50,508 nucleotides of DNA from Candidatus Saccharimonadota bacterium (GTDB lineage Bacteria > Patescibacteriota > Saccharimonadia > Saccharimonadales > Saccharimonadaceae), in NCBI GenBank assembly GCA_030529135.1, contig JAUMXO010000005.1, positions 1-50,508 of the forward strand, read 5' to 3'. Every line of letters starts with the position of its first letter. The stretch's first letter is position 1. Shown in pieces: positions 1 through 50,508 of the stretch. Both the position numbers and the translations under genes were made by a program. The notes under the pieces were generated by a model that was not told where the DNA came from, made no database searches, and was given only the letters and a program-made list of their open reading frames with translations.

Positions 1-39
1 TTTTAAGTCGAACGCGTATACCAATTCCGCCATCCGGCC
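1..39 (-). tRNA. tRNA-Leu(UAA), 5' part only, cut by the window edge
   Basis: Read on the minus strand this begins GGCCGGA, then UG, then a D arm GCG...CGC and an anticodon loop CUUAAAA, giving anticodon UAA (Leu, UUA/UUG). The variable arm, T arm and 3' end lie outside the window. An extended -10 (TGGTATAAT, hexamer at 50-55) sits 10 bases upstream of the mature 5' end. Confidence 0.9.
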
Positions 40-104
40 ACCTCTATATATTATACCACATTTCTTGAAACCTACACCTATTTTATGTCGTCTATGAAAT
101 AGCC

Positions 105-133
105 TTGACTGGTTTCATAATCTACGCTAAAAT
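105..133 (+). promoter_or_regulatory. Sigma70-type promoter of the predicted small RNA
   Basis: TTGACT at 105-110 and TAAAAT at 128-133 are separated by exactly 17 bases. A start near 140 leads straight into two hairpins and a T tract, with no ORF in between. This promoter drives a short non-coding transcript rather than a gene. Confidence 0.7.
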
Positions 134-139
134 GAGCAT

Positions 140-210
140 AAGTGGCAACCGTCTAGGAAGTTGCCGGTGGTTGGTTACTGCTGTTCTTCTAAAACAACAG
201 TAACTTTTTT
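140..210 (+). ncRNA. Predicted ~70-nt small RNA with two hairpins and its own terminator
   Basis: Downstream of a good promoter there are two stem-loops. Hairpin 1 pairs GGCAAC (144-149) with GTTGCC (160-165). Hairpin 2 pairs GTTACTGCTGTT (174-185) with AACAACAGTAAC (193-204) with one mismatch and is followed by six T residues, a classic intrinsic terminator. No start codon with a ribosome binding site is seen on this strand. The 3' hairpin is exactly complementary to the last codons of the minus-strand 26-codon ORF, so the RNA could act as an antisense regulator of it. I do not recognise the family; it does not match the conserved SRP RNA, RNase P RNA or tmRNA cores I know. Confidence 0.55.
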
Positions 211-255
211 GTTCTTAGGTTTACGTTTGAATTTAAAGCAAAACTCTATCTCCAT
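175..255 (-). CDS. 26-residue small ORF with a strong ribosome binding site
   Basis: The ORF begins with ATG 7 bases after AAAGGAG, an excellent Shine-Dalgarno site, and ends in TAA. It encodes a basic middle (KFKRKPKNKK) and an acidic/Gln tail (VLEEQQ). It lies downstream of trxB on the same strand, separated by about 225 bases with no other ORF. No function is recognised. The well placed ribosome binding site is the main argument that it is translated. Its 3' third overlaps the predicted plus-strand small RNA, so either the two regulate each other or the ORF is incidental. Confidence 0.4.
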   Translation of the reverse strand: MEIEFCFKFKRKPKNKKVTVVLEEQQ

Positions 256-480
256 ACGTAGTCTCCTTTCGCTTTTTGTTTTCACAAATTACTAACGAGA
301 AACTAAGAACCAGAATATTTACCTAGAACATACCCCAAGCCGCAGATTCCCGTTGAGAGACTTAGCTCCTGCGAGCCCTACCCAGAACCTACCACTTTTC
401 AAAACAAAAGTTACGTCAACCACAAGGCAAAAGTAACACATCCATAGACAAACTTCAACCCCCTACCAGCATAGTTCATG
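256..480. other. 225-base non-coding stretch, unassigned
   Basis: No ORF of note on either strand. On the minus strand it would be the trxB 3' region or the leader of the 26-codon ORF. It is richer in G on that strand and holds a short GCTC-CTGC-GAGC hairpin (about 366-377), so a structured RNA is possible. Conserved signatures of RNase P RNA, tmRNA and SRP RNA were looked for by eye and not found. Confidence 0.35.
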
Positions 481-1251
481 CTATAGAAGATAATGCACAG
501 CTTCCGTCGCGGCCACCGCGCCATCCGAAGCCGCTGTCACTAGCTGCCGCAAGTCTTTCGTTCTGCAATCTCCCGCCACAAACACACCAGCGCACGACGT
601 ATGACAATCTTCACTAGCTACAATATATCCACGAGCATCCATTTCCACAATTTCTTTTGCGCATTCCGTTGCTGGAATCCGCCCAATCGCCACAAATATC
701 GCCTCCGCATCCTCAGGAATCTTTTCATCGTGATGAATATTGTAAACTTCCGAGCAAATTCCCTTGAGATATTTTATTTCATGCACTGCACTATTGCCAT
801 GACCCACTACTACCACTTTTTTACCTTTATAAAGCGCTCCATCGCAAGTCGCGCAATAAGAAACCGGACGCCTCCCGGCGTCTTTCATCATCTCATCACT
901 CAGTTTTCGCGGATCTGTCCCCATCGCTAGTATCACCGTTTTTGCTTTAAACTTTTCATCCATATCACCAAAAATCTCAAACCCATCCTTGGTTTTTACG
1001 ATTTTTTCTACATTTACATAGTCAATTTCCGCACCCAGCTCTTCCGCCTGTGCCTTAATTTTTCGAATCAGCTCTACACCAGTCACACGCATATCACCAG
1101 GCCAGTTCTCGATATTAATTGTATTAATAATCTGACCACCCTCCATTTTGCCTTCCAAAACAATCGCAGACTTTCCAGCTCGCACCGCATAAATTGCCGC
1201 CGTTAGCCCAGCAATTCCCGCCCCTACTATCACGATATCATACTCTTTCAT
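481..1251 (-). CDS. trxB: Compact thioredoxin reductase-like flavoprotein
   Basis: This 256-residue protein has the FAD fold of thioredoxin reductase: GAGIAG near residue 11, GGQI, the redox motif CATCD, and the C-terminal FAD motif FVAGDC. It should reduce TrxA, encoded immediately upstream. Bacterial TrxB is about 310 residues. The missing part is in the NADPH domain: after GHGNSA the chain goes almost directly to IFVAIG, losing about 45-50 residues including the HRRxxxR motif that binds the NADPH 2'-phosphate (here IHHDEKI). The ORF is continuous, so this is an in-frame loss, not a frameshift. Electron donor may therefore be NADH, ferredoxin or another flavin. ATG directly follows the trxA stop codon; GGGG in the end of trxA serves as ribosome binding site. 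Confidence 0.88.
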   Translation of the reverse strand: MKEYDIVIVGAGIAGLTAAIYAVRAGKSAIVLEGKMEGGQIINTINIENWPGDMRVTGVELIRKIKAQAEELGAEIDYVNVEKIVKTKDGFEIFGDMDEKFKAKTVILAMGTDPRKLSDEMMKDAGRRPVSYCATCDGALYKGKKVVVVGHGNSAVHEIKYLKGICSEVYNIHHDEKIPEDAEAIFVAIGRIPATECAKEIVEMDARGYIVASEDCHTSCAGVFVAGDCRTKDLRQLVTAASDGAVAATEAVHYLL

Positions 1252-1503
1252 TTATACCCCCACAAATTTTTCAAGTTTTTTAAGTGGCATCACTCCCACT
1301 TCGCGTTTTACTTCCTCACCATCTTTCAAAACAACAAGACATGGAATTGAGGATACGCCATATTTTTCAGCTAATTCCTCTTCATCATCTATATTAACAG
1401 AGGTCACCTTCACTTCTGGATGTGCTTTTTCAAATTCCTCAATCGTAGGTTTCAACATTTGACATGGGCCACACCAATCCGCATAAAAATCTAAAAGTTC
1501 CAT
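1252..1503 (-). CDS. trxA: Short thioredoxin
   Basis: An 83-residue thioredoxin with the WCGPC active site at residues 10-14 and the cis-proline in SSIPC. Usual thioredoxins are about 105 residues; this one starts directly at the strand before the active site and so lacks the first strand and helix of the fold. It is cytosolic, with no signal peptide. It lies between gpx (12 bases upstream) and trxB (no gap), so it is the expected electron carrier from the reductase to the peroxidase. An extra cysteine follows the cis-proline (SIPC). Confidence 0.9.
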   Translation of the reverse strand: MELLDFYADWCGPCQMLKPTIEEFEKAHPEVKVTSVNIDDEEELAEKYGVSSIPCLVVLKDGEEVKREVGVMPLKKLEKFVGV

Positions 1504-1515
1504 AAAATCTCCAAA

Positions 1516-2061
1516 TTACATTAATTCTCTAATTTTATCAGCGAAATCTGCTGGTACATCAGTTGGTCCAAAGCGGTACACCACCTTGCCATCTTTATCT
1601 ACCACGAATTTCGTAAAGTTCCATTTAATAAAACCTTTTTCCTTAGAAACGCCCGGGATTTTAGCAATCGCTTTCATTGCAAGTTTGTTTTTCATACCCT
1701 TCGGCTCCGGATCTTCAGGAATTTGTTCTTTGAGATATGTCCAAAGCGGCGAAGCCTCATCACCGTTCACTTCAATCTTGTCTAATTGATCAAATTTGGT
1801 TTTGTATTTAGCGGTACAAAATTTATGAATTTCGTCGTTATCACCTGGCGCTTGATGACCAAATTGGTTACAAGGAAAATCTAAAACCTCAAAACCCTTA
1901 TCGTGTAGCTCTTCATATATTTTTTCAATCCCCTCATATTGTGGAGTGAATCCACAACCCGTTGCGGTATTTACTATAAGAAGCACTTTCCCTTTGTAAT
2001 CAGAAATAGAAACTTCTTCTCCTTTGCGGTTTTTTACTCTAAAATCATATATATTTGCCAT
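1516..2061 (-). CDS. gpx: Thioredoxin-dependent glutathione peroxidase family protein
   Basis: A 181-residue member of the glutathione peroxidase family. Peroxidatic cysteine is C36 in TATGCGFT; the partner Gln is in FPCNQF and the Trp-Asn pair in KWNFTKF. A further cysteine, C82 in HKFCTAKYKTKF, sits in the Cys block that in plant and insect enzymes resolves the sulfenic acid, which marks thioredoxin rather than glutathione as reductant. The following trxA and trxB genes supply exactly that. No signal peptide. Start is an ATG with AAGGAG upstream; the -10 (TATAAT, 2079-2084) sits right beside the bL25 terminator. It removes H2O2 or lipid peroxides, useful for a bacterium exposed to host oxidants. 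Confidence 0.9.
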   Translation of the reverse strand: MANIYDFRVKNRKGEEVSISDYKGKVLLIVNTATGCGFTPQYEGIEKIYEELHDKGFEVLDFPCNQFGHQAPGDNDEIHKFCTAKYKTKFDQLDKIEVNGDEASPLWTYLKEQIPEDPEPKGMKNKLAMKAIAKIPGVSKEKGFIKWNFTKFVVDKDGKVVYRFGPTDVPADFADKIRELM

Positions 2062-2086
2062 AACTACTCCTTTTTTATATTATAAC

Positions 2087-2117
2087 AAAAAACCGAGCTA
2101 AGTGAAACTCGGTTTTT
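2087..2117. terminator. Intrinsic terminator downstream of the bL25 gene
   Basis: AAAAACCGAG (2088-2097) pairs with CTCGGTTTTT (2108-2117) around a 10-base loop. A and T runs on the two sides make it work in both directions. It closes the bL25 transcript; the gpx -10 lies immediately beyond. Confidence 0.8.
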
Positions 2118-2125
2118 AGATCAGA

Positions 2126-2830
2126 TTATTCAGCTTTTTTATCTTCGCCACCTTCAGCTTTCTCGCCCTCACCCTCTTCTGCTGGTTTCTCGCCATTTTC
2201 AGAAGGTACATCGGCTGCGTCTACCTCAGGCTTTTCTTCTTCAGCCTCACGTGCTGCTGCTTCTGCCGCTGGATCATAGAGTGATGCAATCACCTGATCA
2301 CCGCTTAGTTCTTTATCCGCTAATTCTACACCAGCAGGAAGCACGATGTCGGAAAGCACGATTTTATCATCTAGACTAGTCAGCTTAGCTGCATCCACAG
2401 TAAGCTCTTTAGGAAGGTCTGCGGGTTTTGCTTTTACGTCAATCTCCTCCATTGCTTGAGTCATCGCAAAGTGATAAATTTTTGATGCCTCAGAAGCTTC
2501 AAAATTAACAATCACAATTGGTGTAGTCGCTTCTACGGTAACATCTGCAGAAATCGCATGAAATTCTACATTTACAATCTTACGAGAAACTGGATCTAGT
2601 TGCACATCTTTTACGATTGCAAGCTGTTTTTTACCAGCAATAGTAAGATCAATCGGCGAGTGATATCCAGCTTCTAGAAGTATTTTTTCAGTATTTACAT
2701 ATTCAGAAGCAGTCAAAATCGGTTCGCCCACACCATAAACTACCGAAGGAATCATCCCAGAAGCTCTTAGAGCTTTCAATTTTTTTCCAGTTACTTCACG
2801 CTTATCAAGCGCCAAACTATATTCAGCCAT
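2126..2830 (-). CDS. rplY: Ribosomal protein bL25, CTC-type long form
   Basis: The 234-residue protein has the N-terminal 5S-rRNA-binding bL25 domain (about 1-95, with VTGKKLKALRASGMIPSVVYG) and the CTC/TL5 C-terminal beta domain (about 96-190). It ends in a low-complexity Glu/Lys/Ala/Pro tail of about 45 residues that is probably disordered. It binds 5S rRNA on the large subunit. It is a single-gene unit: TATAAT about 40 bases upstream, AAGGAT before the ATG, terminator after the stop. Unlike most neighbours its transcript has a leader. Confidence 0.93.
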   Translation of the reverse strand: MAEYSLALDKREVTGKKLKALRASGMIPSVVYGVGEPILTASEYVNTEKILLEAGYHSPIDLTIAGKKQLAIVKDVQLDPVSRKIVNVEFHAISADVTVEATTPIVIVNFEASEASKIYHFAMTQAMEEIDVKAKPADLPKELTVDAAKLTSLDDKIVLSDIVLPAGVELADKELSGDQVIASLYDPAAEAAAREAEEEKPEVDAADVPSENGEKPAEEGEGEKAEGGEDKKAE

Positions 2831-2893
2831 TTTTTATCCTTATCTACTTTAAACTTAATATAATTATATCACTTACATCTAAAAATGTAAAGG

Positions 2894-3343
2894 CTACTGA
2901 CAAACTACTTTTACCATTGCTGGTCGAAGTACCTCATTCTCATACAGATAACCAGGACGAAGAGTCTCCGCAATCACTTGTTTTTCTCCCTCTCCTTCCA
3001 TTGTCACTGCTTCATGAAAATCAGGATTAAACTCCACTCCCACTTCTGATGAAATTCTTGTAAGCCCCAAATCTTTTAGACTTTTCTCCATAGATTTTGC
3101 AAGCGGCTCAAGCTCGGCATAAGTGGCGATTGCTCTATCAAGATCATCTAGAAGCGGCAAAAACTTCATTACCGTAGCAAGCTTCACAGCTTTTCGCTCA
3201 TTTTCCTTCTGCATTTCTATCTGCTTGCGATAATTTTCAAAATCCGCCCTCGTTCTCTGTAAATCACTCAAAAGTTCTGAATTTTTTAGCTTTAATTCAT
3301 CAAATTGTTTTGCAGCTTCATTATTGTCTTTTTTCATCTTCAT
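2894..3343 (-). CDS. grpE: GrpE nucleotide exchange factor
   Basis: A 149-residue GrpE: long N-terminal coiled coil ([16 protein letters not shown]), then the beta domain with the family motif NPDFHEAVT and the closing VLRPAMVKV. It releases ADP from DnaK. Its ATG overlaps the hrcA stop (ATGA, 3340-3343), with GAGGAG in the end of hrcA as ribosome binding site, so the two are translationally coupled and share the CIRCE operator. dnaK and dnaJ are not next to it and are not in this window. An in-frame ATG two codons in is an alternative start. Confidence 0.95.
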
Positions 3344-4086
3344 ATTCTCTCCTCATTTAAAGTTTCTTCTAGCATTCGCCCAGCATATTTTACTAGCCCC
3401 ATTACTCTAAAGTAATTTTGTCTCGTAGGACCAAGCACTCCAATGTAACTCCTGTTAGAAAACGGTGACACAAACTTAGAAATAATCAAAGATACCTCCG
3501 AATTTTTACCGATTGGATTTTCGTGGCCAATAAAGATATTTAATGGTTCACCTGGTGCCGCTTCTCTAAGCCAGGGTTCTAAGTTGTCTAGTAATCTCGC
3601 CACCGCCTGCACCCTAGTAGCATCCATAAACTCTGGCTGCATAAACAATCTAGAAATACCAGACAAATATAGCTGTCCGTCTACCGTCGCTAAACCTAAA
3701 TTACCAGTAAGGTCCACCAAAGAATCTACTGCCCCTCGGATTGCCGCATCGGCACGCGACTGTGAAGTCACTCGCTTCTCTAAAGCATGTATCCCTCTAC
3801 TCTCCGCTAAGTTTTCTCGTTCAAAAAAGTTATTTCCGGTTTCGGCAGACTCTGTCAAGTGATTTACATAATACCGATACCCTGCATCAGTCGGTACTCG
3901 TCCAGCCGAAGTATGTGGCTGTGCAATTAATCCCATTGATTCCAATTTAGCCATTTCCGCTCGTATCGTAGCAGAAGAAACACCAAAAAGTTTCGCCAAA
4001 GTCACGCTACCTACTGGCGAAGCAGTCTCCGCATATTCCTCTATAATTTGACTAAGAATTTTTTCTTGCCTATCAGTGATATTCAT
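3340..4086 (-). CDS. hrcA: HrcA heat-shock repressor, shortened
   Basis: The N-terminal winged helix is typical ([43 protein letters not shown]), and the end [18 protein letters not shown] is the conserved HrcA C-terminus. At 248 residues it is about 90-100 shorter than usual HrcA; the missing part is in the middle, where the inserted dimerising domain normally lies. It represses heat-shock genes by binding CIRCE, and a CIRCE copy lies right over its own -35 region, so it represses itself and grpE. TATAAT is 7 bases from the ATG, so the mRNA appears leaderless. Confidence 0.93.
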
Positions 4087-4093
4087 ATTTTAT

Positions 4094-4131
4094 ATTATAC
4101 AAAATTAGCACTCAAAATGCAATAGTGCTAA
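4094..4131 (-). promoter_or_regulatory. hrcA promoter with CIRCE operator
   Basis: TTAGCACTC (4105-4113), nine bases, then TAGTGCTAA (4123-4131): the CIRCE inverted repeat with one mismatch (T for G) in one arm. On the minus strand TTGCAT and TATAAT (4094-4099) are 17 bases apart, and the -35 falls inside the CIRCE spacer, so bound HrcA would block RNA polymerase directly. Confidence 0.93.
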
Positions 4132-4143
4132 TCTATACTATAC

Positions 4144-4764
4144 CTATCTCTGCGAAAAATCGTAAAGTTTATCTATCATCTCAGAAAATACTTCTTCTCG
4201 CGATTGATCACCATTCACCGTCACAAGTAATTCCATCTGTTTATAATGTTCCAAAACCGGCAAAGTTTTTAATCTAAATTCTTCTAGGCGCGTCTTAAAT
4301 ATTGTAAGGTCTTTATCGTCATTACGTTCTCCACGATCACGTTCATCTAAAACCTGTAATTTATGAAACCTTTCTAATACATCTGCCTCAGAAATATTCA
4401 AAAGCACTGCGACCTTAATTTCATGGCCAGCTTTTTCCGCTGTTTCCATCACTGTGTCTTCCTCGCCAGACCACCGACCAATCGAAGACAATATCAATGG
4501 ATAAGATTTTAAATCTTCGCGCTCAAAATATGGCAACACCCACTCATAGAAAATATCCGTCGGAATCAAGTTTCCTTTACCCGTTAAATTCTTATGCTTT
4601 TCGGCTTCGTTTGCGCGAATAATAATGCCAGAGGAAAGTAATTTCCCGCCAATTGCCTCAGCAAGACGTACGCCCTGAGTATCTTTGCCAGACATTGGGT
4701 ATCCGAATATATTTATAGACCCGGTTCCGAGCCATCTTTTTATCATCAAAATCTTCTCATTCAT
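4144..4764 (-). CDS. Adenylate kinase-like nucleoside monophosphate kinase
   Basis: A 206-residue P-loop kinase: Walker A GYPMSGKDTQ at residues 21-30, where adenylate kinase has GxPGxGKGTQ, and a lid-type arginine motif RDRGERND near residue 140. The NMP-binding part (SSGIIIRANEAEKH) resembles adenylate kinase but lacks the usual GDxLR. It probably phosphorylates a nucleoside monophosphate with ATP. It is more divergent than a housekeeping Adk, so it may be a second paralogue with another substrate. TATAAT (4771-4776) is 6 bases from the ATG, a leaderless start. It is a single gene between hrcA and the lamin-tail protein. Confidence 0.7.
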   Translation of the reverse strand: MNEKILMIKRWLGTGSINIFGYPMSGKDTQGVRLAEAIGGKLLSSGIIIRANEAEKHKNLTGKGNLIPTDIFYEWVLPYFEREDLKSYPLILSSIGRWSGEEDTVMETAEKAGHEIKVAVLLNISEADVLERFHKLQVLDERDRGERNDDKDLTIFKTRLEEFRLKTLPVLEHYKQMELLVTVNGDQSREEVFSEMIDKLYDFSQR

Positions 4765-4783
4765 ATCCTTATTATATCATAGT

Positions 4784-6160
4784 TTACCTCCTTATTATTC
4801 TTTTAAGGATTTTCATAATTTCATACCGAAATTCATATACAATATAAGCTACTCCTATGCCCAATACTCCCAGCACTAAATATAATGCCACAAAAGAAGA
4901 TCCTTCTTCGTAAGTTTCAGGCACCAAAGCGTACTCTGTACCATTATTTTCCACAATCTTCTTGCACCTCCCCGTTTCCTCATTCAAATAATAACCGTCT
5001 TTACATTTTTTCTCACCTGCATCTTCTGGAATTTTTCTGCATCTTCCAGTAAGAATGTTCAAATATTGTCCTTCTCCACAAATTTTTTCCGAAATACCAC
5101 TTATCTTTACACAATTTCCTGTCATTTCATTTATTACTTTCCCCTCCTCGCAAGTTTTAAATTCTTGATAATTATTAGGCTCACCGGGCGTTATAGCATA
5201 AGTTACTTTCCAAATTTTTTCGCCATCCTTATCGTACCCTATGAGAGCGTACGAAGCACCCTTTTTCTGACCATTAGGGTATTCTAATTTATCAAAAACC
5301 GTACCATTTTCGTCTACTAGCTCCAAAATATTAGAATTGGTTGGGTTCTTTGTCAATTTAAAATCTTCTAAATACCGCACAAAATATCCGTCAGCCGCTA
5401 TCATACCTTTAAGGGTATAGTTTTTGTTTTTATACCGGACAAAACATCCATCCAAATTTACGTTTTCTGTACTATTATTATGAAATTCAATGAATTGTTC
5501 CCTTTGTAAACTTTCGTAATAACTAAAAATTTCCGAAAATTCTAGATTTCTACATTCACTAAGCTCTTTTAATCCATCATCACCAGAGTCAACATCGTGT
5601 GGCTCAATATATACACTTTCCAAAATAAACTCTGGTTCATAATCAGACAAATGTTCAAAATCCCCACTCTCAAAATTCCTCACTAGCGTAGTCGGATTTT
5701 TAGAATCAAAAGCAACCGAACATTCATCTTTTCCATTCCAACATACCGAATCAATTATTTCGTCATCTTTTATTAATGTCAAAGGCCCTGCCTTTAGGGC
5801 CAAAGTCTTAGTGTATTGCTCATGGGCTAGCTCGCTTTTAGGCGAGCTAGCTAGTCGGAGGAGGATAGTCTCGCCGGCCATCCAAATGTACTTGGAAAAT
5901 TCCGCAAGGAAAACGGTATTTCCACTAGAGTTCGTATAGCCTATTTTCAGGCCAGCGAGCGAAGTCATATCGTCGGAGGTATTTCTGCCAATTTCTATCA
6001 TTTCTCCGACATTTAAAATTCCGTCTATCGTATATCCAGGATTTACGGCTTTTATAAAAATTTCTGGTAATTCCGTCTTTGCATACGCTCTTTTCCCATC
6101 ACAAATAGCGATAACCACAAAGACAAATATACATAAAATAAAAAATATAATTTTTTTCAT
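4784..6160 (-). CDS. Surface protein with two lamin-tail-like domains and three Cys repeats
   Basis: The 458-residue protein has a signal peptide (hydrophobic 4-21, AYA/K cleavage), two lamin-tail-like beta domains (about 30-150 and 210-325; the second has FIEFHNNSTENVNLDGCF and KLEYPNG), then three tandem units of the form C-x2-G-x3-N-x2-T-G-x-C-x-K-I between about 340 and 410. A transmembrane helix follows (about 425-445) and a basic cytoplasmic end (RRIIRR). The likely topology is an extracellular body held by a C-terminal anchor. Cys-x-TG-x-Cys units of this kind are, to my knowledge, frequent in Patescibacteria surface proteins. A perfect 10-bp hairpin lies inside the coding region at 5826-5851. 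Role unknown; adhesion or host contact is a guess. Confidence 0.7.
   Translation of the reverse strand: MKKIIFFILCIFVFVVIAICDGKRAYAKTELPEIFIKAVNPGYTIDGILNVGEMIEIGRNTSDDMTSLAGLKIGYTNSSGNTVFLAEFSKYIWMAGETILLRLASSPKSELAHEQYTKTLALKAGPLTLIKDDEIIDSVCWNGKDECSVAFDSKNPTTLVRNFESGDFEHLSDYEPEFILESVYIEPHDVDSGDDGLKELSECRNLEFSEIFSYYESLQREQFIEFHNNSTENVNLDGCFVRYKNKNYTLKGMIAADGYFVRYLEDFKLTKNPTNSNILELVDENGTVFDKLEYPNGQKKGASYALIGYDKDGEKIWKVTYAITPGEPNNYQEFKTCEEGKVINEMTGNCVKISGISEKICGEGQYLNILTGRCRKIPEDAGEKKCKDGYYLNEETGRCKKIVENNGTEYALVPETYEEGSSFVALYLVLGVLGIGVAYIVYEFRYEIMKILKRIIRR
5826..5851. repeat. Perfect 10-bp inverted repeat inside the lamin-tail gene
   Basis: GCTAGCTCGC (5826-5835), six-base loop, GCGAGCTAGC (5842-5851). 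It keeps the reading frame and encodes part of the segment after the first lamin-tail strand set. GCGAGC-type arms also occur in the hairpins after tRNA-Arg(UCU) and, less exactly, after tRNA-Ser. Confidence 0.75.
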
Positions 6161-6220
6161 GTGCCCTACGCTAACATACCCCTACTAGAAATGCAACCCC
6201 CTACGTGATATAATAAAAGC

Positions 6221-6943
6221 ATGAGCGTTTTCACCTCTTTAACTATTATTTTACTAGCTATGGTTATCCAAGCTTTCATGCAACTTACGCCTGGCATTTT
6301 TATGATTTTTTATCACCATTCACTAGGTAAAACCTCCAATAAAAAAGCCGATGATCGTTCACTCTCTTTCATTCTTGGTGCAGAAATTTGTATCGCTATT
6401 ATTTTCCTCGCTATTTATATTATTGTTAGTTTTTTCGTCAACGAGAAAGACTTTCCAAGCAATATTTTCTTATGGATTATGTTTGGAATCTTTTTACTAG
6501 AAGCTATCATTACTTTTTTCTTCTATTTTCGCCCTCGTTCCAAAAAAATTGCCAAATCCAAAAACACTACGATACTTTTTATCCCACGTCATATTACCGA
6601 AAATCTCATCTACCACGCCGAGCAAACCAAAAACCGTTCCGACACTATTGTTCTCGGTATGGTCGCTTGCGTTTTTGAATTAATTTTTACCTTACCACTA
6701 TATATTATATCTTCTGTCGCTATTTTTAATATTTCCATCAATGTAGGTTTTGTTTTCATCGTAGCCTACATCATCATCGCTACTATACCACTATTCACCA
6801 TTCGCACACTTTTTAGAACTGGCCATAATCTCGCCGAAATTCAACGTTCCCGCGTTCGCAAAAAAACTTTTTTCAGGTTAGTTATTTCAATTAGTTTTCT
6901 ATTGCTCGCTATATTAATATTTACTACGATAATCACACGTTAA
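6221..6943 (+). CDS. Six-helix membrane protein of unknown function
   Basis: A 240-residue protein with about six hydrophobic helices (near 5-30, 48-70, 80-100, 142-165, 170-195, 220-238) and a basic cytosolic loop (FRPRSKKIAKSKN). No family recognised. The first gene of a three-gene plus-strand operon with a small basic protein (9-base gap) and a flavoprotein. TATAAT (6209-6214) is 6 bases before the ATG, so translation is probably from a leaderless mRNA. An alternative would be a transport or quinone-linked membrane partner of the flavoprotein, but nothing in the sequence shows this. Confidence 0.7.
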   Translation: MSVFTSLTIILLAMVIQAFMQLTPGIFMIFYHHSLGKTSNKKADDRSLSFILGAEICIAIIFLAIYIIVSFFVNEKDFPSNIFLWIMFGIFLLEAIITFFFYFRPRSKKIAKSKNTTILFIPRHITENLIYHAEQTKNRSDTIVLGMVACVFELIFTLPLYIISSVAIFNISINVGFVFIVAYIIIATIPLFTIRTLFRTGHNLAEIQRSRVRKKTFFRLVISISFLLLAILIFTTIITR

Positions 6944-6952
6944 GGAGTTACT

Positions 6953-7195
6953 ATGGATAATCAAAAACTTTTCAAGACTGCCGAATCTAACCTCAAAATT
7001 CACGCCAAAGCCCTGGATATCGCTCCTGCTGCTGCCAATATTTTTATCAAAAAATCCCTAAAAGCCGCCGAAAAATCTCTCAAAAAACGTAAAATTATCA
7101 CTAAATCAGACTTGACTCGCGCTGTCGCAAAAGAGCTTAATAAATACAATCCCGATTTAGCTTATGTTTTCGAAAACTATGATAAAATTATATAA
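6953..7195 (+). CDS. Small basic helical protein (80 residues)
   Basis: Eighty residues, lysine-rich, predicted nearly all helical. The C-terminal half (ITKSDLTRAVAKELNKYNPDLAYVFENYD) resembles the second half of an ATP-cone domain by eye, but the N-terminal Arg-Lys signature of ATP cones is missing, so the match is weak. GGAG stands before the ATG. It sits between the membrane protein and the flavoprotein with 9- and 12-base gaps, so all three should be made together. It could be a regulator or adaptor of either neighbour. Confidence 0.6.
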   Translation: MDNQKLFKTAESNLKIHAKALDIAPAAANIFIKKSLKAAEKSLKKRKIITKSDLTRAVAKELNKYNPDLAYVFENYDKII

Positions 7196-7207
7196 AGAGG
7201 TAAAAAA

Positions 7208-8569
7208 ATGGGAAAAAATTATGATTTTGACTATATAGTCATCGGCAGTGGCCCTGCCGGACGCACTGTTGCAATTAGGTTAGCCGAAGCCAAGAAAAAA
7301 GTCGCTATTGTAGAATGTCAAGCTTTTGGCGGTGCCGAAATTAATACCCGCGACTTTCCATATCAAATTAACCTAGACTTTGCCCATTCTTATTATAATT
7401 TTATTAATTCCCCTGCTATCAGTGGAAACTCCTGTCATTTTAATTTTCCTACTCTTGTATCAAATACCGACCAAGCCATCACAAGTACCACCGCCTCTAT
7501 TATAGAAAATCTTCAAAAACGCGGTGTCCACTTAATTAATGGTTTTGCACATTTTCTAGATTCCAATACTATCGCAGTAGACGAACACCAATACACCGCT
7601 AAAAATTTCATCCTAGCCACCGGTTCAGCCCTGAAGGCCACCGAAATTTCCGGTCTCGAGTCCGTCAAATATCTAGACCCAACCACTGCGCTTAAAATCC
7701 GACGCCTACCAAAGTTTGTCTTTGTCGTCGGTGGTGGACCTACCGGCGTGCAAATCGCCGAATATTTTGCCATGCTCGGTAGTGGTGTAATTATCATGGA
7801 GCGCGGCAGTCATTTACTCCCACGTGAAGACGAAGAAGTCGCCAACGCCATTAATACCTATTTCAAAGATCTCGGTATTACAGTAGTTACAAACGCCAAG
7901 GTTAACGCCATTACAGAAGACTACGCCTCAAAAATCGTCGTATTTATGAGCGGTGCTAGCGAAAAAATGGTACGAGTTGATTCTATCGTTCTTGCTACTG
8001 GTTCAGAACCATATCTAGATTATGGATTAGAGAATGCTGGTATAGATTATAAACGCACAGGTATTATTGTAGATAAATACTTTAATACCACTAGAAAAGA
8101 CATTTTTGCGATTGGTGATTGTATTGACGATACAAATTCCTCCACCGAACGTGCCGTTGCCCAAGCAAACACTTTAGCCGACAACCTTCTACATCGTCAA
8201 AAATCTCCCGCCAAATATTCCGGCATAGCTCGCTACATTAATATGGCCCAATCCGTAATCACTGTAGGGCTTAACGAACGAGACATTTTAAGTCGCGATC
8301 TTAAATGTAAAAAATCTATTGTCTATCTAAAAGATATTCCTTCTCTATATAAGCGAGAATATCAATACGGGTTCGTTAAACTTCTCGTCGATCATTCCAA
8401 CCATCTTATTGGAGCTACAATAGTAGCGCCAAATGCAAAATCCATCGTTGGTGAACTATCTTTATGTCTCAATCGTCACCTTACCATAGAAGCGCTAGCC
8501 TTCACTCCTCATTTAGCAGATTCCTCCGCTCTCGCCATCTCAGAAGCAGCCAAAAAACTCCTAAAATAA
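7208..8569 (+). CDS. Class I pyridine nucleotide oxidoreductase lacking the redox cysteines
   Basis: A 453-residue protein of the dihydrolipoamide dehydrogenase/mercuric reductase family: FAD motif GSGPAG (residues 13-18), NAD(P) motif GGGPTG, second FAD motif AIGDC, and a C-terminal dimer domain. In the family the flavin-side disulfide is CLNVGC; here the aligned residues are E44-I-N-T-R-D49, so both cysteines are gone. The dimer-domain motif HPTxSE also reads TPHLAD, losing the catalytic His. It therefore cannot do dithiol chemistry. A soluble transhydrogenase or NAD(P)H oxidase-type reaction is possible. RBS AAAGAGG; last gene of its operon. Confidence 0.85.
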   Translation: MGKNYDFDYIVIGSGPAGRTVAIRLAEAKKKVAIVECQAFGGAEINTRDFPYQINLDFAHSYYNFINSPAISGNSCHFNFPTLVSNTDQAITSTTASIIENLQKRGVHLINGFAHFLDSNTIAVDEHQYTAKNFILATGSALKATEISGLESVKYLDPTTALKIRRLPKFVFVVGGGPTGVQIAEYFAMLGSGVIIMERGSHLLPREDEEVANAINTYFKDLGITVVTNAKVNAITEDYASKIVVFMSGASEKMVRVDSIVLATGSEPYLDYGLENAGIDYKRTGIIVDKYFNTTRKDIFAIGDCIDDTNSSTERAVAQANTLADNLLHRQKSPAKYSGIARYINMAQSVITVGLNERDILSRDLKCKKSIVYLKDIPSLYKREYQYGFVKLLVDHSNHLIGATIVAPNAKSIVGELSLCLNRHLTIEALAFTPHLADSSALAISEAAKKLLK

Positions 8570-8578
8570 CCATTAAGC

Positions 8579-8607
8579 TTGACATTTATCTAAATCTAAT
8601 ATATAAT
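8579..8607 (+). promoter_or_regulatory. Consensus promoter of the initiator tRNA
   Basis: TTGACA (8579-8584), 17 bases, TATAAT (8602-8607): a perfect sigma70 consensus, the best in the window. The start near 8614 is about 120 bases before the mature tRNA, so the primary transcript includes the truncated tRNA copy. Confidence 0.85.
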
Positions 8608-8644
8608 AGCAACACGAGCTTATAGCTCATTGTATATTATATAT

Positions 8645-8670
8645 CGTGGGGTAGAGCAGCCTGGTAGCTC
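8645..8670 (+). repeat. Truncated copy of the first 26 bases of tRNA-fMet
   Basis: Identical over 26 of 26 bases to the 5' end of the functional tRNA at 8737-8762. Preceding sequence is also repeated (AGCTxATAGCTCA at 8618-8629 and 8708-8719), so the whole is a tandem unit of about 91 bp. After base 26 the copy runs into AGCTC-rich palindromic sequence and has no T arm or 3' end. Confidence 0.92.
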
Positions 8671-8736
8671 CGTATTATGACAGCTCATATGAGCCAGCTC
8701 CATACAAGCTCATAGCTCACGTATCTAACAAAACGT

Positions 8737-8813
8737 CGTGGGGTAGAGCAGCCTGGTAGCTCGTTTGGCTCATAACCAAAAGGTCGTTGGTTCAAATCCA
8801 ACCCCCACAACCA
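8737..8813 (+). tRNA. Initiator tRNA-fMet(CAU)
   Basis: A 77-nt cloverleaf with encoded CCA. C1 faces A72 unpaired, the hallmark of bacterial initiators, and the loop is CUCAUAA. The anticodon stem is UUUGG/CCAAA, so only two G-C pairs adjoin the loop; the third (29-41) is U-A instead of G-C, unlike nearly all bacterial initiators. It is preceded in the same transcript by a truncated copy of itself. Confidence 0.95.
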
Positions 8814-8846
8814 CAATCCAAAGCTTTGAAGGATTAAATTCAAAGT

Positions 8847-8887
8847 AAAAATCAGCCTAGATTACCCCCCTAATCTAGGCTGATTTT
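8847..8887. terminator. Bidirectional terminator between tRNA-fMet and the pilin genes
   Basis: An 18-base A-rich stem (8847-8864, AATCAGCCTAGATTA) pairs with its complement at 8870-8887 around a C-rich loop, with A and T runs at the ends. It serves the tRNA on the plus strand and the PilX-like gene on the minus strand. Confidence 0.88.
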
Positions 8888-8906
8888 TCTCATATACCCA
8901 TACTTT

Positions 8907-10280
8907 TTAGAATTCAACAATAGGCACAGGAACAGGTTTTGAATCAGTCTTATATGGGCTGAAATTATAATTACCTTCGTAACCCACTTCTAACAGCTTT
9001 TCTACTCCTTCATCCCCATCTACCTGTAATGGATAATATAAATAGTTATAACTATAATCATAACTGGAATCAGAACCTTCTAATCTCGTTTCTATCCTGC
9101 GATAAAGATCGTTTGCTCTCCCTGTAGAATCGATTGATATCTGTGAATTTTTTAAGCGCACTACCATGTCACTGGTTGCAGAAGATTCTTCGCTATTAGT
9201 TTCTCCAATAGGTTCGGCACATTGCTCACCATCAGCACCACAAATCAACTCAATCGCAAAATCGGTATTTGGTTGTAAATACGGTAATGACACCGACAGC
9301 GTAAACGTATCATTCCTACGAAAACGTCCACCAATCGGCTCTGGCATTTCGATGTCAACTTTACAATAGAAATCAGTCGTAGGGTTTTTAGGACAATCTA
9401 CTTCAAAGGCTTTGTTTGAGGCTATACGATCGTTCGTTTTAACTACATCCTCTTTTGAAATAAAGTTGTTTTCTTCTTCGTTATCACTTCCTTTAGGTAC
9501 CAAATACAAAGTAGCCCTGTCCGTCTTATATACACCCCCTTCAGACACTGTCTTTTCAAAATCAGACATTCTAAATTCTTCTGCCGTCTGTAAAATCTGT
9601 AGTTCCACCACAGGAGGAGCAGAGATGTAAGTGGAGGAAGGAAAAACAACTTTCCCATCTTTATAGTTTTCAAAACGCACGTCCCTCTGTTTCTCTTTCT
9701 CATTATATGGAGTATACCATTTTATTCTGATTTTTTTTACATTATTGGTTGAAGCATCACCATTTTGTAAATTCACCATAAAACGACTGTCGTTAGCGCT
9801 AAGCGTTTTGCGGTAATCGGGCACATTCGTGTCAATCTTTACGCAAGTGTATGCCTGATTTGTAACATTCTGTCCATTTACTACAGAACCTACTTCCACC
9901 TCTGTTAAATCATTCTTGTTAGCTTCGATTTTTCCTAATATATGTCCAACCATGTTGCAATCAGGTTCCCTCTCAACCCACCTTATAATATCATCGCATT
10001 TTACACTACCGACAGTATCATCATAGGTGTTATCAGAGTTCCCGACATCTTTACATTTTCTATAATTTATATAGGCTACTTTTGCATCTTCTATACCAGC
10101 CAGAGCCGAATCATAAGCCGACTGCGATAAATCGTCGTTAGAACTTCTAGAAATCTCCGAGATGGCCACCATCGCAAAACTCGTCGCTATCACCATTAAA
10201 ATCAAAGTAGAAAACGCCACGATATAAAATGACGCTGCACCCCGTTTTGTCTTAATATTGTTTTGTGTATTTTTCACCAT
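8907..10280 (-). CDS. PilX-like type IV pilus assembly protein
   Basis: A 457-residue protein with a basic N-terminus, a single transmembrane segment (about 16-40) and the stretch SQSAYDSALAGIEDAKVAY, which resembles the PilX N-terminal region (after the helix, alanine-rich, with an invariant Glu-Asp). There is no prepilin cleavage motif of FTLIE type. The large remainder is an extracellular beta-rich domain with several cysteine pairs. It is the last of three pilin-like genes; its ATG lies 7 bases inside the preceding gene with GGAGG upstream, so the two are coupled. It is probably a minor pilus component of the machine driven by PilB at 37013-38773. Confidence 0.65.
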   Translation of the reverse strand: MVKNTQNNIKTKRGAASFYIVAFSTLILMVIATSFAMVAISEISRSSNDDLSQSAYDSALAGIEDAKVAYINYRKCKDVGNSDNTYDDTVGSVKCDDIIRWVEREPDCNMVGHILGKIEANKNDLTEVEVGSVVNGQNVTNQAYTCVKIDTNVPDYRKTLSANDSRFMVNLQNGDASTNNVKKIRIKWYTPYNEKEKQRDVRFENYKDGKVVFPSSTYISAPPVVELQILQTAEEFRMSDFEKTVSEGGVYKTDRATLYLVPKGSDNEEENNFISKEDVVKTNDRIASNKAFEVDCPKNPTTDFYCKVDIEMPEPIGGRFRRNDTFTLSVSLPYLQPNTDFAIELICGADGEQCAEPIGETNSEESSATSDMVVRLKNSQISIDSTGRANDLYRRIETRLEGSDSSYDYSYNYLYYPLQVDGDEGVEKLLEVGYEGNYNFSPYKTDSKPVPVPIVEF

Positions 10281-11272
10281 TTTCCTCCAGCCTGTACGGC
10301 AAAATTAAATTTATTAATTGCACAATACTCAAATTCTGTAAATTCATTTGATGGCGGTCTACAGTTTCTGCTATCTTTAATATCAATTCCACCCCTCCTA
10401 GTACCCAAAATAAACGATGCTGCATAAAAAGCATTCCCTCTCGATACGCTTATGGCAGGTTTGGATATGAATAAATCATAAAGAACCAGATCGTTTACAT
10501 TAGAAGATTTAAGTAATTCTATATAGCCGTCATCAAGACTATTCGCACGCTCGTACATAGAGTTACTGATATAAAATTCACTTTTAATCTTTGAGTTTTC
10601 ATAATCTTTATGAAGCTTGTAATTCGGAAACTTTTTACCCGTAGACACATCGGTATCCTGGTCAGCCATCGCATTTACGCAAACAGTTCTTTCACCATCA
10701 TAAACTTTCAATAATCTAAAATCTTTCGCTACTAGTTCCCGAGAATCAGTAGAATTATTGCCAAATTTAGACAAAGTTGCTTTTTTTACATCTCCTAGGA
10801 CCTTTCGCTCATCAATTTTTCTACTACTATCAAAATCATCGTTACCGGCGTCCTCAAAATAGCCTGAATTCCATATATACGTATACATACCAGTACAGAA
10901 AGCTCCAAAAACCGGCATAGTACCATAGGGTTTACCTTCCACCTCCACCTCCGCACGCTTTGTTACCAAAATAAAACTATATCCATGGTCTTTTTTGCAA
11001 TCCTCCCTCGATTTTTCGTCATCTATCCTATCATATTTTTCTTCGCATATCTTATCCATCGATTCAGAACTTGCATTTTGCAACGATATTCTAAAATCAT
11101 CTATTAAATCCATTCCAACGGTATTGACTTCCCCAAGTATTACTCCTCTTCTATAAGAAGCCGCAGTATTCTGGATTAAAAGCACCACCGTTATTGATAA
11201 AATGGAAATAAAAATTAAAGAAAGCGCCAATTCAATCAACGTAAAGCCCCTCAAACAAGCCCTCTTTTCCAT
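10274..11272 (-). CDS. PilW-like minor prepilin
   Basis: A 332-residue prepilin with a short basic leader ending in RG, then FTLIELALSLIFISIL: cleavage after Gly and E at +5 are the prepilin peptidase signals. The rest is a large extracellular domain. I chose the ATG at 11270-11272 (MEKRACLRG) over one 12 codons upstream, because an extended -10 (TGGTATAAT, hexamer 11279-11284) lies 6 bases before it and the upstream codons would overlap that promoter. It overlaps the PilX-like gene by 7 bases. Confidence 0.75.
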   Translation of the reverse strand: MEKRACLRGFTLIELALSLIFISILSITVVLLIQNTAASYRRGVILGEVNTVGMDLIDDFRISLQNASSESMDKICEEKYDRIDDEKSREDCKKDHGYSFILVTKRAEVEVEGKPYGTMPVFGAFCTGMYTYIWNSGYFEDAGNDDFDSSRKIDERKVLGDVKKATLSKFGNNSTDSRELVAKDFRLLKVYDGERTVCVNAMADQDTDVSTGKKFPNYKLHKDYENSKIKSEFYISNSMYERANSLDDGYIELLKSSNVNDLVLYDLFISKPAISVSRGNAFYAASFILGTRRGGIDIKDSRNCRPPSNEFTEFEYCAINKFNFAVQAGGKW

Positions 11273-11319
11273 ATTATAATTATACCATAATCTTTTTAAT
11301 TTAAACATACACTACTCAT

Positions 11320-12147
11320 TTATTTACATCTATTTTCTTCACCATCCATATCAATCTTCAAAACACTAGACGCATTTCGCGCATTCTTTGTTATCCTAAT
11401 ATCTTGAGGCGATGAAAAAAGACTTTTATTTAATCCGTCTAAATTCACGCAAAAATCCATTTCCTGTGGACTAAATTCATTTTCTTTGTCATCGAATAAT
11501 ATTTCATCAACTGCAGAACATGCCTTTATAGCTTCAGAGCCCGAACTATTATTACATGCGTCTTTATTCTTATTAAATATATCGTTTACTTGTATTGGAG
11601 ATTCATAAACCAAAGTATTTATAGTACCAGATAATGGGTGACGCACTACCAGGATAGTTTTTTCAAAAGGGTCACCTCCAGTGTCATCAATCTCCGCATT
11701 CCATCGTGGTGAATATTTTTCTGGCGACGCCAATTCAAACTTTTCGCCTTTTTTAACCGCTACATTCGCCTGCAAATCTTTCAATAATCCTATCAAATCT
11801 TTGTCAGAAGTATTTTCATCAATACTACCAACTTTCCCCACCACATCATATACAAAAACCGGATGCTCATCATCGTCTATTTTCTCTCCCGTCAAATCCG
11901 TAGTCTCACCAAACACTACCAACTTCCCATAGATCGCCTGATCGCTATTCCCATAGCCAGTACTCTGTGGATTGGAGACTTCCGAATAAATGTCTCTCAA
12001 AAATTCCAAAAAATTTTGCACCGAATCGTTATATTTTTGCTGAAAAATTGTATTTTGCATCCCCCCTGCAATTCCTATAAATATCAATGCCGTCACTACC
12101 AAAAAAAGCGAAATCTCAACAAATGTAAAACCCTTATGTTTACCCAT
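11320..12147 (-). CDS. Minor prepilin, GspH/FimT- or PilV-like
   Basis: A 275-residue prepilin: leader MGKHKG, then FTFVEISLFLVVTALIFIG with Glu at +5. The extracellular part has five cysteines. It is the first of three pilin-like genes; such trios (H/V-, W- and X-like) form the pilus tip complex in type IV systems, as known from Pseudomonas and Neisseria. TATAAT (12154-12159) is 6 bases from the ATG, so the mRNA is leaderless. The next gene has its own leaderless promoter, so the cluster has at least two starts. Confidence 0.75.
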   Translation of the reverse strand: MGKHKGFTFVEISLFLVVTALIFIGIAGGMQNTIFQQKYNDSVQNFLEFLRDIYSEVSNPQSTGYGNSDQAIYGKLVVFGETTDLTGEKIDDDEHPVFVYDVVGKVGSIDENTSDKDLIGLLKDLQANVAVKKGEKFELASPEKYSPRWNAEIDDTGGDPFEKTILVVRHPLSGTINTLVYESPIQVNDIFNKNKDACNNSSGSEAIKACSAVDEILFDDKENEFSPQEMDFCVNLDGLNKSLFSSPQDIRITKNARNASSVLKIDMDGEENRCK

Positions 12148-12206
12148 ACTACCATTATATCATGAAATGGCGTCTTACCCCGCAAAACACTACCGGGCGT
12201 CGCCTC

Positions 12207-12235
12207 AAAAAAACTCAAATTAATTTGAGATTTTT
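12207..12235. terminator. Bidirectional terminator after the tRNA-Ile repeats
   Basis: CTCAAAT-TA-ATTTGAG (12214-12229) is a perfect palindrome with a run of seven A on one side and five T on the other. On the minus strand it ends the transcript that carries tRNA-Ile and both downstream tRNA-derived repeats. Confidence 0.85.
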
Positions 12236-12250
12236 AGTCGGATCCTGCGG

Positions 12251-12362
12251 CGATCGGAATACTTGAATCCGACTCGAAAAACGAATCCAGCTTTTTTAAG
12301 TTTTCGTGAAACAAAATGGTCGGGGTACTTGGATTCGATTCAAAGAACGAACCCAACTTTTT
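12251..12362 (-). repeat. Two decayed copies of the tRNA-Ile 3' end, in tandem
   Basis: The copy at 12317-12338 matches the functional tRNA 3' end (12385-12406) at 22 of 22 bases; the copy at 12251-12272 matches at 16 of 22. Spacing is 68 and 66 bases. In the transcript each is a hairpin: the nearer one pairs TTGGGTTCG with CGAATCCAA (one G-T), i.e. a T arm with about 10 extra bases in its loop, followed by the acceptor 3' strand and CCA. Both lie between the tRNA and its terminator. Confidence 0.9.
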
Positions 12363-12384
12363 GAGATTCTTACATCAATAAAAA

Positions 12385-12461
12385 TGGTCGGGGTACTTGG
12401 ATTCGAACCAAGGACACTGCGTGTATAAGACGCATGCTCTAACCAACTGAGCTATACCCCG
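12385..12461 (-). tRNA. tRNA-Ile(UAU)
   Basis: A 77-nt cloverleaf: acceptor CGGGGUA/UACCCCG, D stem GCUC/GAGC, anticodon stem UGCGU/ACGCA with loop CUUAUAC (anticodon UAU), T stem CUUGG/CCAAG, A73 and encoded CCA. UAU reads AUA directly, whereas most bacteria use a CAU tRNA modified to lysidine by TilS. The promoter is an extended -10 just upstream on the minus strand. Confidence 0.9.
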
Positions 12462-12556
12462 ACACTACATATATTATACCACATATAAATTTCGTAGCAA
12501 AAACCCACCAGGTCAGTGATTTATTTATGCGAAACACTAATCGGTAAAGTACGCAC

Positions 12557-12583
12557 AAAAAACCGCCAAAACGGCGGATTTTT
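12557..12583. terminator. Terminator of the 67-residue protein gene
   Basis: CCGCC-AAAACGG-style hairpin: CCGCC (12563-12567) pairs with GGCGG (12573-12577), flanked by AAAAAA and ATTTTT, so it can work in both directions. Confidence 0.8.
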
Positions 12584-12598
12584 GCATAAATTAAAAAA

Positions 12599-12802
12599 TT
12601 ATTTCTTCTTGAGAGTCAAGAAGCCGTTGCGTGGATTCTCGCAAACCATGCGATCTGCTGGAAGATCACAAGGAGTGCCCTTGCCACCTTCTGCGTTCTT
12701 AGTAAAGAAATAGATAGTCTGTTTCTTGCCACCGCGAAGAGTTACTTCTGATTTATGTAGATAGTATTTCACACCTTTACCGTTGGTATGTTCGTAAGCC
12801 AT
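12599..12802 (-). CDS. Conserved small protein (67 residues)
   Basis: A short soluble protein with the pattern GVKYYLHKSEVTLRGGKKQTIYFF, then LPADRMVCENPRNGFLTLKKK. I know this sequence type as a recurrent uncharacterised small protein in Patescibacteria and some other bacteria; no function is established that I can name. It is likely a small beta fold. It is a single-gene unit with TATAAT about 30 bases upstream, a strong AAGGAGG nine bases before the ATG and its own terminator. The strong ribosome binding site suggests high expression. Confidence 0.8.
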   Translation of the reverse strand: MAYEHTNGKGVKYYLHKSEVTLRGGKKQTIYFFTKNAEGGKGTPCDLPADRMVCENPRNGFLTLKKK

Positions 12803-12890
12803 TCTAGCTTTCCTCCTTAAGTTATATTATATTCTTATCTTATGACTGGACCCCCAAAATGTCAAGAGGTTTTCTCTATTTTTTCAAATT

Positions 12891-13616
12891 TCATATGAAT
12901 AACAGGGATAGTCTTAGTACAACCCATATAATCATTCTGATAATAATTACAACAATTATTATCAAAGTCAGAAGGATCAACCAACCAACAAACGAGGGGG
13001 TCCATATCGGTGAAGCATAGTTATGACGATATAACTCCGTAGAAGGCAATGCTGCAATAATCGTATCTTGGATTTCAGCCGCTGACGGATATTTATTAAT
13101 TTCCGTCATCATACAATTAATAAAATTTGCATTATCCCAAGTCCACCCATTAGCAAGCGCTAAAGCTTTGCAAGTATCACCTGCCATTCCGTAGACATTC
13201 CCGTTTGGATTAGCGTCTCCAGCAAGTGCCGCTTCCGCCGCAGCCAAAGCCGCCTCTGCTGCCCTTAGATACTGGTGTTCAAGATAAAAAGGGCCCGTCC
13301 CAAAAGTCAATCTCTGTTCTCCATTATCTTCCACCACATTTACTACGATATTAGAAAACACAAATTCTTTTAATTCTATTAGGGTCTCAGCAATCTTCGC
13401 ATCGTCATTCTCGTCATCAGCCGTCATCACTGCATCTCTGAGCTCAGTCATTTTAATATGATTTTGCCTTAGTAAAGTTGCATCAATAAATAAAAGTGGC
13501 ACCAAAACCAAAAGTAATATCCAAGTCTTAACTTTAATATGTTTTAGACCACGAACACGCTTTTTCAAAGCTTTCCGCCATTCCTCTAATTTAAGCTTGC
13601 CACCCGATTTGTCCAT
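12891..13616 (-). CDS. Membrane-anchored protein with N- and C-terminal helices
   Basis: A 241-residue protein with a basic cytosolic start, one helix near 30-47, a long external segment that includes an alanine-rich helix (AEAALAAAEAALAG, about 118-132), two cysteines around a conserved-looking GWTWDNANF stretch, and a C-terminal helix pair (about 207-240). Family not recognised. It follows the FtsB-like gene by 21 bases but has its own extended -10 (TGGTATAAT, hexamer 13623-13628) 6 bases before its ATG, so it is probably read leaderless. A role near division or envelope is only suggested by the neighbour. Confidence 0.65.
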   Translation of the reverse strand: MDKSGGKLKLEEWRKALKKRVRGLKHIKVKTWILLLVLVPLLFIDATLLRQNHIKMTELRDAVMTADDENDDAKIAETLIELKEFVFSNIVVNVVEDNGEQRLTFGTGPFYLEHQYLRAAEAALAAAEAALAGDANPNGNVYGMAGDTCKALALANGWTWDNANFINCMMTEINKYPSAAEIQDTIIAALPSTELYRHNYASPIWTPSFVGWLILLTLIIIVVIIIRMIIWVVLRLSLLFI

Positions 13617-13637
13617 ATATATATTATACCACTTCCA

Positions 13638-14066
13638 TTAAGGCCACAGATACATCATCCATTTTTCAAAATTAGAATACTCTTTCTTTTCTTCTTCTAC
13701 TTTCACGACTTCATCTGAATGTTTATTTTTTGCTTCTTCCGAATTTTCCGGTAAATATACCATATTTTCGCCTTCCAGCTGCTTGTTTGCAAATTTTCTA
13801 GCTGCCAATTCCTTATATTCATCAGTTTCAAAATAAGCATTCTCGAGTTCAGCCATTTCTATCTCTATCTTTTTTAATTCTAAATTTTTGTGTGCCATTC
13901 TTAACTCTTCCGAAAGCTCCCAATTTCTATTCATTGCTTCAATCGAACGATAAGTCCAACTAAGACACAACAAAATGGCGATTATTAATATCACATTTTC
14001 AATCGTCAAAAACTCATGCCGAAACTTATACCGAAATCTTCGAACTTTGGTAGCAAAACCGTTCAT
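13638..14066 (-). CDS. FtsB/DivIC-like cell division protein
   Basis: A 142-residue protein: basic N-terminus, one transmembrane helix (about 22-40), a coiled coil (about 48-80), then the family signature ETDEYKELAARKFANKQLEG followed by ENMVYLPE, which corresponds to the EYIEKIAREKLGLVKPGE motif of FtsB/DivIC. An acidic/Lys-rich tail of about 40 residues follows, ending in WMMYLWP. It should act in the divisome with FtsL and FtsQ in the membrane. TATAAT (14078-14083) is 11 bases from the ATG; it overlaps the end of gpmI. Confidence 0.75.
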   Translation of the reverse strand: MNGFATKVRRFRYKFRHEFLTIENVILIIAILLCLSWTYRSIEAMNRNWELSEELRMAHKNLELKKIEIEMAELENAYFETDEYKELAARKFANKQLEGENMVYLPENSEEAKNKHSDEVVKVEEEKKEYSNFEKWMMYLWP

Positions 14067-14078
14067 ACTTATGTTTTA

Positions 14079-15665
14079 TTATATCACTTTTATCAAAGAT
14101 TTACCCCAACTGGATGGATGGTCGTTATATCCAAGTAGAGTGGCAATGGTAGCTGCAAGATTAGAAAGCCCTGGATTTACCACACCAGCAAGCTCACATT
14201 TTTTTGCATTGTCAGTATTATCATAAATAATACATGGCACCTGATTGGTTGTATGCGCAGTCTTCTTATTTCCATCAACATCCTGCAATTCTTCTGCATT
14301 ACCATGGTCAGCTACTATTATCAATATGCCACCGACCTTATCTACTTCTATCGCCAATCTCTCAAGCGACAAATCGATTGCTTCCATCGCCTGCATCGTT
14401 GCATTTACGTCAGCAGTATGCCCCACCATATCACCACCCGGAAAGTTCAAACGTATAAATTTGTATTTAGACAAATTGTCAATCACTGCGTCCGTAATTT
14501 CTGCAGACTTCATCCATGGTCTAGTCTCAAATGGTCTCGTATCAGACTCAATCTCTATAAATTCCTCACCAGTAGCTTTTTCATAGCTGCAACCATTGAA
14601 GTAGTAAGTTATATGGCCAAACTTTACCGTCTCGCTTACTGCAAGTTGAGATATTCCCCTAGTTTCCAAAAACCTATTCAAAGTCTCGCGTATTTGTATC
14701 GGCTGTACCAAACGATGCTCTGGTACATGGGTGTCCGAATTATATTCCGTCATACCCACAAAATACACATCCGCTGGATTATAATCACCCCTATCAAAAT
14801 ACGGGAAATCCCAATACGTGAACGCTTGCGCAATTTCTATCGCTCTATCTGCCCGAAAATCAAAATAGATAAGCGCATCGCCTTTCTTTACTAATCCCAC
14901 CGGTTTATCCATGTCATCTACTATCACAAATGGTTGCAAATACTGATCTTGCACATCTGGAGTAATCCTCCGAAGGATCTGGATCGCTTCTTCCGGCGTC
15001 CGGAAAAAATATTCTGCCTGCCCATGCACCATCATATCGAAACCTTTTTTCACCATGCCCCAATCATTTTCGTATCGATCAGATACACACACCATTCTAC
15101 CACCACCAGAGGCAATTTTAATGTTAGCATCTGTAAATTTTCTCACAAAATTCTCAAATCTCTGAATATAAATCGTAGAAGAAAACGGATCGACATCTCT
15201 ACCATCAAAAATTGCATGTACTCTCATCTCACGTACACCCTCATTGTATGCTCTCGTAATCATTTGCTCAAGATGTGCCATATGGCTGTGTACGCCGCCA
15301 TCTGAAAAAATTCCCGCAAAATGCAAAGTTCCACCATTTAAACCTTTCGTCACTGCAGTACGCCAGGATTCAGAGTTGAAAACTTCACCACTATCAAATG
15401 CTGCATTAATCAAGGAAATTCCGTGTTTTTGAATCTGTCCTGACCCCATCGTAGTATGACCAACCTCAGAATTTCCCATCTGATCATGCGTAAGCCCCAC
15501 TGCTTCACCAGAAGCATTTAAAGCCACATGTAAATATTCCCTCGCAGCTTTACCAAGAAAAGGGGTTCTTGCTCTGCTTACTGCATTGCCAGGTCCATCT
15601 GGAGCTAAGCCCACCCCATCTAGTACCGCTAGCACTACAGGCCCATCATACCGTAGTCTATCCAT
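14079..15665 (-). CDS. gpmI: Phosphoglycerate mutase, 2,3-bisphosphoglycerate-independent
   Basis: At 528 residues it is full length. The metal/catalytic start LAVLDGVGLAPDG, the phosphoserine site QMGNSEVGH (Ser about 65), the substrate loop SDGGVHSH, IFDGRDVDP, and the metal sites NFPGGDMVGHT and VADHGNAE are all present. It converts 3- to 2-phosphoglycerate in glycolysis, using two Mn2+. TATAAT (15672-15677) is 6 bases from ATG: leaderless. Next to pgi, so two glycolytic steps are neighbours though each has its own promoter. Confidence 0.97.
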   Translation of the reverse strand: MDRLRYDGPVVLAVLDGVGLAPDGPGNAVSRARTPFLGKAAREYLHVALNASGEAVGLTHDQMGNSEVGHTTMGSGQIQKHGISLINAAFDSGEVFNSESWRTAVTKGLNGGTLHFAGIFSDGGVHSHMAHLEQMITRAYNEGVREMRVHAIFDGRDVDPFSSTIYIQRFENFVRKFTDANIKIASGGGRMVCVSDRYENDWGMVKKGFDMMVHGQAEYFFRTPEEAIQILRRITPDVQDQYLQPFVIVDDMDKPVGLVKKGDALIYFDFRADRAIEIAQAFTYWDFPYFDRGDYNPADVYFVGMTEYNSDTHVPEHRLVQPIQIRETLNRFLETRGISQLAVSETVKFGHITYYFNGCSYEKATGEEFIEIESDTRPFETRPWMKSAEITDAVIDNLSKYKFIRLNFPGGDMVGHTADVNATMQAMEAIDLSLERLAIEVDKVGGILIIVADHGNAEELQDVDGNKKTAHTTNQVPCIIYDNTDNAKKCELAGVVNPGLSNLAATIATLLGYNDHPSSWGKSLIKVI

Positions 15666-15704
15666 AAGCTTATTATATCACAAAATTAATTTTACAAATA
15701 AAAA

Positions 15705-16913
15705 CTATTTTTCTTCCATTAGTTTTCTTAATTCTTCTTTGTAAGCTTCCACGCCAGGCTGATCAAATGGATTTACACCCTGAAGTTTTGCCGAAATCGC
15801 ACAGGCCATTTCAAAGAAATAAATCAAGCTACCAAAACCTCTCTCGTCGTAACTTTCTAAATCAATCTTAAGCACTGGAATTCTACCCGCTATATGTGCA
15901 GTCTGCACCGCTTCTACTACTTTTGCATTCAATTCATCCGTCGGATAATTAATAATCGTCTCCCACAAATTTCGCCGTCCATCTTGCATAAATTGCCCAA
16001 GCGAATGCAAATCCGTAGAATATACTACACTGGCCGGAAAAATTCCCTGTCGATTTTTTCCTTCGCTCTCTCCAAACAATTGTTTTATCCATTCATTGAA
16101 ATATGCCGTCGCTGGCTCAAATGTCGCAAATACTTCTGTATCATAGCCCTTTTTGCTTAGTAAATGTCGCATCACTGCATATTTAATTGCCGGACTAATT
16201 TTACTCTTTTGTTTTGTTTTTTCATCAGAGTCTAGCTCCAATTCACCCGCTATATCGCTAATCAAAAACGTCTCATCCACATTTTCGGCCATTTCAGCCG
16301 CGCCTCTTAGAAGTTCATTGATATTTATGCCCGCAACCGCCATTGGCAAAAGCCCCACCGGCGAAAGCACCGAATAGCGTCCGCCAATATTATTTGGAAT
16401 CTTAAATCTAGTATAATTATCTCGTACTGCCTCTGCATGCAAAGTTCCTTTCTTTGCATCCGTAGTCGCATAAATTCGTTTTATCGCGCCCACCACACCG
16501 TAACGCTCCGCTAGTTTCTGCTTCACCGCCTCAAAAGCCATTGCCGGCTCCAACGTAGTGCCAGATTTAGAAATCACATTCACTGAAAAATCCCGATTCC
16601 CAATTTTTCTTAAAGTATGGTCTAACTCTCGTTTAGAAAGTGAGTTCCCTACATATAATATTTCCATTCCGTGCGGACGAAGCGCTTCGATAATTGCTCG
16701 ATGCCCAAGATATGACCCTCCAATCCCTACACACACCAAGACTTCTGATTCTTTACGAATTTTTTCTGCTGTATCTTTGATATTTTGCAATTCAGTCGTA
16801 TCAAACTTAAGTGGCAAATCCGCCCATCCCCCCATCGAGTCACTCTTAATTTCTTCTATAATCTTTTCAATTTTATCGAGTTCCACCCTTGGGTTGAAAT
16901 TCACCTGTATCAT
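15705..16913 (-). CDS. pgi: Glucose-6-phosphate isomerase, short form
   Basis: A 402-residue phosphoglucose isomerase with the signatures VGIGGSYLGHRA, VISKSGTTLEPA (phosphate-binding), NIGGRYSVLSPVG and the catalytic-region GESEGKNRQGIFP. Typical bacterial enzymes are 430-550 residues; this is at the short end, like those of Firmicutes. It interconverts glucose-6-phosphate and fructose-6-phosphate. TACAAT (16920-16925) is 6 bases before the ATG, again a leaderless arrangement, and it is divergent from tRNA-Leu(CAG). Confidence 0.96.
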   Translation of the reverse strand: MIQVNFNPRVELDKIEKIIEEIKSDSMGGWADLPLKFDTTELQNIKDTAEKIRKESEVLVCVGIGGSYLGHRAIIEALRPHGMEILYVGNSLSKRELDHTLRKIGNRDFSVNVISKSGTTLEPAMAFEAVKQKLAERYGVVGAIKRIYATTDAKKGTLHAEAVRDNYTRFKIPNNIGGRYSVLSPVGLLPMAVAGININELLRGAAEMAENVDETFLISDIAGELELDSDEKTKQKSKISPAIKYAVMRHLLSKKGYDTEVFATFEPATAYFNEWIKQLFGESEGKNRQGIFPASVVYSTDLHSLGQFMQDGRRNLWETIINYPTDELNAKVVEAVQTAHIAGRIPVLKIDLESYDERGFGSLIYFFEMACAISAKLQGVNPFDQPGVEAYKEELRKLMEEK

Positions 16914-16993
16914 ACTAAAATTGTATCATCTATTACATTTTTATGCAAAAATCAGACCCAAGAGGTTTTCGTGCTATAATATATCTAAGACAA

Positions 16994-17080
16994 GCTCGAG
17001 TGGCGGAATTGGCAGACGCGCTAGCTTCAGGTGCTAGTGATAGCAATATCGTGCAGGTTCAACCCCTGTCTCGAGCACCA
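16994..17080 (+). tRNA. tRNA-Leu(CAG)
   Basis: An 87-nt class II tRNA: acceptor GCUCGAG/CUCGAGC, anticodon stem CUAGC/GCUAG with loop UUCAGGU (CAG), long variable arm UGAUAGCAAUAUCG, encoded CCA. TATAAT at 16975-16980. No tRNA-derived repeat next to it. Confidence 0.95.
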
Positions 17081-17093
17081 GTGAAATAATTCC

Positions 17094-17117
17094 AAAATAG
17101 GCTTGACCTATTTTTTT
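17094..17117 (+). terminator. Terminator of tRNA-Leu(CAG)
   Basis: AAAATAGG (17094-17101) pairs with CCTATTTT (17107-17114) around CTTGA, with the T run continuing. Confidence 0.85.
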
Positions 17118-17145
17118 ATTTAATCATATGCGGTATAATAAGAAT

Positions 17146-17526
17146 ATGTTTATTATCAAATCACTCACTTGGTGGTATGCTTCTGGATGGAATATTTTTA
17201 TTAAAAAAGTTCACGATGTATTTCTAAGTATTATCGATTTTTTTTCCATGAACTCACTTATCCATACTCTGTTTAAACCGTTTCGCCAAATTTCCGCTGA
17301 TTCCGCTAAAGAAAACAGTTCCCTAGATCTTAAATTTCATATGTTTATAGACCGTCTAGTCTCGCGCATTGTCGGCTTTTTCTCTAGGCTTATATTGCTA
17401 TTGGCTGGCTGTATTACTATTATACTTGGCGGTACTATTAGTTTTGTTATTATCATCCTGTGGCCGTTTATTCCTCTCACTCCAATCATTGGAGTTGTCC
17501 TAACTATCATAAAGGTCGTCATATGA
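17146..17526 (+). CDS. Small membrane protein coupled to the AAA protein gene
   Basis: A 126-residue protein. The start at 17146 (MFIIKSLTWWYASGW) is chosen because TATAAT (17134-17139) lies 6 bases before it; an ATG six codons upstream would precede the transcription start. It has an amphipathic N-terminal half and two closely spaced C-terminal helices (about 77-100 and 103-125). Its stop overlaps the start of the AAA gene (ATGA, 17523-17526), so the two are translated together and probably form one membrane complex. Family unknown. Confidence 0.7.
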   Translation: MFIIKSLTWWYASGWNIFIKKVHDVFLSIIDFFSMNSLIHTLFKPFRQISADSAKENSSLDLKFHMFIDRLVSRIVGFFSRLILLLAGCITIILGGTISFVIIILWPFIPLTPIIGVVLTIIKVVI

Positions 17527-19904
17527 ATGCATATTCTTACGATCCTAAAAACCCTCGCGTCAAACTAGTACGCGAAAAACACCTCTACAACAATCCGCCT
17601 GTTACTATTATTTTAATCCTCTTAATTCTCATACTTTTTTCCAGTGGTATCAGTTTAATCTTTCTTGAAAATCCACTTTGTTGGACTTTGCTAGGTTTCA
17701 CCAGCTTTCCTATTATTATTCTTTTTTGGGCCAAAAACGCCTTAAAAGAAATTCCACCCAAAAATTCCAACAATTTCACCGATCTTATTTCTGAAGACTT
17801 ATTAAAACTATTAAAGCCTAATCTCACCGCTTTTACTTTAGTTCAAATTCTTCCCCAGACCAGAAGTGGTTCTTTCCTTATGACTAGATTTGAACTTACC
17901 GTTCCTTTTTTTGAACAAATTGCCGTCGAAATTCCCATCGAATCCGTTTACAAAACCGCTTGCGAAATTTGCCACGAGCTTAACTCCACCGAAATCACCG
18001 GCGCCATTCTTGCAGTTTCTATCATTAAAAACTATCCAGAGCACGAAGAAGTTTTAAAGCGCCTTCAACTTTCATTAGATGATTTATATCAAGGCATTAT
18101 TTGGTTTAACTACCTAAATGGCCTAGTAAAAAGTTCTAAAAAGCACGCCAAAAATGGCGGCATCGCCCGTGATTTTGCTTTCGGTTTTACACCTACATTA
18201 GAACGTTTCGCGGTTAATCTTTCTAGTCGCTACATAAACACGGCTGAAAAAATCCAGCAAGCCGAAAATGCTGAAATCTTTCAAAAAATGATTCATATAT
18301 TTTCACATCCTGGTCGTAAAAATGTTGCACTTATTGGTGCGTATGGTTCAGGTCGTTCTACTATCGTTAGCACTTTCGCCGAAACTCTCATGAATGCTGA
18401 TTCAGATGTGCCAAACAATCTTAGATATCGTCAAGTTTATTCCCTCGATGCACCTAGTCTTATCTCCGCTAGTAAAAATCAGGGTGACTTAGAATATATT
18501 CTTATTAAAATTTTTAATGAAATTTATTCTGCCAAGAATATCATCCTTTGTCTAGACAATGCTCATCTTTTCTTTGAAGAAGGACCAGGCTCAATCGATA
18601 TCAGTAATTTACTTTTACCAACCATTGAAGCTGGTAATATTCGTATCATTCTCATTATGGAAGAACAACATTTTTTGGAAATTTCTGCCAAAAATCCCGC
18701 TCTCGCAAACTCCATCAATAAAATCATCGTTCATCCCACCGATCGCACCGAAACCCTTAAAATTCTTATGGACCAAGTTCCTTTCATGGAGTCTCAGAAA
18801 AACGTCATATATACTTATCGCGCACTCACTGAAGCATATCGCTTAAGCGAACAATATATCCATGATGTCGTTATGCCAGGAAAAGCCAGGACATTACTGG
18901 AATCCGCTGCTAGTTTTTCTAAAAACGGCCTAGTCACCGCTTTTTCCGTGCAAGATGCAGTTGAAAAATCCTACGGCGTCAAAGTCAAAATCGCCTCCGC
19001 CACCGAAGATCGCAATAAATTATTAAATTTAGAAAATCTCATTCACGAACGTATGATAAACCAAAAAGAAGCCGTTTCCGCTGTCTCCAATGCTCTCCGT
19101 CGAGCCGCCGCCGGCGTCAAAAACCAAAACCGCCCCATTGGTACTTTTCTCTTTCTTGGTCCTACTGGTGTCGGCAAAACTGAACTAGCTAAAGCCCTTG
19201 CTGCAGCTTATTTTAATGGCGAATCAAATATTATTCGTTTAGACATGAACGAATTTGTCACCGCAGATGACGTCTCTCGTCTTATTAAAGACGGCGCTAC
19301 CGACTCCTTAAGCCTTACCGCTAGCGTCATGAAACAACCTTTTTCCGTCATTCTACTTGACGAGATCGAAAAAGCCCATCCATCCGTTATTACCACTTTG
19401 CTTCAAGTTCTAGATGAAGGCATCCTGAGGGATAAAAAAAATCGCGAAGTCAGTTTTCGTGACTGCATTATCATTGCTACCTCCAACGCTGGCGCCGACG
19501 AAATCCGCGAAAAAATTAATCAAGGAATCGAAATTAATACTTTTAAAGATGAGTTTATCGATTCCCTCATTTCAAATGGTGAGTTCAAAGCAGAATTCTT
19601 AAATCGTTTTGACGAAATCTGTCTCTTCTCACCTTTATCAAAAGATGATTTGCTAAAAGTTTTAGATATTATGATTACTTCCACTAACAGAACACTCGCT
19701 GAGCAAAAAATCTCCGTAGTAGTTACAGACGAAGCCAAACAAATTCTTATCGAAAAAGGTTATGATCCAAAAATGGGCGCTCGTCCAATGCGTCGCATCG
19801 TTCAAAAAACCATAGAAAATTTTGTTGCCGCCGCCATTTTATCTGGAACCGCTACTCCCGGTTCCACTCTCACCATTACGCCATCATCTATTGACGTTTC
19901 TTAA
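17523..19904 (+). CDS. Membrane-anchored ClpC/ClpB-like double AAA protein, degenerate first module
   Basis: A 793-residue protein starting at MNAYSYDP (ATGA overlap). Two helices (about 27-48, 52-70) anchor it; a Clp-N-like region follows (about 85-230). Module 1 has a broken Walker A (GAYGSGRST, Lys to Arg, about 271) and LDNAH where DE is expected (about 340). Module 2 is intact: GPTGVGKT (about 546), LLDEIEKAH (about 612), SNAG, NRFDE Arg finger, GARPMRR sensor 2. The pore loops are unusual: D1 has KNQG for KYRG, D2 lacks GYVG altogether (RLIKDGATDSLSL). The ClpP-contact loop is not visible. It is Clp-like by descent but unlikely to thread substrates the usual way. It converges with the aminopeptidase gene, overlapping 21 bases. 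Confidence 0.85.
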   Translation: MNAYSYDPKNPRVKLVREKHLYNNPPVTIILILLILILFSSGISLIFLENPLCWTLLGFTSFPIIILFWAKNALKEIPPKNSNNFTDLISEDLLKLLKPNLTAFTLVQILPQTRSGSFLMTRFELTVPFFEQIAVEIPIESVYKTACEICHELNSTEITGAILAVSIIKNYPEHEEVLKRLQLSLDDLYQGIIWFNYLNGLVKSSKKHAKNGGIARDFAFGFTPTLERFAVNLSSRYINTAEKIQQAENAEIFQKMIHIFSHPGRKNVALIGAYGSGRSTIVSTFAETLMNADSDVPNNLRYRQVYSLDAPSLISASKNQGDLEYILIKIFNEIYSAKNIILCLDNAHLFFEEGPGSIDISNLLLPTIEAGNIRIILIMEEQHFLEISAKNPALANSINKIIVHPTDRTETLKILMDQVPFMESQKNVIYTYRALTEAYRLSEQYIHDVVMPGKARTLLESAASFSKNGLVTAFSVQDAVEKSYGVKVKIASATEDRNKLLNLENLIHERMINQKEAVSAVSNALRRAAAGVKNQNRPIGTFLFLGPTGVGKTELAKALAAAYFNGESNIIRLDMNEFVTADDVSRLIKDGATDSLSLTASVMKQPFSVILLDEIEKAHPSVITTLLQVLDEGILRDKKNREVSFRDCIIIATSNAGADEIREKINQGIEINTFKDEFIDSLISNGEFKAEFLNRFDEICLFSPLSKDDLLKVLDIMITSTNRTLAEQKISVVVTDEAKQILIEKGYDPKMGARPMRRIVQKTIENFVAAAILSGTATPGSTLTITPSSIDVS

Positions 19905-22238
19905 TTCTTGAATAACCTTATCTTTATCACTCTTAATTAATTTTAGTCTAGCTTGAATCTCATTCTTTCCCATCTCTACCGCTCTAGCCAATGCTGGCAT
20001 AGATGATAGGGGCTCAAAAAACTTACAATACTTTCCAAAATCTTCTTCAGTTTTAATAGTTCCCGCCATATAACGTGGATAATTATCAAGCGACTTATCA
20101 CCCGATATCTTCTTTACATAATCCCAATGCGAAACTAACCACTCAAACGCTTCATCCTTTATCTTTGGATTTCTATATAAATATAAATATAAATAAAATT
20201 GATCTTGCGGCTTCACCACCTTTGGTTGCTCCAAAAGTTCCATCACTCGCTTTAAACTCTTTTTATCTTTCATCAAAGTCATCGCCACCAAAATATCAAA
20301 TTTAACCTCTGGATCTGCAGTATTTTTGTATGCCTTGAGATATTCGTCTAAGCGCTCTGGTTCCAAATACAACTTCGCATCCAAAATATTCGACCGGTCT
20401 TCTGGGTTTAATTTTTCATATCTAGAATCATATAATTTAGCTAATTTCTTTAAATTACTTACATCCTCCGCATAAAAATCTAATGCCAAGAGAACTGCAC
20501 GTAATCTGAGCACATTTTCATCATCACCTTCACGAGCCGTAATACCAATTTTAGAAAGTTCAGGGCGCACCAATTCTTTTACGAATTTTTTATATTCTTT
20601 TTCTTCTTTACTACCATATGCAAAGAAAATTTTTAACCCCGACACAATCGTAAGAATAATATTCCATACTGCCGCCTTTTCTTCATTTCGAAATTTCCAG
20701 ATTAATGGAAGTAGCGATGCCGATGACGTTAGTTCGGTTTTAGACAGCAACTCTCTATCAATCAAAAGTCTTAATTTTTCTTCTAGTCCCAATGTATCAA
20801 AGACAGCCAGTCTCTCTTCAAATTCCGCATCCGAAAGGTCTAAAATGTAATGCCCACTCATATCTTCTTTAATCTCTGGCAAAATAAATTCCGAATCTTT
20901 CATCTCAGAATCTAGCAAAAATCTTTTCTGAGTAAAATTTTTAAAATCGCCTGCTCCATCATCTAAGATTACTGGATATCCCGGTTTATCAATAAACGCA
21001 TGCATCATTTTTCTTACATCAAAATCCGCATATTTCGACAACGCATCCCATAAATTATCCCCCACTGTATTATTATACTTATATTTTTCAAAGTATTCTT
21101 TTATACCCTTGCAAAAATTATTCCAGCCCATTAATCGAATCACCATCAACATCAATCTTGCACCTTTTGCGTAAACGATTGCTGGATCAAATAATGTCGC
21201 AATCTCTTCCGGATCTTCTACGTCCTGATGTACTGACTGCACTCCATCAAGACAATCTCTTTTAAGTGCCGCTAGGGAATCTCCCGTGAAAAAGCCTTCC
21301 CAAATTTTATACTCCGGATGAATAAAATCAGCCGCATAATATTCCATCACACTCGCAAAAGATTCATTTAACCATAAATCATCCCACCATTCCATTGTTA
21401 CCAAATCACCAAACCACTGGTGCGACAATTCATGCGCCACCGTAAGCGCTACAGATTTTTTCGTGCTAAGCGAAGCACAAGATGGAGCTAGCAGCATCGA
21501 TTCCCGATATGTCACAAGCCCCCAGTTTTCCATCGCGCCAGCCTCAAAATCCGGCAAAGCCACTTGATCCAATTTTTCTAAAGGGTATTTTACGCCAAAG
21601 TTATCGTCATAGAATTCCAAAGATTTTGCCGCAATTTCGTTCGCAAAATCTACTGCATCTAAATCTTGGTTCAATGCTGCATAGGTTGTGATTTTTACAC
21701 CATGCTTGTTTATGATACTTTTACCGTGAAATTTTCCAATCACCCATGCAAGTAAATACGTACTCATTCTTGGCGAAGGTGTATTAATTAGCACTATATC
21801 ATCTTTGTCAGGTGTTTTAATTTTTACATCAAAAATCGCCTTCGCCGCCGGTTCATCAATACACGGGAACGCTTCTCTAGCGTAATGACTCTCAAATTGC
21901 GTTGCTACAATAGTCTCAATTCTACCATCATAACTATAAGTAGAAATATACGCTCCCTGCATATTTTCATTTAATTTTCCATCGTAAGAAATCAGGATCT
22001 CTGCGCTCCCTGTTTTTACCCCAAAAATCGACAAAACCCCATCGTTAGTCTCAAACTTACAAGATTTATTGTTCACTTTTACGTCTTTTATCTTGAGCCT
22101 CACTGCATGAAATTTAATTGTATCAGAAAAAGCTTCGCCAATCACTTTTACCATCCCACCAATAGTCTTTTTATTTTTGTCAATATCAAGACATAGTTCG
22201 TATTTTTCTGGTTTAAAATATTTTAGCAAGCGCTCCAT
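19884..22238 (-). CDS. pepN: M1 family zinc aminopeptidase
   Basis: A 784-residue gluzincin. It has GAMENWG (about 234), HELSHQWFGD (HExxH about 267) and WLNESFA with the third zinc ligand 18 residues on, plus the N-terminal beta saddle and a C-terminal helical domain. No signal peptide is seen, so it acts in the cytosol, removing N-terminal residues from peptides, probably taken up from the host, for amino acid supply. AAAGGAA precedes the ATG, and a -10-like TAGAAT is close. The 3' end overlaps the AAA gene tail to tail. Confidence 0.93.
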   Translation of the reverse strand: MERLLKYFKPEKYELCLDIDKNKKTIGGMVKVIGEAFSDTIKFHAVRLKIKDVKVNNKSCKFETNDGVLSIFGVKTGSAEILISYDGKLNENMQGAYISTYSYDGRIETIVATQFESHYAREAFPCIDEPAAKAIFDVKIKTPDKDDIVLINTPSPRMSTYLLAWVIGKFHGKSIINKHGVKITTYAALNQDLDAVDFANEIAAKSLEFYDDNFGVKYPLEKLDQVALPDFEAGAMENWGLVTYRESMLLAPSCASLSTKKSVALTVAHELSHQWFGDLVTMEWWDDLWLNESFASVMEYYAADFIHPEYKIWEGFFTGDSLAALKRDCLDGVQSVHQDVEDPEEIATLFDPAIVYAKGARLMLMVIRLMGWNNFCKGIKEYFEKYKYNNTVGDNLWDALSKYADFDVRKMMHAFIDKPGYPVILDDGAGDFKNFTQKRFLLDSEMKDSEFILPEIKEDMSGHYILDLSDAEFEERLAVFDTLGLEEKLRLLIDRELLSKTELTSSASLLPLIWKFRNEEKAAVWNIILTIVSGLKIFFAYGSKEEKEYKKFVKELVRPELSKIGITAREGDDENVLRLRAVLLALDFYAEDVSNLKKLAKLYDSRYEKLNPEDRSNILDAKLYLEPERLDEYLKAYKNTADPEVKFDILVAMTLMKDKKSLKRVMELLEQPKVVKPQDQFYLYLYLYRNPKIKDEAFEWLVSHWDYVKKISGDKSLDNYPRYMAGTIKTEEDFGKYCKFFEPLSSMPALARAVEMGKNEIQARLKLIKSDKDKVIQELRNVNR

Positions 22239-22320
22239 TTTTTCCTTTCTTTTATTCTATTCAAAAACAAAATACACTTTCACCTTAAAAATTAAACTAA
22301 TTTTTAATTCTTTTAAAAAC

Positions 22321-24258
22321 TTAATCCTTCTGGTACAACTTTGCAGCAGCTGGCATTTTAGCTTCTTTTAACACAGGCTCAAGTTCCGCTTCTTCCAAGG
22401 TCTCGTGCTTCAACAATTCTTCCGCTAAATTATCTAAAACTTTTTTATTGGCTTTTAAGACTATTTCTGCTCTTCTTGCTGCCTCATCAGACAAATCCTT
22501 TACTTCTGCATCAATCAACTCTGCCGTTTTTTCAGAATATGGTTTACCGGTAGTAATAGTATAATATCCGGTCTCCTCGCCAGGAAAAACCAAGTTACGC
22601 GTATCTGCGCCCATACCTTCTTCTACAATCATAGATTTAGCAAGTTCTGCTACGTTCTTAAGATCGGAGGAAGCACCAGTCGTAATCGCATCCGTACCAA
22701 AAATCAATTTTTCTGCAATCCTTCCGCCCATCGCCCTAGCCAAGATATCTTTAAGTTCATAAATATTCTTATAACTCCTATCTTCTGGCGGCAAGAACCA
22801 AGTCACACCACCAGTCTGACCACGTGGAATAATCGTCACTTTGTGTACCGGATCAGAATCAGGAAGCACGTGACCCACAATTGCATGACCTGCTTCATGA
22901 TAAGCCGTGATCTTTCGCTCTTTATCAGTCATTACTTTACTCTTGCGTTCAGGACCAATCGCCACTCTTTCAAAGGCCTCCACCACATCAGCGTTCGCAA
23001 TCGCTTTATGTCCTTCTCTAGCCGCCGTAATAGCTGCTTCATTTGCAATATTAGCAAGATCCGCACCAGAAGAACCCACAGTCTTTTTGGCCAAAGACTC
23101 TAAATCTACGTCTGCTTCTACTGGTTTACCTTTAAAATGTACCTTCAAAATTTCCAAACGATCTTTTCTTTCTGGCAAAGTTACGTTCACGTGCCGATCA
23201 AAACGTCCTGGACGGAGCAAAGCTTTGTCTAGCATGTCTACTCGGTTAGTCGCCGCCATCACAATTACACCAGAATCGTTGTCAAACCCATCCATTTCTA
23301 CTAAAATTTGGTTTAATGTTTGCTCATCCTCACGACCAGCCCCGCCTCTAGCATCACGTTTATGTGCCACTGCATCAATTTCATCAATAAAGATAATCGA
23401 AGGGGCATTTTTCTTAGCTTTATTAAATAAGTCTCGTACCCTAGAAGCACCTACGCCCACAAACATCTCCGCGAATTCCGACCCAGAAATCGAGAAAAAC
23501 GGCACATTTGCTTCTCCAGCCACCGCTCTTGCCATCAAAGTCTTACCGGTACCAGGATCACCAGCAAGCAGCACGCCACGCGGTATTTTTGCTCCAAGTT
23601 TTTCGTATTTTTTTGGAGTCTTCAAAAAATCTACAATTTCTACTAAATCTTGTTTAGCTGCCTCGTTCCCTGCCACATCTTTGAAAGTTACTTTCTTCTT
23701 ATCTGGACCATACATTTTAGCCTTAGCTTTGCCAAAACTCATCGATTGACTATTTGCTGCCGTAGCTTGCCTCATCATCCATGAAAAGAAAATTACTACT
23801 GCAATGATTGGGAGTACTGTCAATGCCACGTCTAGTACGATCCCCCAGGTATTTACATCTTCTTTATATTCAATAGTAGGGTAGGTCTCGTTACATTTTT
23901 TTAGTTCATCACCCTCTAATTTTTCACAATGATTTATCAGACCCTGATCATAGAGCGTCCCAGATGCGTCCTTTCTCGAAGTCTCCGTCGGTTGATCTTT
24001 TCCTTTTAAAGTGATATCCAAACTATCCCCAGTTACTGTAATTTTCGATATATCTCCATCTGGATTATTGGCTCTCGTTATTACTTCCGAAATCGGTACT
24101 TCGGTCTTTATGGGACCTTTACTCGTCCAATTTACAATCAGCATTGCCGTAAGACAAATTAATATCACTGTAAAAAATACACTTCTCATCATATTGGAAC
24201 GATTAGAAGCTCCATTATTAGTACCGCTCACAGAATTTTTAGGATTTACCTGTGCCAC
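22321..24258 (-). CDS. ftsH: FtsH ATP-dependent membrane metalloprotease
   Basis: At 645 residues it is full length: helix near 24-44, external segment, helix near 140-163, AAA module with GDPGTGKT (about 231), FIDEID, the SRH region [17 protein letters not shown], then the protease domain with HEAGH (about 451-455). It degrades membrane and regulatory proteins. The start is GTG (24256-24258), supported by AAAGGAG seven bases upstream; no nearby ATG fits. The external segment carries an extra cysteine-containing stretch ([16 protein letters not shown]) not typical for FtsH. Confidence 0.97.
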
Positions 24259-24322
24259 AATTTACTCCTTTCGTATATATACTATTCTATCATAATCTCC
24301 TCAATTTTTCTCAAAAATATGC

Positions 24323-24328
24323 TATAAT
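24323..24328 (+). promoter_or_regulatory. -10 element of the tRNA-Pro repeat unit
   Basis: TATAAT 11 bases before the decayed tRNA-Pro copy; no other -10 is evident between that copy and the functional tRNA, so both are on one transcript. Confidence 0.65.
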
Positions 24329-24338
24329 ATAAATATAG

Positions 24339-24397
24339 CTGGGTGTAGCACAGTTATAAGCGTCGCGACTTTTGGGAAGTCGAGGTCGCAGGTTCAA
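24339..24397 (+). pseudogene. Decayed tRNA-Pro(UGG) copy lacking its 3' end
   Basis: It matches the functional tRNA at 24418 with an exact 79-base offset at the 5' end: acceptor 5' strand, anticodon arm (loop UUUGGGA) and T-arm 5' half are kept. The D loop is altered (GTTATAAGCGTC for GTTGGTAGCGC), and after GGTTCAAG the sequence becomes CCCATTATTAATTTGACAT instead of the T-stem and acceptor 3' strand. Without those it cannot fold as a tRNA. Confidence 0.9.
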
Positions 24398-24417
24398 GCC
24401 CATTATTAATTTGACAT

Positions 24418-24493
24418 CTGGGTGTAGCACAGTTGGTAGCGCGCGACTTTTGGGAAGTCGAGGTCGCAGGTTCAAGTCCTGTCACCCAGACCA
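24418..24493 (+). tRNA. tRNA-Pro(UGG)
   Basis: A 76-nt cloverleaf: CUGGGUG/CACCCAG, anticodon stem CGACU/AGUCG with loop UUUGGGA, encoded CCA. It reads CCN, mainly CCA/CCG. The second unit of a tandem duplication. Confidence 0.95.
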
Positions 24494-24502
24494 CAGCATA
24501 AA

Positions 24503-24528
24503 TGACGGCCATTTTAGGTCGTTTTTTA
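24503..24528 (+). terminator. Terminator of tRNA-Pro(UGG)
   Basis: ACGGCC-ATTTTA-GGTCGT stem (one G-T pair) followed by six T. Confidence 0.75.
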
Positions 24529-24531
24529 TTC

Positions 24532-25365
24532 TTATTTTTTATTACTTTTCTTTATATATTTAAAATATTCGTAACTATTATGTTTACTCATCTTTTGCAT
24601 ACTATCGTAGGCTTGTTTAGCGAGTATAGCGCGATTTTCATCTTCAGATTTTTTTGGATCTGGATAGAATGGTCCATCAATATATATATCCATTCTTGGT
24701 AAATCACCGCGTTTTCTATTTTTACGTTTATGATAAGTCGTAGTCATAGTAAAAATAGGTAAATCATTACGCACAGCATATTTAAACGAACGATCGCCAG
24801 CCGGAAATTTACGAATATTCGTCGCAAATGGCCACACATGCGCTTCCGGATAAATAACCAAACAATTTTTCTGAGCTAGTCTTTTATCTACAGCTTCGTT
24901 AAAAGCAGCTTTTTCTTTTTTGGTCTTACCTAGTGGCATTCCACCAATAAGAGGTAAAAATTTGCCTATGCCGGGCACCAATAAATTCACCGGGCTTATT
25001 ACTGTAAAAATCCGTCTATTTGCTGCAATAGCTGGCCCAAATACATCATGAAATGGGTTTGTATGATTTGCATAGATTACATAACCTTTACCACGAGCTT
25101 TTTTCAATTTATCTCTACCATGAAATTTTGCTTGCCAATAACCACGTTCATAATATTGTCCAAAAAGCTTAAAAATATGATAAAGAGCAGAACTATACAG
25201 CCTCACAAATGGATTCTTCGGTATAAATTGATAATCTTTTGGCAAACTAACCTCGATCTTATTCTCCTGTTCCTTCGTCTCAATTGGATCATCTTCTTCG
25301 TTAACATAATAAAAAACTCTTTCTTTCTCCGGAATATCTTTTTGGAATAATTCAGCTTTTGCCAT
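24532..25365 (-). CDS. PlsC-like lysophospholipid acyltransferase
   Basis: A 277-residue protein. The acyltransferase core has NHTNPFHD (motif I; one residue longer than the usual NHxxxxD), GGMPLGK, and YPEAHVWPF in place of FPEGTR. An N-terminal extension of about 60 residues precedes it, containing an amphipathic segment (FVRLYSSALYHIFKLFG) that may bind the membrane. It probably acylates lysophosphatidate or takes up scavenged lysolipids, which suits an organism that borrows host lipids. TAGGAGC precedes the ATG and a TATAAT is about 25 bases upstream. Confidence 0.8.
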   Translation of the reverse strand: MAKAELFQKDIPEKERVFYYVNEEDDPIETKEQENKIEVSLPKDYQFIPKNPFVRLYSSALYHIFKLFGQYYERGYWQAKFHGRDKLKKARGKGYVIYANHTNPFHDVFGPAIAANRRIFTVISPVNLLVPGIGKFLPLIGGMPLGKTKKEKAAFNEAVDKRLAQKNCLVIYPEAHVWPFATNIRKFPAGDRSFKYAVRNDLPIFTMTTTYHKRKNRKRGDLPRMDIYIDGPFYPDPKKSEDENRAILAKQAYDSMQKMSKHNSYEYFKYIKKSNKK

Positions 25366-25530
25366 ATTTTAGCTCCTATTATCAACCATATTATAGCATA
25401 AAAATTTCCATGAGTAATCTCGTCGTTGTAAAGTCAAAGAACAATATCCGCATACCGAATTCCGTTTTACACCTCCAAAAATATGTTATAATACATTTAT
25501 AAAACTTCCACGCTATTTTATAGACTTCAA

Positions 25531-25607
25531 CTGGGATTAGCGCAGCCTGGTAGCGCGTACGCATGGGGTGCGTGAGGTCAGGAGTTCAAATCTCCTATCC
25601 CAGACCA
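25531..25607 (+). tRNA. tRNA-Pro(GGG)
   Basis: A 77-nt cloverleaf: CUGGGAU/AUCCCAG, anticodon loop AUGGGGU (GGG), encoded CCA. TATAAT at 25487-25492. In tandem with tRNA-Pro(CGG), seven bases apart. Confidence 0.95.
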
Positions 25608-25614
25608 TCGGTAT

Positions 25615-25690
25615 CAGGGTGTGGCGCAGTTGGTAGCGCGCAGCGTTCGGGACGCTGAGGTCGTCGGTTCAAGTCCGATCACCCTGACCA
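25615..25690 (+). tRNA. tRNA-Pro(CGG)
   Basis: A 76-nt cloverleaf: CAGGGUG/CACCCUG, anticodon stem CAGCG/CGCUG with loop UUCGGGA (CGG), encoded CCA. With UGG and GGG all three standard proline isoacceptors lie within 1.3 kb. Confidence 0.95.
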
Positions 25691-25705
25691 TTATACGAAG
25701 GGATT

Positions 25706-26089
25706 ATGACGAAAAGATATATTGATATAAAAGAAACTAAAAATACTGGACATACCAAGATTGACAATGAAGAAAAAGACGTAATTTTTTACTATCATTG
25801 GTTTGATAGATGGTATGATCATAAGGATGAAGATTTAGGACATTTTTATGATGTCGGCTTCGAAAAAGACGGAGAAGTATTTTGGCAATCTATTAATACT
25901 GGTGATTATATACCAAGTTTCGATGAATACAAATATCTAGAAAATGTTAACCCGGACGACGATTTTAAACTATATATCAACAAGAACAAGAAAGAATATA
26001 TCAAAATCGAAACCGACAAAGATGGCTACCAAGTAATAATTTATAAAGATAAATACAGATTTAACTACAACCCAAATAGCAAGCGTTAA
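25706..26089 (+). CDS. Uncharacterised acidic protein in the tRNA-Pro transcript
   Basis: A 127-residue soluble protein, rich in Asp, Lys, Tyr and Trp (YYHWFDRWYDHKDEDLG), with no signal peptide or membrane segment. Family not recognised. Its ATG lies 15 bases after the tRNA-Pro(CGG) CCA, with only GAAGGG as ribosome binding site and no promoter of its own, so it should be read from the tRNA promoter and freed by tRNA 3' processing. It is more A+T-rich than its neighbours. Composition and position fit an acquired gene; the shape resembles immunity-type proteins, but that is only an impression. Confidence 0.65.
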   Translation: MTKRYIDIKETKNTGHTKIDNEEKDVIFYYHWFDRWYDHKDEDLGHFYDVGFEKDGEVFWQSINTGDYIPSFDEYKYLENVNPDDDFKLYINKNKKEYIKIETDKDGYQVIIYKDKYRFNYNPNSKR

Positions 26090-26121
26090 ATAGTCGTAGA
26101 AGCAAAGCACACTCGTGATTT

Positions 26122-26793
26122 TTACTCTGCTCTATAGTTCAAATCTTGCTGGCTTAAATCCTCGTAATCTATACCGAGCCCCACTACGTCCATTCCCATT
26201 TCAGCAAGTTTAGTAATTGCCGCCCCTACACCTTCACCCGTATAATCCTTCATTATTAAATGAAAACCATTCTCAGAATCGTCAATCTCATAACTTATTA
26301 CATATTTTACATACTTACTATAGTCATCCGAAAAATACTCCACAACGAGAGGCAGCTGTTTCAAAACCGGATATTTCTCGTATAATTTTGTTGTTTCTTT
26401 TAGCATTTCCTTATTTTTTATTTCGCCCACTATCAAGGCATCGCTCGCATGTTCATCATACCAATTGGCCGTGGCATCAGAAGAAGGTTCAAGATACAGG
26501 TTTAGATCCACATTTTTATCTGCTTCAGCTACCAACTTACCAGTTTTTGTTTCAAAACCATCTGCCGATATTTCTACCACATATTCTCCTGGCTGAATTT
26601 TTATCGTTTCGGAAGCCGAAAAATTCATCTCGCCTATCCGCACCTTTGCAATAGAAGGAGCCACCATAATAGTCACGCCAGCCGAGTAGATCCTACCATA
26701 TATCAAAAACCCCAAGCTTACCACAAGAATCGATATAACAATCCCTGCCCCTCCATAAATTACTAAATTTCTAATTTTTTTATAATTTTCCAT
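26122..26793 (-). CDS. Membrane-anchored PEGA-domain protein
   Basis: A 223-residue protein with an N-terminal anchor (about 11-32), then a PEGA-like beta domain (about 40-100: APSIAKVRIGEMNF, IQPGEYVVEISADGFETKTGK) and a mixed C-terminal domain of about 110 residues. PEGA domains are short carbohydrate- or surface-associated folds; the protein faces outside. Its ATG overlaps the aspS stop by one base, so it is translated by coupling with aspS, though a functional link is not obvious. Termination signals are not clear before the convergent 127-residue gene. Confidence 0.78.
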   Translation of the reverse strand: MENYKKIRNLVIYGGAGIVISILVVSLGFLIYGRIYSAGVTIMVAPSIAKVRIGEMNFSASETIKIQPGEYVVEISADGFETKTGKLVAEADKNVDLNLYLEPSSDATANWYDEHASDALIVGEIKNKEMLKETTKLYEKYPVLKQLPLVVEYFSDDYSKYVKYVISYEIDDSENGFHLIMKDYTGEGVGAAITKLAEMGMDVVGLGIDYEDLSQQDLNYRAE

Positions 26794-28592
26794 TAGTCTT
26801 CATCCGGCAAAATTGCAAGGTGTGCTTCTTCCAATTGATCCGCATCTACATCAGAAGGTGAGTTCATCATCAAATCCACACCGTTTCCATTTTTTGGAAA
26901 CGCCACTACATCTCTAATATTGTCTTCGTCTTCTAAAATCATAAAAATTCGATCAAGACCCGGCGCACAACCAGCATGTGGCGGAGCACCAAATTTAAAC
27001 GCTGAAAGCATTCCACCAAATCTTGCCTCCACATATTCATTATTATATCCAAGAATATTAAACACTTTGTACATAATTTCTGGATTATAATTTCTTACAG
27101 CCCCCGAAGCGCATTCGTACCCGTTCATCACCATATCATATTGATCAGCCACTAACGCTAATTTTTCTGCATCAGTCTTAGCTTTCTCTAAAGCCTCCAT
27201 TCCACCTTTTGGCATCGAAAATGGATTGTGACCGAAATCTAGTTTTTTATTTTTTTCATCCCACTCATAAAATGGAAAGTCTACCACCCAAGTAAGTGCC
27301 ACTTCATCAGATTTCTTCAACTCAAACCTATCTGCAAAAGCAATTCTTAGCTGTCCTAAAACCTTATTCACTTGATCTCGCGTGTCCGCACCGAAGAATA
27401 CTGCATCGCCATCTTTTGCACCCATCTTTTCTTTCACTTCATTTATCTCTTTTTCAGACATAAATTTAAGAATTGGCGATCTAGCCTCCCCGCCACTATA
27501 TAATATATAGGCTAGACCACCAGCGCCAAGCTTTCTTGCTTGTTCAGTAAATTCATCAATCTCTCGCCTAGTTAATTCCGCGCCGCCTTTTACGCATAAA
27601 GCCTTCACGCATGGTTGTTTGAACACCTTAAAATCAGTATCAGAAAATACATCAGTCAAATCAACTAATTCCATTCCATAACGCAAATCTGGTTTATCTA
27701 CACCATAATTATCCATCGCTATTTCATAAGGGAGTCTCGGCACCACGTCATCATCCGGAATATAGCTTTTAGCTATTTCGCTCTTGCAGACAATCTTCTT
27801 TTCTGCAAATTCCGTCACCAATTTAATATATAGAGGCTCAATTTCCCTTCGTACCACCTCTCCATCTTCCACAAAAGACATTTCAAAATCTAGTTGATAA
27901 AAATCACCGTATAGTCTATCCGCCCGCGGATCTTCATCACGAAAACATGGTGCAATCTGGAAATATTTTTCCACTCCACCCACCATGAGAAGCTGCTTAA
28001 ACTGCTGCGGCGCCTGTGGTAAAGCATAGAATTTACCCGGATGCAAGCGTGAAGGCACCAAAAAATCTCTTGCCCCTTCTGGCGAAGAATTAGCAAGAAT
28101 CGGTGTAGTAATTTCCGTAAAACCATGTTCATACATGTAGTCTCGAACTACCCGATAATATTCACTTCGTCTTTTTAGCCTGTTCTGCATAGAAGGCCGT
28201 CTAAGATCTAGATACCGATATTTTAATCGCATTTCCTCAGAAGAAACATCTCCGTCATCATGAGTATTTACCGGCAAAGGCTCACTTCGGTTCACCAACT
28301 TTAAATCGTTTACTACTAATTCAATTTCGCCAGTCGGAATATTCGGATTAACTAGCTCTGGCTCACGTTTTCGCATTACACCCTTAGCAGCCAGCACAAA
28401 CTCATCACGCACAGTTTCGGCCAACTCGAAAGCCTCCGTTGTATCCGGCGTCACTACTAGCTGCACAATACCTTCAAAATCTCTCAAATCAATAAAAATC
28501 AATCCGCCATGGTCGCGCCGGCTATTCACCCAACCCGCCACTTCTACCTCTTTACCTAAAAAATCATTCAATTTTGAAGTCTTAACTCTCAT
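26793..28592 (-). CDS. aspS: Aspartyl-tRNA synthetase
   Basis: A 599-residue bacterial-type class IIb synthetase: OB anticodon domain (about 1-105, GWVNSRRDHGGLIFIDLRD), motif 2 FRDEDPRADR, the bacterial GAD insertion (about 295-410) and motif 3 GLDRIFM. It charges tRNA-Asp; whether it also charges tRNA-Asn cannot be told here. I moved the start to the ATG at 28590-28592 (MRVKTSKLND), because TATAAT (28600-28605) is 7 bases before it and the 17 codons upstream would cover the promoter. Confidence 0.96.
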   Translation of the reverse strand: MRVKTSKLNDFLGKEVEVAGWVNSRRDHGGLIFIDLRDFEGIVQLVVTPDTTEAFELAETVRDEFVLAAKGVMRKREPELVNPNIPTGEIELVVNDLKLVNRSEPLPVNTHDDGDVSSEEMRLKYRYLDLRRPSMQNRLKRRSEYYRVVRDYMYEHGFTEITTPILANSSPEGARDFLVPSRLHPGKFYALPQAPQQFKQLLMVGGVEKYFQIAPCFRDEDPRADRLYGDFYQLDFEMSFVEDGEVVRREIEPLYIKLVTEFAEKKIVCKSEIAKSYIPDDDVVPRLPYEIAMDNYGVDKPDLRYGMELVDLTDVFSDTDFKVFKQPCVKALCVKGGAELTRREIDEFTEQARKLGAGGLAYILYSGGEARSPILKFMSEKEINEVKEKMGAKDGDAVFFGADTRDQVNKVLGQLRIAFADRFELKKSDEVALTWVVDFPFYEWDEKNKKLDFGHNPFSMPKGGMEALEKAKTDAEKLALVADQYDMVMNGYECASGAVRNYNPEIMYKVFNILGYNNEYVEARFGGMLSAFKFGAPPHAGCAPGLDRIFMILEDEDNIRDVVAFPKNGNGVDLMMNSPSDVDADQLEEAHLAILPDED

Positions 28593-28663
28593 GCGGCTAA
28601 TTATATCACTTTTATATCTAAAAATCAAAAAAGACCAGAGCACATGTCTGTCTTTTAATTTTG

Positions 28664-28693
28664 TGCTTGCAAAGCCTGAAAAAATTTGCTAGA
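28664..28693 (+). promoter_or_regulatory. Promoter of a ~200-nt transcript with a 28-codon ORF
   Basis: TTGCAA, 17 bases, TAGAAT, close to consensus. The transcript would run through the small ORF to the terminator at 28869-28899. Confidence 0.55.
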
Positions 28694-28768
28694 ATAGAAA
28701 ACGTTGCTGTAAAAATTTTAAACTATTTAGGTCGCAAAGCAACTAATACTAAGGAGAATATTAGATAC

Positions 28769-28855
28769 ATGCGTATCAAAAAAACCAAAAAACGTTCGGC
28801 AGAATCAAACGCAAAAATACCACCTGCCGAATGGCAAGAGTTTATCGAGATTTAA
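28769..28855 (+). CDS. 28-residue small ORF between promoter and terminator
   Basis: The ORF starts ATG CGT ATC, with AAGGAG 12 bases upstream (longer spacing than usual), and ends TAA. The product has a basic start (MRIKKTKKR) and an acidic end (EWQEFIEI). A longer reading upstream to an ATG at 28661 would overlap the promoter and has no ribosome binding site. The unit has its own promoter and terminator, so the region is surely transcribed; it may instead be a small RNA. No family recognised. Confidence 0.45.
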   Translation: MRIKKTKKRSAESNAKIPPAEWQEFIEI

Positions 28856-28868
28856 TGTGCTAAAGCTC

Positions 28869-28899
28869 TAAAAAAGAACCTCAAAAAGAGGTTCTTTTT
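28869..28899. terminator. Bidirectional terminator
   Basis: AAAAGAACCTC (28871-28881) and GAGGTTCTTTT (28887-28897) form a perfect 11-bp stem around five A. It serves both the small ORF unit (plus) and the DsbA-like gene (minus). Confidence 0.88.
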
Positions 28900-28909
28900 A
28901 TTTATTACA

Positions 28910-29692
28910 TTATGCTCCAAATCTTGCTTCTGCGATTTTCTTCAAAATTGCCACAAAATCCGCACCGGATAAAGCCTTGTCCCAAGTGATTGTCTTGCCA
29001 TCAATCGTGACAGAGCCACCTTCAGAAGAGCTCCAAGGAATAAATTGTCCTTCTACAAAGAAAGCTGGCGTGCCTTCTATTGTAATGCGTTTACCGATTC
29101 CCATATCAAAACTAATCTTCTTTGATACGTTATCTGAAGATATGTCTTTTCGGAATTTCTCTAAATCACCTTTTCCTTTAGAAACTTCTGTAAAATACTG
29201 TTCGAACAAATTAGTTCGCTCTGAGCCACTTTTGTACTCCCATTCAGACTGAGAGGAGAATAATTTATCCGCATATTCTTTCCAATACCCTTGAAGCCCA
29301 GCTGCTTCTGCCGCTGAAGCTGCTGCTGTAGCATTTTGGTGATAACTAAGCAAATGATTCCTATATACTACCGCTAATTTTCCGTCCAATTCATCTATGG
29401 CTTGATTGATTCGGGGATTAATCGATGCACAACCCGGACATTGAAAATCGGCATACTCAAAAATATAAATTGGCTCGCCAGAAAAGGATCCATCTTTATC
29501 ATTTTTTACATGATCACCAATATTGCCATTATGGACATCTGGAGCAATCACCGAATAAAAATTATAATCATCAAAATTAGTCGCTTTATTATTGCCATCT
29601 ATTACTAGAAATGTTGCTATACCAATAAAAGCCACTACTGCTACAACTGCAATAGCCACTCCAATCTTGGAAAAACCCTTATATTTTTTCAT
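28910..29692 (-). CDS. Membrane-anchored DsbA-like thiol oxidoreductase
   Basis: A 260-residue protein: N-terminal signal anchor (about 10-30), then a thioredoxin fold of the DsbA/BdbD type with the active site CPGC in EYADFQCPGCASIN, a helical insertion, and the cis-proline loop IEGTPAFFV. It should introduce disulfides into exported proteins such as the Cys-repeat surface protein and pilins. The start at 29690-29692 (MKKYKGF) is preferred: AAAGGAG lies just before it. It is divergently transcribed from the CBS-domain gene from a shared palindromic promoter. Confidence 0.88.
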   Translation of the reverse strand: MKKYKGFSKIGVAIAVVAVVAFIGIATFLVIDGNNKATNFDDYNFYSVIAPDVHNGNIGDHVKNDKDGSFSGEPIYIFEYADFQCPGCASINPRINQAIDELDGKLAVVYRNHLLSYHQNATAAASAAEAAGLQGYWKEYADKLFSSQSEWEYKSGSERTNLFEQYFTEVSKGKGDLEKFRKDISSDNVSKKISFDMGIGKRITIEGTPAFFVEGQFIPWSSSEGGSVTIDGKTITWDKALSGADFVAILKKIAEARFGA

Positions 29693-29705
29693 AAAACTCC
29701 TTTGT

Positions 29706-29722
29706 GTTATAATCATTATAAC
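29706..29722. promoter_or_regulatory. Palindromic divergent promoter
   Basis: The sequence is GTTATAAT-C-ATTATAAC, a perfect palindrome about one base. It holds a -10 for each strand: TATAAT at 29708-29713 (plus, CBS gene) and TATAAT as read on minus at 29715-29720 (DsbA-like gene). The two -10s are one base apart, so the polymerases would exclude one another. Confidence 0.8.
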
Positions 29723-30277
29723 ATGTTCGAACGAATTTTATCAAAATTCTCAAATCCAAAAGAGGAGGCTAACGATCCGCTTCCACCAGAACCATACACA
29801 CCTAAAAACCTAAGTGATTTTATTGGCGTAATCAAGCGTACACCATTATCTATTATAGACAAAAAAGGCCGCGCTCGCATTGCTGCCGTGATGAGCTTTG
29901 ATGATCGTATCGTTGCTGATTTGATGGTACCAAAAACTGAAATGGTCTTTGTTAACGCCAAAGATTTCCTGGGCCCTCTAATGTTAGATCGACTTTATAA
30001 ATCTGGTTTTACGAATTTTCCAGTTGTAGATAATAAGGATCACGTTAAAGGCATTATTCATACAGAAGCTCTAAACGCTCTTGAAGTTAAAAAAACCGAC
30101 CGTGCTGAAAAATATATGGATAAGACCGTTTCTTATCTTCACACTACCGACACTCTAGAATTTGCCGTAGAAGAAATCGAACGCACTAATTCCTACTATT
30201 TTCTAGTTCTCGATCCATCTGATAGCTTAGCCGGTTTCTTTACGGCTAAGTTCTTGTTAGATTATCTTCTTAGTTAG
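29723..30277 (+). CDS. CBS-domain pair protein, CorC/HlyC-like
   Basis: A 184-residue cytosolic protein with two CBS motifs: DRIVADLMVPKTEMVFV...GFTNFPVVDNKDHVKGIIH and the second half KTVSYLHTTDTLEFAVEEI. This pattern is that of the CorC/CNNM cytosolic module, where adenosine nucleotides bind between the CBS motifs. The membrane DUF21 domain and the C-terminal CorC domain are absent, so it is a stand-alone sensor module. The start at 29723 (MFERIL) follows a -10 nine bases upstream. The 3' end overlaps the convergent gene by 8 bases. Confidence 0.8.
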   Translation: MFERILSKFSNPKEEANDPLPPEPYTPKNLSDFIGVIKRTPLSIIDKKGRARIAAVMSFDDRIVADLMVPKTEMVFVNAKDFLGPLMLDRLYKSGFTNFPVVDNKDHVKGIIHTEALNALEVKKTDRAEKYMDKTVSYLHTTDTLEFAVEEIERTNSYYFLVLDPSDSLAGFFTAKFLLDYLLS

Positions 30278-30983
30278 GATCAAAACTGCCAGAATTAAAT
30301 TGAGTACAAGTATCTACAGTATCTATGTCATAAATATTTTCTAAAAATTTAGTATTATTAATCCAGTTTACGAAATCAGCTTTTGCCGCCTCGAGCAAAT
30401 CGTCATTACCACAAGCAACCATAAATAATTTTAATTCATTTTCCATTAAATAATTCTTCTTAACTTCATATTTTTGCCCATCTACATTTCCGGTATACGG
30501 TAAATAAATTTCGATGGAAGAGCTATTTGTATATGCCGATTCACAATAATTATCCGGAAATTTCGATTGATCGCTAGGTGGACAATCAATAGACAGTCCA
30601 GTCGTTATATCTTCATCATCCGAATATGACCAAGGAAACGAAATACGATAAGTCTGCCCAATTGCATCTATGTCAAGCAAAAAAACTGACGTCGTAACTT
30701 TACCTTCTTTCTTTTCGCTATAGCTACCATCTCGGATTTCCCCCTCTACCAAATTATTCTCTAAATCAGCATCGGAAAAATTTTTTACTTGTTTAAAAAG
30801 AGCAGAAAGCAAAAAATTTTTATCATCCGGATCAACTTTTTTTAAATATTCATCCATATTAGAAATATTAAAACCTTTTTCTTTATTAAATAATCCTCCT
30901 AATGAGAGCAAAAAAATAATAATAGGAATTAAAATAAACAACGCTACTACCAAAATCAATATTATAATTCTTCGCTTATTCAT
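30270..30983 (-). CDS. Exported single-helix protein coupled to the cell-wall hydrolase
   Basis: A 237-residue protein with an N-terminal signal anchor (about 6-30) and an external domain with four cysteines (CPPSDQ...CESAYT...CGN...CTQF), probably forming disulfides. No family recognised. Its ATG overlaps the hydrolase stop codon (ATGA, 30980-30983), so the two are made in a fixed ratio. It could be a partner, a regulator or an inhibitor protecting the producer from the hydrolase; none is shown. Confidence 0.65.
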   Translation of the reverse strand: MNKRRIIILILVVALFILIPIIIFLLSLGGLFNKEKGFNISNMDEYLKKVDPDDKNFLLSALFKQVKNFSDADLENNLVEGEIRDGSYSEKKEGKVTTSVFLLDIDAIGQTYRISFPWSYSDDEDITTGLSIDCPPSDQSKFPDNYCESAYTNSSSIEIYLPYTGNVDGQKYEVKKNYLMENELKLFMVACGNDDLLEAAKADFVNWINNTKFLENIYDIDTVDTCTQFNSGSFDPN

Positions 30984-32380
30984 TTTAATTGCTCTTTCCT
31001 TAATATACTATCATCTATATGTATGTATCTATGATTTCCATCAGTATATTTATCTAAATCATATTCGTGAACACCGGGCCATTTACCTTCAACATACCCA
31101 TTATGATAACTTGCCTCACCAAGAATAATCTTATTCCGATCCGTATCGATGCCAAGCACTATAGCAACATGTTTTATATCTTTTTGATTTGATGGTGTTT
31201 GCACCATTACAGAATACAACTCTGGTGTCGTTGAGCCAGTCTTAAAACCAGGAACTCCATTCAATTTACTCTCTATTGTTTCAGGACCCCATAAATTAAT
31301 GCCCGTAGCGGTAGTATATCTCTTGAGAAACCATTCAACAAAAGCTGCGCAATTATTTAAGGTACCATCAGGAGGAGTTATATTGTTAGCACCTACGCTT
31401 ACTCCGTCAACCATAACAATACCTTGTTCCCCCCTTTTCGCTGCCTCCATATATGCACTTATTAATTTTATTGCTTCTTGTAATGTATAACCTCCATTTT
31501 TAAGAAGTTCCAAAATATTTATCTGCCCGCCTCTCTCGGTGTCATCTAAGCACACATTTGGCGAAACAGTCATAGACATATCATCTCCAGAATAAGACCC
31601 TACCGGTTCTTCTCCACCAATTGGTATATTTTCATTAGCCGCTAATTGCGCAGAACTTGGCCAACCCATTTCTTCGCGCGCTTTTTTAACCGAACCATTA
31701 AGATACTTTTCAATATTAGCCACATAAGCCTCTGGGTTATTACCATCCTCCTTTGGAGCATAAACATTAATCATAGTAACCAAAAAACCATGTATATTAT
31801 AGTTATCCGGATTTAAATATTTAAAAGCATCGTCATATCTCCCATTTCTCAGTACACTCTTTCCAGCCCATGCTTCAATACACGCCTCAACTGAACTATA
31901 TATTGCCCAGTATCTCCATTTGTTATTTTTTTTATCCCAAACCATATAAGATTGACCAGTATCACCCTTGCCACTAATACCCAACCAATTATTTGTCGCC
32001 CCATGAATTGCTATACCAGCAGTCCCGACGCCAGATTCTAATGCCATCTGCGCAAATACCACTTCCCACGGCACTCCATACTTACGCTGCATCTCCATTG
32101 CAAATTGCCCGTACTCTTTTATCGCTTCCTCTAAATTCCCACTTATAAGCTTTCCATCACTCCCATCTCCTAATGGATTATCAGGGTCTTCTTCTTCGTC
32201 ATCACACCAATCCGCTTCCGGATCGTAGAGAAATATACTATTCTGCGAATACAAATTTATCTGTTTATCTGTCAACGCAGCAACAGATTGCGTACTACCA
32301 ACGCACACCAACACAAAAGCCAGCAAAACACAAAACGCAGCACGTACTCTCTCAAAACCCCTAGGCCTCAATGTCCTCAT
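30980..32380 (-). CDS. Secreted two-domain peptidoglycan hydrolase (glucosaminidase + CHAP-like)
   Basis: A 466-residue protein with a signal peptide (about 1-35). The first domain (about 75-235) is a GH73-type glucosaminidase with VVFAQMALESGVGTAG, the Glu being the likely catalyst. The second (about 290-450) looks like a CHAP or NlpC/P60-type amidase: Cys in NNCAAFVEWFLKRY, His in DIKHVAIVLG, and GEASYHNG. One domain would cut glycan strands, the other peptide bonds. It may act on the own wall during division or on the actinobacterial host wall. TAAAAT (32387-32392) lies 6 bases before the ATG. It is operonic with the 237-residue exported protein. Confidence 0.82.
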   Translation of the reverse strand: MRTLRPRGFERVRAAFCVLLAFVLVCVGSTQSVAALTDKQINLYSQNSIFLYDPEADWCDDEEEDPDNPLGDGSDGKLISGNLEEAIKEYGQFAMEMQRKYGVPWEVVFAQMALESGVGTAGIAIHGATNNWLGISGKGDTGQSYMVWDKKNNKWRYWAIYSSVEACIEAWAGKSVLRNGRYDDAFKYLNPDNYNIHGFLVTMINVYAPKEDGNNPEAYVANIEKYLNGSVKKAREEMGWPSSAQLAANENIPIGGEEPVGSYSGDDMSMTVSPNVCLDDTERGGQINILELLKNGGYTLQEAIKLISAYMEAAKRGEQGIVMVDGVSVGANNITPPDGTLNNCAAFVEWFLKRYTTATGINLWGPETIESKLNGVPGFKTGSTTPELYSVMVQTPSNQKDIKHVAIVLGIDTDRNKIILGEASYHNGYVEGKWPGVHEYDLDKYTDGNHRYIHIDDSILRKEQLK

Positions 32381-32465
32381 ATTTCTATTTTACCACAAGC
32401 AAAACGAAAGTATTCTTGTATTTTTCTAAAAAATATGATACAATGATAGACAATAAAGGTTTTAT

Positions 32466-34547
32466 ATGGAAAAGTTTGTGGTTAAATTCAGAAAACTTAT
32501 TTTGGCACTCGCCGGTTTACTTTTGATTCCCTCTATCATTGGTTTTCTAAATACCCGCGTCAATTACGACATGCTTACCTATTTACCCGACAGTATGGAA
32601 ACCGTCAAGGGCCAAGATGAGCTTCTTAAAAGTTTCGGCAAAGGCGCCTTCGCCATGATTATTACCGAAGATTTACCAGAATCAGAACAAGCCAAGTTAG
32701 AAGATAAGTTTAGGAGCATTCCACATGTAGATACAGTCCTCGGCTATGGCACTCTAAACGAAAACGACATCCCTGCTCAGATCCTCCCTGACGAACTTTA
32801 TGACAAATTTCAGAAGGGTAACGAATCCCTAATTGCTATTTTCTTTGATACTTCTACTTCCGCCGACGAAACCATGGACGCCGTCAAAAAAATCAGAGAA
32901 GTCGCCGATAGTCACGCCTATGTCTCTGGCATGTCTGCCTTTGCCACCGACCTCAGAAAACTCTGCGAAGAAGAAGAAATCCTCTACGTCGTTATTGCTG
33001 TCGTCCTAGCACTACTTGTCATGCTGGCTCTTCTAGACAACTGGCTCGCACCAGTGCTCTTTTTGGCCAGTATCGGAGTCATGATTATTATCAACCTCGG
33101 TACCAATATTATATTCGGTGAAATTTCATATATTACCAAAGCTCTCTCTGCTATTTTGCAGCTCGCCGTTACTATGGATTATTCCATTTTCCTTTGGCAT
33201 ACTTATCGTGAACATCTAGCTAAAGACAAGGAAAAAAATTACAATCGCGCCATGGAAAAAGCCATCAAGGATGCCATGAGCTCGGTCTTCGGCGGTTCCG
33301 CCACCACCGTCGCCGGCTTCCTTGCTCTTTGCTTTATGACCTTTGGCCTCGGCAAAGATCTCGGCGTCGTCATGGCTAAGGGTGTAGTTCTTGGTGTTAT
33401 CGGTTCTGTTACTGTCCTTCCTGCGCTCATTCTCACCTTTAGTAGAGTTATTGAGAGGCTAGATCACAAAAGTATTCTTCCAGACTTTACCTGGCTTAGC
33501 CAAAAAATCGTCAAAATTTTCCCAGCCCTTCTGATCATCTTCGTGGCTATTCTTCCCCCAGCCATCATTGGTTATAAAAACGCCAATGAGAATGTTTATT
33601 ACACTATCTCAGATAGCCTTCCTCAAGATATGGAATTCGCTGTCGCCAATAAAAAACTTAGCGAAAACTTCAATATGGCCAACGTCCATATGACTCTCAC
33701 CAGTTCCAGCTTAGATCAGAACACTGTATATAATATGACTAGCGACCTGAAAAATATCGCTGGCATCAAAACCGTCTTAAACCTAGAAGAAGTCCTCGGC
33801 ACTGAAGTTCCAATGGATATTTTACCAAGTAACATCGTAGATGTTGCAAGAAGTGATAAATGGGAGCTTACCATCATGATTTCTGAATACAGAACCGCCA
33901 GCGACGAAATTGCCAACCAAATTAATGATATCAATAATACCATCAAAAAGTATGATCAAAATGCTCTGCTTGTCAGTGAGTCTTCTTCCACTCAAGATAT
34001 GATTAATCTTACTTCCGTCGACTTCCAAGTTGTAAACGCTATTTCTATTGCTGCTATATTTATTATTATTGCCATCGTTACTAAGAGTATTTCGCTTCCT
34101 GTCATCCTTATCGTAGTCATTGAAGCCGCTATTTTCATCAATCTCGGTCTCAGCTACTTCACCGGTCAAAAACTATCTTTCATCACGCCAATTTGTATCA
34201 GCACCATCCAGCTCGGTGCCACCATTGACTATGCTATTCTCATGACTACTCGTTACAAACGCGAACGCCTAGACGGCAAAAATAAAAAAGAAGCCGCCAC
34301 GATTGCTCTAAAAACTTCCATCCCATCTATTATTATTTCTGGTGCCGTCCTCTTCGCCGCCACGATTGGCGTAGGCGTATATTCACGCGCCGACATTATC
34401 AGTTCTATGTGCATGCTAATGGCACGTGGCGCTGTTATTTCCATTATCGTTGTCCCAATCTTCCTTGCACCTATGCTAATTCTAACTGATCCACTTGTAA
34501 TTAGAACTACATTAGGCATGAAAAAGTTAATAAAGGAGAAATCATAA
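32466..34547 (+). CDS. MMPL/RND-family exporter
   Basis: A 693-residue protein with the RND plan: one helix, an external domain (about 35-170), a six-helix bundle, a second external domain (about 385-520) and a second bundle. The TM4 region has TMDYSIFLWHTYREH and the equivalent TM10 region has GATIDYAILMTTRYKRE, as in the proton path of MMPL proteins. It exports an unknown lipid, peptide or envelope precursor. A leader of about 20 bases with AAAGG precedes the ATG. The next gene follows its stop codon with no gap. Confidence 0.93.
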   Translation: MEKFVVKFRKLILALAGLLLIPSIIGFLNTRVNYDMLTYLPDSMETVKGQDELLKSFGKGAFAMIITEDLPESEQAKLEDKFRSIPHVDTVLGYGTLNENDIPAQILPDELYDKFQKGNESLIAIFFDTSTSADETMDAVKKIREVADSHAYVSGMSAFATDLRKLCEEEEILYVVIAVVLALLVMLALLDNWLAPVLFLASIGVMIIINLGTNIIFGEISYITKALSAILQLAVTMDYSIFLWHTYREHLAKDKEKNYNRAMEKAIKDAMSSVFGGSATTVAGFLALCFMTFGLGKDLGVVMAKGVVLGVIGSVTVLPALILTFSRVIERLDHKSILPDFTWLSQKIVKIFPALLIIFVAILPPAIIGYKNANENVYYTISDSLPQDMEFAVANKKLSENFNMANVHMTLTSSSLDQNTVYNMTSDLKNIAGIKTVLNLEEVLGTEVPMDILPSNIVDVARSDKWELTIMISEYRTASDEIANQINDINNTIKKYDQNALLVSESSSTQDMINLTSVDFQVVNAISIAAIFIIIAIVTKSISLPVILIVVIEAAIFINLGLSYFTGQKLSFITPICISTIQLGATIDYAILMTTRYKRERLDGKNKKEAATIALKTSIPSIIISGAVLFAATIGVGVYSRADIISSMCMLMARGAVISIIVVPIFLAPMLILTDPLVIRTTLGMKKLIKEKS

Positions 34548-36065
34548 ATGAAAAAGCAAATTATTGTATCAAGCATTATTGCTGCTACTATTCTAAGTGG
34601 CACCGGTATCGCCGTTTTAAACGAAAACGCCAGTGCCGAACCAAATACTGATGGCACCCCACTTTTAGCTACCACCAATAGTCTATCCACACCAAAGTTA
34701 ATTAGCACTTCCAAAAACGAAACGGTCTATGTCATAACCGACGATAATGGTAATCCTAAATCAAAATTTATTGGCAGCACTCTTTATAAAGGCACCGAAG
34801 AATTGCCATTTAATTTCAAAGTTACTTACTATCTTGATGGTCAAGAAATTTCTGGAAAAGATCTAGCAGGAAAATCCGGCCACGTCAAAATCGTTTATAA
34901 TTATGACTCCACTGCTAAATATCAGGGTAAGTTTGTTCCATTCTTGGCCGTCACTGGTGTTACATTGGATAGCGCTAAATTTAACAACGTCAAAGTATCA
35001 AATGGCAAAATCATCAGCGAAAGCTCTAACAACTATATTATCACTGGCTATGGTCTCGCTGGCATCAATCAAGATCTTGGCGTAGATTTTCTGCCAGATA
35101 ACTTTACTATAGAAGCTGACGCTACAGATTTCAAATTAGAAAATACCTATACCGTCTTTTTAAACGATATCTTAGCTGATTTAGATACTTCTAAATTAAA
35201 TACTTTGGACGAACTTACTAGCTCAGTCTACCAACTTGAAGATGGTATTAATAAACTCGTAAACGGCGCCACCGAACTTTCAAACGGTCTTGGCACTGCC
35301 CTTGATGGCACTAAAACCCTCTTTGAAGGCTCCAAAACTCTGGCTGGTGGAATTTCAGAACTATCCACTGGTGCTACCGCTATATCAAGTGGATTAAATA
35401 CTCTTACCGAACATAACAACGACTTACGATCCGGAATCGCCACTATTATCGAAGGCATAATCAACAATCTTAATAATTCTTTGGCCGAACAAGGTATCAC
35501 TATTACTACAGCCAATTACAGTGTAGTTTTGCCTCAAGTTATCTCGAACTTTGAAAACAGCCTAACACAAATCAATGCAGCTATTTCTGCCTATTGCGGC
35601 GGAGAAAATGTTCCCGCTATATGTTTGGAACATCAAGCCACCGCAACCACCCTCGAACAAAGTATTGCCTCCCTCACTCAGAGTACTGAACTTCTTGCTG
35701 GTTTCATTAAACTCAAAGATGGCATTATCGATTACACCGATAATGTCGAACGGGCCGCTAATGGTAGCAAAGTTCTAGTCGCCGGCGCCGCCAAACTCGC
35801 CGCTGGTGCTACCGAAATCTCAAAAGGTCTTGGTAACTTAGTCGAAGGCGAAACCAAACTCTACGAAGGCTCTGTCACCCTAAAAGATGGCCTAAGTACT
35901 TTCAAAACTGTAGGTATCGATAGGCTCGTCAACTTTGCTAATAAAGATTTATCAAACTTCACCAGAAATGCTCGTAGCACCATCAATGCTGCCGCCAGCT
36001 ACAAAAATTTCGGCAACACTGATGCTAAATCTGTCAAATTTATTGTAAAAACCCCTTCTATCTAA
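34548..36065 (+). CDS. YhgE/Pip-like exported partner of the MMPL exporter
   Basis: A 505-residue protein with a signal peptide (about 1-29, ASA/EPN), an N-terminal beta domain (about 45-200, including the YhgE-like LAGKSGHVKIVYNYD), then two stretches of heptad-like LxxG repeats (about 225-285 and 395-455) that predict a long helical hairpin, as in YhgE/EsaA. Unlike full YhgE it has no C-terminal membrane domain. ATG directly follows the MMPL stop with AAAGGAG upstream, so the two form one system. In Firmicutes YhgE/Pip-type and MMPL genes often lie together; the substrate is unknown. Confidence 0.8.
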   Translation: MKKQIIVSSIIAATILSGTGIAVLNENASAEPNTDGTPLLATTNSLSTPKLISTSKNETVYVITDDNGNPKSKFIGSTLYKGTEELPFNFKVTYYLDGQEISGKDLAGKSGHVKIVYNYDSTAKYQGKFVPFLAVTGVTLDSAKFNNVKVSNGKIISESSNNYIITGYGLAGINQDLGVDFLPDNFTIEADATDFKLENTYTVFLNDILADLDTSKLNTLDELTSSVYQLEDGINKLVNGATELSNGLGTALDGTKTLFEGSKTLAGGISELSTGATAISSGLNTLTEHNNDLRSGIATIIEGIINNLNNSLAEQGITITTANYSVVLPQVISNFENSLTQINAAISAYCGGENVPAICLEHQATATTLEQSIASLTQSTELLAGFIKLKDGIIDYTDNVERAANGSKVLVAGAAKLAAGATEISKGLGNLVEGETKLYEGSVTLKDGLSTFKTVGIDRLVNFANKDLSNFTRNARSTINAAASYKNFGNTDAKSVKFIVKTPSI

Positions 36066-36086
36066 TTTGTGGTATAATTATAATGT

Positions 36087-36842
36087 ATGGCAAAGACTAA
36101 TAAAGTCGTTTCTGACTACAACGGTTACGATTACAAAAAAATCTTCTGGGAAGATGCCGATCGCGAATATGAAGATCAGGCTGACCGTATGGCTATTCGT
36201 AAACTTTTACCCAAAAGAATGGAAAAATTCGCCGACATCGGTGGTGGTTATGGTCGCCTTGCTAACGAATATTTAAAACGTGCTCACAAAATCTATCTTT
36301 TTGACTATTCGAAATCCGAACTTGCTCAAGCTAAAGAAATTTACGGCGACAAAATTGATACCAAAGCTGGCGATATTTATAAACTCCCCTTTAGAGACAA
36401 CGAGCTCGACGGTCTCATGATGGTCCGTGTCACTCACCATCTTGAGCATCTCGATACCGCTATCGAAGAATTGTATCGCGTACTAAAACCAGGTGGTGTA
36501 GCCGTCATCGAAGTAGCCAATAAGCGTACCCTTCCCAAAATGGCTCGCTATATCACGCATCGCTCTAAGGAAAATCCTTTCTCCAAAAAACCTTCCAACT
36601 ACACGGAGATCTGCGAAACTGGTTTTTACAACTACCATCCAAAATACGTAGAAGAGATCTTCAGAAGAACCGGTTTTAAACAAGAAAAAGTTCTCTCTGT
36701 TTCTAATTTCCGCAGCAAAACTTTAAAGAAAGTTTTCAAAACCAGAGGTCTCGTCAAAATGGAAAATACCGCCCAGCAAGCTTTAGCGCCAATTAGATTC
36801 GCTCCCTCAATCTATTATAAGTTGAGAAAACCAGAAAAATAG
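36087..36842 (+). CDS. Class I SAM-dependent methyltransferase
   Basis: A 251-residue UbiE/Methyltransf_11-type protein: motif I ADIGGGYGRLA (about 48), acidic YLFDYS, motif with GDIYKLPFRDNELDG, and post-motif LYRVLKPGGVAVIEV. Substrate cannot be read from the sequence; lipid or quinone-like headgroups are usual for the family, though no quinone genes are here. TATAAT (36073-36078) is 8 bases before the ATG, so a leaderless mRNA. Its stop is followed by the tRNA-Arg promoter within 3 bases. Confidence 0.88.
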   Translation: MAKTNKVVSDYNGYDYKKIFWEDADREYEDQADRMAIRKLLPKRMEKFADIGGGYGRLANEYLKRAHKIYLFDYSKSELAQAKEIYGDKIDTKAGDIYKLPFRDNELDGLMMVRVTHHLEHLDTAIEELYRVLKPGGVAVIEVANKRTLPKMARYITHRSKENPFSKKPSNYTEICETGFYNYHPKYVEEIFRRTGFKQEKVLSVSNFRSKTLKKVFKTRGLVKMENTAQQALAPIRFAPSIYYKLRKPEK

Positions 36843-36859
36843 TGTATAATATATAGTAC

Positions 36860-36934
36860 GGGGCAGTCGTTCAACGGATAGGACATATCCCCTCTAAGGA
36901 TACAATGCTGGTTCGATTCCAACCTGCCCTACCA
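36860..36934 (+). tRNA. tRNA-Arg(UCU), with two irregular positions
   Basis: A 75-nt cloverleaf: GGGGCAG/CUGCCCU, anticodon stem UAUCC/GGAUA with loop CCUCUAA (anticodon UCU), encoded CCA. Position 33 is C instead of the near-universal U, and the T stem GCUGG/CCAAC has one C-A mismatch. TATAAT at 36845-36850. A hairpin with T-arm-like sequence follows directly. Confidence 0.85.
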
Positions 36935-36937
36935 TAC

Positions 36938-36989
36938 AGGTTCGAATGGAGCGAGCGAACAGCTCGCGACATCATTTTCTGTCGATCCT
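36938..36989 (+). repeat. Hairpin with T-arm-like sequence after tRNA-Arg(UCU)
   Basis: The outer stem pairs AGGTTCGA (36938-36945) with TCGATCCT (36982-36989) with one mismatch; the inner stem pairs GCGAGC (36951-36956) with GCTCGC (36962-36967). GGTTCGA matches the tRNA T arm. No T run follows, so it is not a standard terminator. It resembles the hairpins after tRNA-Ser, tRNA-Ile and tRNA-Met. Confidence 0.6.
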
Positions 36990-37012
36990 ACTATAACACT
37001 AATTCTTTGTTT

Positions 37013-38773
37013 TTATATTACCCTGGAGATTTCAGACAAAGTTGTTTCACCCCGGAGTGCCGCTAGCACTCCTTTTTGTTCCAAGGTCAACATTCCATTC
37101 TTTTTTGCTTCTTTTTCAATTGCATCTGTATTTACGTCAGCTACATCACCACGAATAAATGCCTGAATATTTTCGGAAACCACCAATTGTTCCATGATTA
37201 CCGTCCGTCCACTATAGCCAAATGGTTCTTTATCCGTTGGTACTGGATCATACAATGTGATATCGCCAGACTCAATATCATCCGGCTCTATATCAAAATA
37301 CGCCTCTTTAGCTAAAGCCTTATCCAACTTAGTTGCTTTCATTGTGTCATCTGTATATATTGGAGCACTCTTATCTTCAGCATCGTCAAGCATATCAAAA
37401 TCAATTCCTTTTATCCCTTTCAACCATTTCTTGTCTACACCAGCAAGCACACCCTTAATATATTTTGCTTCAGCCTCAGTAGCTTTACGAGCCTTCTTAG
37501 ACTTAGACAACCTTCTTACTAACCTCTGTGCTACCACCAATCTAATGGAGCTCGAAAAAATTGGGTTTACGCCAATTAAATCAATCATCCTACTAAACGC
37601 CGCACTGGTAGAATTTGCGTGGAAGGATGAAAGCACTAAGTGACCAGTAATAGAAGCCTGGATAGCAGTTTTCGCCGTATCAGCATCACGAATCTCGCCC
37701 ACCATTACTACATCTGGATCTAGACGTAGCACCGAACGAAGACCTTCAGCAAAAGAACCACCATCATTCGTATGAATTGGAATCTGAGAAATACCTGTAA
37801 TGCCATACTCGATTGGATCCTCAAGCGTAATAATTTTCCTATCCGTACTATTAAGCGCATTCAACATTGAATAAAGTGTAGTAGATTTACCCGAACCAGT
37901 AGGACCTACCATCAGCACTAGCCCCCTCGGATGTGAAATCACCTCATTAATCTCTGCAAGTTCACTCTGCGATAAACCAAGTAATTTCAAATTAAGAAGC
38001 GACTCGTCGAAATTGAAAAGCCTAAGCACAGCATCTTGCCCATACATCGTCGGAATCGTCTCTACACGAATATTAAGAAGATGCGTAGCTCCATTCACAG
38101 TAATATCTTTCTGCATATGCCCAGACTGTGGTTTGTTAGAGGCAGTCGAAACATCTGCTCTAGAAGATAGCTCCCCCATTAAAATTCGATATCTTTCTCT
38201 ATCAATTATTGCTACTGGATGAAGAAGCCCATCTACACGCATCCGAATCCTAATTTCGTTACGCAAATTCTCAATGTGAATATCCGATGCCCCCAACTTA
38301 TCTGCCTGATCAATCAAATAATCAAACACTTGTTCGGTAGATACTCCTGCCAACGTCTTGGATACTGACTCAATCGTCTTAGAGTCACCCTCACCACCAA
38401 TTTTGATATCATCATATTTTACTTCTTTTGGTGGATCATATCTAAGCATCAGGACTTTGTACGCCGACCCAGAAATTAAGAAAAAGTCTGCCCTCTCACC
38501 ATGATCCAGATAGTCTTGTCTCATTTTGTCAATCACAGACTTTGGCGTTTGACTTGTTACCATAAACTGAAAGTGCTGGTCACCACCACCTTTAGACAAA
38601 GGCAGGATAAAATCATTGTGCATCTGTTTTATTGTCACTAAATCTTTTAGTAGAGGCACTGTTTCTTCAAAATCTCGTGCATCTAGATAAGGCAAGCCAA
38701 GTATTTTCGAACGCTCACGAGTAGCCTTTTCCTCGTTATCACGCCTCTTTTGTTGTATTTCCCTTTCATCCAT
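37013..38773 (-). CDS. pilB: Type IV pilus extension ATPase PilB
   Basis: A 586-residue GspE/PilB ATPase: N1 domain (about 1-135), N2 with DQADKLGASDIHIE, Walker A GPTGSGKST (about 290-298), Asp box ITLEDPIEYG, Walker B LDPDVVMVGEIRDADTA, His box TGHLVLSSFHAN. The zinc tetracysteine motif of most PilB/GspE proteins is absent; its place (after QRLVRRLSKS) holds a Lys-rich insert of about 90 residues. It powers assembly of pili whose minor pilins are at 8907-12147; no PilC, PilM or PilT lies next to it. An extended -10 (TGGTATAAT, hexamer 38780-38785) is 6 bases before ATG. Confidence 0.95.
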   Translation of the reverse strand: MDEREIQQKRRDNEEKATRERSKILGLPYLDARDFEETVPLLKDLVTIKQMHNDFILPLSKGGGDQHFQFMVTSQTPKSVIDKMRQDYLDHGERADFFLISGSAYKVLMLRYDPPKEVKYDDIKIGGEGDSKTIESVSKTLAGVSTEQVFDYLIDQADKLGASDIHIENLRNEIRIRMRVDGLLHPVAIIDRERYRILMGELSSRADVSTASNKPQSGHMQKDITVNGATHLLNIRVETIPTMYGQDAVLRLFNFDESLLNLKLLGLSQSELAEINEVISHPRGLVLMVGPTGSGKSTTLYSMLNALNSTDRKIITLEDPIEYGITGISQIPIHTNDGGSFAEGLRSVLRLDPDVVMVGEIRDADTAKTAIQASITGHLVLSSFHANSTSAAFSRMIDLIGVNPIFSSSIRLVVAQRLVRRLSKSKKARKATEAEAKYIKGVLAGVDKKWLKGIKGIDFDMLDDAEDKSAPIYTDDTMKATKLDKALAKEAYFDIEPDDIESGDITLYDPVPTDKEPFGYSGRTVIMEQLVVSENIQAFIRGDVADVNTDAIEKEAKKNGMLTLEQKGVLAALRGETTLSEISRVI

Positions 38774-38813
38774 AAAACAATTATACCATAAGCTCTAGAA
38801 AATCAAAACACCG

Positions 38814-39911
38814 CTAGAGCAAATCGGTATCAAGTATTATATATACCGCATAATCTGGATAACGCTTTTTTATTTTTCGTCGGATTTCTTTAGTTTTCTC
38901 CTCCGCTTCTCTCTCATTAAAATCAAATATCAAATCGAATGTCAACACTTTATATTCCTCATCTAGATAAAATCCATGCATTTGTTTTATAGTAGGATAG
39001 TCTTTTAAAGTTTCTTCCACAAAAGAACGCATTTTTTTAGCCAACCCGCTATCGTTTGCTGCATACACTCCAATTGTTAAAATCACTCCACATTTTTCGA
39101 AAACTTTTATTTCTATTTGTCTAGATAAATGATGGATCTCTTTCGTGCGAAGCTCATCAGCCACTTGAATGTGTGCTGTTGCGATTTTCTTATTTGGTCC
39201 ATAATTATGCAATGCCAAATCGTACACCCCTTGCACATCATCAAAACTATCAATCGTCTTCTTGAGTTTTAGTCTCAGTTCTGCATCCGTTTCTGTACCA
39301 ATCAAATCATTCACTGCATCAATCAATATTTCAATTGCCGTCTTAATTATCGCTATTGCAATAATCACGCCAATATAACCCTCCAAACTCACGTGCCAAA
39401 AAAAGCTAATCAATGCCCCTATTAGCACCGAAAGCGACAAAGCTGCATCCGAAATTGCATCAATTCCACTAGCCCTAAGGCTCCCAGAGTTCAATTTCTC
39501 ACCTTTATTCTTGACGTAACGACCAAAGAAAAATTTTACAATTACAGCAATGCCCACAATCACTAAACTAATTACCGAATAATCCGCCTCTTCTGGCGTG
39601 ATAATTTTTTCTATCGATTCTTTAAAAGCAACTAGACCGGCCGCTAGCACGATAATTGCTACAACCAGTGCTGAAAAATACTCAATTCTACCATAGCCAA
39701 AAGGATGTTTTGCATCTGGCCTTTTTTGCGACAACCTCACCCCAATAATTGTCACCACCGAAGACATTGCGTCGGTCAAATTATTTACAGCATCAAGCAC
39801 AATCGAAATTGACCCTGCAATCAACCCAACTGTCGCTTTAAAGCCCACCAAAATCAGATTTACGATCACTCCGAAGATGCTGACTTTTATGATTTCTTTT
39901 TCTCTCTTCAT
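38814..39911 (-). CDS. Cation diffusion facilitator, possibly manganese type
   Basis: A 365-residue CDF protein: six helices in the first 210 residues (LDAVNNLTDAMSSV in TM2, GIDAISDAALSL in TM5) followed by two cytosolic regulatory domains instead of the usual one. Zinc exporters have DxxxD in TM2 and HxxxD in TM5; here the sites read NxxxD and DxxxD, a combination known for manganese exporters. It removes metal in exchange for protons. ATG follows the pyrG stop by two bases, so it is co-transcribed with pyrG. Confidence 0.87.
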   Translation of the reverse strand: MKREKEIIKVSIFGVIVNLILVGFKATVGLIAGSISIVLDAVNNLTDAMSSVVTIIGVRLSQKRPDAKHPFGYGRIEYFSALVVAIIVLAAGLVAFKESIEKIITPEEADYSVISLVIVGIAVIVKFFFGRYVKNKGEKLNSGSLRASGIDAISDAALSLSVLIGALISFFWHVSLEGYIGVIIAIAIIKTAIEILIDAVNDLIGTETDAELRLKLKKTIDSFDDVQGVYDLALHNYGPNKKIATAHIQVADELRTKEIHHLSRQIEIKVFEKCGVILTIGVYAANDSGLAKKMRSFVEETLKDYPTIKQMHGFYLDEEYKVLTFDLIFDFNEREAEEKTKEIRRKIKKRYPDYAVYIILDTDLL

Positions 39912-39913
39912 TA

Positions 39914-41557
39914 CTACTTCTTGATTCTTTTAATAAAATGATAAAACAACGGATGCACTGCTAAAGGCCTTGATTTAAATTCCGGATGCGCTTGTGTCGC
40001 TACAAAGAAATCACAGCCCGGAGCCTCTACAAATTCCACTAATTTCCCATTTGGAGAAGTTCCTGAGACTTCCACTCCACCTTTTTTGATTTCTGGCAAA
40101 AATTTCTGATTCACTTCATAACGATGTCGATGTCTTTCAACTACTTTCACGTCGCCACTTTTTAGAACCTCTGTACCATAAACATAGTCACCATTTTCAA
40201 AGTCTTCACGATAAAGTTCCGCTGTCAAAGTCTTCTTTCTAAGCTTCGCCGGATAATCTCCTAACCGCATAGTTCCGCCAGTTGATTCCTTGCCTCTTTG
40301 ATCTTCCATAATATAAATTACATTATTATTTGCCTCAGCACCAAATTCCTCAGAATTTGCTTTTTTCACACCACCACGCCTAGCAGCCGCAATGCAAGCC
40401 ACCTGCAATCCTAAACAAAGCCCAAGATATGGTAAATTATTTTCTAATGCATACTCCGCCGCTTTAATTTTTCCTTCCACTCCACGTACCCCGAACCCTC
40501 CAGGTACTACAATCCCGTCCAGTCCACTCAACATCTTCTCTGCCGAATTCTCTTCCAAATCTTCTGCATTAACCCATTTGAGTTCCAAATTTACTTTATT
40601 ATATGCTGCCGCCGCCTTTAAAGCTTCTGTCACACAAATATAAGTGTCTTCATTTCCCACATATTTCGCCACTAAGCCCACCTTTATGGTCTGACCAAAA
40701 TCCGTCGCTCTCAAAACCGAGAAATCCTTCCATTTAGTCATATCTGGCTCTTTTGTGTCGCCTACAAAATCATTCAAAATATCCAAAACTCCAGATTTCA
40801 AAACATTAAACGGTACGTCGTAAACTGAATTAATATCTGGTAAATTTACCACCGCATCACCTGAAATTCCCGAAAATGCCGCAATTTTTTCGCAGATTGC
40901 TCTCGGCGCAGGCTTTTCCGTCCTGACGCAGACAATATCCGGAATAATACCAAAACCACGCAAATCCTTTAAAGCATTTTGAGCCGGCTTCGTTTTTAAT
41001 TCTTTAGACGTATTAATCCATGGCACATACACCACTGAGAGATATAGACAATTTTTCCTGCCCACCTTATTAGCAAAAAGCCGAATTGCTTCAATAAATG
41101 GCAAGCCTTCATAATCACCCACCGTTCCACCAATCTCTACAATATGGACGTCACTATCTTTCGAAGCTAGAGCAATTTTCTCCTGCACCAAATCCGTGAA
41201 GTGTGGCACTAATTGCACTGTTTTCCCATGAAACCCACCAGCTCGTTCTCTTTCAATTAACTCTTTATAAATCGAACCGGACAATGTAATGGAATATTTC
41301 GAAGTCTCAAAATCTAGAAATCTTTCATAGTGCCCGAGATCCAAATCCGTTTCTACTCCATCATGTGTCACAAAACATTCCCCATGCTCCACCGGATTTA
41401 AAAGCCCCGCATCCACATTCAAATACGGATCACATTTTTGCATTGTTACATTATAGCCTTTGGCTTTCAAAATCGCGCCCATCGAAGCCGCCGTGATTCC
41501 TTTTCCCACACCAGAAAGTACGCCACCAGTCACAAAAATATATTTACACCTCTTCAT
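39914..41557 (-). CDS. pyrG: CTP synthase
   Basis: At 547 residues it is full length. Synthetase domain with FVTGGVLSGVGKG and GGTVGDYEGLPF, glutaminase domain (about 300-547) with the nucleophile in LGLCLGLQ and the His-Glu pair in QAHPEFKSRP. It makes CTP from UTP and glutamine. The usual H-E-Y-L-D linker differs (HRHRYEVNQKF). TATAAT (41566-41571) is 8 bases before ATG. The metal exporter follows at two bases. Confidence 0.97.
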   Translation of the reverse strand: MKRCKYIFVTGGVLSGVGKGITAASMGAILKAKGYNVTMQKCDPYLNVDAGLLNPVEHGECFVTHDGVETDLDLGHYERFLDFETSKYSITLSGSIYKELIERERAGGFHGKTVQLVPHFTDLVQEKIALASKDSDVHIVEIGGTVGDYEGLPFIEAIRLFANKVGRKNCLYLSVVYVPWINTSKELKTKPAQNALKDLRGFGIIPDIVCVRTEKPAPRAICEKIAAFSGISGDAVVNLPDINSVYDVPFNVLKSGVLDILNDFVGDTKEPDMTKWKDFSVLRATDFGQTIKVGLVAKYVGNEDTYICVTEALKAAAAYNKVNLELKWVNAEDLEENSAEKMLSGLDGIVVPGGFGVRGVEGKIKAAEYALENNLPYLGLCLGLQVACIAAARRGGVKKANSEEFGAEANNNVIYIMEDQRGKESTGGTMRLGDYPAKLRKKTLTAELYREDFENGDYVYGTEVLKSGDVKVVERHRHRYEVNQKFLPEIKKGGVEVSGTSPNGKLVEFVEAPGCDFFVATQAHPEFKSRPLAVHPLFYHFIKRIKK

Positions 41558-41573
41558 ATGTTTTCATTATATC

Positions 41574-41593
41574 AAAAAACGCCAAAAATGGCG
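41574..41593 (-). terminator. Terminator of tRNA-Ser and its repeat
   Basis: On the minus strand CGCCA-TTTT-TGGCG is followed by six T. The tRNA-derived hairpin lies between this and the tRNA, so both are in one transcript. Confidence 0.85.
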
Positions 41594-41597
41594 ACTA

Positions 41598-41652
41598 TGA
41601 CGGAAGGGACAAGATTCGCATCGAGCGCGAAGCGCGAGATCCGATATCTTGC
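41598..41652 (-). repeat. Partial copy of the tRNA-Ser 3' end in a hairpin
   Basis: 41598-41618 matches 41679-41699 of the tRNA at 20 of 21 bases (offset 81). In the transcript GCAAGAT..TCG pairs with CGAATCTTG (one bulged base), with a GCGC-TTC-GCGC inner stem, then the acceptor 3' strand and a CCA changed to TCA. It is a T arm with about 23 extra bases in its loop. Confidence 0.92.
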
Positions 41653-41678
41653 TTTTTAATATTTTTGTACAACAAAAA

Positions 41679-41764
<86 letters not shown>

Positions 41765-41807
41765 ATTTACAATTATATCATAACTGGTAATTTTACTCAA
41801 ATTGTGG

Positions 41808-41891
41808 TATAATTATAGTAGTGGGCTTGAGGAGGCCCATTTTTATTTGCAGGCGCAAAGAACACTAGTACATTAAAAAGGAGGAGCTGTC
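41808..41891 (+). promoter_or_regulatory. hppA promoter and leader with a terminator-like hairpin
   Basis: An extended -10 (TGGTATAAT, hexamer 41808-41813) gives a start near 41820. Two bases later TGGGC (41822-41826) pairs with GCCCA (41835-41839), followed by five T: an early intrinsic-terminator shape inside a 70-base leader. AAGGAGGAG then precedes the ATG. It may be an attenuator; no known riboswitch class is recognised. Confidence 0.5.
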
Positions 41892-44033
41892 ATGAATATC
41901 AATATGGGAACCTACATAGCGGCATTATGCATAATTGCCGTAGCCTTGCTCATGGTAGTCAAAAACTACTTTAATATCAAAAAGAGCAAGAATCATGCAA
42001 CACCTGAAGAAGACAGCATGTTCAAACTCGCGAAAACTATCCGCGAAGGAGCAAAAGTCTTCATGAAAACTGAATATCGGACTATCGTTCCAGTAGTAGT
42101 ATTAATAGCACTAGGATTCTCACTTTTTATTGAGTCTACTAGTGGATTAACCTTTGCACTCGGAGCATGCATGAGTAGTGCCGCCGTCTTTATCGGTATG
42201 TATGGTGCCACTTATGCAAACTATCGCGTAGCTAGGCGTGCTTTCAAGAGCAAATCAGTTGGCAGAACTGTCTGGACCGCCTTGAAGGGTGGTAGCATTT
42301 CTGGATTATCAGTTCAAGCTTTTGGTATGCTCGGTATCACAATAATCTATATCATACAGTACCTGTTTTTCAAGGACTATTCTACCGGTCACGGATTAAT
42401 CGCCGGTCTGGAATGTGATGCCAATATCATGAGATGCACGACCTATGCCCTAGGTTGTTCAACTGTCGCCATGTTCAACCGTGTTGCTGGTGGAAATTTC
42501 ACCAAATCTGCCGACATTTCATCGGATATTCTCAACAAATTACGGCATGATTTGCCGGAAGATGACCCGAGAATCCCTAATGTCTTGGCAGACTTTATCG
42601 GTGATAACGTCAACGATATCGCCGGTAATTGTTCCGATTTGTTGGAAAGTTTCGTAGCAACACTGGTTGCATCGTCACTAATCGCCGGAATCGTTTTTAA
42701 GCAGAATGGTTCTACCGCCACAGATCTTTACAATCTGACCTGTCTTTTCCCTGTCGTAATTGCTACCATTGGTTTATTTGGTTGTGTAATCGGCATTGGA
42801 ACAGCTATGCTCAGAAAAGAAAGCATGGGTGAAAATCCTGCCGGAGAATTAAACTTAGTTACATATGTCTCCGCAGGAATTACTATCGCTGGCAGTTTAA
42901 TAGTGTCGTATGCTATGTTTGGCGAAATCGAAGTCTATCCTAACTGGAAGGCTGGTTGGTTGTCACCGTGTATTGCGGCTTTACTCGGCATAATTTCTGG
43001 TGTCGGCATTGGTAAAATCACAGAGATTTATACAAGCACAGATTATGGATTTGTAAAATCTCTAGCCAAAGTATCTCCTGAAGGCGCCGCATTCTTGGTC
43101 ACTTTAGGAGATGCACTCGGATTTAGATCTTGTCTGCCGCCCGGAATTGCTATTGCAGCTTCAATCGTATTGTCATACATCACTTGCGGACTGTATGGCA
43201 TAGCAATCGCCGCACTCGGCATGTTGTCGTTCGTCGGCGCCACTGTTTCGATTGATGCCTTTGGGCCAATCTCAGACAATGGTGGCGGTATAGCCGAAGG
43301 CTGTCATTTAGACCCTGAAGTTAGAGCTATCACCGACAAGCTTGATGCTACTGGCAACACCACCGCTGCAATTGGCAAAGGTTTTGCCATTGGCTCTGCC
43401 GCCTATGCTACAGTCTCTTTAATTTTTGCTTATGTCGGCAATTTCACTGACGGAGAAATCACGTTAAACATGGCAGACCCGATCACTATCGCTGGTGGTC
43501 TTGTTGGCGCAGTACTGGTAGCCTACTTTATGGCACTACTGATGTACAACACTATCGACGCCGCTGTAGCCATGGCTGATGCTGGCGACAAGCAATTAAC
43601 GGATCACCCCGGCATTCTAACCGGCGAAGAAAAGCCAGATTACGAAGCCATCATCGAAATGGCCACCAAATTAGCCCTCAGAAAAATGTTGATACCATCA
43701 ATACTGGCAATTGTCATTCCTATCCCCTGTTTATTATTGGGATACGAGTTCGTCGGCGGCATGCTTGTCGGAGCTACTTTCGTAGCAATTCCTATGGCTA
43801 TTTTCATGGGCAATTCCGGCGGAGCCTTCGACAATGCCAAGAAATATGTTGAAGAAGGTCTGCTCGAAGGCTATGAAAAAGGCAGCGATGCCCATAAGAC
43901 CACTGTAGTCGGCGACACTATTGGCGACACCAGAAAAGACGTAGTCGGAGTCGCCTTGGACATCTTCATTAAAATGATGTCCACCGTAGCAAACACACTC
44001 GCACCGGTGTTCTCATCAGTGCGCCTGTTCTAA
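41892..44033 (+). CDS. hppA: Membrane-bound pyrophosphatase, K+-dependent type
   Basis: A 713-residue integral membrane pyrophosphatase with about 16 helices. It has the pyrophosphate-binding acidic motifs ADISSDILNK (usual ADVGADLVGK), GDNVNDIAGNCSD and, C-terminal, VGDTIGDTRKDVVG. GNTTAAIGKGFAIGSAA carries Ala where K+-independent enzymes have Lys, which marks a K+-dependent pump. Whether it moves H+ or Na+ cannot be told by eye. It recovers energy from pyrophosphate made by tRNA charging and CTP-type reactions. Its GC content and codon choice look somewhat higher than its neighbours. It has a strong ribosome binding site and a leader hairpin. Confidence 0.95.
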   Translation: MNINMGTYIAALCIIAVALLMVVKNYFNIKKSKNHATPEEDSMFKLAKTIREGAKVFMKTEYRTIVPVVVLIALGFSLFIESTSGLTFALGACMSSAAVFIGMYGATYANYRVARRAFKSKSVGRTVWTALKGGSISGLSVQAFGMLGITIIYIIQYLFFKDYSTGHGLIAGLECDANIMRCTTYALGCSTVAMFNRVAGGNFTKSADISSDILNKLRHDLPEDDPRIPNVLADFIGDNVNDIAGNCSDLLESFVATLVASSLIAGIVFKQNGSTATDLYNLTCLFPVVIATIGLFGCVIGIGTAMLRKESMGENPAGELNLVTYVSAGITIAGSLIVSYAMFGEIEVYPNWKAGWLSPCIAALLGIISGVGIGKITEIYTSTDYGFVKSLAKVSPEGAAFLVTLGDALGFRSCLPPGIAIAASIVLSYITCGLYGIAIAALGMLSFVGATVSIDAFGPISDNGGGIAEGCHLDPEVRAITDKLDATGNTTAAIGKGFAIGSAAYATVSLIFAYVGNFTDGEITLNMADPITIAGGLVGAVLVAYFMALLMYNTIDAAVAMADAGDKQLTDHPGILTGEEKPDYEAIIEMATKLALRKMLIPSILAIVIPIPCLLLGYEFVGGMLVGATFVAIPMAIFMGNSGGAFDNAKKYVEEGLLEGYEKGSDAHKTTVVGDTIGDTRKDVVGVALDIFIKMMSTVANTLAPVFSSVRLF

Positions 44034-44042
44034 TCCTCAAAA

Positions 44043-44072
44043 AGCCCCCAGGTAACTGGGGGCTACTTTTTT
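44043..44072 (+). terminator. Terminator of hppA
   Basis: AGCCCCCAG (44043-44051), GTAA, CTGGGGGCT (44056-44064), then AC and six T: a strong intrinsic terminator. Confidence 0.92.
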
Positions 44073-44138
44073 GCCTCAAAATCCATACTCTACCCCCATT
44101 GTATCACACTTATGCTTATTTGTCAAGCTACAAAAACT

Positions 44139-44840
44139 CTACTCAGCATTCGTATAAACATTTGTTACATCATCTAAATCATCTATCGCGGACAGCAAAT
44201 TCTCTAATTTTTCCGCATTTTCAGCTTCTACTGGTACATAAGAGGTTGGCACATATTGAAGTTCGGCTGAAGTTACTGTCATCCCTGCATCAACCAAAGC
44301 TTGTCTTACCTTCATCAAATCCGACGCATCCGTATAAATCACTGTGTAGTCATCTTCTTCAGTTGCATCTTCTGCTCCAGCTTCGAGCGCTGCCATCACG
44401 GCATCATCGCCTTTTTCGGAAATTTCAATTACACCTTTTCTTGCAAATTGGAACATCACGCTCCCTGGATCCGCCATCCGACCGCCATTTTTATCTAAAG
44501 TATGACGTACTTCTGGCATCGTCCGATTCTTGTTGTCAGTTGCTACTTCTATTACAATTCCTACGCCACCAGGTCCATAGGCCTCGTAAACTTCTTCAAT
44601 CAACGCCGCCGCAGATTTATCCGCGACTCTAGCAATCGCTCGCTCAATGTTTGCTTTCGGCATATTAGCAAGACGTGCCTTTTCTAACACCATCGCAAGA
44701 CTCGGATTCATGTTTGGATCCGTACCAGCTCTAGCCGCAATCGCAATTTGATTTCCAATTTTAGTAAAAAGCGCTCCTCGCTTCGCATCCACCACAGCTT
44801 TTTGTCGTTTAGTCGTCGCCCATTTACTATGTCCTGACAT
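44139..44840 (-). CDS. yebC: YebC/PmpR family protein
   Basis: A 233-residue protein with the invariant start SGHSKWATTKRQKAVVDAKRG and the three-domain YebC plan (GPGGVGIVIEVATDNKNRT, VMFQFARKGVIE). The family was described as transcription regulators; recent work shows members helping ribosomes through proline stretches. Cytosolic. The transcript has a leader, with GGGAGC before ATG and TATAAT about 30 bases upstream. Confidence 0.96.
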   Translation of the reverse strand: MSGHSKWATTKRQKAVVDAKRGALFTKIGNQIAIAARAGTDPNMNPSLAMVLEKARLANMPKANIERAIARVADKSAAALIEEVYEAYGPGGVGIVIEVATDNKNRTMPEVRHTLDKNGGRMADPGSVMFQFARKGVIEISEKGDDAVMAALEAGAEDATEEDDYTVIYTDASDLMKVRQALVDAGMTVTSAELQYVPTSYVPVEAENAEKLENLLSAIDDLDDVTNVYTNAE

Positions 44841-44903
44841 TTTTAGCTCCCAAAAATTAATATTATAACTTTAGTTTATTTTACCACTTTTTCTTAGAGA
44901 TGT

Positions 44904-45965
44904 CTATTCTATAGAATCTTCTTCTGTTTCTACTATTTTTTCCTCTGCACCACTGTTTTCTGCTACTTCTACTTCATTCATCCCCGCCTCACTTATATCT
45001 GTCTCTATTGGGTCTATCTTATCCATCATCGTCATTTCATTTGTTTCTTCTAGCAACACATTTTGATCACCATCTTCTGTTTTTTCTCTCATTTCTCTTT
45101 CCATTTTCTCTCGTACTTCTTTCTCAATCATCTCACGGCGCACTTTTTCTTCAATTTCTGCTCTGAGTTCTTCGTCAGTTCTTGGATTAGATTCAATATT
45201 TTTATCTACCGCCTTTTTGCCAGTAGTCTTAGAAATAATCCAAGCCGCAAGCGCTGTTACCACAAAAGCGAAAACAGCAAAACCAGACAAAGCAGCCATT
45301 TTTAATGGAATATCTATATAACTTGGGAATAACAATAGTATTCCGTAAACCGTACAATACAATTCACAAGCCACCGAAGTAATCTTTAGAGGTTTCACTA
45401 CTTTTGTAGTCTCTTTAATGCTTAGCACATTTGAAACCCAAAACCCCATGCCAGCTAGAGACACCAAAATCGAAGTTATTATCGCCGTCGCAGATGGCAC
45501 GGTATCTTCAACAAAAACACTATCATCACATTCGTATTCCTCTATTCTAGTCCTTTTTCCATTAGTAGTCTGCAGCTGATTATAATTATATGTATCTGTA
45601 CAATAATCTCTGCGAACAAGAGCTGTATCATATGATGGTATCACATCCCATATCAAAAACATCCCCAAAATCGCCGCCAAAACCCCACTAATTAGCCCCA
45701 TTAAAGCCACAGACTGCACCACTCTAGTACCTTTTTCCATCCGGATAAGGTTATTTACCCCCACAAAAAGCACTAATGTCAAAATTCCCACCGTTGCCAA
45801 AATTCTCAATAGGTTAAAAGTCTCTGGAGAGATCTTATCAACCGTTAATAAAAGAATCGCACCAAGCACCAGCCCACCAATCAAAAAGCAAACCGCCGCC
45901 CACAAAAATCCTTTCTTAATTTTATCAATTGTTACTAGTGTTGATTCCTTAAATATACCGTTCAT
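44904..45965 (-). CDS. Six-helix membrane protein with an acidic coiled-coil tail
   Basis: A 353-residue protein. The start at 45963-45965 (MNGIFKES) overlaps the comEC stop (ATGA), and TATAAT (45972-45977) lies 6 bases before it inside the end of comEC, so it can be read both by coupling and from its own leaderless mRNA. About six helices occupy residues 20-250, with an external loop with two cysteines (YCTDTYNY...YECDDS). A charged coiled coil (about 265-305, EEKVRREMIEKEVREKMERE) and a Glu-rich tail are cytosolic. Family not recognised; a role with ComEC is possible from position only. Confidence 0.7.
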   Translation of the reverse strand: MNGIFKESTLVTIDKIKKGFLWAAVCFLIGGLVLGAILLLTVDKISPETFNLLRILATVGILTLVLFVGVNNLIRMEKGTRVVQSVALMGLISGVLAAILGMFLIWDVIPSYDTALVRRDYCTDTYNYNQLQTTNGKRTRIEEYECDDSVFVEDTVPSATAIITSILVSLAGMGFWVSNVLSIKETTKVVKPLKITSVACELYCTVYGILLLFPSYIDIPLKMAALSGFAVFAFVVTALAAWIISKTTGKKAVDKNIESNPRTDEELRAEIEEKVRREMIEKEVREKMEREMREKTEDGDQNVLLEETNEMTMMDKIDPIETDISEAGMNEVEVAENSGAEEKIVETEEDSIE

Positions 45966-47167
45966 GCTTTCATTATACCATATTTCATTTTTTTCCAAAT
46001 CACTCGCACCAGAAACGGCACTAAAACCAAATATAAAAGAAACACTTTTGGATTATACGGATCAACCCGAATCAAAAATTGTTCCATAGAAGAAAACCAC
46101 CCCACCACCAAAATATGAAAATCTAACAATTTCTCCGCCAAGAATCCCACGCAAGCCGAGATAACTGGCACCCCTGCAAAAATACCAGTCAAAAATACTA
46201 GTCCCATCGCATATGACAAAGTCGGAAGAATTAACAAATTTGCCACCACCGAAATAATAGACACTTGTCCAAAATAATACAGTGTAATTGGTAGAGTCAT
46301 CAACGTCGCCGCAATGGTAGTAAGCACCGTCGATGCAATAAATCCCGGTTTTTTCCCGCCATAGAAAAACCTCAAAAGACCCGGGCCTAGCATCATAATC
46401 CCCATGTAGCTTGCAAATGAAAGCAGCCACCCCAAGCTGATCAAGAATAGCGGGTTTAGCATCAATGTAAATGCTGCCACCATTAATATCAACCGCCATG
46501 CCGCAATTTTTCTTCCTACGTACCAAGAAAAAAGAGTTAAAATCGCCATCACTCCCGCTCGCATAATTGAAGGCGTCCAACCCACCATGCACATAAAAAA
46601 CAAAATAAATAGTATTGAAAACAAAAGTCCTGCAAATCTTGATATCTTCCCAAAAATTTTTCTAGCGATTTCTACTAGAATAGAAAGATGCGCTCCACTC
46701 GCCACCACAATATGCGTCAATCCCACCATTCTTAAATTCTCCGAAAGTTCCTTGTCCAGTTCTGTCTTCATCCCTAATAAATATGACATTCCAAGTTTTG
46801 CTTCCCTTTCTGGTAGCTCATCCTCAATCCTTTCTGCAAGCCAATTCCTCGCTCCCATCACTAATTCTTCTGTGGAATTATCTACCCCTAAATTCACTTC
46901 CGCATCAGAGGAAAGTACCGTTGTTATCCGACAAAATGCCAGCACCATCCCTGCAATCAAACATAACCCCACCGTCAAGAACTTTGGCCAAAAATACATC
47001 AAAACAAACACAAAAACTACTAGAATAAGCCACCACCATGCCCCAAAATAATTGATCTTAAAAATTAAGCCTAGCACCATACCTATCAAAATCCCAGCCG
47101 AAAGCATCACTATTCCCCACGATTGGTGTAAGCCCCGTCCCCACAAAAAACTCAAAATTTTTTGCAT
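45962..47167 (-). CDS. comEC: ComEC/Rec2 DNA-uptake channel, channel domain only
   Basis: A 401-residue protein with about ten helices. It carries the Competence domain with SYLLGMKTELDKELSENLRMVGLTHIVVASGAHLS, the family signature. Full ComEC is about 700-800 residues; here the C-terminal metallo-beta-lactamase-like nuclease domain is absent and the N-terminal OB domain is short or missing. It should carry single-stranded DNA across the membrane, with pili made by PilB and the minor pilins pulling DNA in. TATAAT (47173-47178) is 5 bases before ATG. Confidence 0.92.
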   Translation of the reverse strand: MQKILSFLWGRGLHQSWGIVMLSAGILIGMVLGLIFKINYFGAWWWLILVVFVFVLMYFWPKFLTVGLCLIAGMVLAFCRITTVLSSDAEVNLGVDNSTEELVMGARNWLAERIEDELPEREAKLGMSYLLGMKTELDKELSENLRMVGLTHIVVASGAHLSILVEIARKIFGKISRFAGLLFSILFILFFMCMVGWTPSIMRAGVMAILTLFSWYVGRKIAAWRLILMVAAFTLMLNPLFLISLGWLLSFASYMGIMMLGPGLLRFFYGGKKPGFIASTVLTTIAATLMTLPITLYYFGQVSIISVVANLLILPTLSYAMGLVFLTGIFAGVPVISACVGFLAEKLLDFHILVVGWFSSMEQFLIRVDPYNPKVFLLYLVLVPFLVRVIWKKMKYGIMKA

Positions 47168-47259
47168 GAAAAATTATAGACACATCTAAAGTTAAAAATC
47201 AACCCCCTACCTCTAGCTTATGCTTTTAAAACCTTCAAAAAATGTTATAATTAAACTGT

Positions 47260-47336
47260 GCCGCCGTAGCTCAGTGGATTAGAGCGTCTGTCTTCGGAAC
47301 AGAAAGTCGTGGGTTCGAGTCCCTCCGGCGGTACCA
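47260..47336 (+). tRNA. tRNA-Arg(UCG)
   Basis: A 77-nt cloverleaf: GCCGCCG/CGGCGGU, anticodon stem UCUGU/ACAGA with loop CUUCGGA (UCG), encoded CCA. TATAAT at 47246-47251. UCG reads CGN without inosine; most bacteria use ICG (ACG edited by TadA) for CGU/CGC. Confidence 0.94.
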
Positions 47337-47392
47337 TTTTTTTAGATATTCATTTTCATCATATCAATCATCAAGTTTATAATACAAAAAAT

Positions 47393-47423
47393 AAAAAAGG
47401 CCGAGACTAGCTCGACCTTTTTT
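47393..47423. terminator. Bidirectional terminator between tRNA-Arg(UCG) and the coiled-coil gene
   Basis: AAAAAAGG-CCGAG pairs with CTCG-ACC-TTTTTT around ACTAG, one mismatch. It can close both convergent transcripts. Confidence 0.8.
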
Positions 47424-47468
47424 AAGAAAGGAGCAAACTTATGATGTATGTACTATTAAGTATACGAA

Positions 47469-48263
47469 TTAGGGCAAACGTGAATACTCAACCTGACCAT
47501 TATGCATCACAACATGACCATGATCAGCTCCGTCGCCGATATAAATGTCTACTCTACCATCAGCGCGCTCATACATAGCGCAGATAGACCAATCATCTTC
47601 TGGGATATTGGCCTCCATAAGCAATCTTTCATCATTTTCAAGCCTCTTAGGCCTGTTTTTACAAGTACTATCATCCTGACCGCCATAGCGTATAGCATCA
47701 TACTTCTTCTTCAGACGATCAAACTCCATCTTCCTAAGAGTAAACTCATTCTTGGCCGAATGATACTCCTCCAAGGCCTCCGCATGATCAGCACGAGCAG
47801 CCTTCAGATTTTCCAAAATCTGCTCACATTCATGATTATCCGGACGCGGCATCGCACGTTTTTTTGCAATTGCTTCGTCTCGCTCGACCATAAGTTTTTT
47901 GGCGAGGCTTTTATAAAACTCCGCGCCTTCTAGATATACTCTGGCAGAAGAAGGATCAGTGCTAGGATCAGCTGCCTTTATTCTAAGGGAATCCTCATTC
48001 TCGTTACATACTGATATTGTAACGATAATTTCATGAATCTCTTCCTTGCACTTAAGCTGTTCATTATTATATTCCTTCCATTTTTCGTCTTTTCTTTCTC
48101 CAGCTTCATCGTAACTTTTTTGCAATTCGTCTACAATTTGATACTTCTTGGCAGCTATGTCGTTCTTGAGAGATTTTTTCTTCTCAGCCTTTAACATCTC
48201 ATCACGAGCTGCTAGCATCGCATGATAGGCCTTTTTAGATAAAAAATTGTCTTGATTTATCAT
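47469..48263 (-). CDS. Cytosolic coiled-coil protein of unknown function
   Basis: A 264-residue protein with long charged coiled coils (about 8-75 and 105-195) and a small C-terminal beta domain (about 215-264: DWSICAMYERADGRVDIYIGDGADHGHVVM). No signal peptide or membrane segment. Family not recognised. It is a single gene with TATAAT upstream, a leader containing a CGGG-GTAT-CCCG hairpin, and a very strong AAGGAGG. Leader hairpin and strong ribosome binding site resemble those of hppA. Expected to be well expressed. Confidence 0.7.
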   Translation of the reverse strand: MINQDNFLSKKAYHAMLAARDEMLKAEKKKSLKNDIAAKKYQIVDELQKSYDEAGERKDEKWKEYNNEQLKCKEEIHEIIVTISVCNENEDSLRIKAADPSTDPSSARVYLEGAEFYKSLAKKLMVERDEAIAKKRAMPRPDNHECEQILENLKAARADHAEALEEYHSAKNEFTLRKMEFDRLKKKYDAIRYGGQDDSTCKNRPKRLENDERLLMEANIPEDDWSICAMYERADGRVDIYIGDGADHGHVVMHNGQVEYSRLP

Positions 48264-48341
48264 AGTTATACCTCCTTTTTAAGGAACCGCGGGATACCCC
48301 GTACGATATATATTATAATACCAACAGCAAAAAAAGTCAAT

Positions 48342-48361
48342 AAAAAAATCCCTTTTGGGAA
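48342..48361 (-). terminator. Terminator of tRNA-Arg(CCG)
   Basis: On minus TTCCC-AAAA-GGGA is followed by seven T, directly after the tRNA. Confidence 0.8.
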
Positions 48362-48437
48362 TGGTACGCCCGATAGGAGTCGAACCTACGACACCCAGCT
48401 CCGGAAGCTGGTGCTCTATCCACTGAGCTACGGGCGC
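48362..48437 (-). tRNA. tRNA-Arg(CCG)
   Basis: A 76-nt cloverleaf: GCGCCCG/CGGGCGU, anticodon stem CCAGC/GCUGG with loop UUCCGGA (CCG), encoded CCA. Confidence 0.95.
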
Positions 48438-48556
48438 ACGTCTCACATATTATAACATAATTTACATTATAATGCTATTTGTAATATTTAGTAGTAATTT
48501 TAAACTTTTTATGTTAAAATTAAACAAACAGGTCATATTCAAACAAAGGACTCATT

Positions 48557-50413
48557 ATGCAAACAAAAAAACTAAAATTAAAAATATTAACATGTGGTCT
48601 AGCTGCTATATTTAGTTTATTTTCGTTATGCAACGTTTCAGCAATAGAATCCGAAAAATTAACCGTAACTTACCCTTATTACGGATTCGTGGAAGATCCA
48701 GAAAATCCTTGGCAAACAGCGTATGATGCATTAGACGAAACTGGAACTATTGAATATAGTGATGCCTATTTTTATGAATCATCTCCTGGCGACCACCCAG
48801 AATTACGTGCCATGTCTTATGCCTTAGCACTAGCAGGATACGAAAACCAAGCTGATGGTTACCCATCCACATCTAGTACGCCAAATCCAAAACTGCTAGG
48901 ATTGCTTGATCAACTTGGATTTTCAGATTATCAAAGTTGGGATATTTCTTCAGAACAAGATGGTCACTCCATGGGTACGACCATCGGTCATAAAACCCTT
49001 GCTAATGGACAAGAACTAATTGTCGTTGCACCACGAAATTACAACTACATGACAGAGTGGCTTTCGAATTTCAATGTAGGGACAAGCGGGGATCATGCTG
49101 GCTTTACTGAATCTGCCAACTTAATTGTAAATAGATTGAATCAATATATTAATGATCACGATTTTTCTAATTATAAAATTTGGATGGTCGGTTATTCACG
49201 TGGTGGCGCAGTGATAGATCTTGCCGCAAAAAACATCAATACTAATATATCGAATTACAAATTGGCACCAGAAGATTTTTATACTTATACCTTTGGTGCA
49301 CCTCGAGCAAGTATAACTGAAACCAACTACTCAAATATCCACGACGTAAAAGACGGAAACGATCTACTACTTGGCTATGTCTTTCCTGAGTTATGGGGAT
49401 TTTATAATACTGGCGTATATGAAGAAATTCATCCTGCCGATCTAGAAATCACTTCATCTGTAATAGATATTTCCAATCTAGCAGATAGCTCTAAAGCAAT
49501 AAATCTACTTGCTTCTAACGACGGAATGACTCAAGAGGTTGGAATTTTAAACGGCAGAGATTTTATGGATGCATGGCTTCAGTTTGTCTATAATCATGGA
49601 CTCACGCGCGAATATTTTGATACCGAAATCAAATCTCCACTTTCAGCAATTATGAAAGCTTACCAACTACGAACTCTAGATAACCAAAGCGACTTTCTAA
49701 ATTTTATCAAAGACGATAGCAAAGGGATGGCTGGCATGGTTGCTGGAAATGCTTTTATAGATTTAATGACTGGCGGATATGGCGAAACTATGGAGGAAGC
49801 TCTGAACAATTATCCACCATATCAAGAACTCGTTAGAGTTTTAAATGGTACAGCCACGGATGCTGATGTAGATGATTTTCTGGCATATCTTACAAGATAT
49901 ATTGGCGAATATAGCGATTATGAAAATAAGTTTGGTACTACTCCTGCAATTACCGAAACAGAATTTACCATCATCAAGGAAAACTTGCCAAAATTAGTAA
50001 AAGCTTTGGCCCCAATTCTCATAGCCGATGCAGCATACACTCAAGCCACCTTTGGTGATAACTACTCTCTATTTTATACATACACTTTAGTTTCTAATGC
50101 CGAAAAACTTGTTATTGGGCATATTCCAGAAAGCATCATGCCAATCCTAAAAAGCTTAATCCCATCTAAAGATGAGGAACAATCAATAATTGTTCCAAAT
50201 ACTGGCTTCAAAACTGAAGTCCAAACAGAACAAACATTATCGGTAAATTTCCCTCTAGAAATAGTTGCCATCTCATTCGTCATAATACTATTATCTAGCC
50301 ATCTAGCAAAAATTCCAATAATCAAAATAGCCCCTACCGGAGCATACGCATGGTGGTACCGGGTGGAATTGAACCACCGTTGGCGAAGCCCGGTGGTTCC
50401 CAACAAAAAATAG
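48557..50413 (+). CDS. Secreted lipase-like protein with a VPNTG-type C-terminal anchor
   Basis: A 618-residue protein: signal peptide (about 1-30, VSA/IES), an alpha/beta hydrolase domain (about 45-300) with the nucleophile elbow VGYSRGGAV (Ser about 218) and YTFGAPRAS as in class 3 lipases, then a helical region to about 540. VPNTG (about 553) followed by a hydrophobic helix (about 571-588) resembles a sortase-type sorting signal. The final 25 or so codons (from KIAPTGAYAWWYR) lie in a repeat derived from the neighbouring tRNA-Met and its terminator; the original end was probably just after the helix. Likely cell-surface esterase or lipase acting on host lipids. AAAGGAC precedes the ATG. 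Confidence 0.75.
   Translation: MQTKKLKLKILTCGLAAIFSLFSLCNVSAIESEKLTVTYPYYGFVEDPENPWQTAYDALDETGTIEYSDAYFYESSPGDHPELRAMSYALALAGYENQADGYPSTSSTPNPKLLGLLDQLGFSDYQSWDISSEQDGHSMGTTIGHKTLANGQELIVVAPRNYNYMTEWLSNFNVGTSGDHAGFTESANLIVNRLNQYINDHDFSNYKIWMVGYSRGGAVIDLAAKNINTNISNYKLAPEDFYTYTFGAPRASITETNYSNIHDVKDGNDLLLGYVFPELWGFYNTGVYEEIHPADLEITSSVIDISNLADSSKAINLLASNDGMTQEVGILNGRDFMDAWLQFVYNHGLTREYFDTEIKSPLSAIMKAYQLRTLDNQSDFLNFIKDDSKGMAGMVAGNAFIDLMTGGYGETMEEALNNYPPYQELVRVLNGTATDADVDDFLAYLTRYIGEYSDYENKFGTTPAITETEFTIIKENLPKLVKALAPILIADAAYTQATFGDNYSLFYTYTLVSNAEKLVIGHIPESIMPILKSLIPSKDEEQSIIVPNTGFKTEVQTEQTLSVNFPLEIVAISFVIILLSSHLAKIPIIKIAPTGAYAWWYRVELNHRWRSPVVPNKK
50323..50379 (-). repeat. Partial copy of the tRNA-Met 3' end and its terminator
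   Basis: 50351-50379 equals the tRNA 3' end at 50434-50462 at all 29 bases (offset 83), and the flanking 28 bases, which hold the terminator, match with a few changes. Upstream in the transcript GAACCACCG pairs perfectly with CGGTGGTTC (9 bp), with an inner GGC-TTC-GCC stem. It overlaps the end of the lipase-like gene. Confidence 0.93.
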
Positions 50414-50430
50414 CCCCTACTGGAGCCTAT
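50404..50430 (-). terminator. Terminator of tRNA-Met
   Basis: On minus ATAGGCTCC-AGTA-GGGGCTAT (one bulge, one G-T) is followed by six T. The stop codon of the convergent lipase-like gene (50411-50413) lies inside it. Confidence 0.75.
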
Positions 50431-50433
50431 GCA

Positions 50434-50508
50434 TGGTGGTACCGGGTGGAATTGAACCACCGACCTCGGGCTTATGAGTCCCACGCTCTAACCAGCTGAG
50501 CTACGGTA
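50434..50508 (-). tRNA. tRNA-Met(CAU), lacking two 5' bases at the window edge
   Basis: Acceptor (GG)UACCG/CGGUACC, D stem GCUC/GAGC, loop CUCAUAA, T stem GGUGG/CCACC, A73 and encoded CCA. The anticodon stem UGGGA/GCCCG has an A-G mismatch at the loop-closing pair 31-39. With tRNA-Ile(UAU) present this CAU tRNA is most likely elongator Met, though a lysidine-type Ile cannot be excluded. Confidence 0.88.

Follow-up and report, generated by a model that had tools for sequence, protein, structure and literature searches.

An operon of Saccharibacteria whose disulfide-reductase homologue and CcdA/DsbD-related membrane protein both lack redox cysteines

Introduction

What is left for a disulfide reductase to do once its redox cysteines are gone? 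This question is raised by the gene at positions 7208-8569 of the window, as we call the whole 50,508-nucleotide stretch of Saccharibacteria DNA analysed here, which encodes a flavoprotein of the disulfide-reductase family directly downstream of genes for a membrane protein and a small basic protein. Single enzymes without catalytic residues are known; in this operon, two partners of a proposed relay have lost theirs in an apparently fixed order (the enzyme probably more than once), with the operon still under purifying selection in genomes of roughly 0.8 Mb.

Results and discussion

The flavoenzyme has kept its fold and lost its dithiol

The gene and the positions that matter for its catalytic site are the following:

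7208..8569, + strand: 453-aa homologue of class I disulfide reductases, lacking the redox dithiol (intact ORF, Pfam, PDB alignments, model)
7337..7339, + strand: Glu44, in the column of the first redox cysteine (alignments)
7352..7354, + strand: Asp49, in the column of the second redox cysteine (alignments)
7364..7366, + strand: Gln53, in the column of the flavin-side lysine of the PTK motif, which is Lys in 20/20 Cys-containing enzymes (alignment)
7751..7753, + strand: Gln182, in the column of the glutamate of GxGxxGxE, which is Glu in 20/20 Cys-containing enzymes (alignment)
8510..8533, + strand: H435 to L442, comprising a kept upstream histidine and A437, D438 and L442 in the columns of the catalytic His, the Pro and the Glu, respectively (alignment to 1ebd)

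The protein has the FAD and NAD Rossmann folds and the dimerisation domain of class I flavoprotein disulfide reductases, as seen from Pfam matches above cut-off to Pyr_redox_2 (183.7 bits) and Pyr_redox_dim (35.2 bits), from a PDB sequence search in which mercuric reductase and lipoamide dehydrogenase rank best (with 1xdi among the matches), and from an AlphaFold model built with 55 aligned sequences (mean pLDDT 92.9) that reaches TM scores of up to 0.94 to Lpd/MerA. In place of the CxxxxC dithiol of this class it has E44 and D49, which stand on the redox cysteine columns of solved relatives, as an earlier note on this DNA had proposed from the letters alone. Its five cysteines lie at positions 37, 76, 305, 367 and 420, none of them at a redox position by sequence alignment. 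The C-terminal His-Glu pair (HPTxSE) is likewise missing, with A437, D438 and L442 at the respective sites; the earlier note had read this motif as TPHLAD, which is a wrong register because H435 aligns with the first, noncatalytic histidine of the HAHPT motif of Lpd. Its statement that the FAD and NAD motifs are kept holds for the window protein, in which G13/G15/G18 with E36, G175/G177/G180 and G303-D304 are all in place. The acidic E198, with which the second NAD strand ends, suggests NADH as the probable dinucleotide, and the flavin-side lysine replaced by Gln53 corresponds to Lys66 of glutathione reductase.

No second enzyme of the same type was found in the 787-kb assembly of the window genome by a genome-wide match search and a Pyr_redox_dim search, the latter giving one match. 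The one further match is weak (36% over 44 residues) and falls on the thioredoxin reductase gene at 481-1251 (- strand), which encodes only 256 aa with a CATC site and whose NADPH domain, from the second strand to the end, appears largely deleted compared to the usual TrxB layout. The three named relatives that we found are Saccharibacteria from ruminant guts.

The gene belongs to a conserved operon

At 164 of 177 clade loci, the gene for the membrane protein is followed on the same strand by that for the small protein and then by that for the enzyme. Loci were assigned to the clade if they had either neighbour or an enzyme score >195 bits, a criterion that favours linked loci. In the window, the three genes are separated by gaps of 9 and 12 nt:

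6186..6214, + strand: promoter-like site of the extended -10 type (TG ahead of TATAAT; 10/12 consensus matches)
6221..6943, + strand: 240-aa six-helix membrane protein, a Cys-less relative of CcdA/DsbD thiol carriers (HMM family, hhalign, model)
6284..6286, + strand: Leu22, in the column of the cysteine of the NPC motif (alignment)
6686..6688, + strand: Phe156, in the column of the cysteine of the ELPCTG motif (alignment)
6953..7195, + strand: 80-aa basic protein, a degenerate ATP-cone without the N-terminal VKR hairpin (operon homologues, alignment)

The earlier note had suggested that the enzyme and these two proteins could form an NAD(P)H-linked membrane system. Their partnership is borne out by the conserved gene order, and such a system would be the natural reading of it. 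At the remaining 13 of 177 loci, one or both neighbours were undetected, some of these loci being contig ends. Locus L085 is unlinked, no ATP-cone gene was detected alongside locus L091 with both dithiols intact, and the membrane protein of L083 is too divergent for the HMM, though recognisable by eye.

Six bases lie between the TATAAT of the promoter-like site and the ATG at 6221, and the first gene may accordingly have a leaderless mRNA; with 12 promoter-like sites in the region compared to 9.1 expected in shuffles, the site is weak on its own. A perfect consensus promoter-like site lies just 3' of the operon (8579-8607, +), and a long terminator-like hairpin lies just downstream (8847-8888, -). 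Divergent from the operon, the gene at 4784-6160 (-) encodes a lamin-tail-domain protein (Pfam LTD) with CxxGxxxNxxTGxCxKI-like repeat units ahead of a C-terminal hydrophobic segment.

The membrane protein is a Cys-less relative of thiol carriers

Eight loci from other families of the order and class encode a membrane protein with SINPCAIG and AAVELPCTGAPY, the cysteine motifs of CcdA-type carriers, and the Cys-less membrane proteins form one HMM family with these Cys-containing carriers. Aligned by hhalign, 25 Cys-less proteins of the family of the window match six Cys-containing ones with a probability of 98.9% (E 1.5e-17) over 220 columns. The window protein itself has no Pfam match at E 0.1; its homology to CcdA/DsbD_TM across the six-helix core comes through relatives, of which L069 scores 33.4 bits against the Pfam DsbD_TM cut-off of 27.1. 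The Cys-containing relative L086 matches Pfam SfLAP (35.9 bits, cut-off 35), the NCBIfam DsbD model at E 2.3e-7 but far below the cut-off of that model, and ArsG with 25.1 bits, far below the cut-off of 200. The window protein lacks both cysteines of such a carrier (the PC of helix 1 and that of helix 4) and has L22 and F156 in their columns.

In the predicted structure of the membrane protein (pLDDT 93.5), helix 1 is interrupted at residues 19-21 and helix 4 at residues 152-153, in both cases close to the former cysteine site. Foldseek found no match to the model at E 0.001, while VIA-align returned many transporters with Z up to 8.9; no solved CcdA/DsbD structure is among the Foldseek and VIA-align matches listed for the model, and no PDB chain matched the profile of Cys-containing carriers at E 1. 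For the model, the outcome of the fold search speaks neither for a new fold nor for a transporter.

Relatives in other families retain a four-gene set

The small proteins of four relatives tested are ATP-cones (27.6-46.1 bits against the Pfam PF03477 cut-off of 25.8). That of the window has no PF03477 match at E 0.1, its best Pfam match being a histone-like family below cut-off (E 0.012), and alignment shows that the VKR nucleotide hairpin is absent. Counted on untrimmed frames, [VI]KR occurs in 12/13 small proteins beside Cys-containing enzymes, in 46/110 beside other enzymes outside the window genus and in 1/45 within this genus.

In other Saccharibacteria families, the CcdA/DsbD-type carrier (with NPC and ELPCTG) and the ATP-cone are joined by a fourth, upstream gene for an extracytoplasmic Cys/His protein. 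Upstream of Cys-containing carriers, this protein has N-terminal hydrophobic segments, four cysteines that do not vary among the six sequences aligned, and two motifs, HWHADxE and HEHNDKRIHLEG. In L083, the histidines of these motifs are mostly gone. The two of these proteins that were tested have no NCBIfam match and no Pfam match above cut-off, and a profile of the six sequences matched nothing in the PDB at E 1. Among 195 genomes of the class, the same profile found 10, namely the eight in which enzyme and carrier both have their cysteine pairs plus G217 and G248; the G217 copy has lost most of its His motifs and sits beside a half-lost dithiol. None was found in the family of the window with this six-sequence profile, which more divergent copies could escape. 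Outside the class, four genomes of family f103 carry the extracytoplasmic gene, a Cys-containing carrier and the ATP-cone consecutively (L247-L250), suggesting that the module may predate the class; no flavoenzyme of this kind lies in this 3.7-kb stretch. Genome G190 (L085) has both an enzyme and a carrier with cysteines, but at unlinked sites.

In the window, the gene at 28910-29716 (-) encodes a DsbA-like protein with CPGC (Pfam Thioredoxin_4 match), so that extracytoplasmic thiol chemistry may persist in this genome though the thiol relay is gone.

The catalytic residues were lost in a consistent order

Matches to the enzyme at E <=1e-5 were found in 142/151 genomes of the same family, though several of these matches are weak, between E 1e-5 and 1e-8, and probably fall on other proteins. 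At E 1e-20, 129/195 genomes of the class and 43/286 of the phylum have a match, counts that include other enzymes of the same fold. Our alignment comprises 182 sequences (177 clade loci and five outgroup enzymes from other classes), in which both redox cysteines are present in 20 and neither in 159 (3 of these gapped at one position), meaning that the state of the window enzyme is neither chance nor isolated. The usual form of the site in Cys-containing enzymes is GGECPN[WFY][GA]C[VI]PTK. All 20 of them already have Phe or Tyr in the column of the catalytic histidine (15 FP, 5 YP), which argues that the His base was lost before the cysteines and not, as the earlier note had it, together with them. 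After cysteine loss the proline column also changes, with FL as the commonest state (70 loci).

Across the 182 aligned loci, enzyme and carrier both have their cysteines at 8, and both lack them at 148. A Cys-containing enzyme stands beside a Cys-less carrier at 6 (L058, L191, L194, L213, L214 and L217), all of them in the family of the window, while the combination of a Cys-less enzyme with an intact carrier occurs at 0 of 182. Two loci are mixed, with single cysteines counted as they stand: L135 has a Cys-less enzyme and one carrier cysteine outside the PC motif, and L055 one enzyme cysteine and a Cys-less carrier. No carrier was seen beside 6 enzymes with both cysteines (the five outgroups and L085), 1 with a single cysteine (L083) and 7 with none; the remaining 4 of 182 loci have a gap at an enzyme site. 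The 6 loci with an enzyme dithiol beside a Cys-less neighbour mean that the coupling of the two losses is not strict. Relatives with cysteines in the same operon, which the earlier note had named as evidence against its reading, thus do exist; they leave the loss itself standing and indicate that it is secondary and belongs to the break-up of an entire relay.

Mapping the active site onto family trees, as the earlier note had called for, placed Cys-less enzymes within Cys-containing lineages. These trees were built without the active-site columns. On the 57-row tree, the enzyme changes 5 times and the carrier twice; the enzyme losses fall in family f2 (L090, L070), L190 plus L201, the group L145-L210 and the main clade, L083 being half-way. 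The starred branches of this tree force 2 to 3 losses, several intervening forks being weakly supported. On the 181-row tree, the Cys-less label changes 5 times, at least 3 of them forced by starred branches, compared to a mean of 21.1 in shuffles (0/500 as low). Such counts cannot separate loss from gain, and it is the outgroup root that makes loss the simpler reading; since the changes are few, we claim a consistent order and attach no significance level to it. Judged from these sequence comparisons, the relay appears to have been dismantled stepwise, with the enzyme cysteines lost probably more than once.

A second Cys-bearing carrier elsewhere in the genome might explain the dithiols retained beside Cys-less neighbours, yet this is not general among five of the six genomes, which were searched (all except G075). 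Only G044 has an extra Pfam DsbD_TM match above cut-off, of a different type and with paired cysteines; G027 and G048 have no further DsbD_TM match, the only match in G049 is the neighbour itself, and G026 has a single weak match (15.9 bits). In two family members, G017 and G029 (L258, L259), a separate Cys-containing CcdA-like protein adjoins a thioredoxin-like protein with WCPQC, possibly as a replacement of the old relay.

The operon is under selection while its active sites erode further

For all three genes, dN/dS is mostly 0.01-0.2 among the closest pairs (40 of 65 listed), with single values up to 0.36; many dS values are saturated in more distant pairs, and the window's own gene, which has no close enough partner, is in no listed pair. 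The low values in close pairs argue against simple decay. The glycines of the FAD site are present in 158/159 Cys-less enzymes, as is the first NAD glycine (158/159). The third NAD glycine (column of G180) is Ala or Ser in 24/159 and the FAD-contacting Asp304 is lost in 31/159, so that some Cys-less enzymes may not bind their cofactors normally. The pair of Lys53 and Glu182 is found in 20/20 Cys-containing enzymes, in 60/113 Cys-less ones outside the window genus and in 6/46 within it; the 66/159 Cys-less enzymes that keep it may still turn over. Together, the losses of this pair and of Asp304 show that erosion exceeds the dithiol.

Within the window genus, G228 and G247 (from the class draw) have no enzyme match at E 1e-20 and G214 (L126) carries a broken copy, suggesting that the module is dispensable. 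G232 and G265 (L124, L125) of the same genus have shortened enzymes in which the match begins only at residue 105.

A proposed thiol-free membrane complex and its alternatives

Our proposal, to which we give about an even chance, is that the operon is a former transmembrane thiol-reduction relay that lost its thiol chemistry and kept its gene set, now forming a thiol-free membrane complex that is most likely an NADH/redox sensor or gate. In the ancestral form suggested by the relatives, NAD(P)H would reduce the FAD of the enzyme, the FAD its CxxxxC dithiol, the dithiol the cysteine pair of the CcdA-type membrane protein, and this carrier in turn the extracytoplasmic Cys/His protein, with the ATP-cone subunit sensing adenine nucleotides. 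In the family of the window, no extracytoplasmic gene was found and the membrane protein lacks its motif cysteines; within this family, the enzyme cysteines were then lost, probably more than once. Enzyme, membrane protein and small protein may still form a complex in which the flavoprotein binds FAD and NADH and signals the NADH (redox) state of the cell to the CcdA-fold protein through a conformational change instead of catalytic turnover. In the window genus, the flavin-side Lys/Glu pair and the nucleotide hairpin of the ATP-cone are mostly lost. Since the gene set is kept in most genomes examined and under selection, it probably serves a different job. With catalytic residues disappearing steadily while purifying selection persists, our first choice is an NADH- and FAD-binding, thiol-independent membrane complex, which may be a sensor or gate. 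Going further, it is possible, if doubtful, that this complex represents a new type of membrane sensor, in which an FAD/NADH-binding pseudo-disulfide-reductase sits on a Cys-emptied CcdA-fold protein and, with a subunit derived from an ATP-cone, passes the redox and energy state across or into the membrane with no thiol exchange; such a sensor would be the product of a full electron relay across the membrane whose chemistry was taken out step by step.

Lack of cysteines does not by itself make such an enzyme a sensor: Irc15p of yeast, which lacks both, acts as an NADH diaphorase/quinone reductase (PMC6296175). The operon may instead encode an active membrane-bound NADH dehydrogenase or diaphorase passing electrons from NADH via FAD to a quinone, O2 or a small acceptor, with the CcdA-fold protein as anchor or acceptor site—a possibility that we consider rather unlikely. 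It fits with Irc15p and LpdA of Mycobacterium tuberculosis, which according to the same paper reduce quinones and not disulfides, with the flavin-side Lys/Glu pair kept in many Cys-less enzymes, and with heme-copper oxidase genes in 59/151 genomes of the family (68/195 of the class), a bo3 oxidase having been described for soil Saccharibacteria (PMC6031116 and PMC8407418). COX1 is found in 0/8 genomes with both dithiols compared to 8/15 others (23 genomes), which looked like a switch to respiration. However, the window protein lacks the Lys/Glu pair, and an NDH-2 is reported in one oxidase-bearing Saccharibacterium (PMC6031116). The enzyme is also often kept without an oxidase, at least 10 class genomes (e.g., G171, G174, G194 and G197) have an oxidase and no enzyme match, and the trio is kept in the window genus with no genome of this genus among the oxidase matches; on this distribution, feeding an oxidase was dropped as a general function. 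None of the eight genomes with an intact relay (G229, G161, G183, G191, G192, G255, G156 and G172) has a heme-copper oxidase.

The emptied CcdA fold might also work as a solute transporter of the LysE/TauE/DsbD superfamily with the flavoprotein and the small protein as regulatory subunits, which the SfLAP match of L086 and its ArsG match (far below cut-off), the helix breaks kept near the old cysteine sites in the model and the transporter folds among the VIA-align matches (all at Z below 9) would accommodate. We think this unlikely, as nothing hints at a substrate and Z values of this size are common for helical bundles. Still less probable, in our view, is that the operon is a relaxed remnant, functionless and on its way out: the successive disappearance of catalytic residues from each of the three proteins, the broken copy in G214 and the missing matches in G228 and G247 would fit, but the low dN/dS of all three genes in the closest pairs listed, matches in 142/151 family genomes (several weak) of about 0.5 to 1.5 Mb and the gene order retained at 164/177 loci argue against it. 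Least probable of all is the soluble-type NADH/NADP+ transhydrogenase, replacing SthA, that the earlier note had brought up. Among enzymes of this fold in which CxxxxC is altered, SthA is the best known, and its C45A variant still passes 62% of electrons to thioNADP+ (PMC9460512). However, the CXXXXT and YXXXXE motifs are absent from the flavoenzyme, its clade stands apart from Escherichia coli SthA in a tree with named references (SthA being on a long branch), and the partnership with a membrane protein would be left unexplained. Both the oxidase-feeding and the transhydrogenase roles seem less likely than the thiol-independent complex.

The series of intermediates (8 loci with both dithiols, 6 with that of the enzyme only and 148 with neither) makes the purpose of a redox complex without its chemistry testable, and Saccharibacteria include cultivated members with genetic tools (PMC10633639). 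In its main text, this Southlakia Tn-seq paper does not use the terms dehydrogenase, oxidoreductase, redox, thioredoxin, NADH or hypothetical. Full-text searches for the gene set and its parts, in a library that excludes subscription papers and preprints, gave no paper on such an operon among those listed. The ancestral relay of four genes, in which a flavoenzyme replaces thioredoxin reductase and thioredoxin and is accompanied by an ATP-cone and an extracytoplasmic family, may thus be undescribed.

Comparison with known systems

Among enzymes of this fold, the yeast Lpd paralogue Irc15p is similar in lacking both redox cysteines and carries out no disulfide reduction (PMC6296175), yet it keeps the catalytic diad and is associated with microtubules. 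The enzymes studied here have lost the diad as well, and often the Lys/Glu pair, and their gene lies in an operon with a membrane protein. SthA/UdhA shares the class I fold, a changed CxxxxC and a replaced catalytic histidine; it differs in having CXXXXT with YXXXXE (PMC9460512), in being soluble and in falling outside the clade in a tree that gives SthA a long branch. The quinone reductase LpdA of M. tuberculosis (Rv3303c; PDB 1xdi) lacks one cysteine and the His-Glu pair, as described in PMC6296175. It differs from the window enzyme in that one cysteine remains. We know of no CcdA/ATP-cone operon for LpdA.

On the side of the partners, CcdA/DsbD carriers are homologous to the membrane protein, which in the family of the window has lost both carrier cysteines. 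The usual partners of CcdA/DsbD are thioredoxins, unlike the MerA/Lpd-like flavoenzyme and the ATP-cone found here. The ATP-cones of ribonucleotide reductases and NrdR are the same domain as in four relatives of the small protein; here, the domain is free-standing and its hairpin is absent in the window genus. TVP38/TMEM64-FAD oxidoreductase fusions likewise join a MerA-like flavoenzyme to a membrane protein, but one of another family, and their flavoenzyme has its cysteines (GGDCLNTGC).
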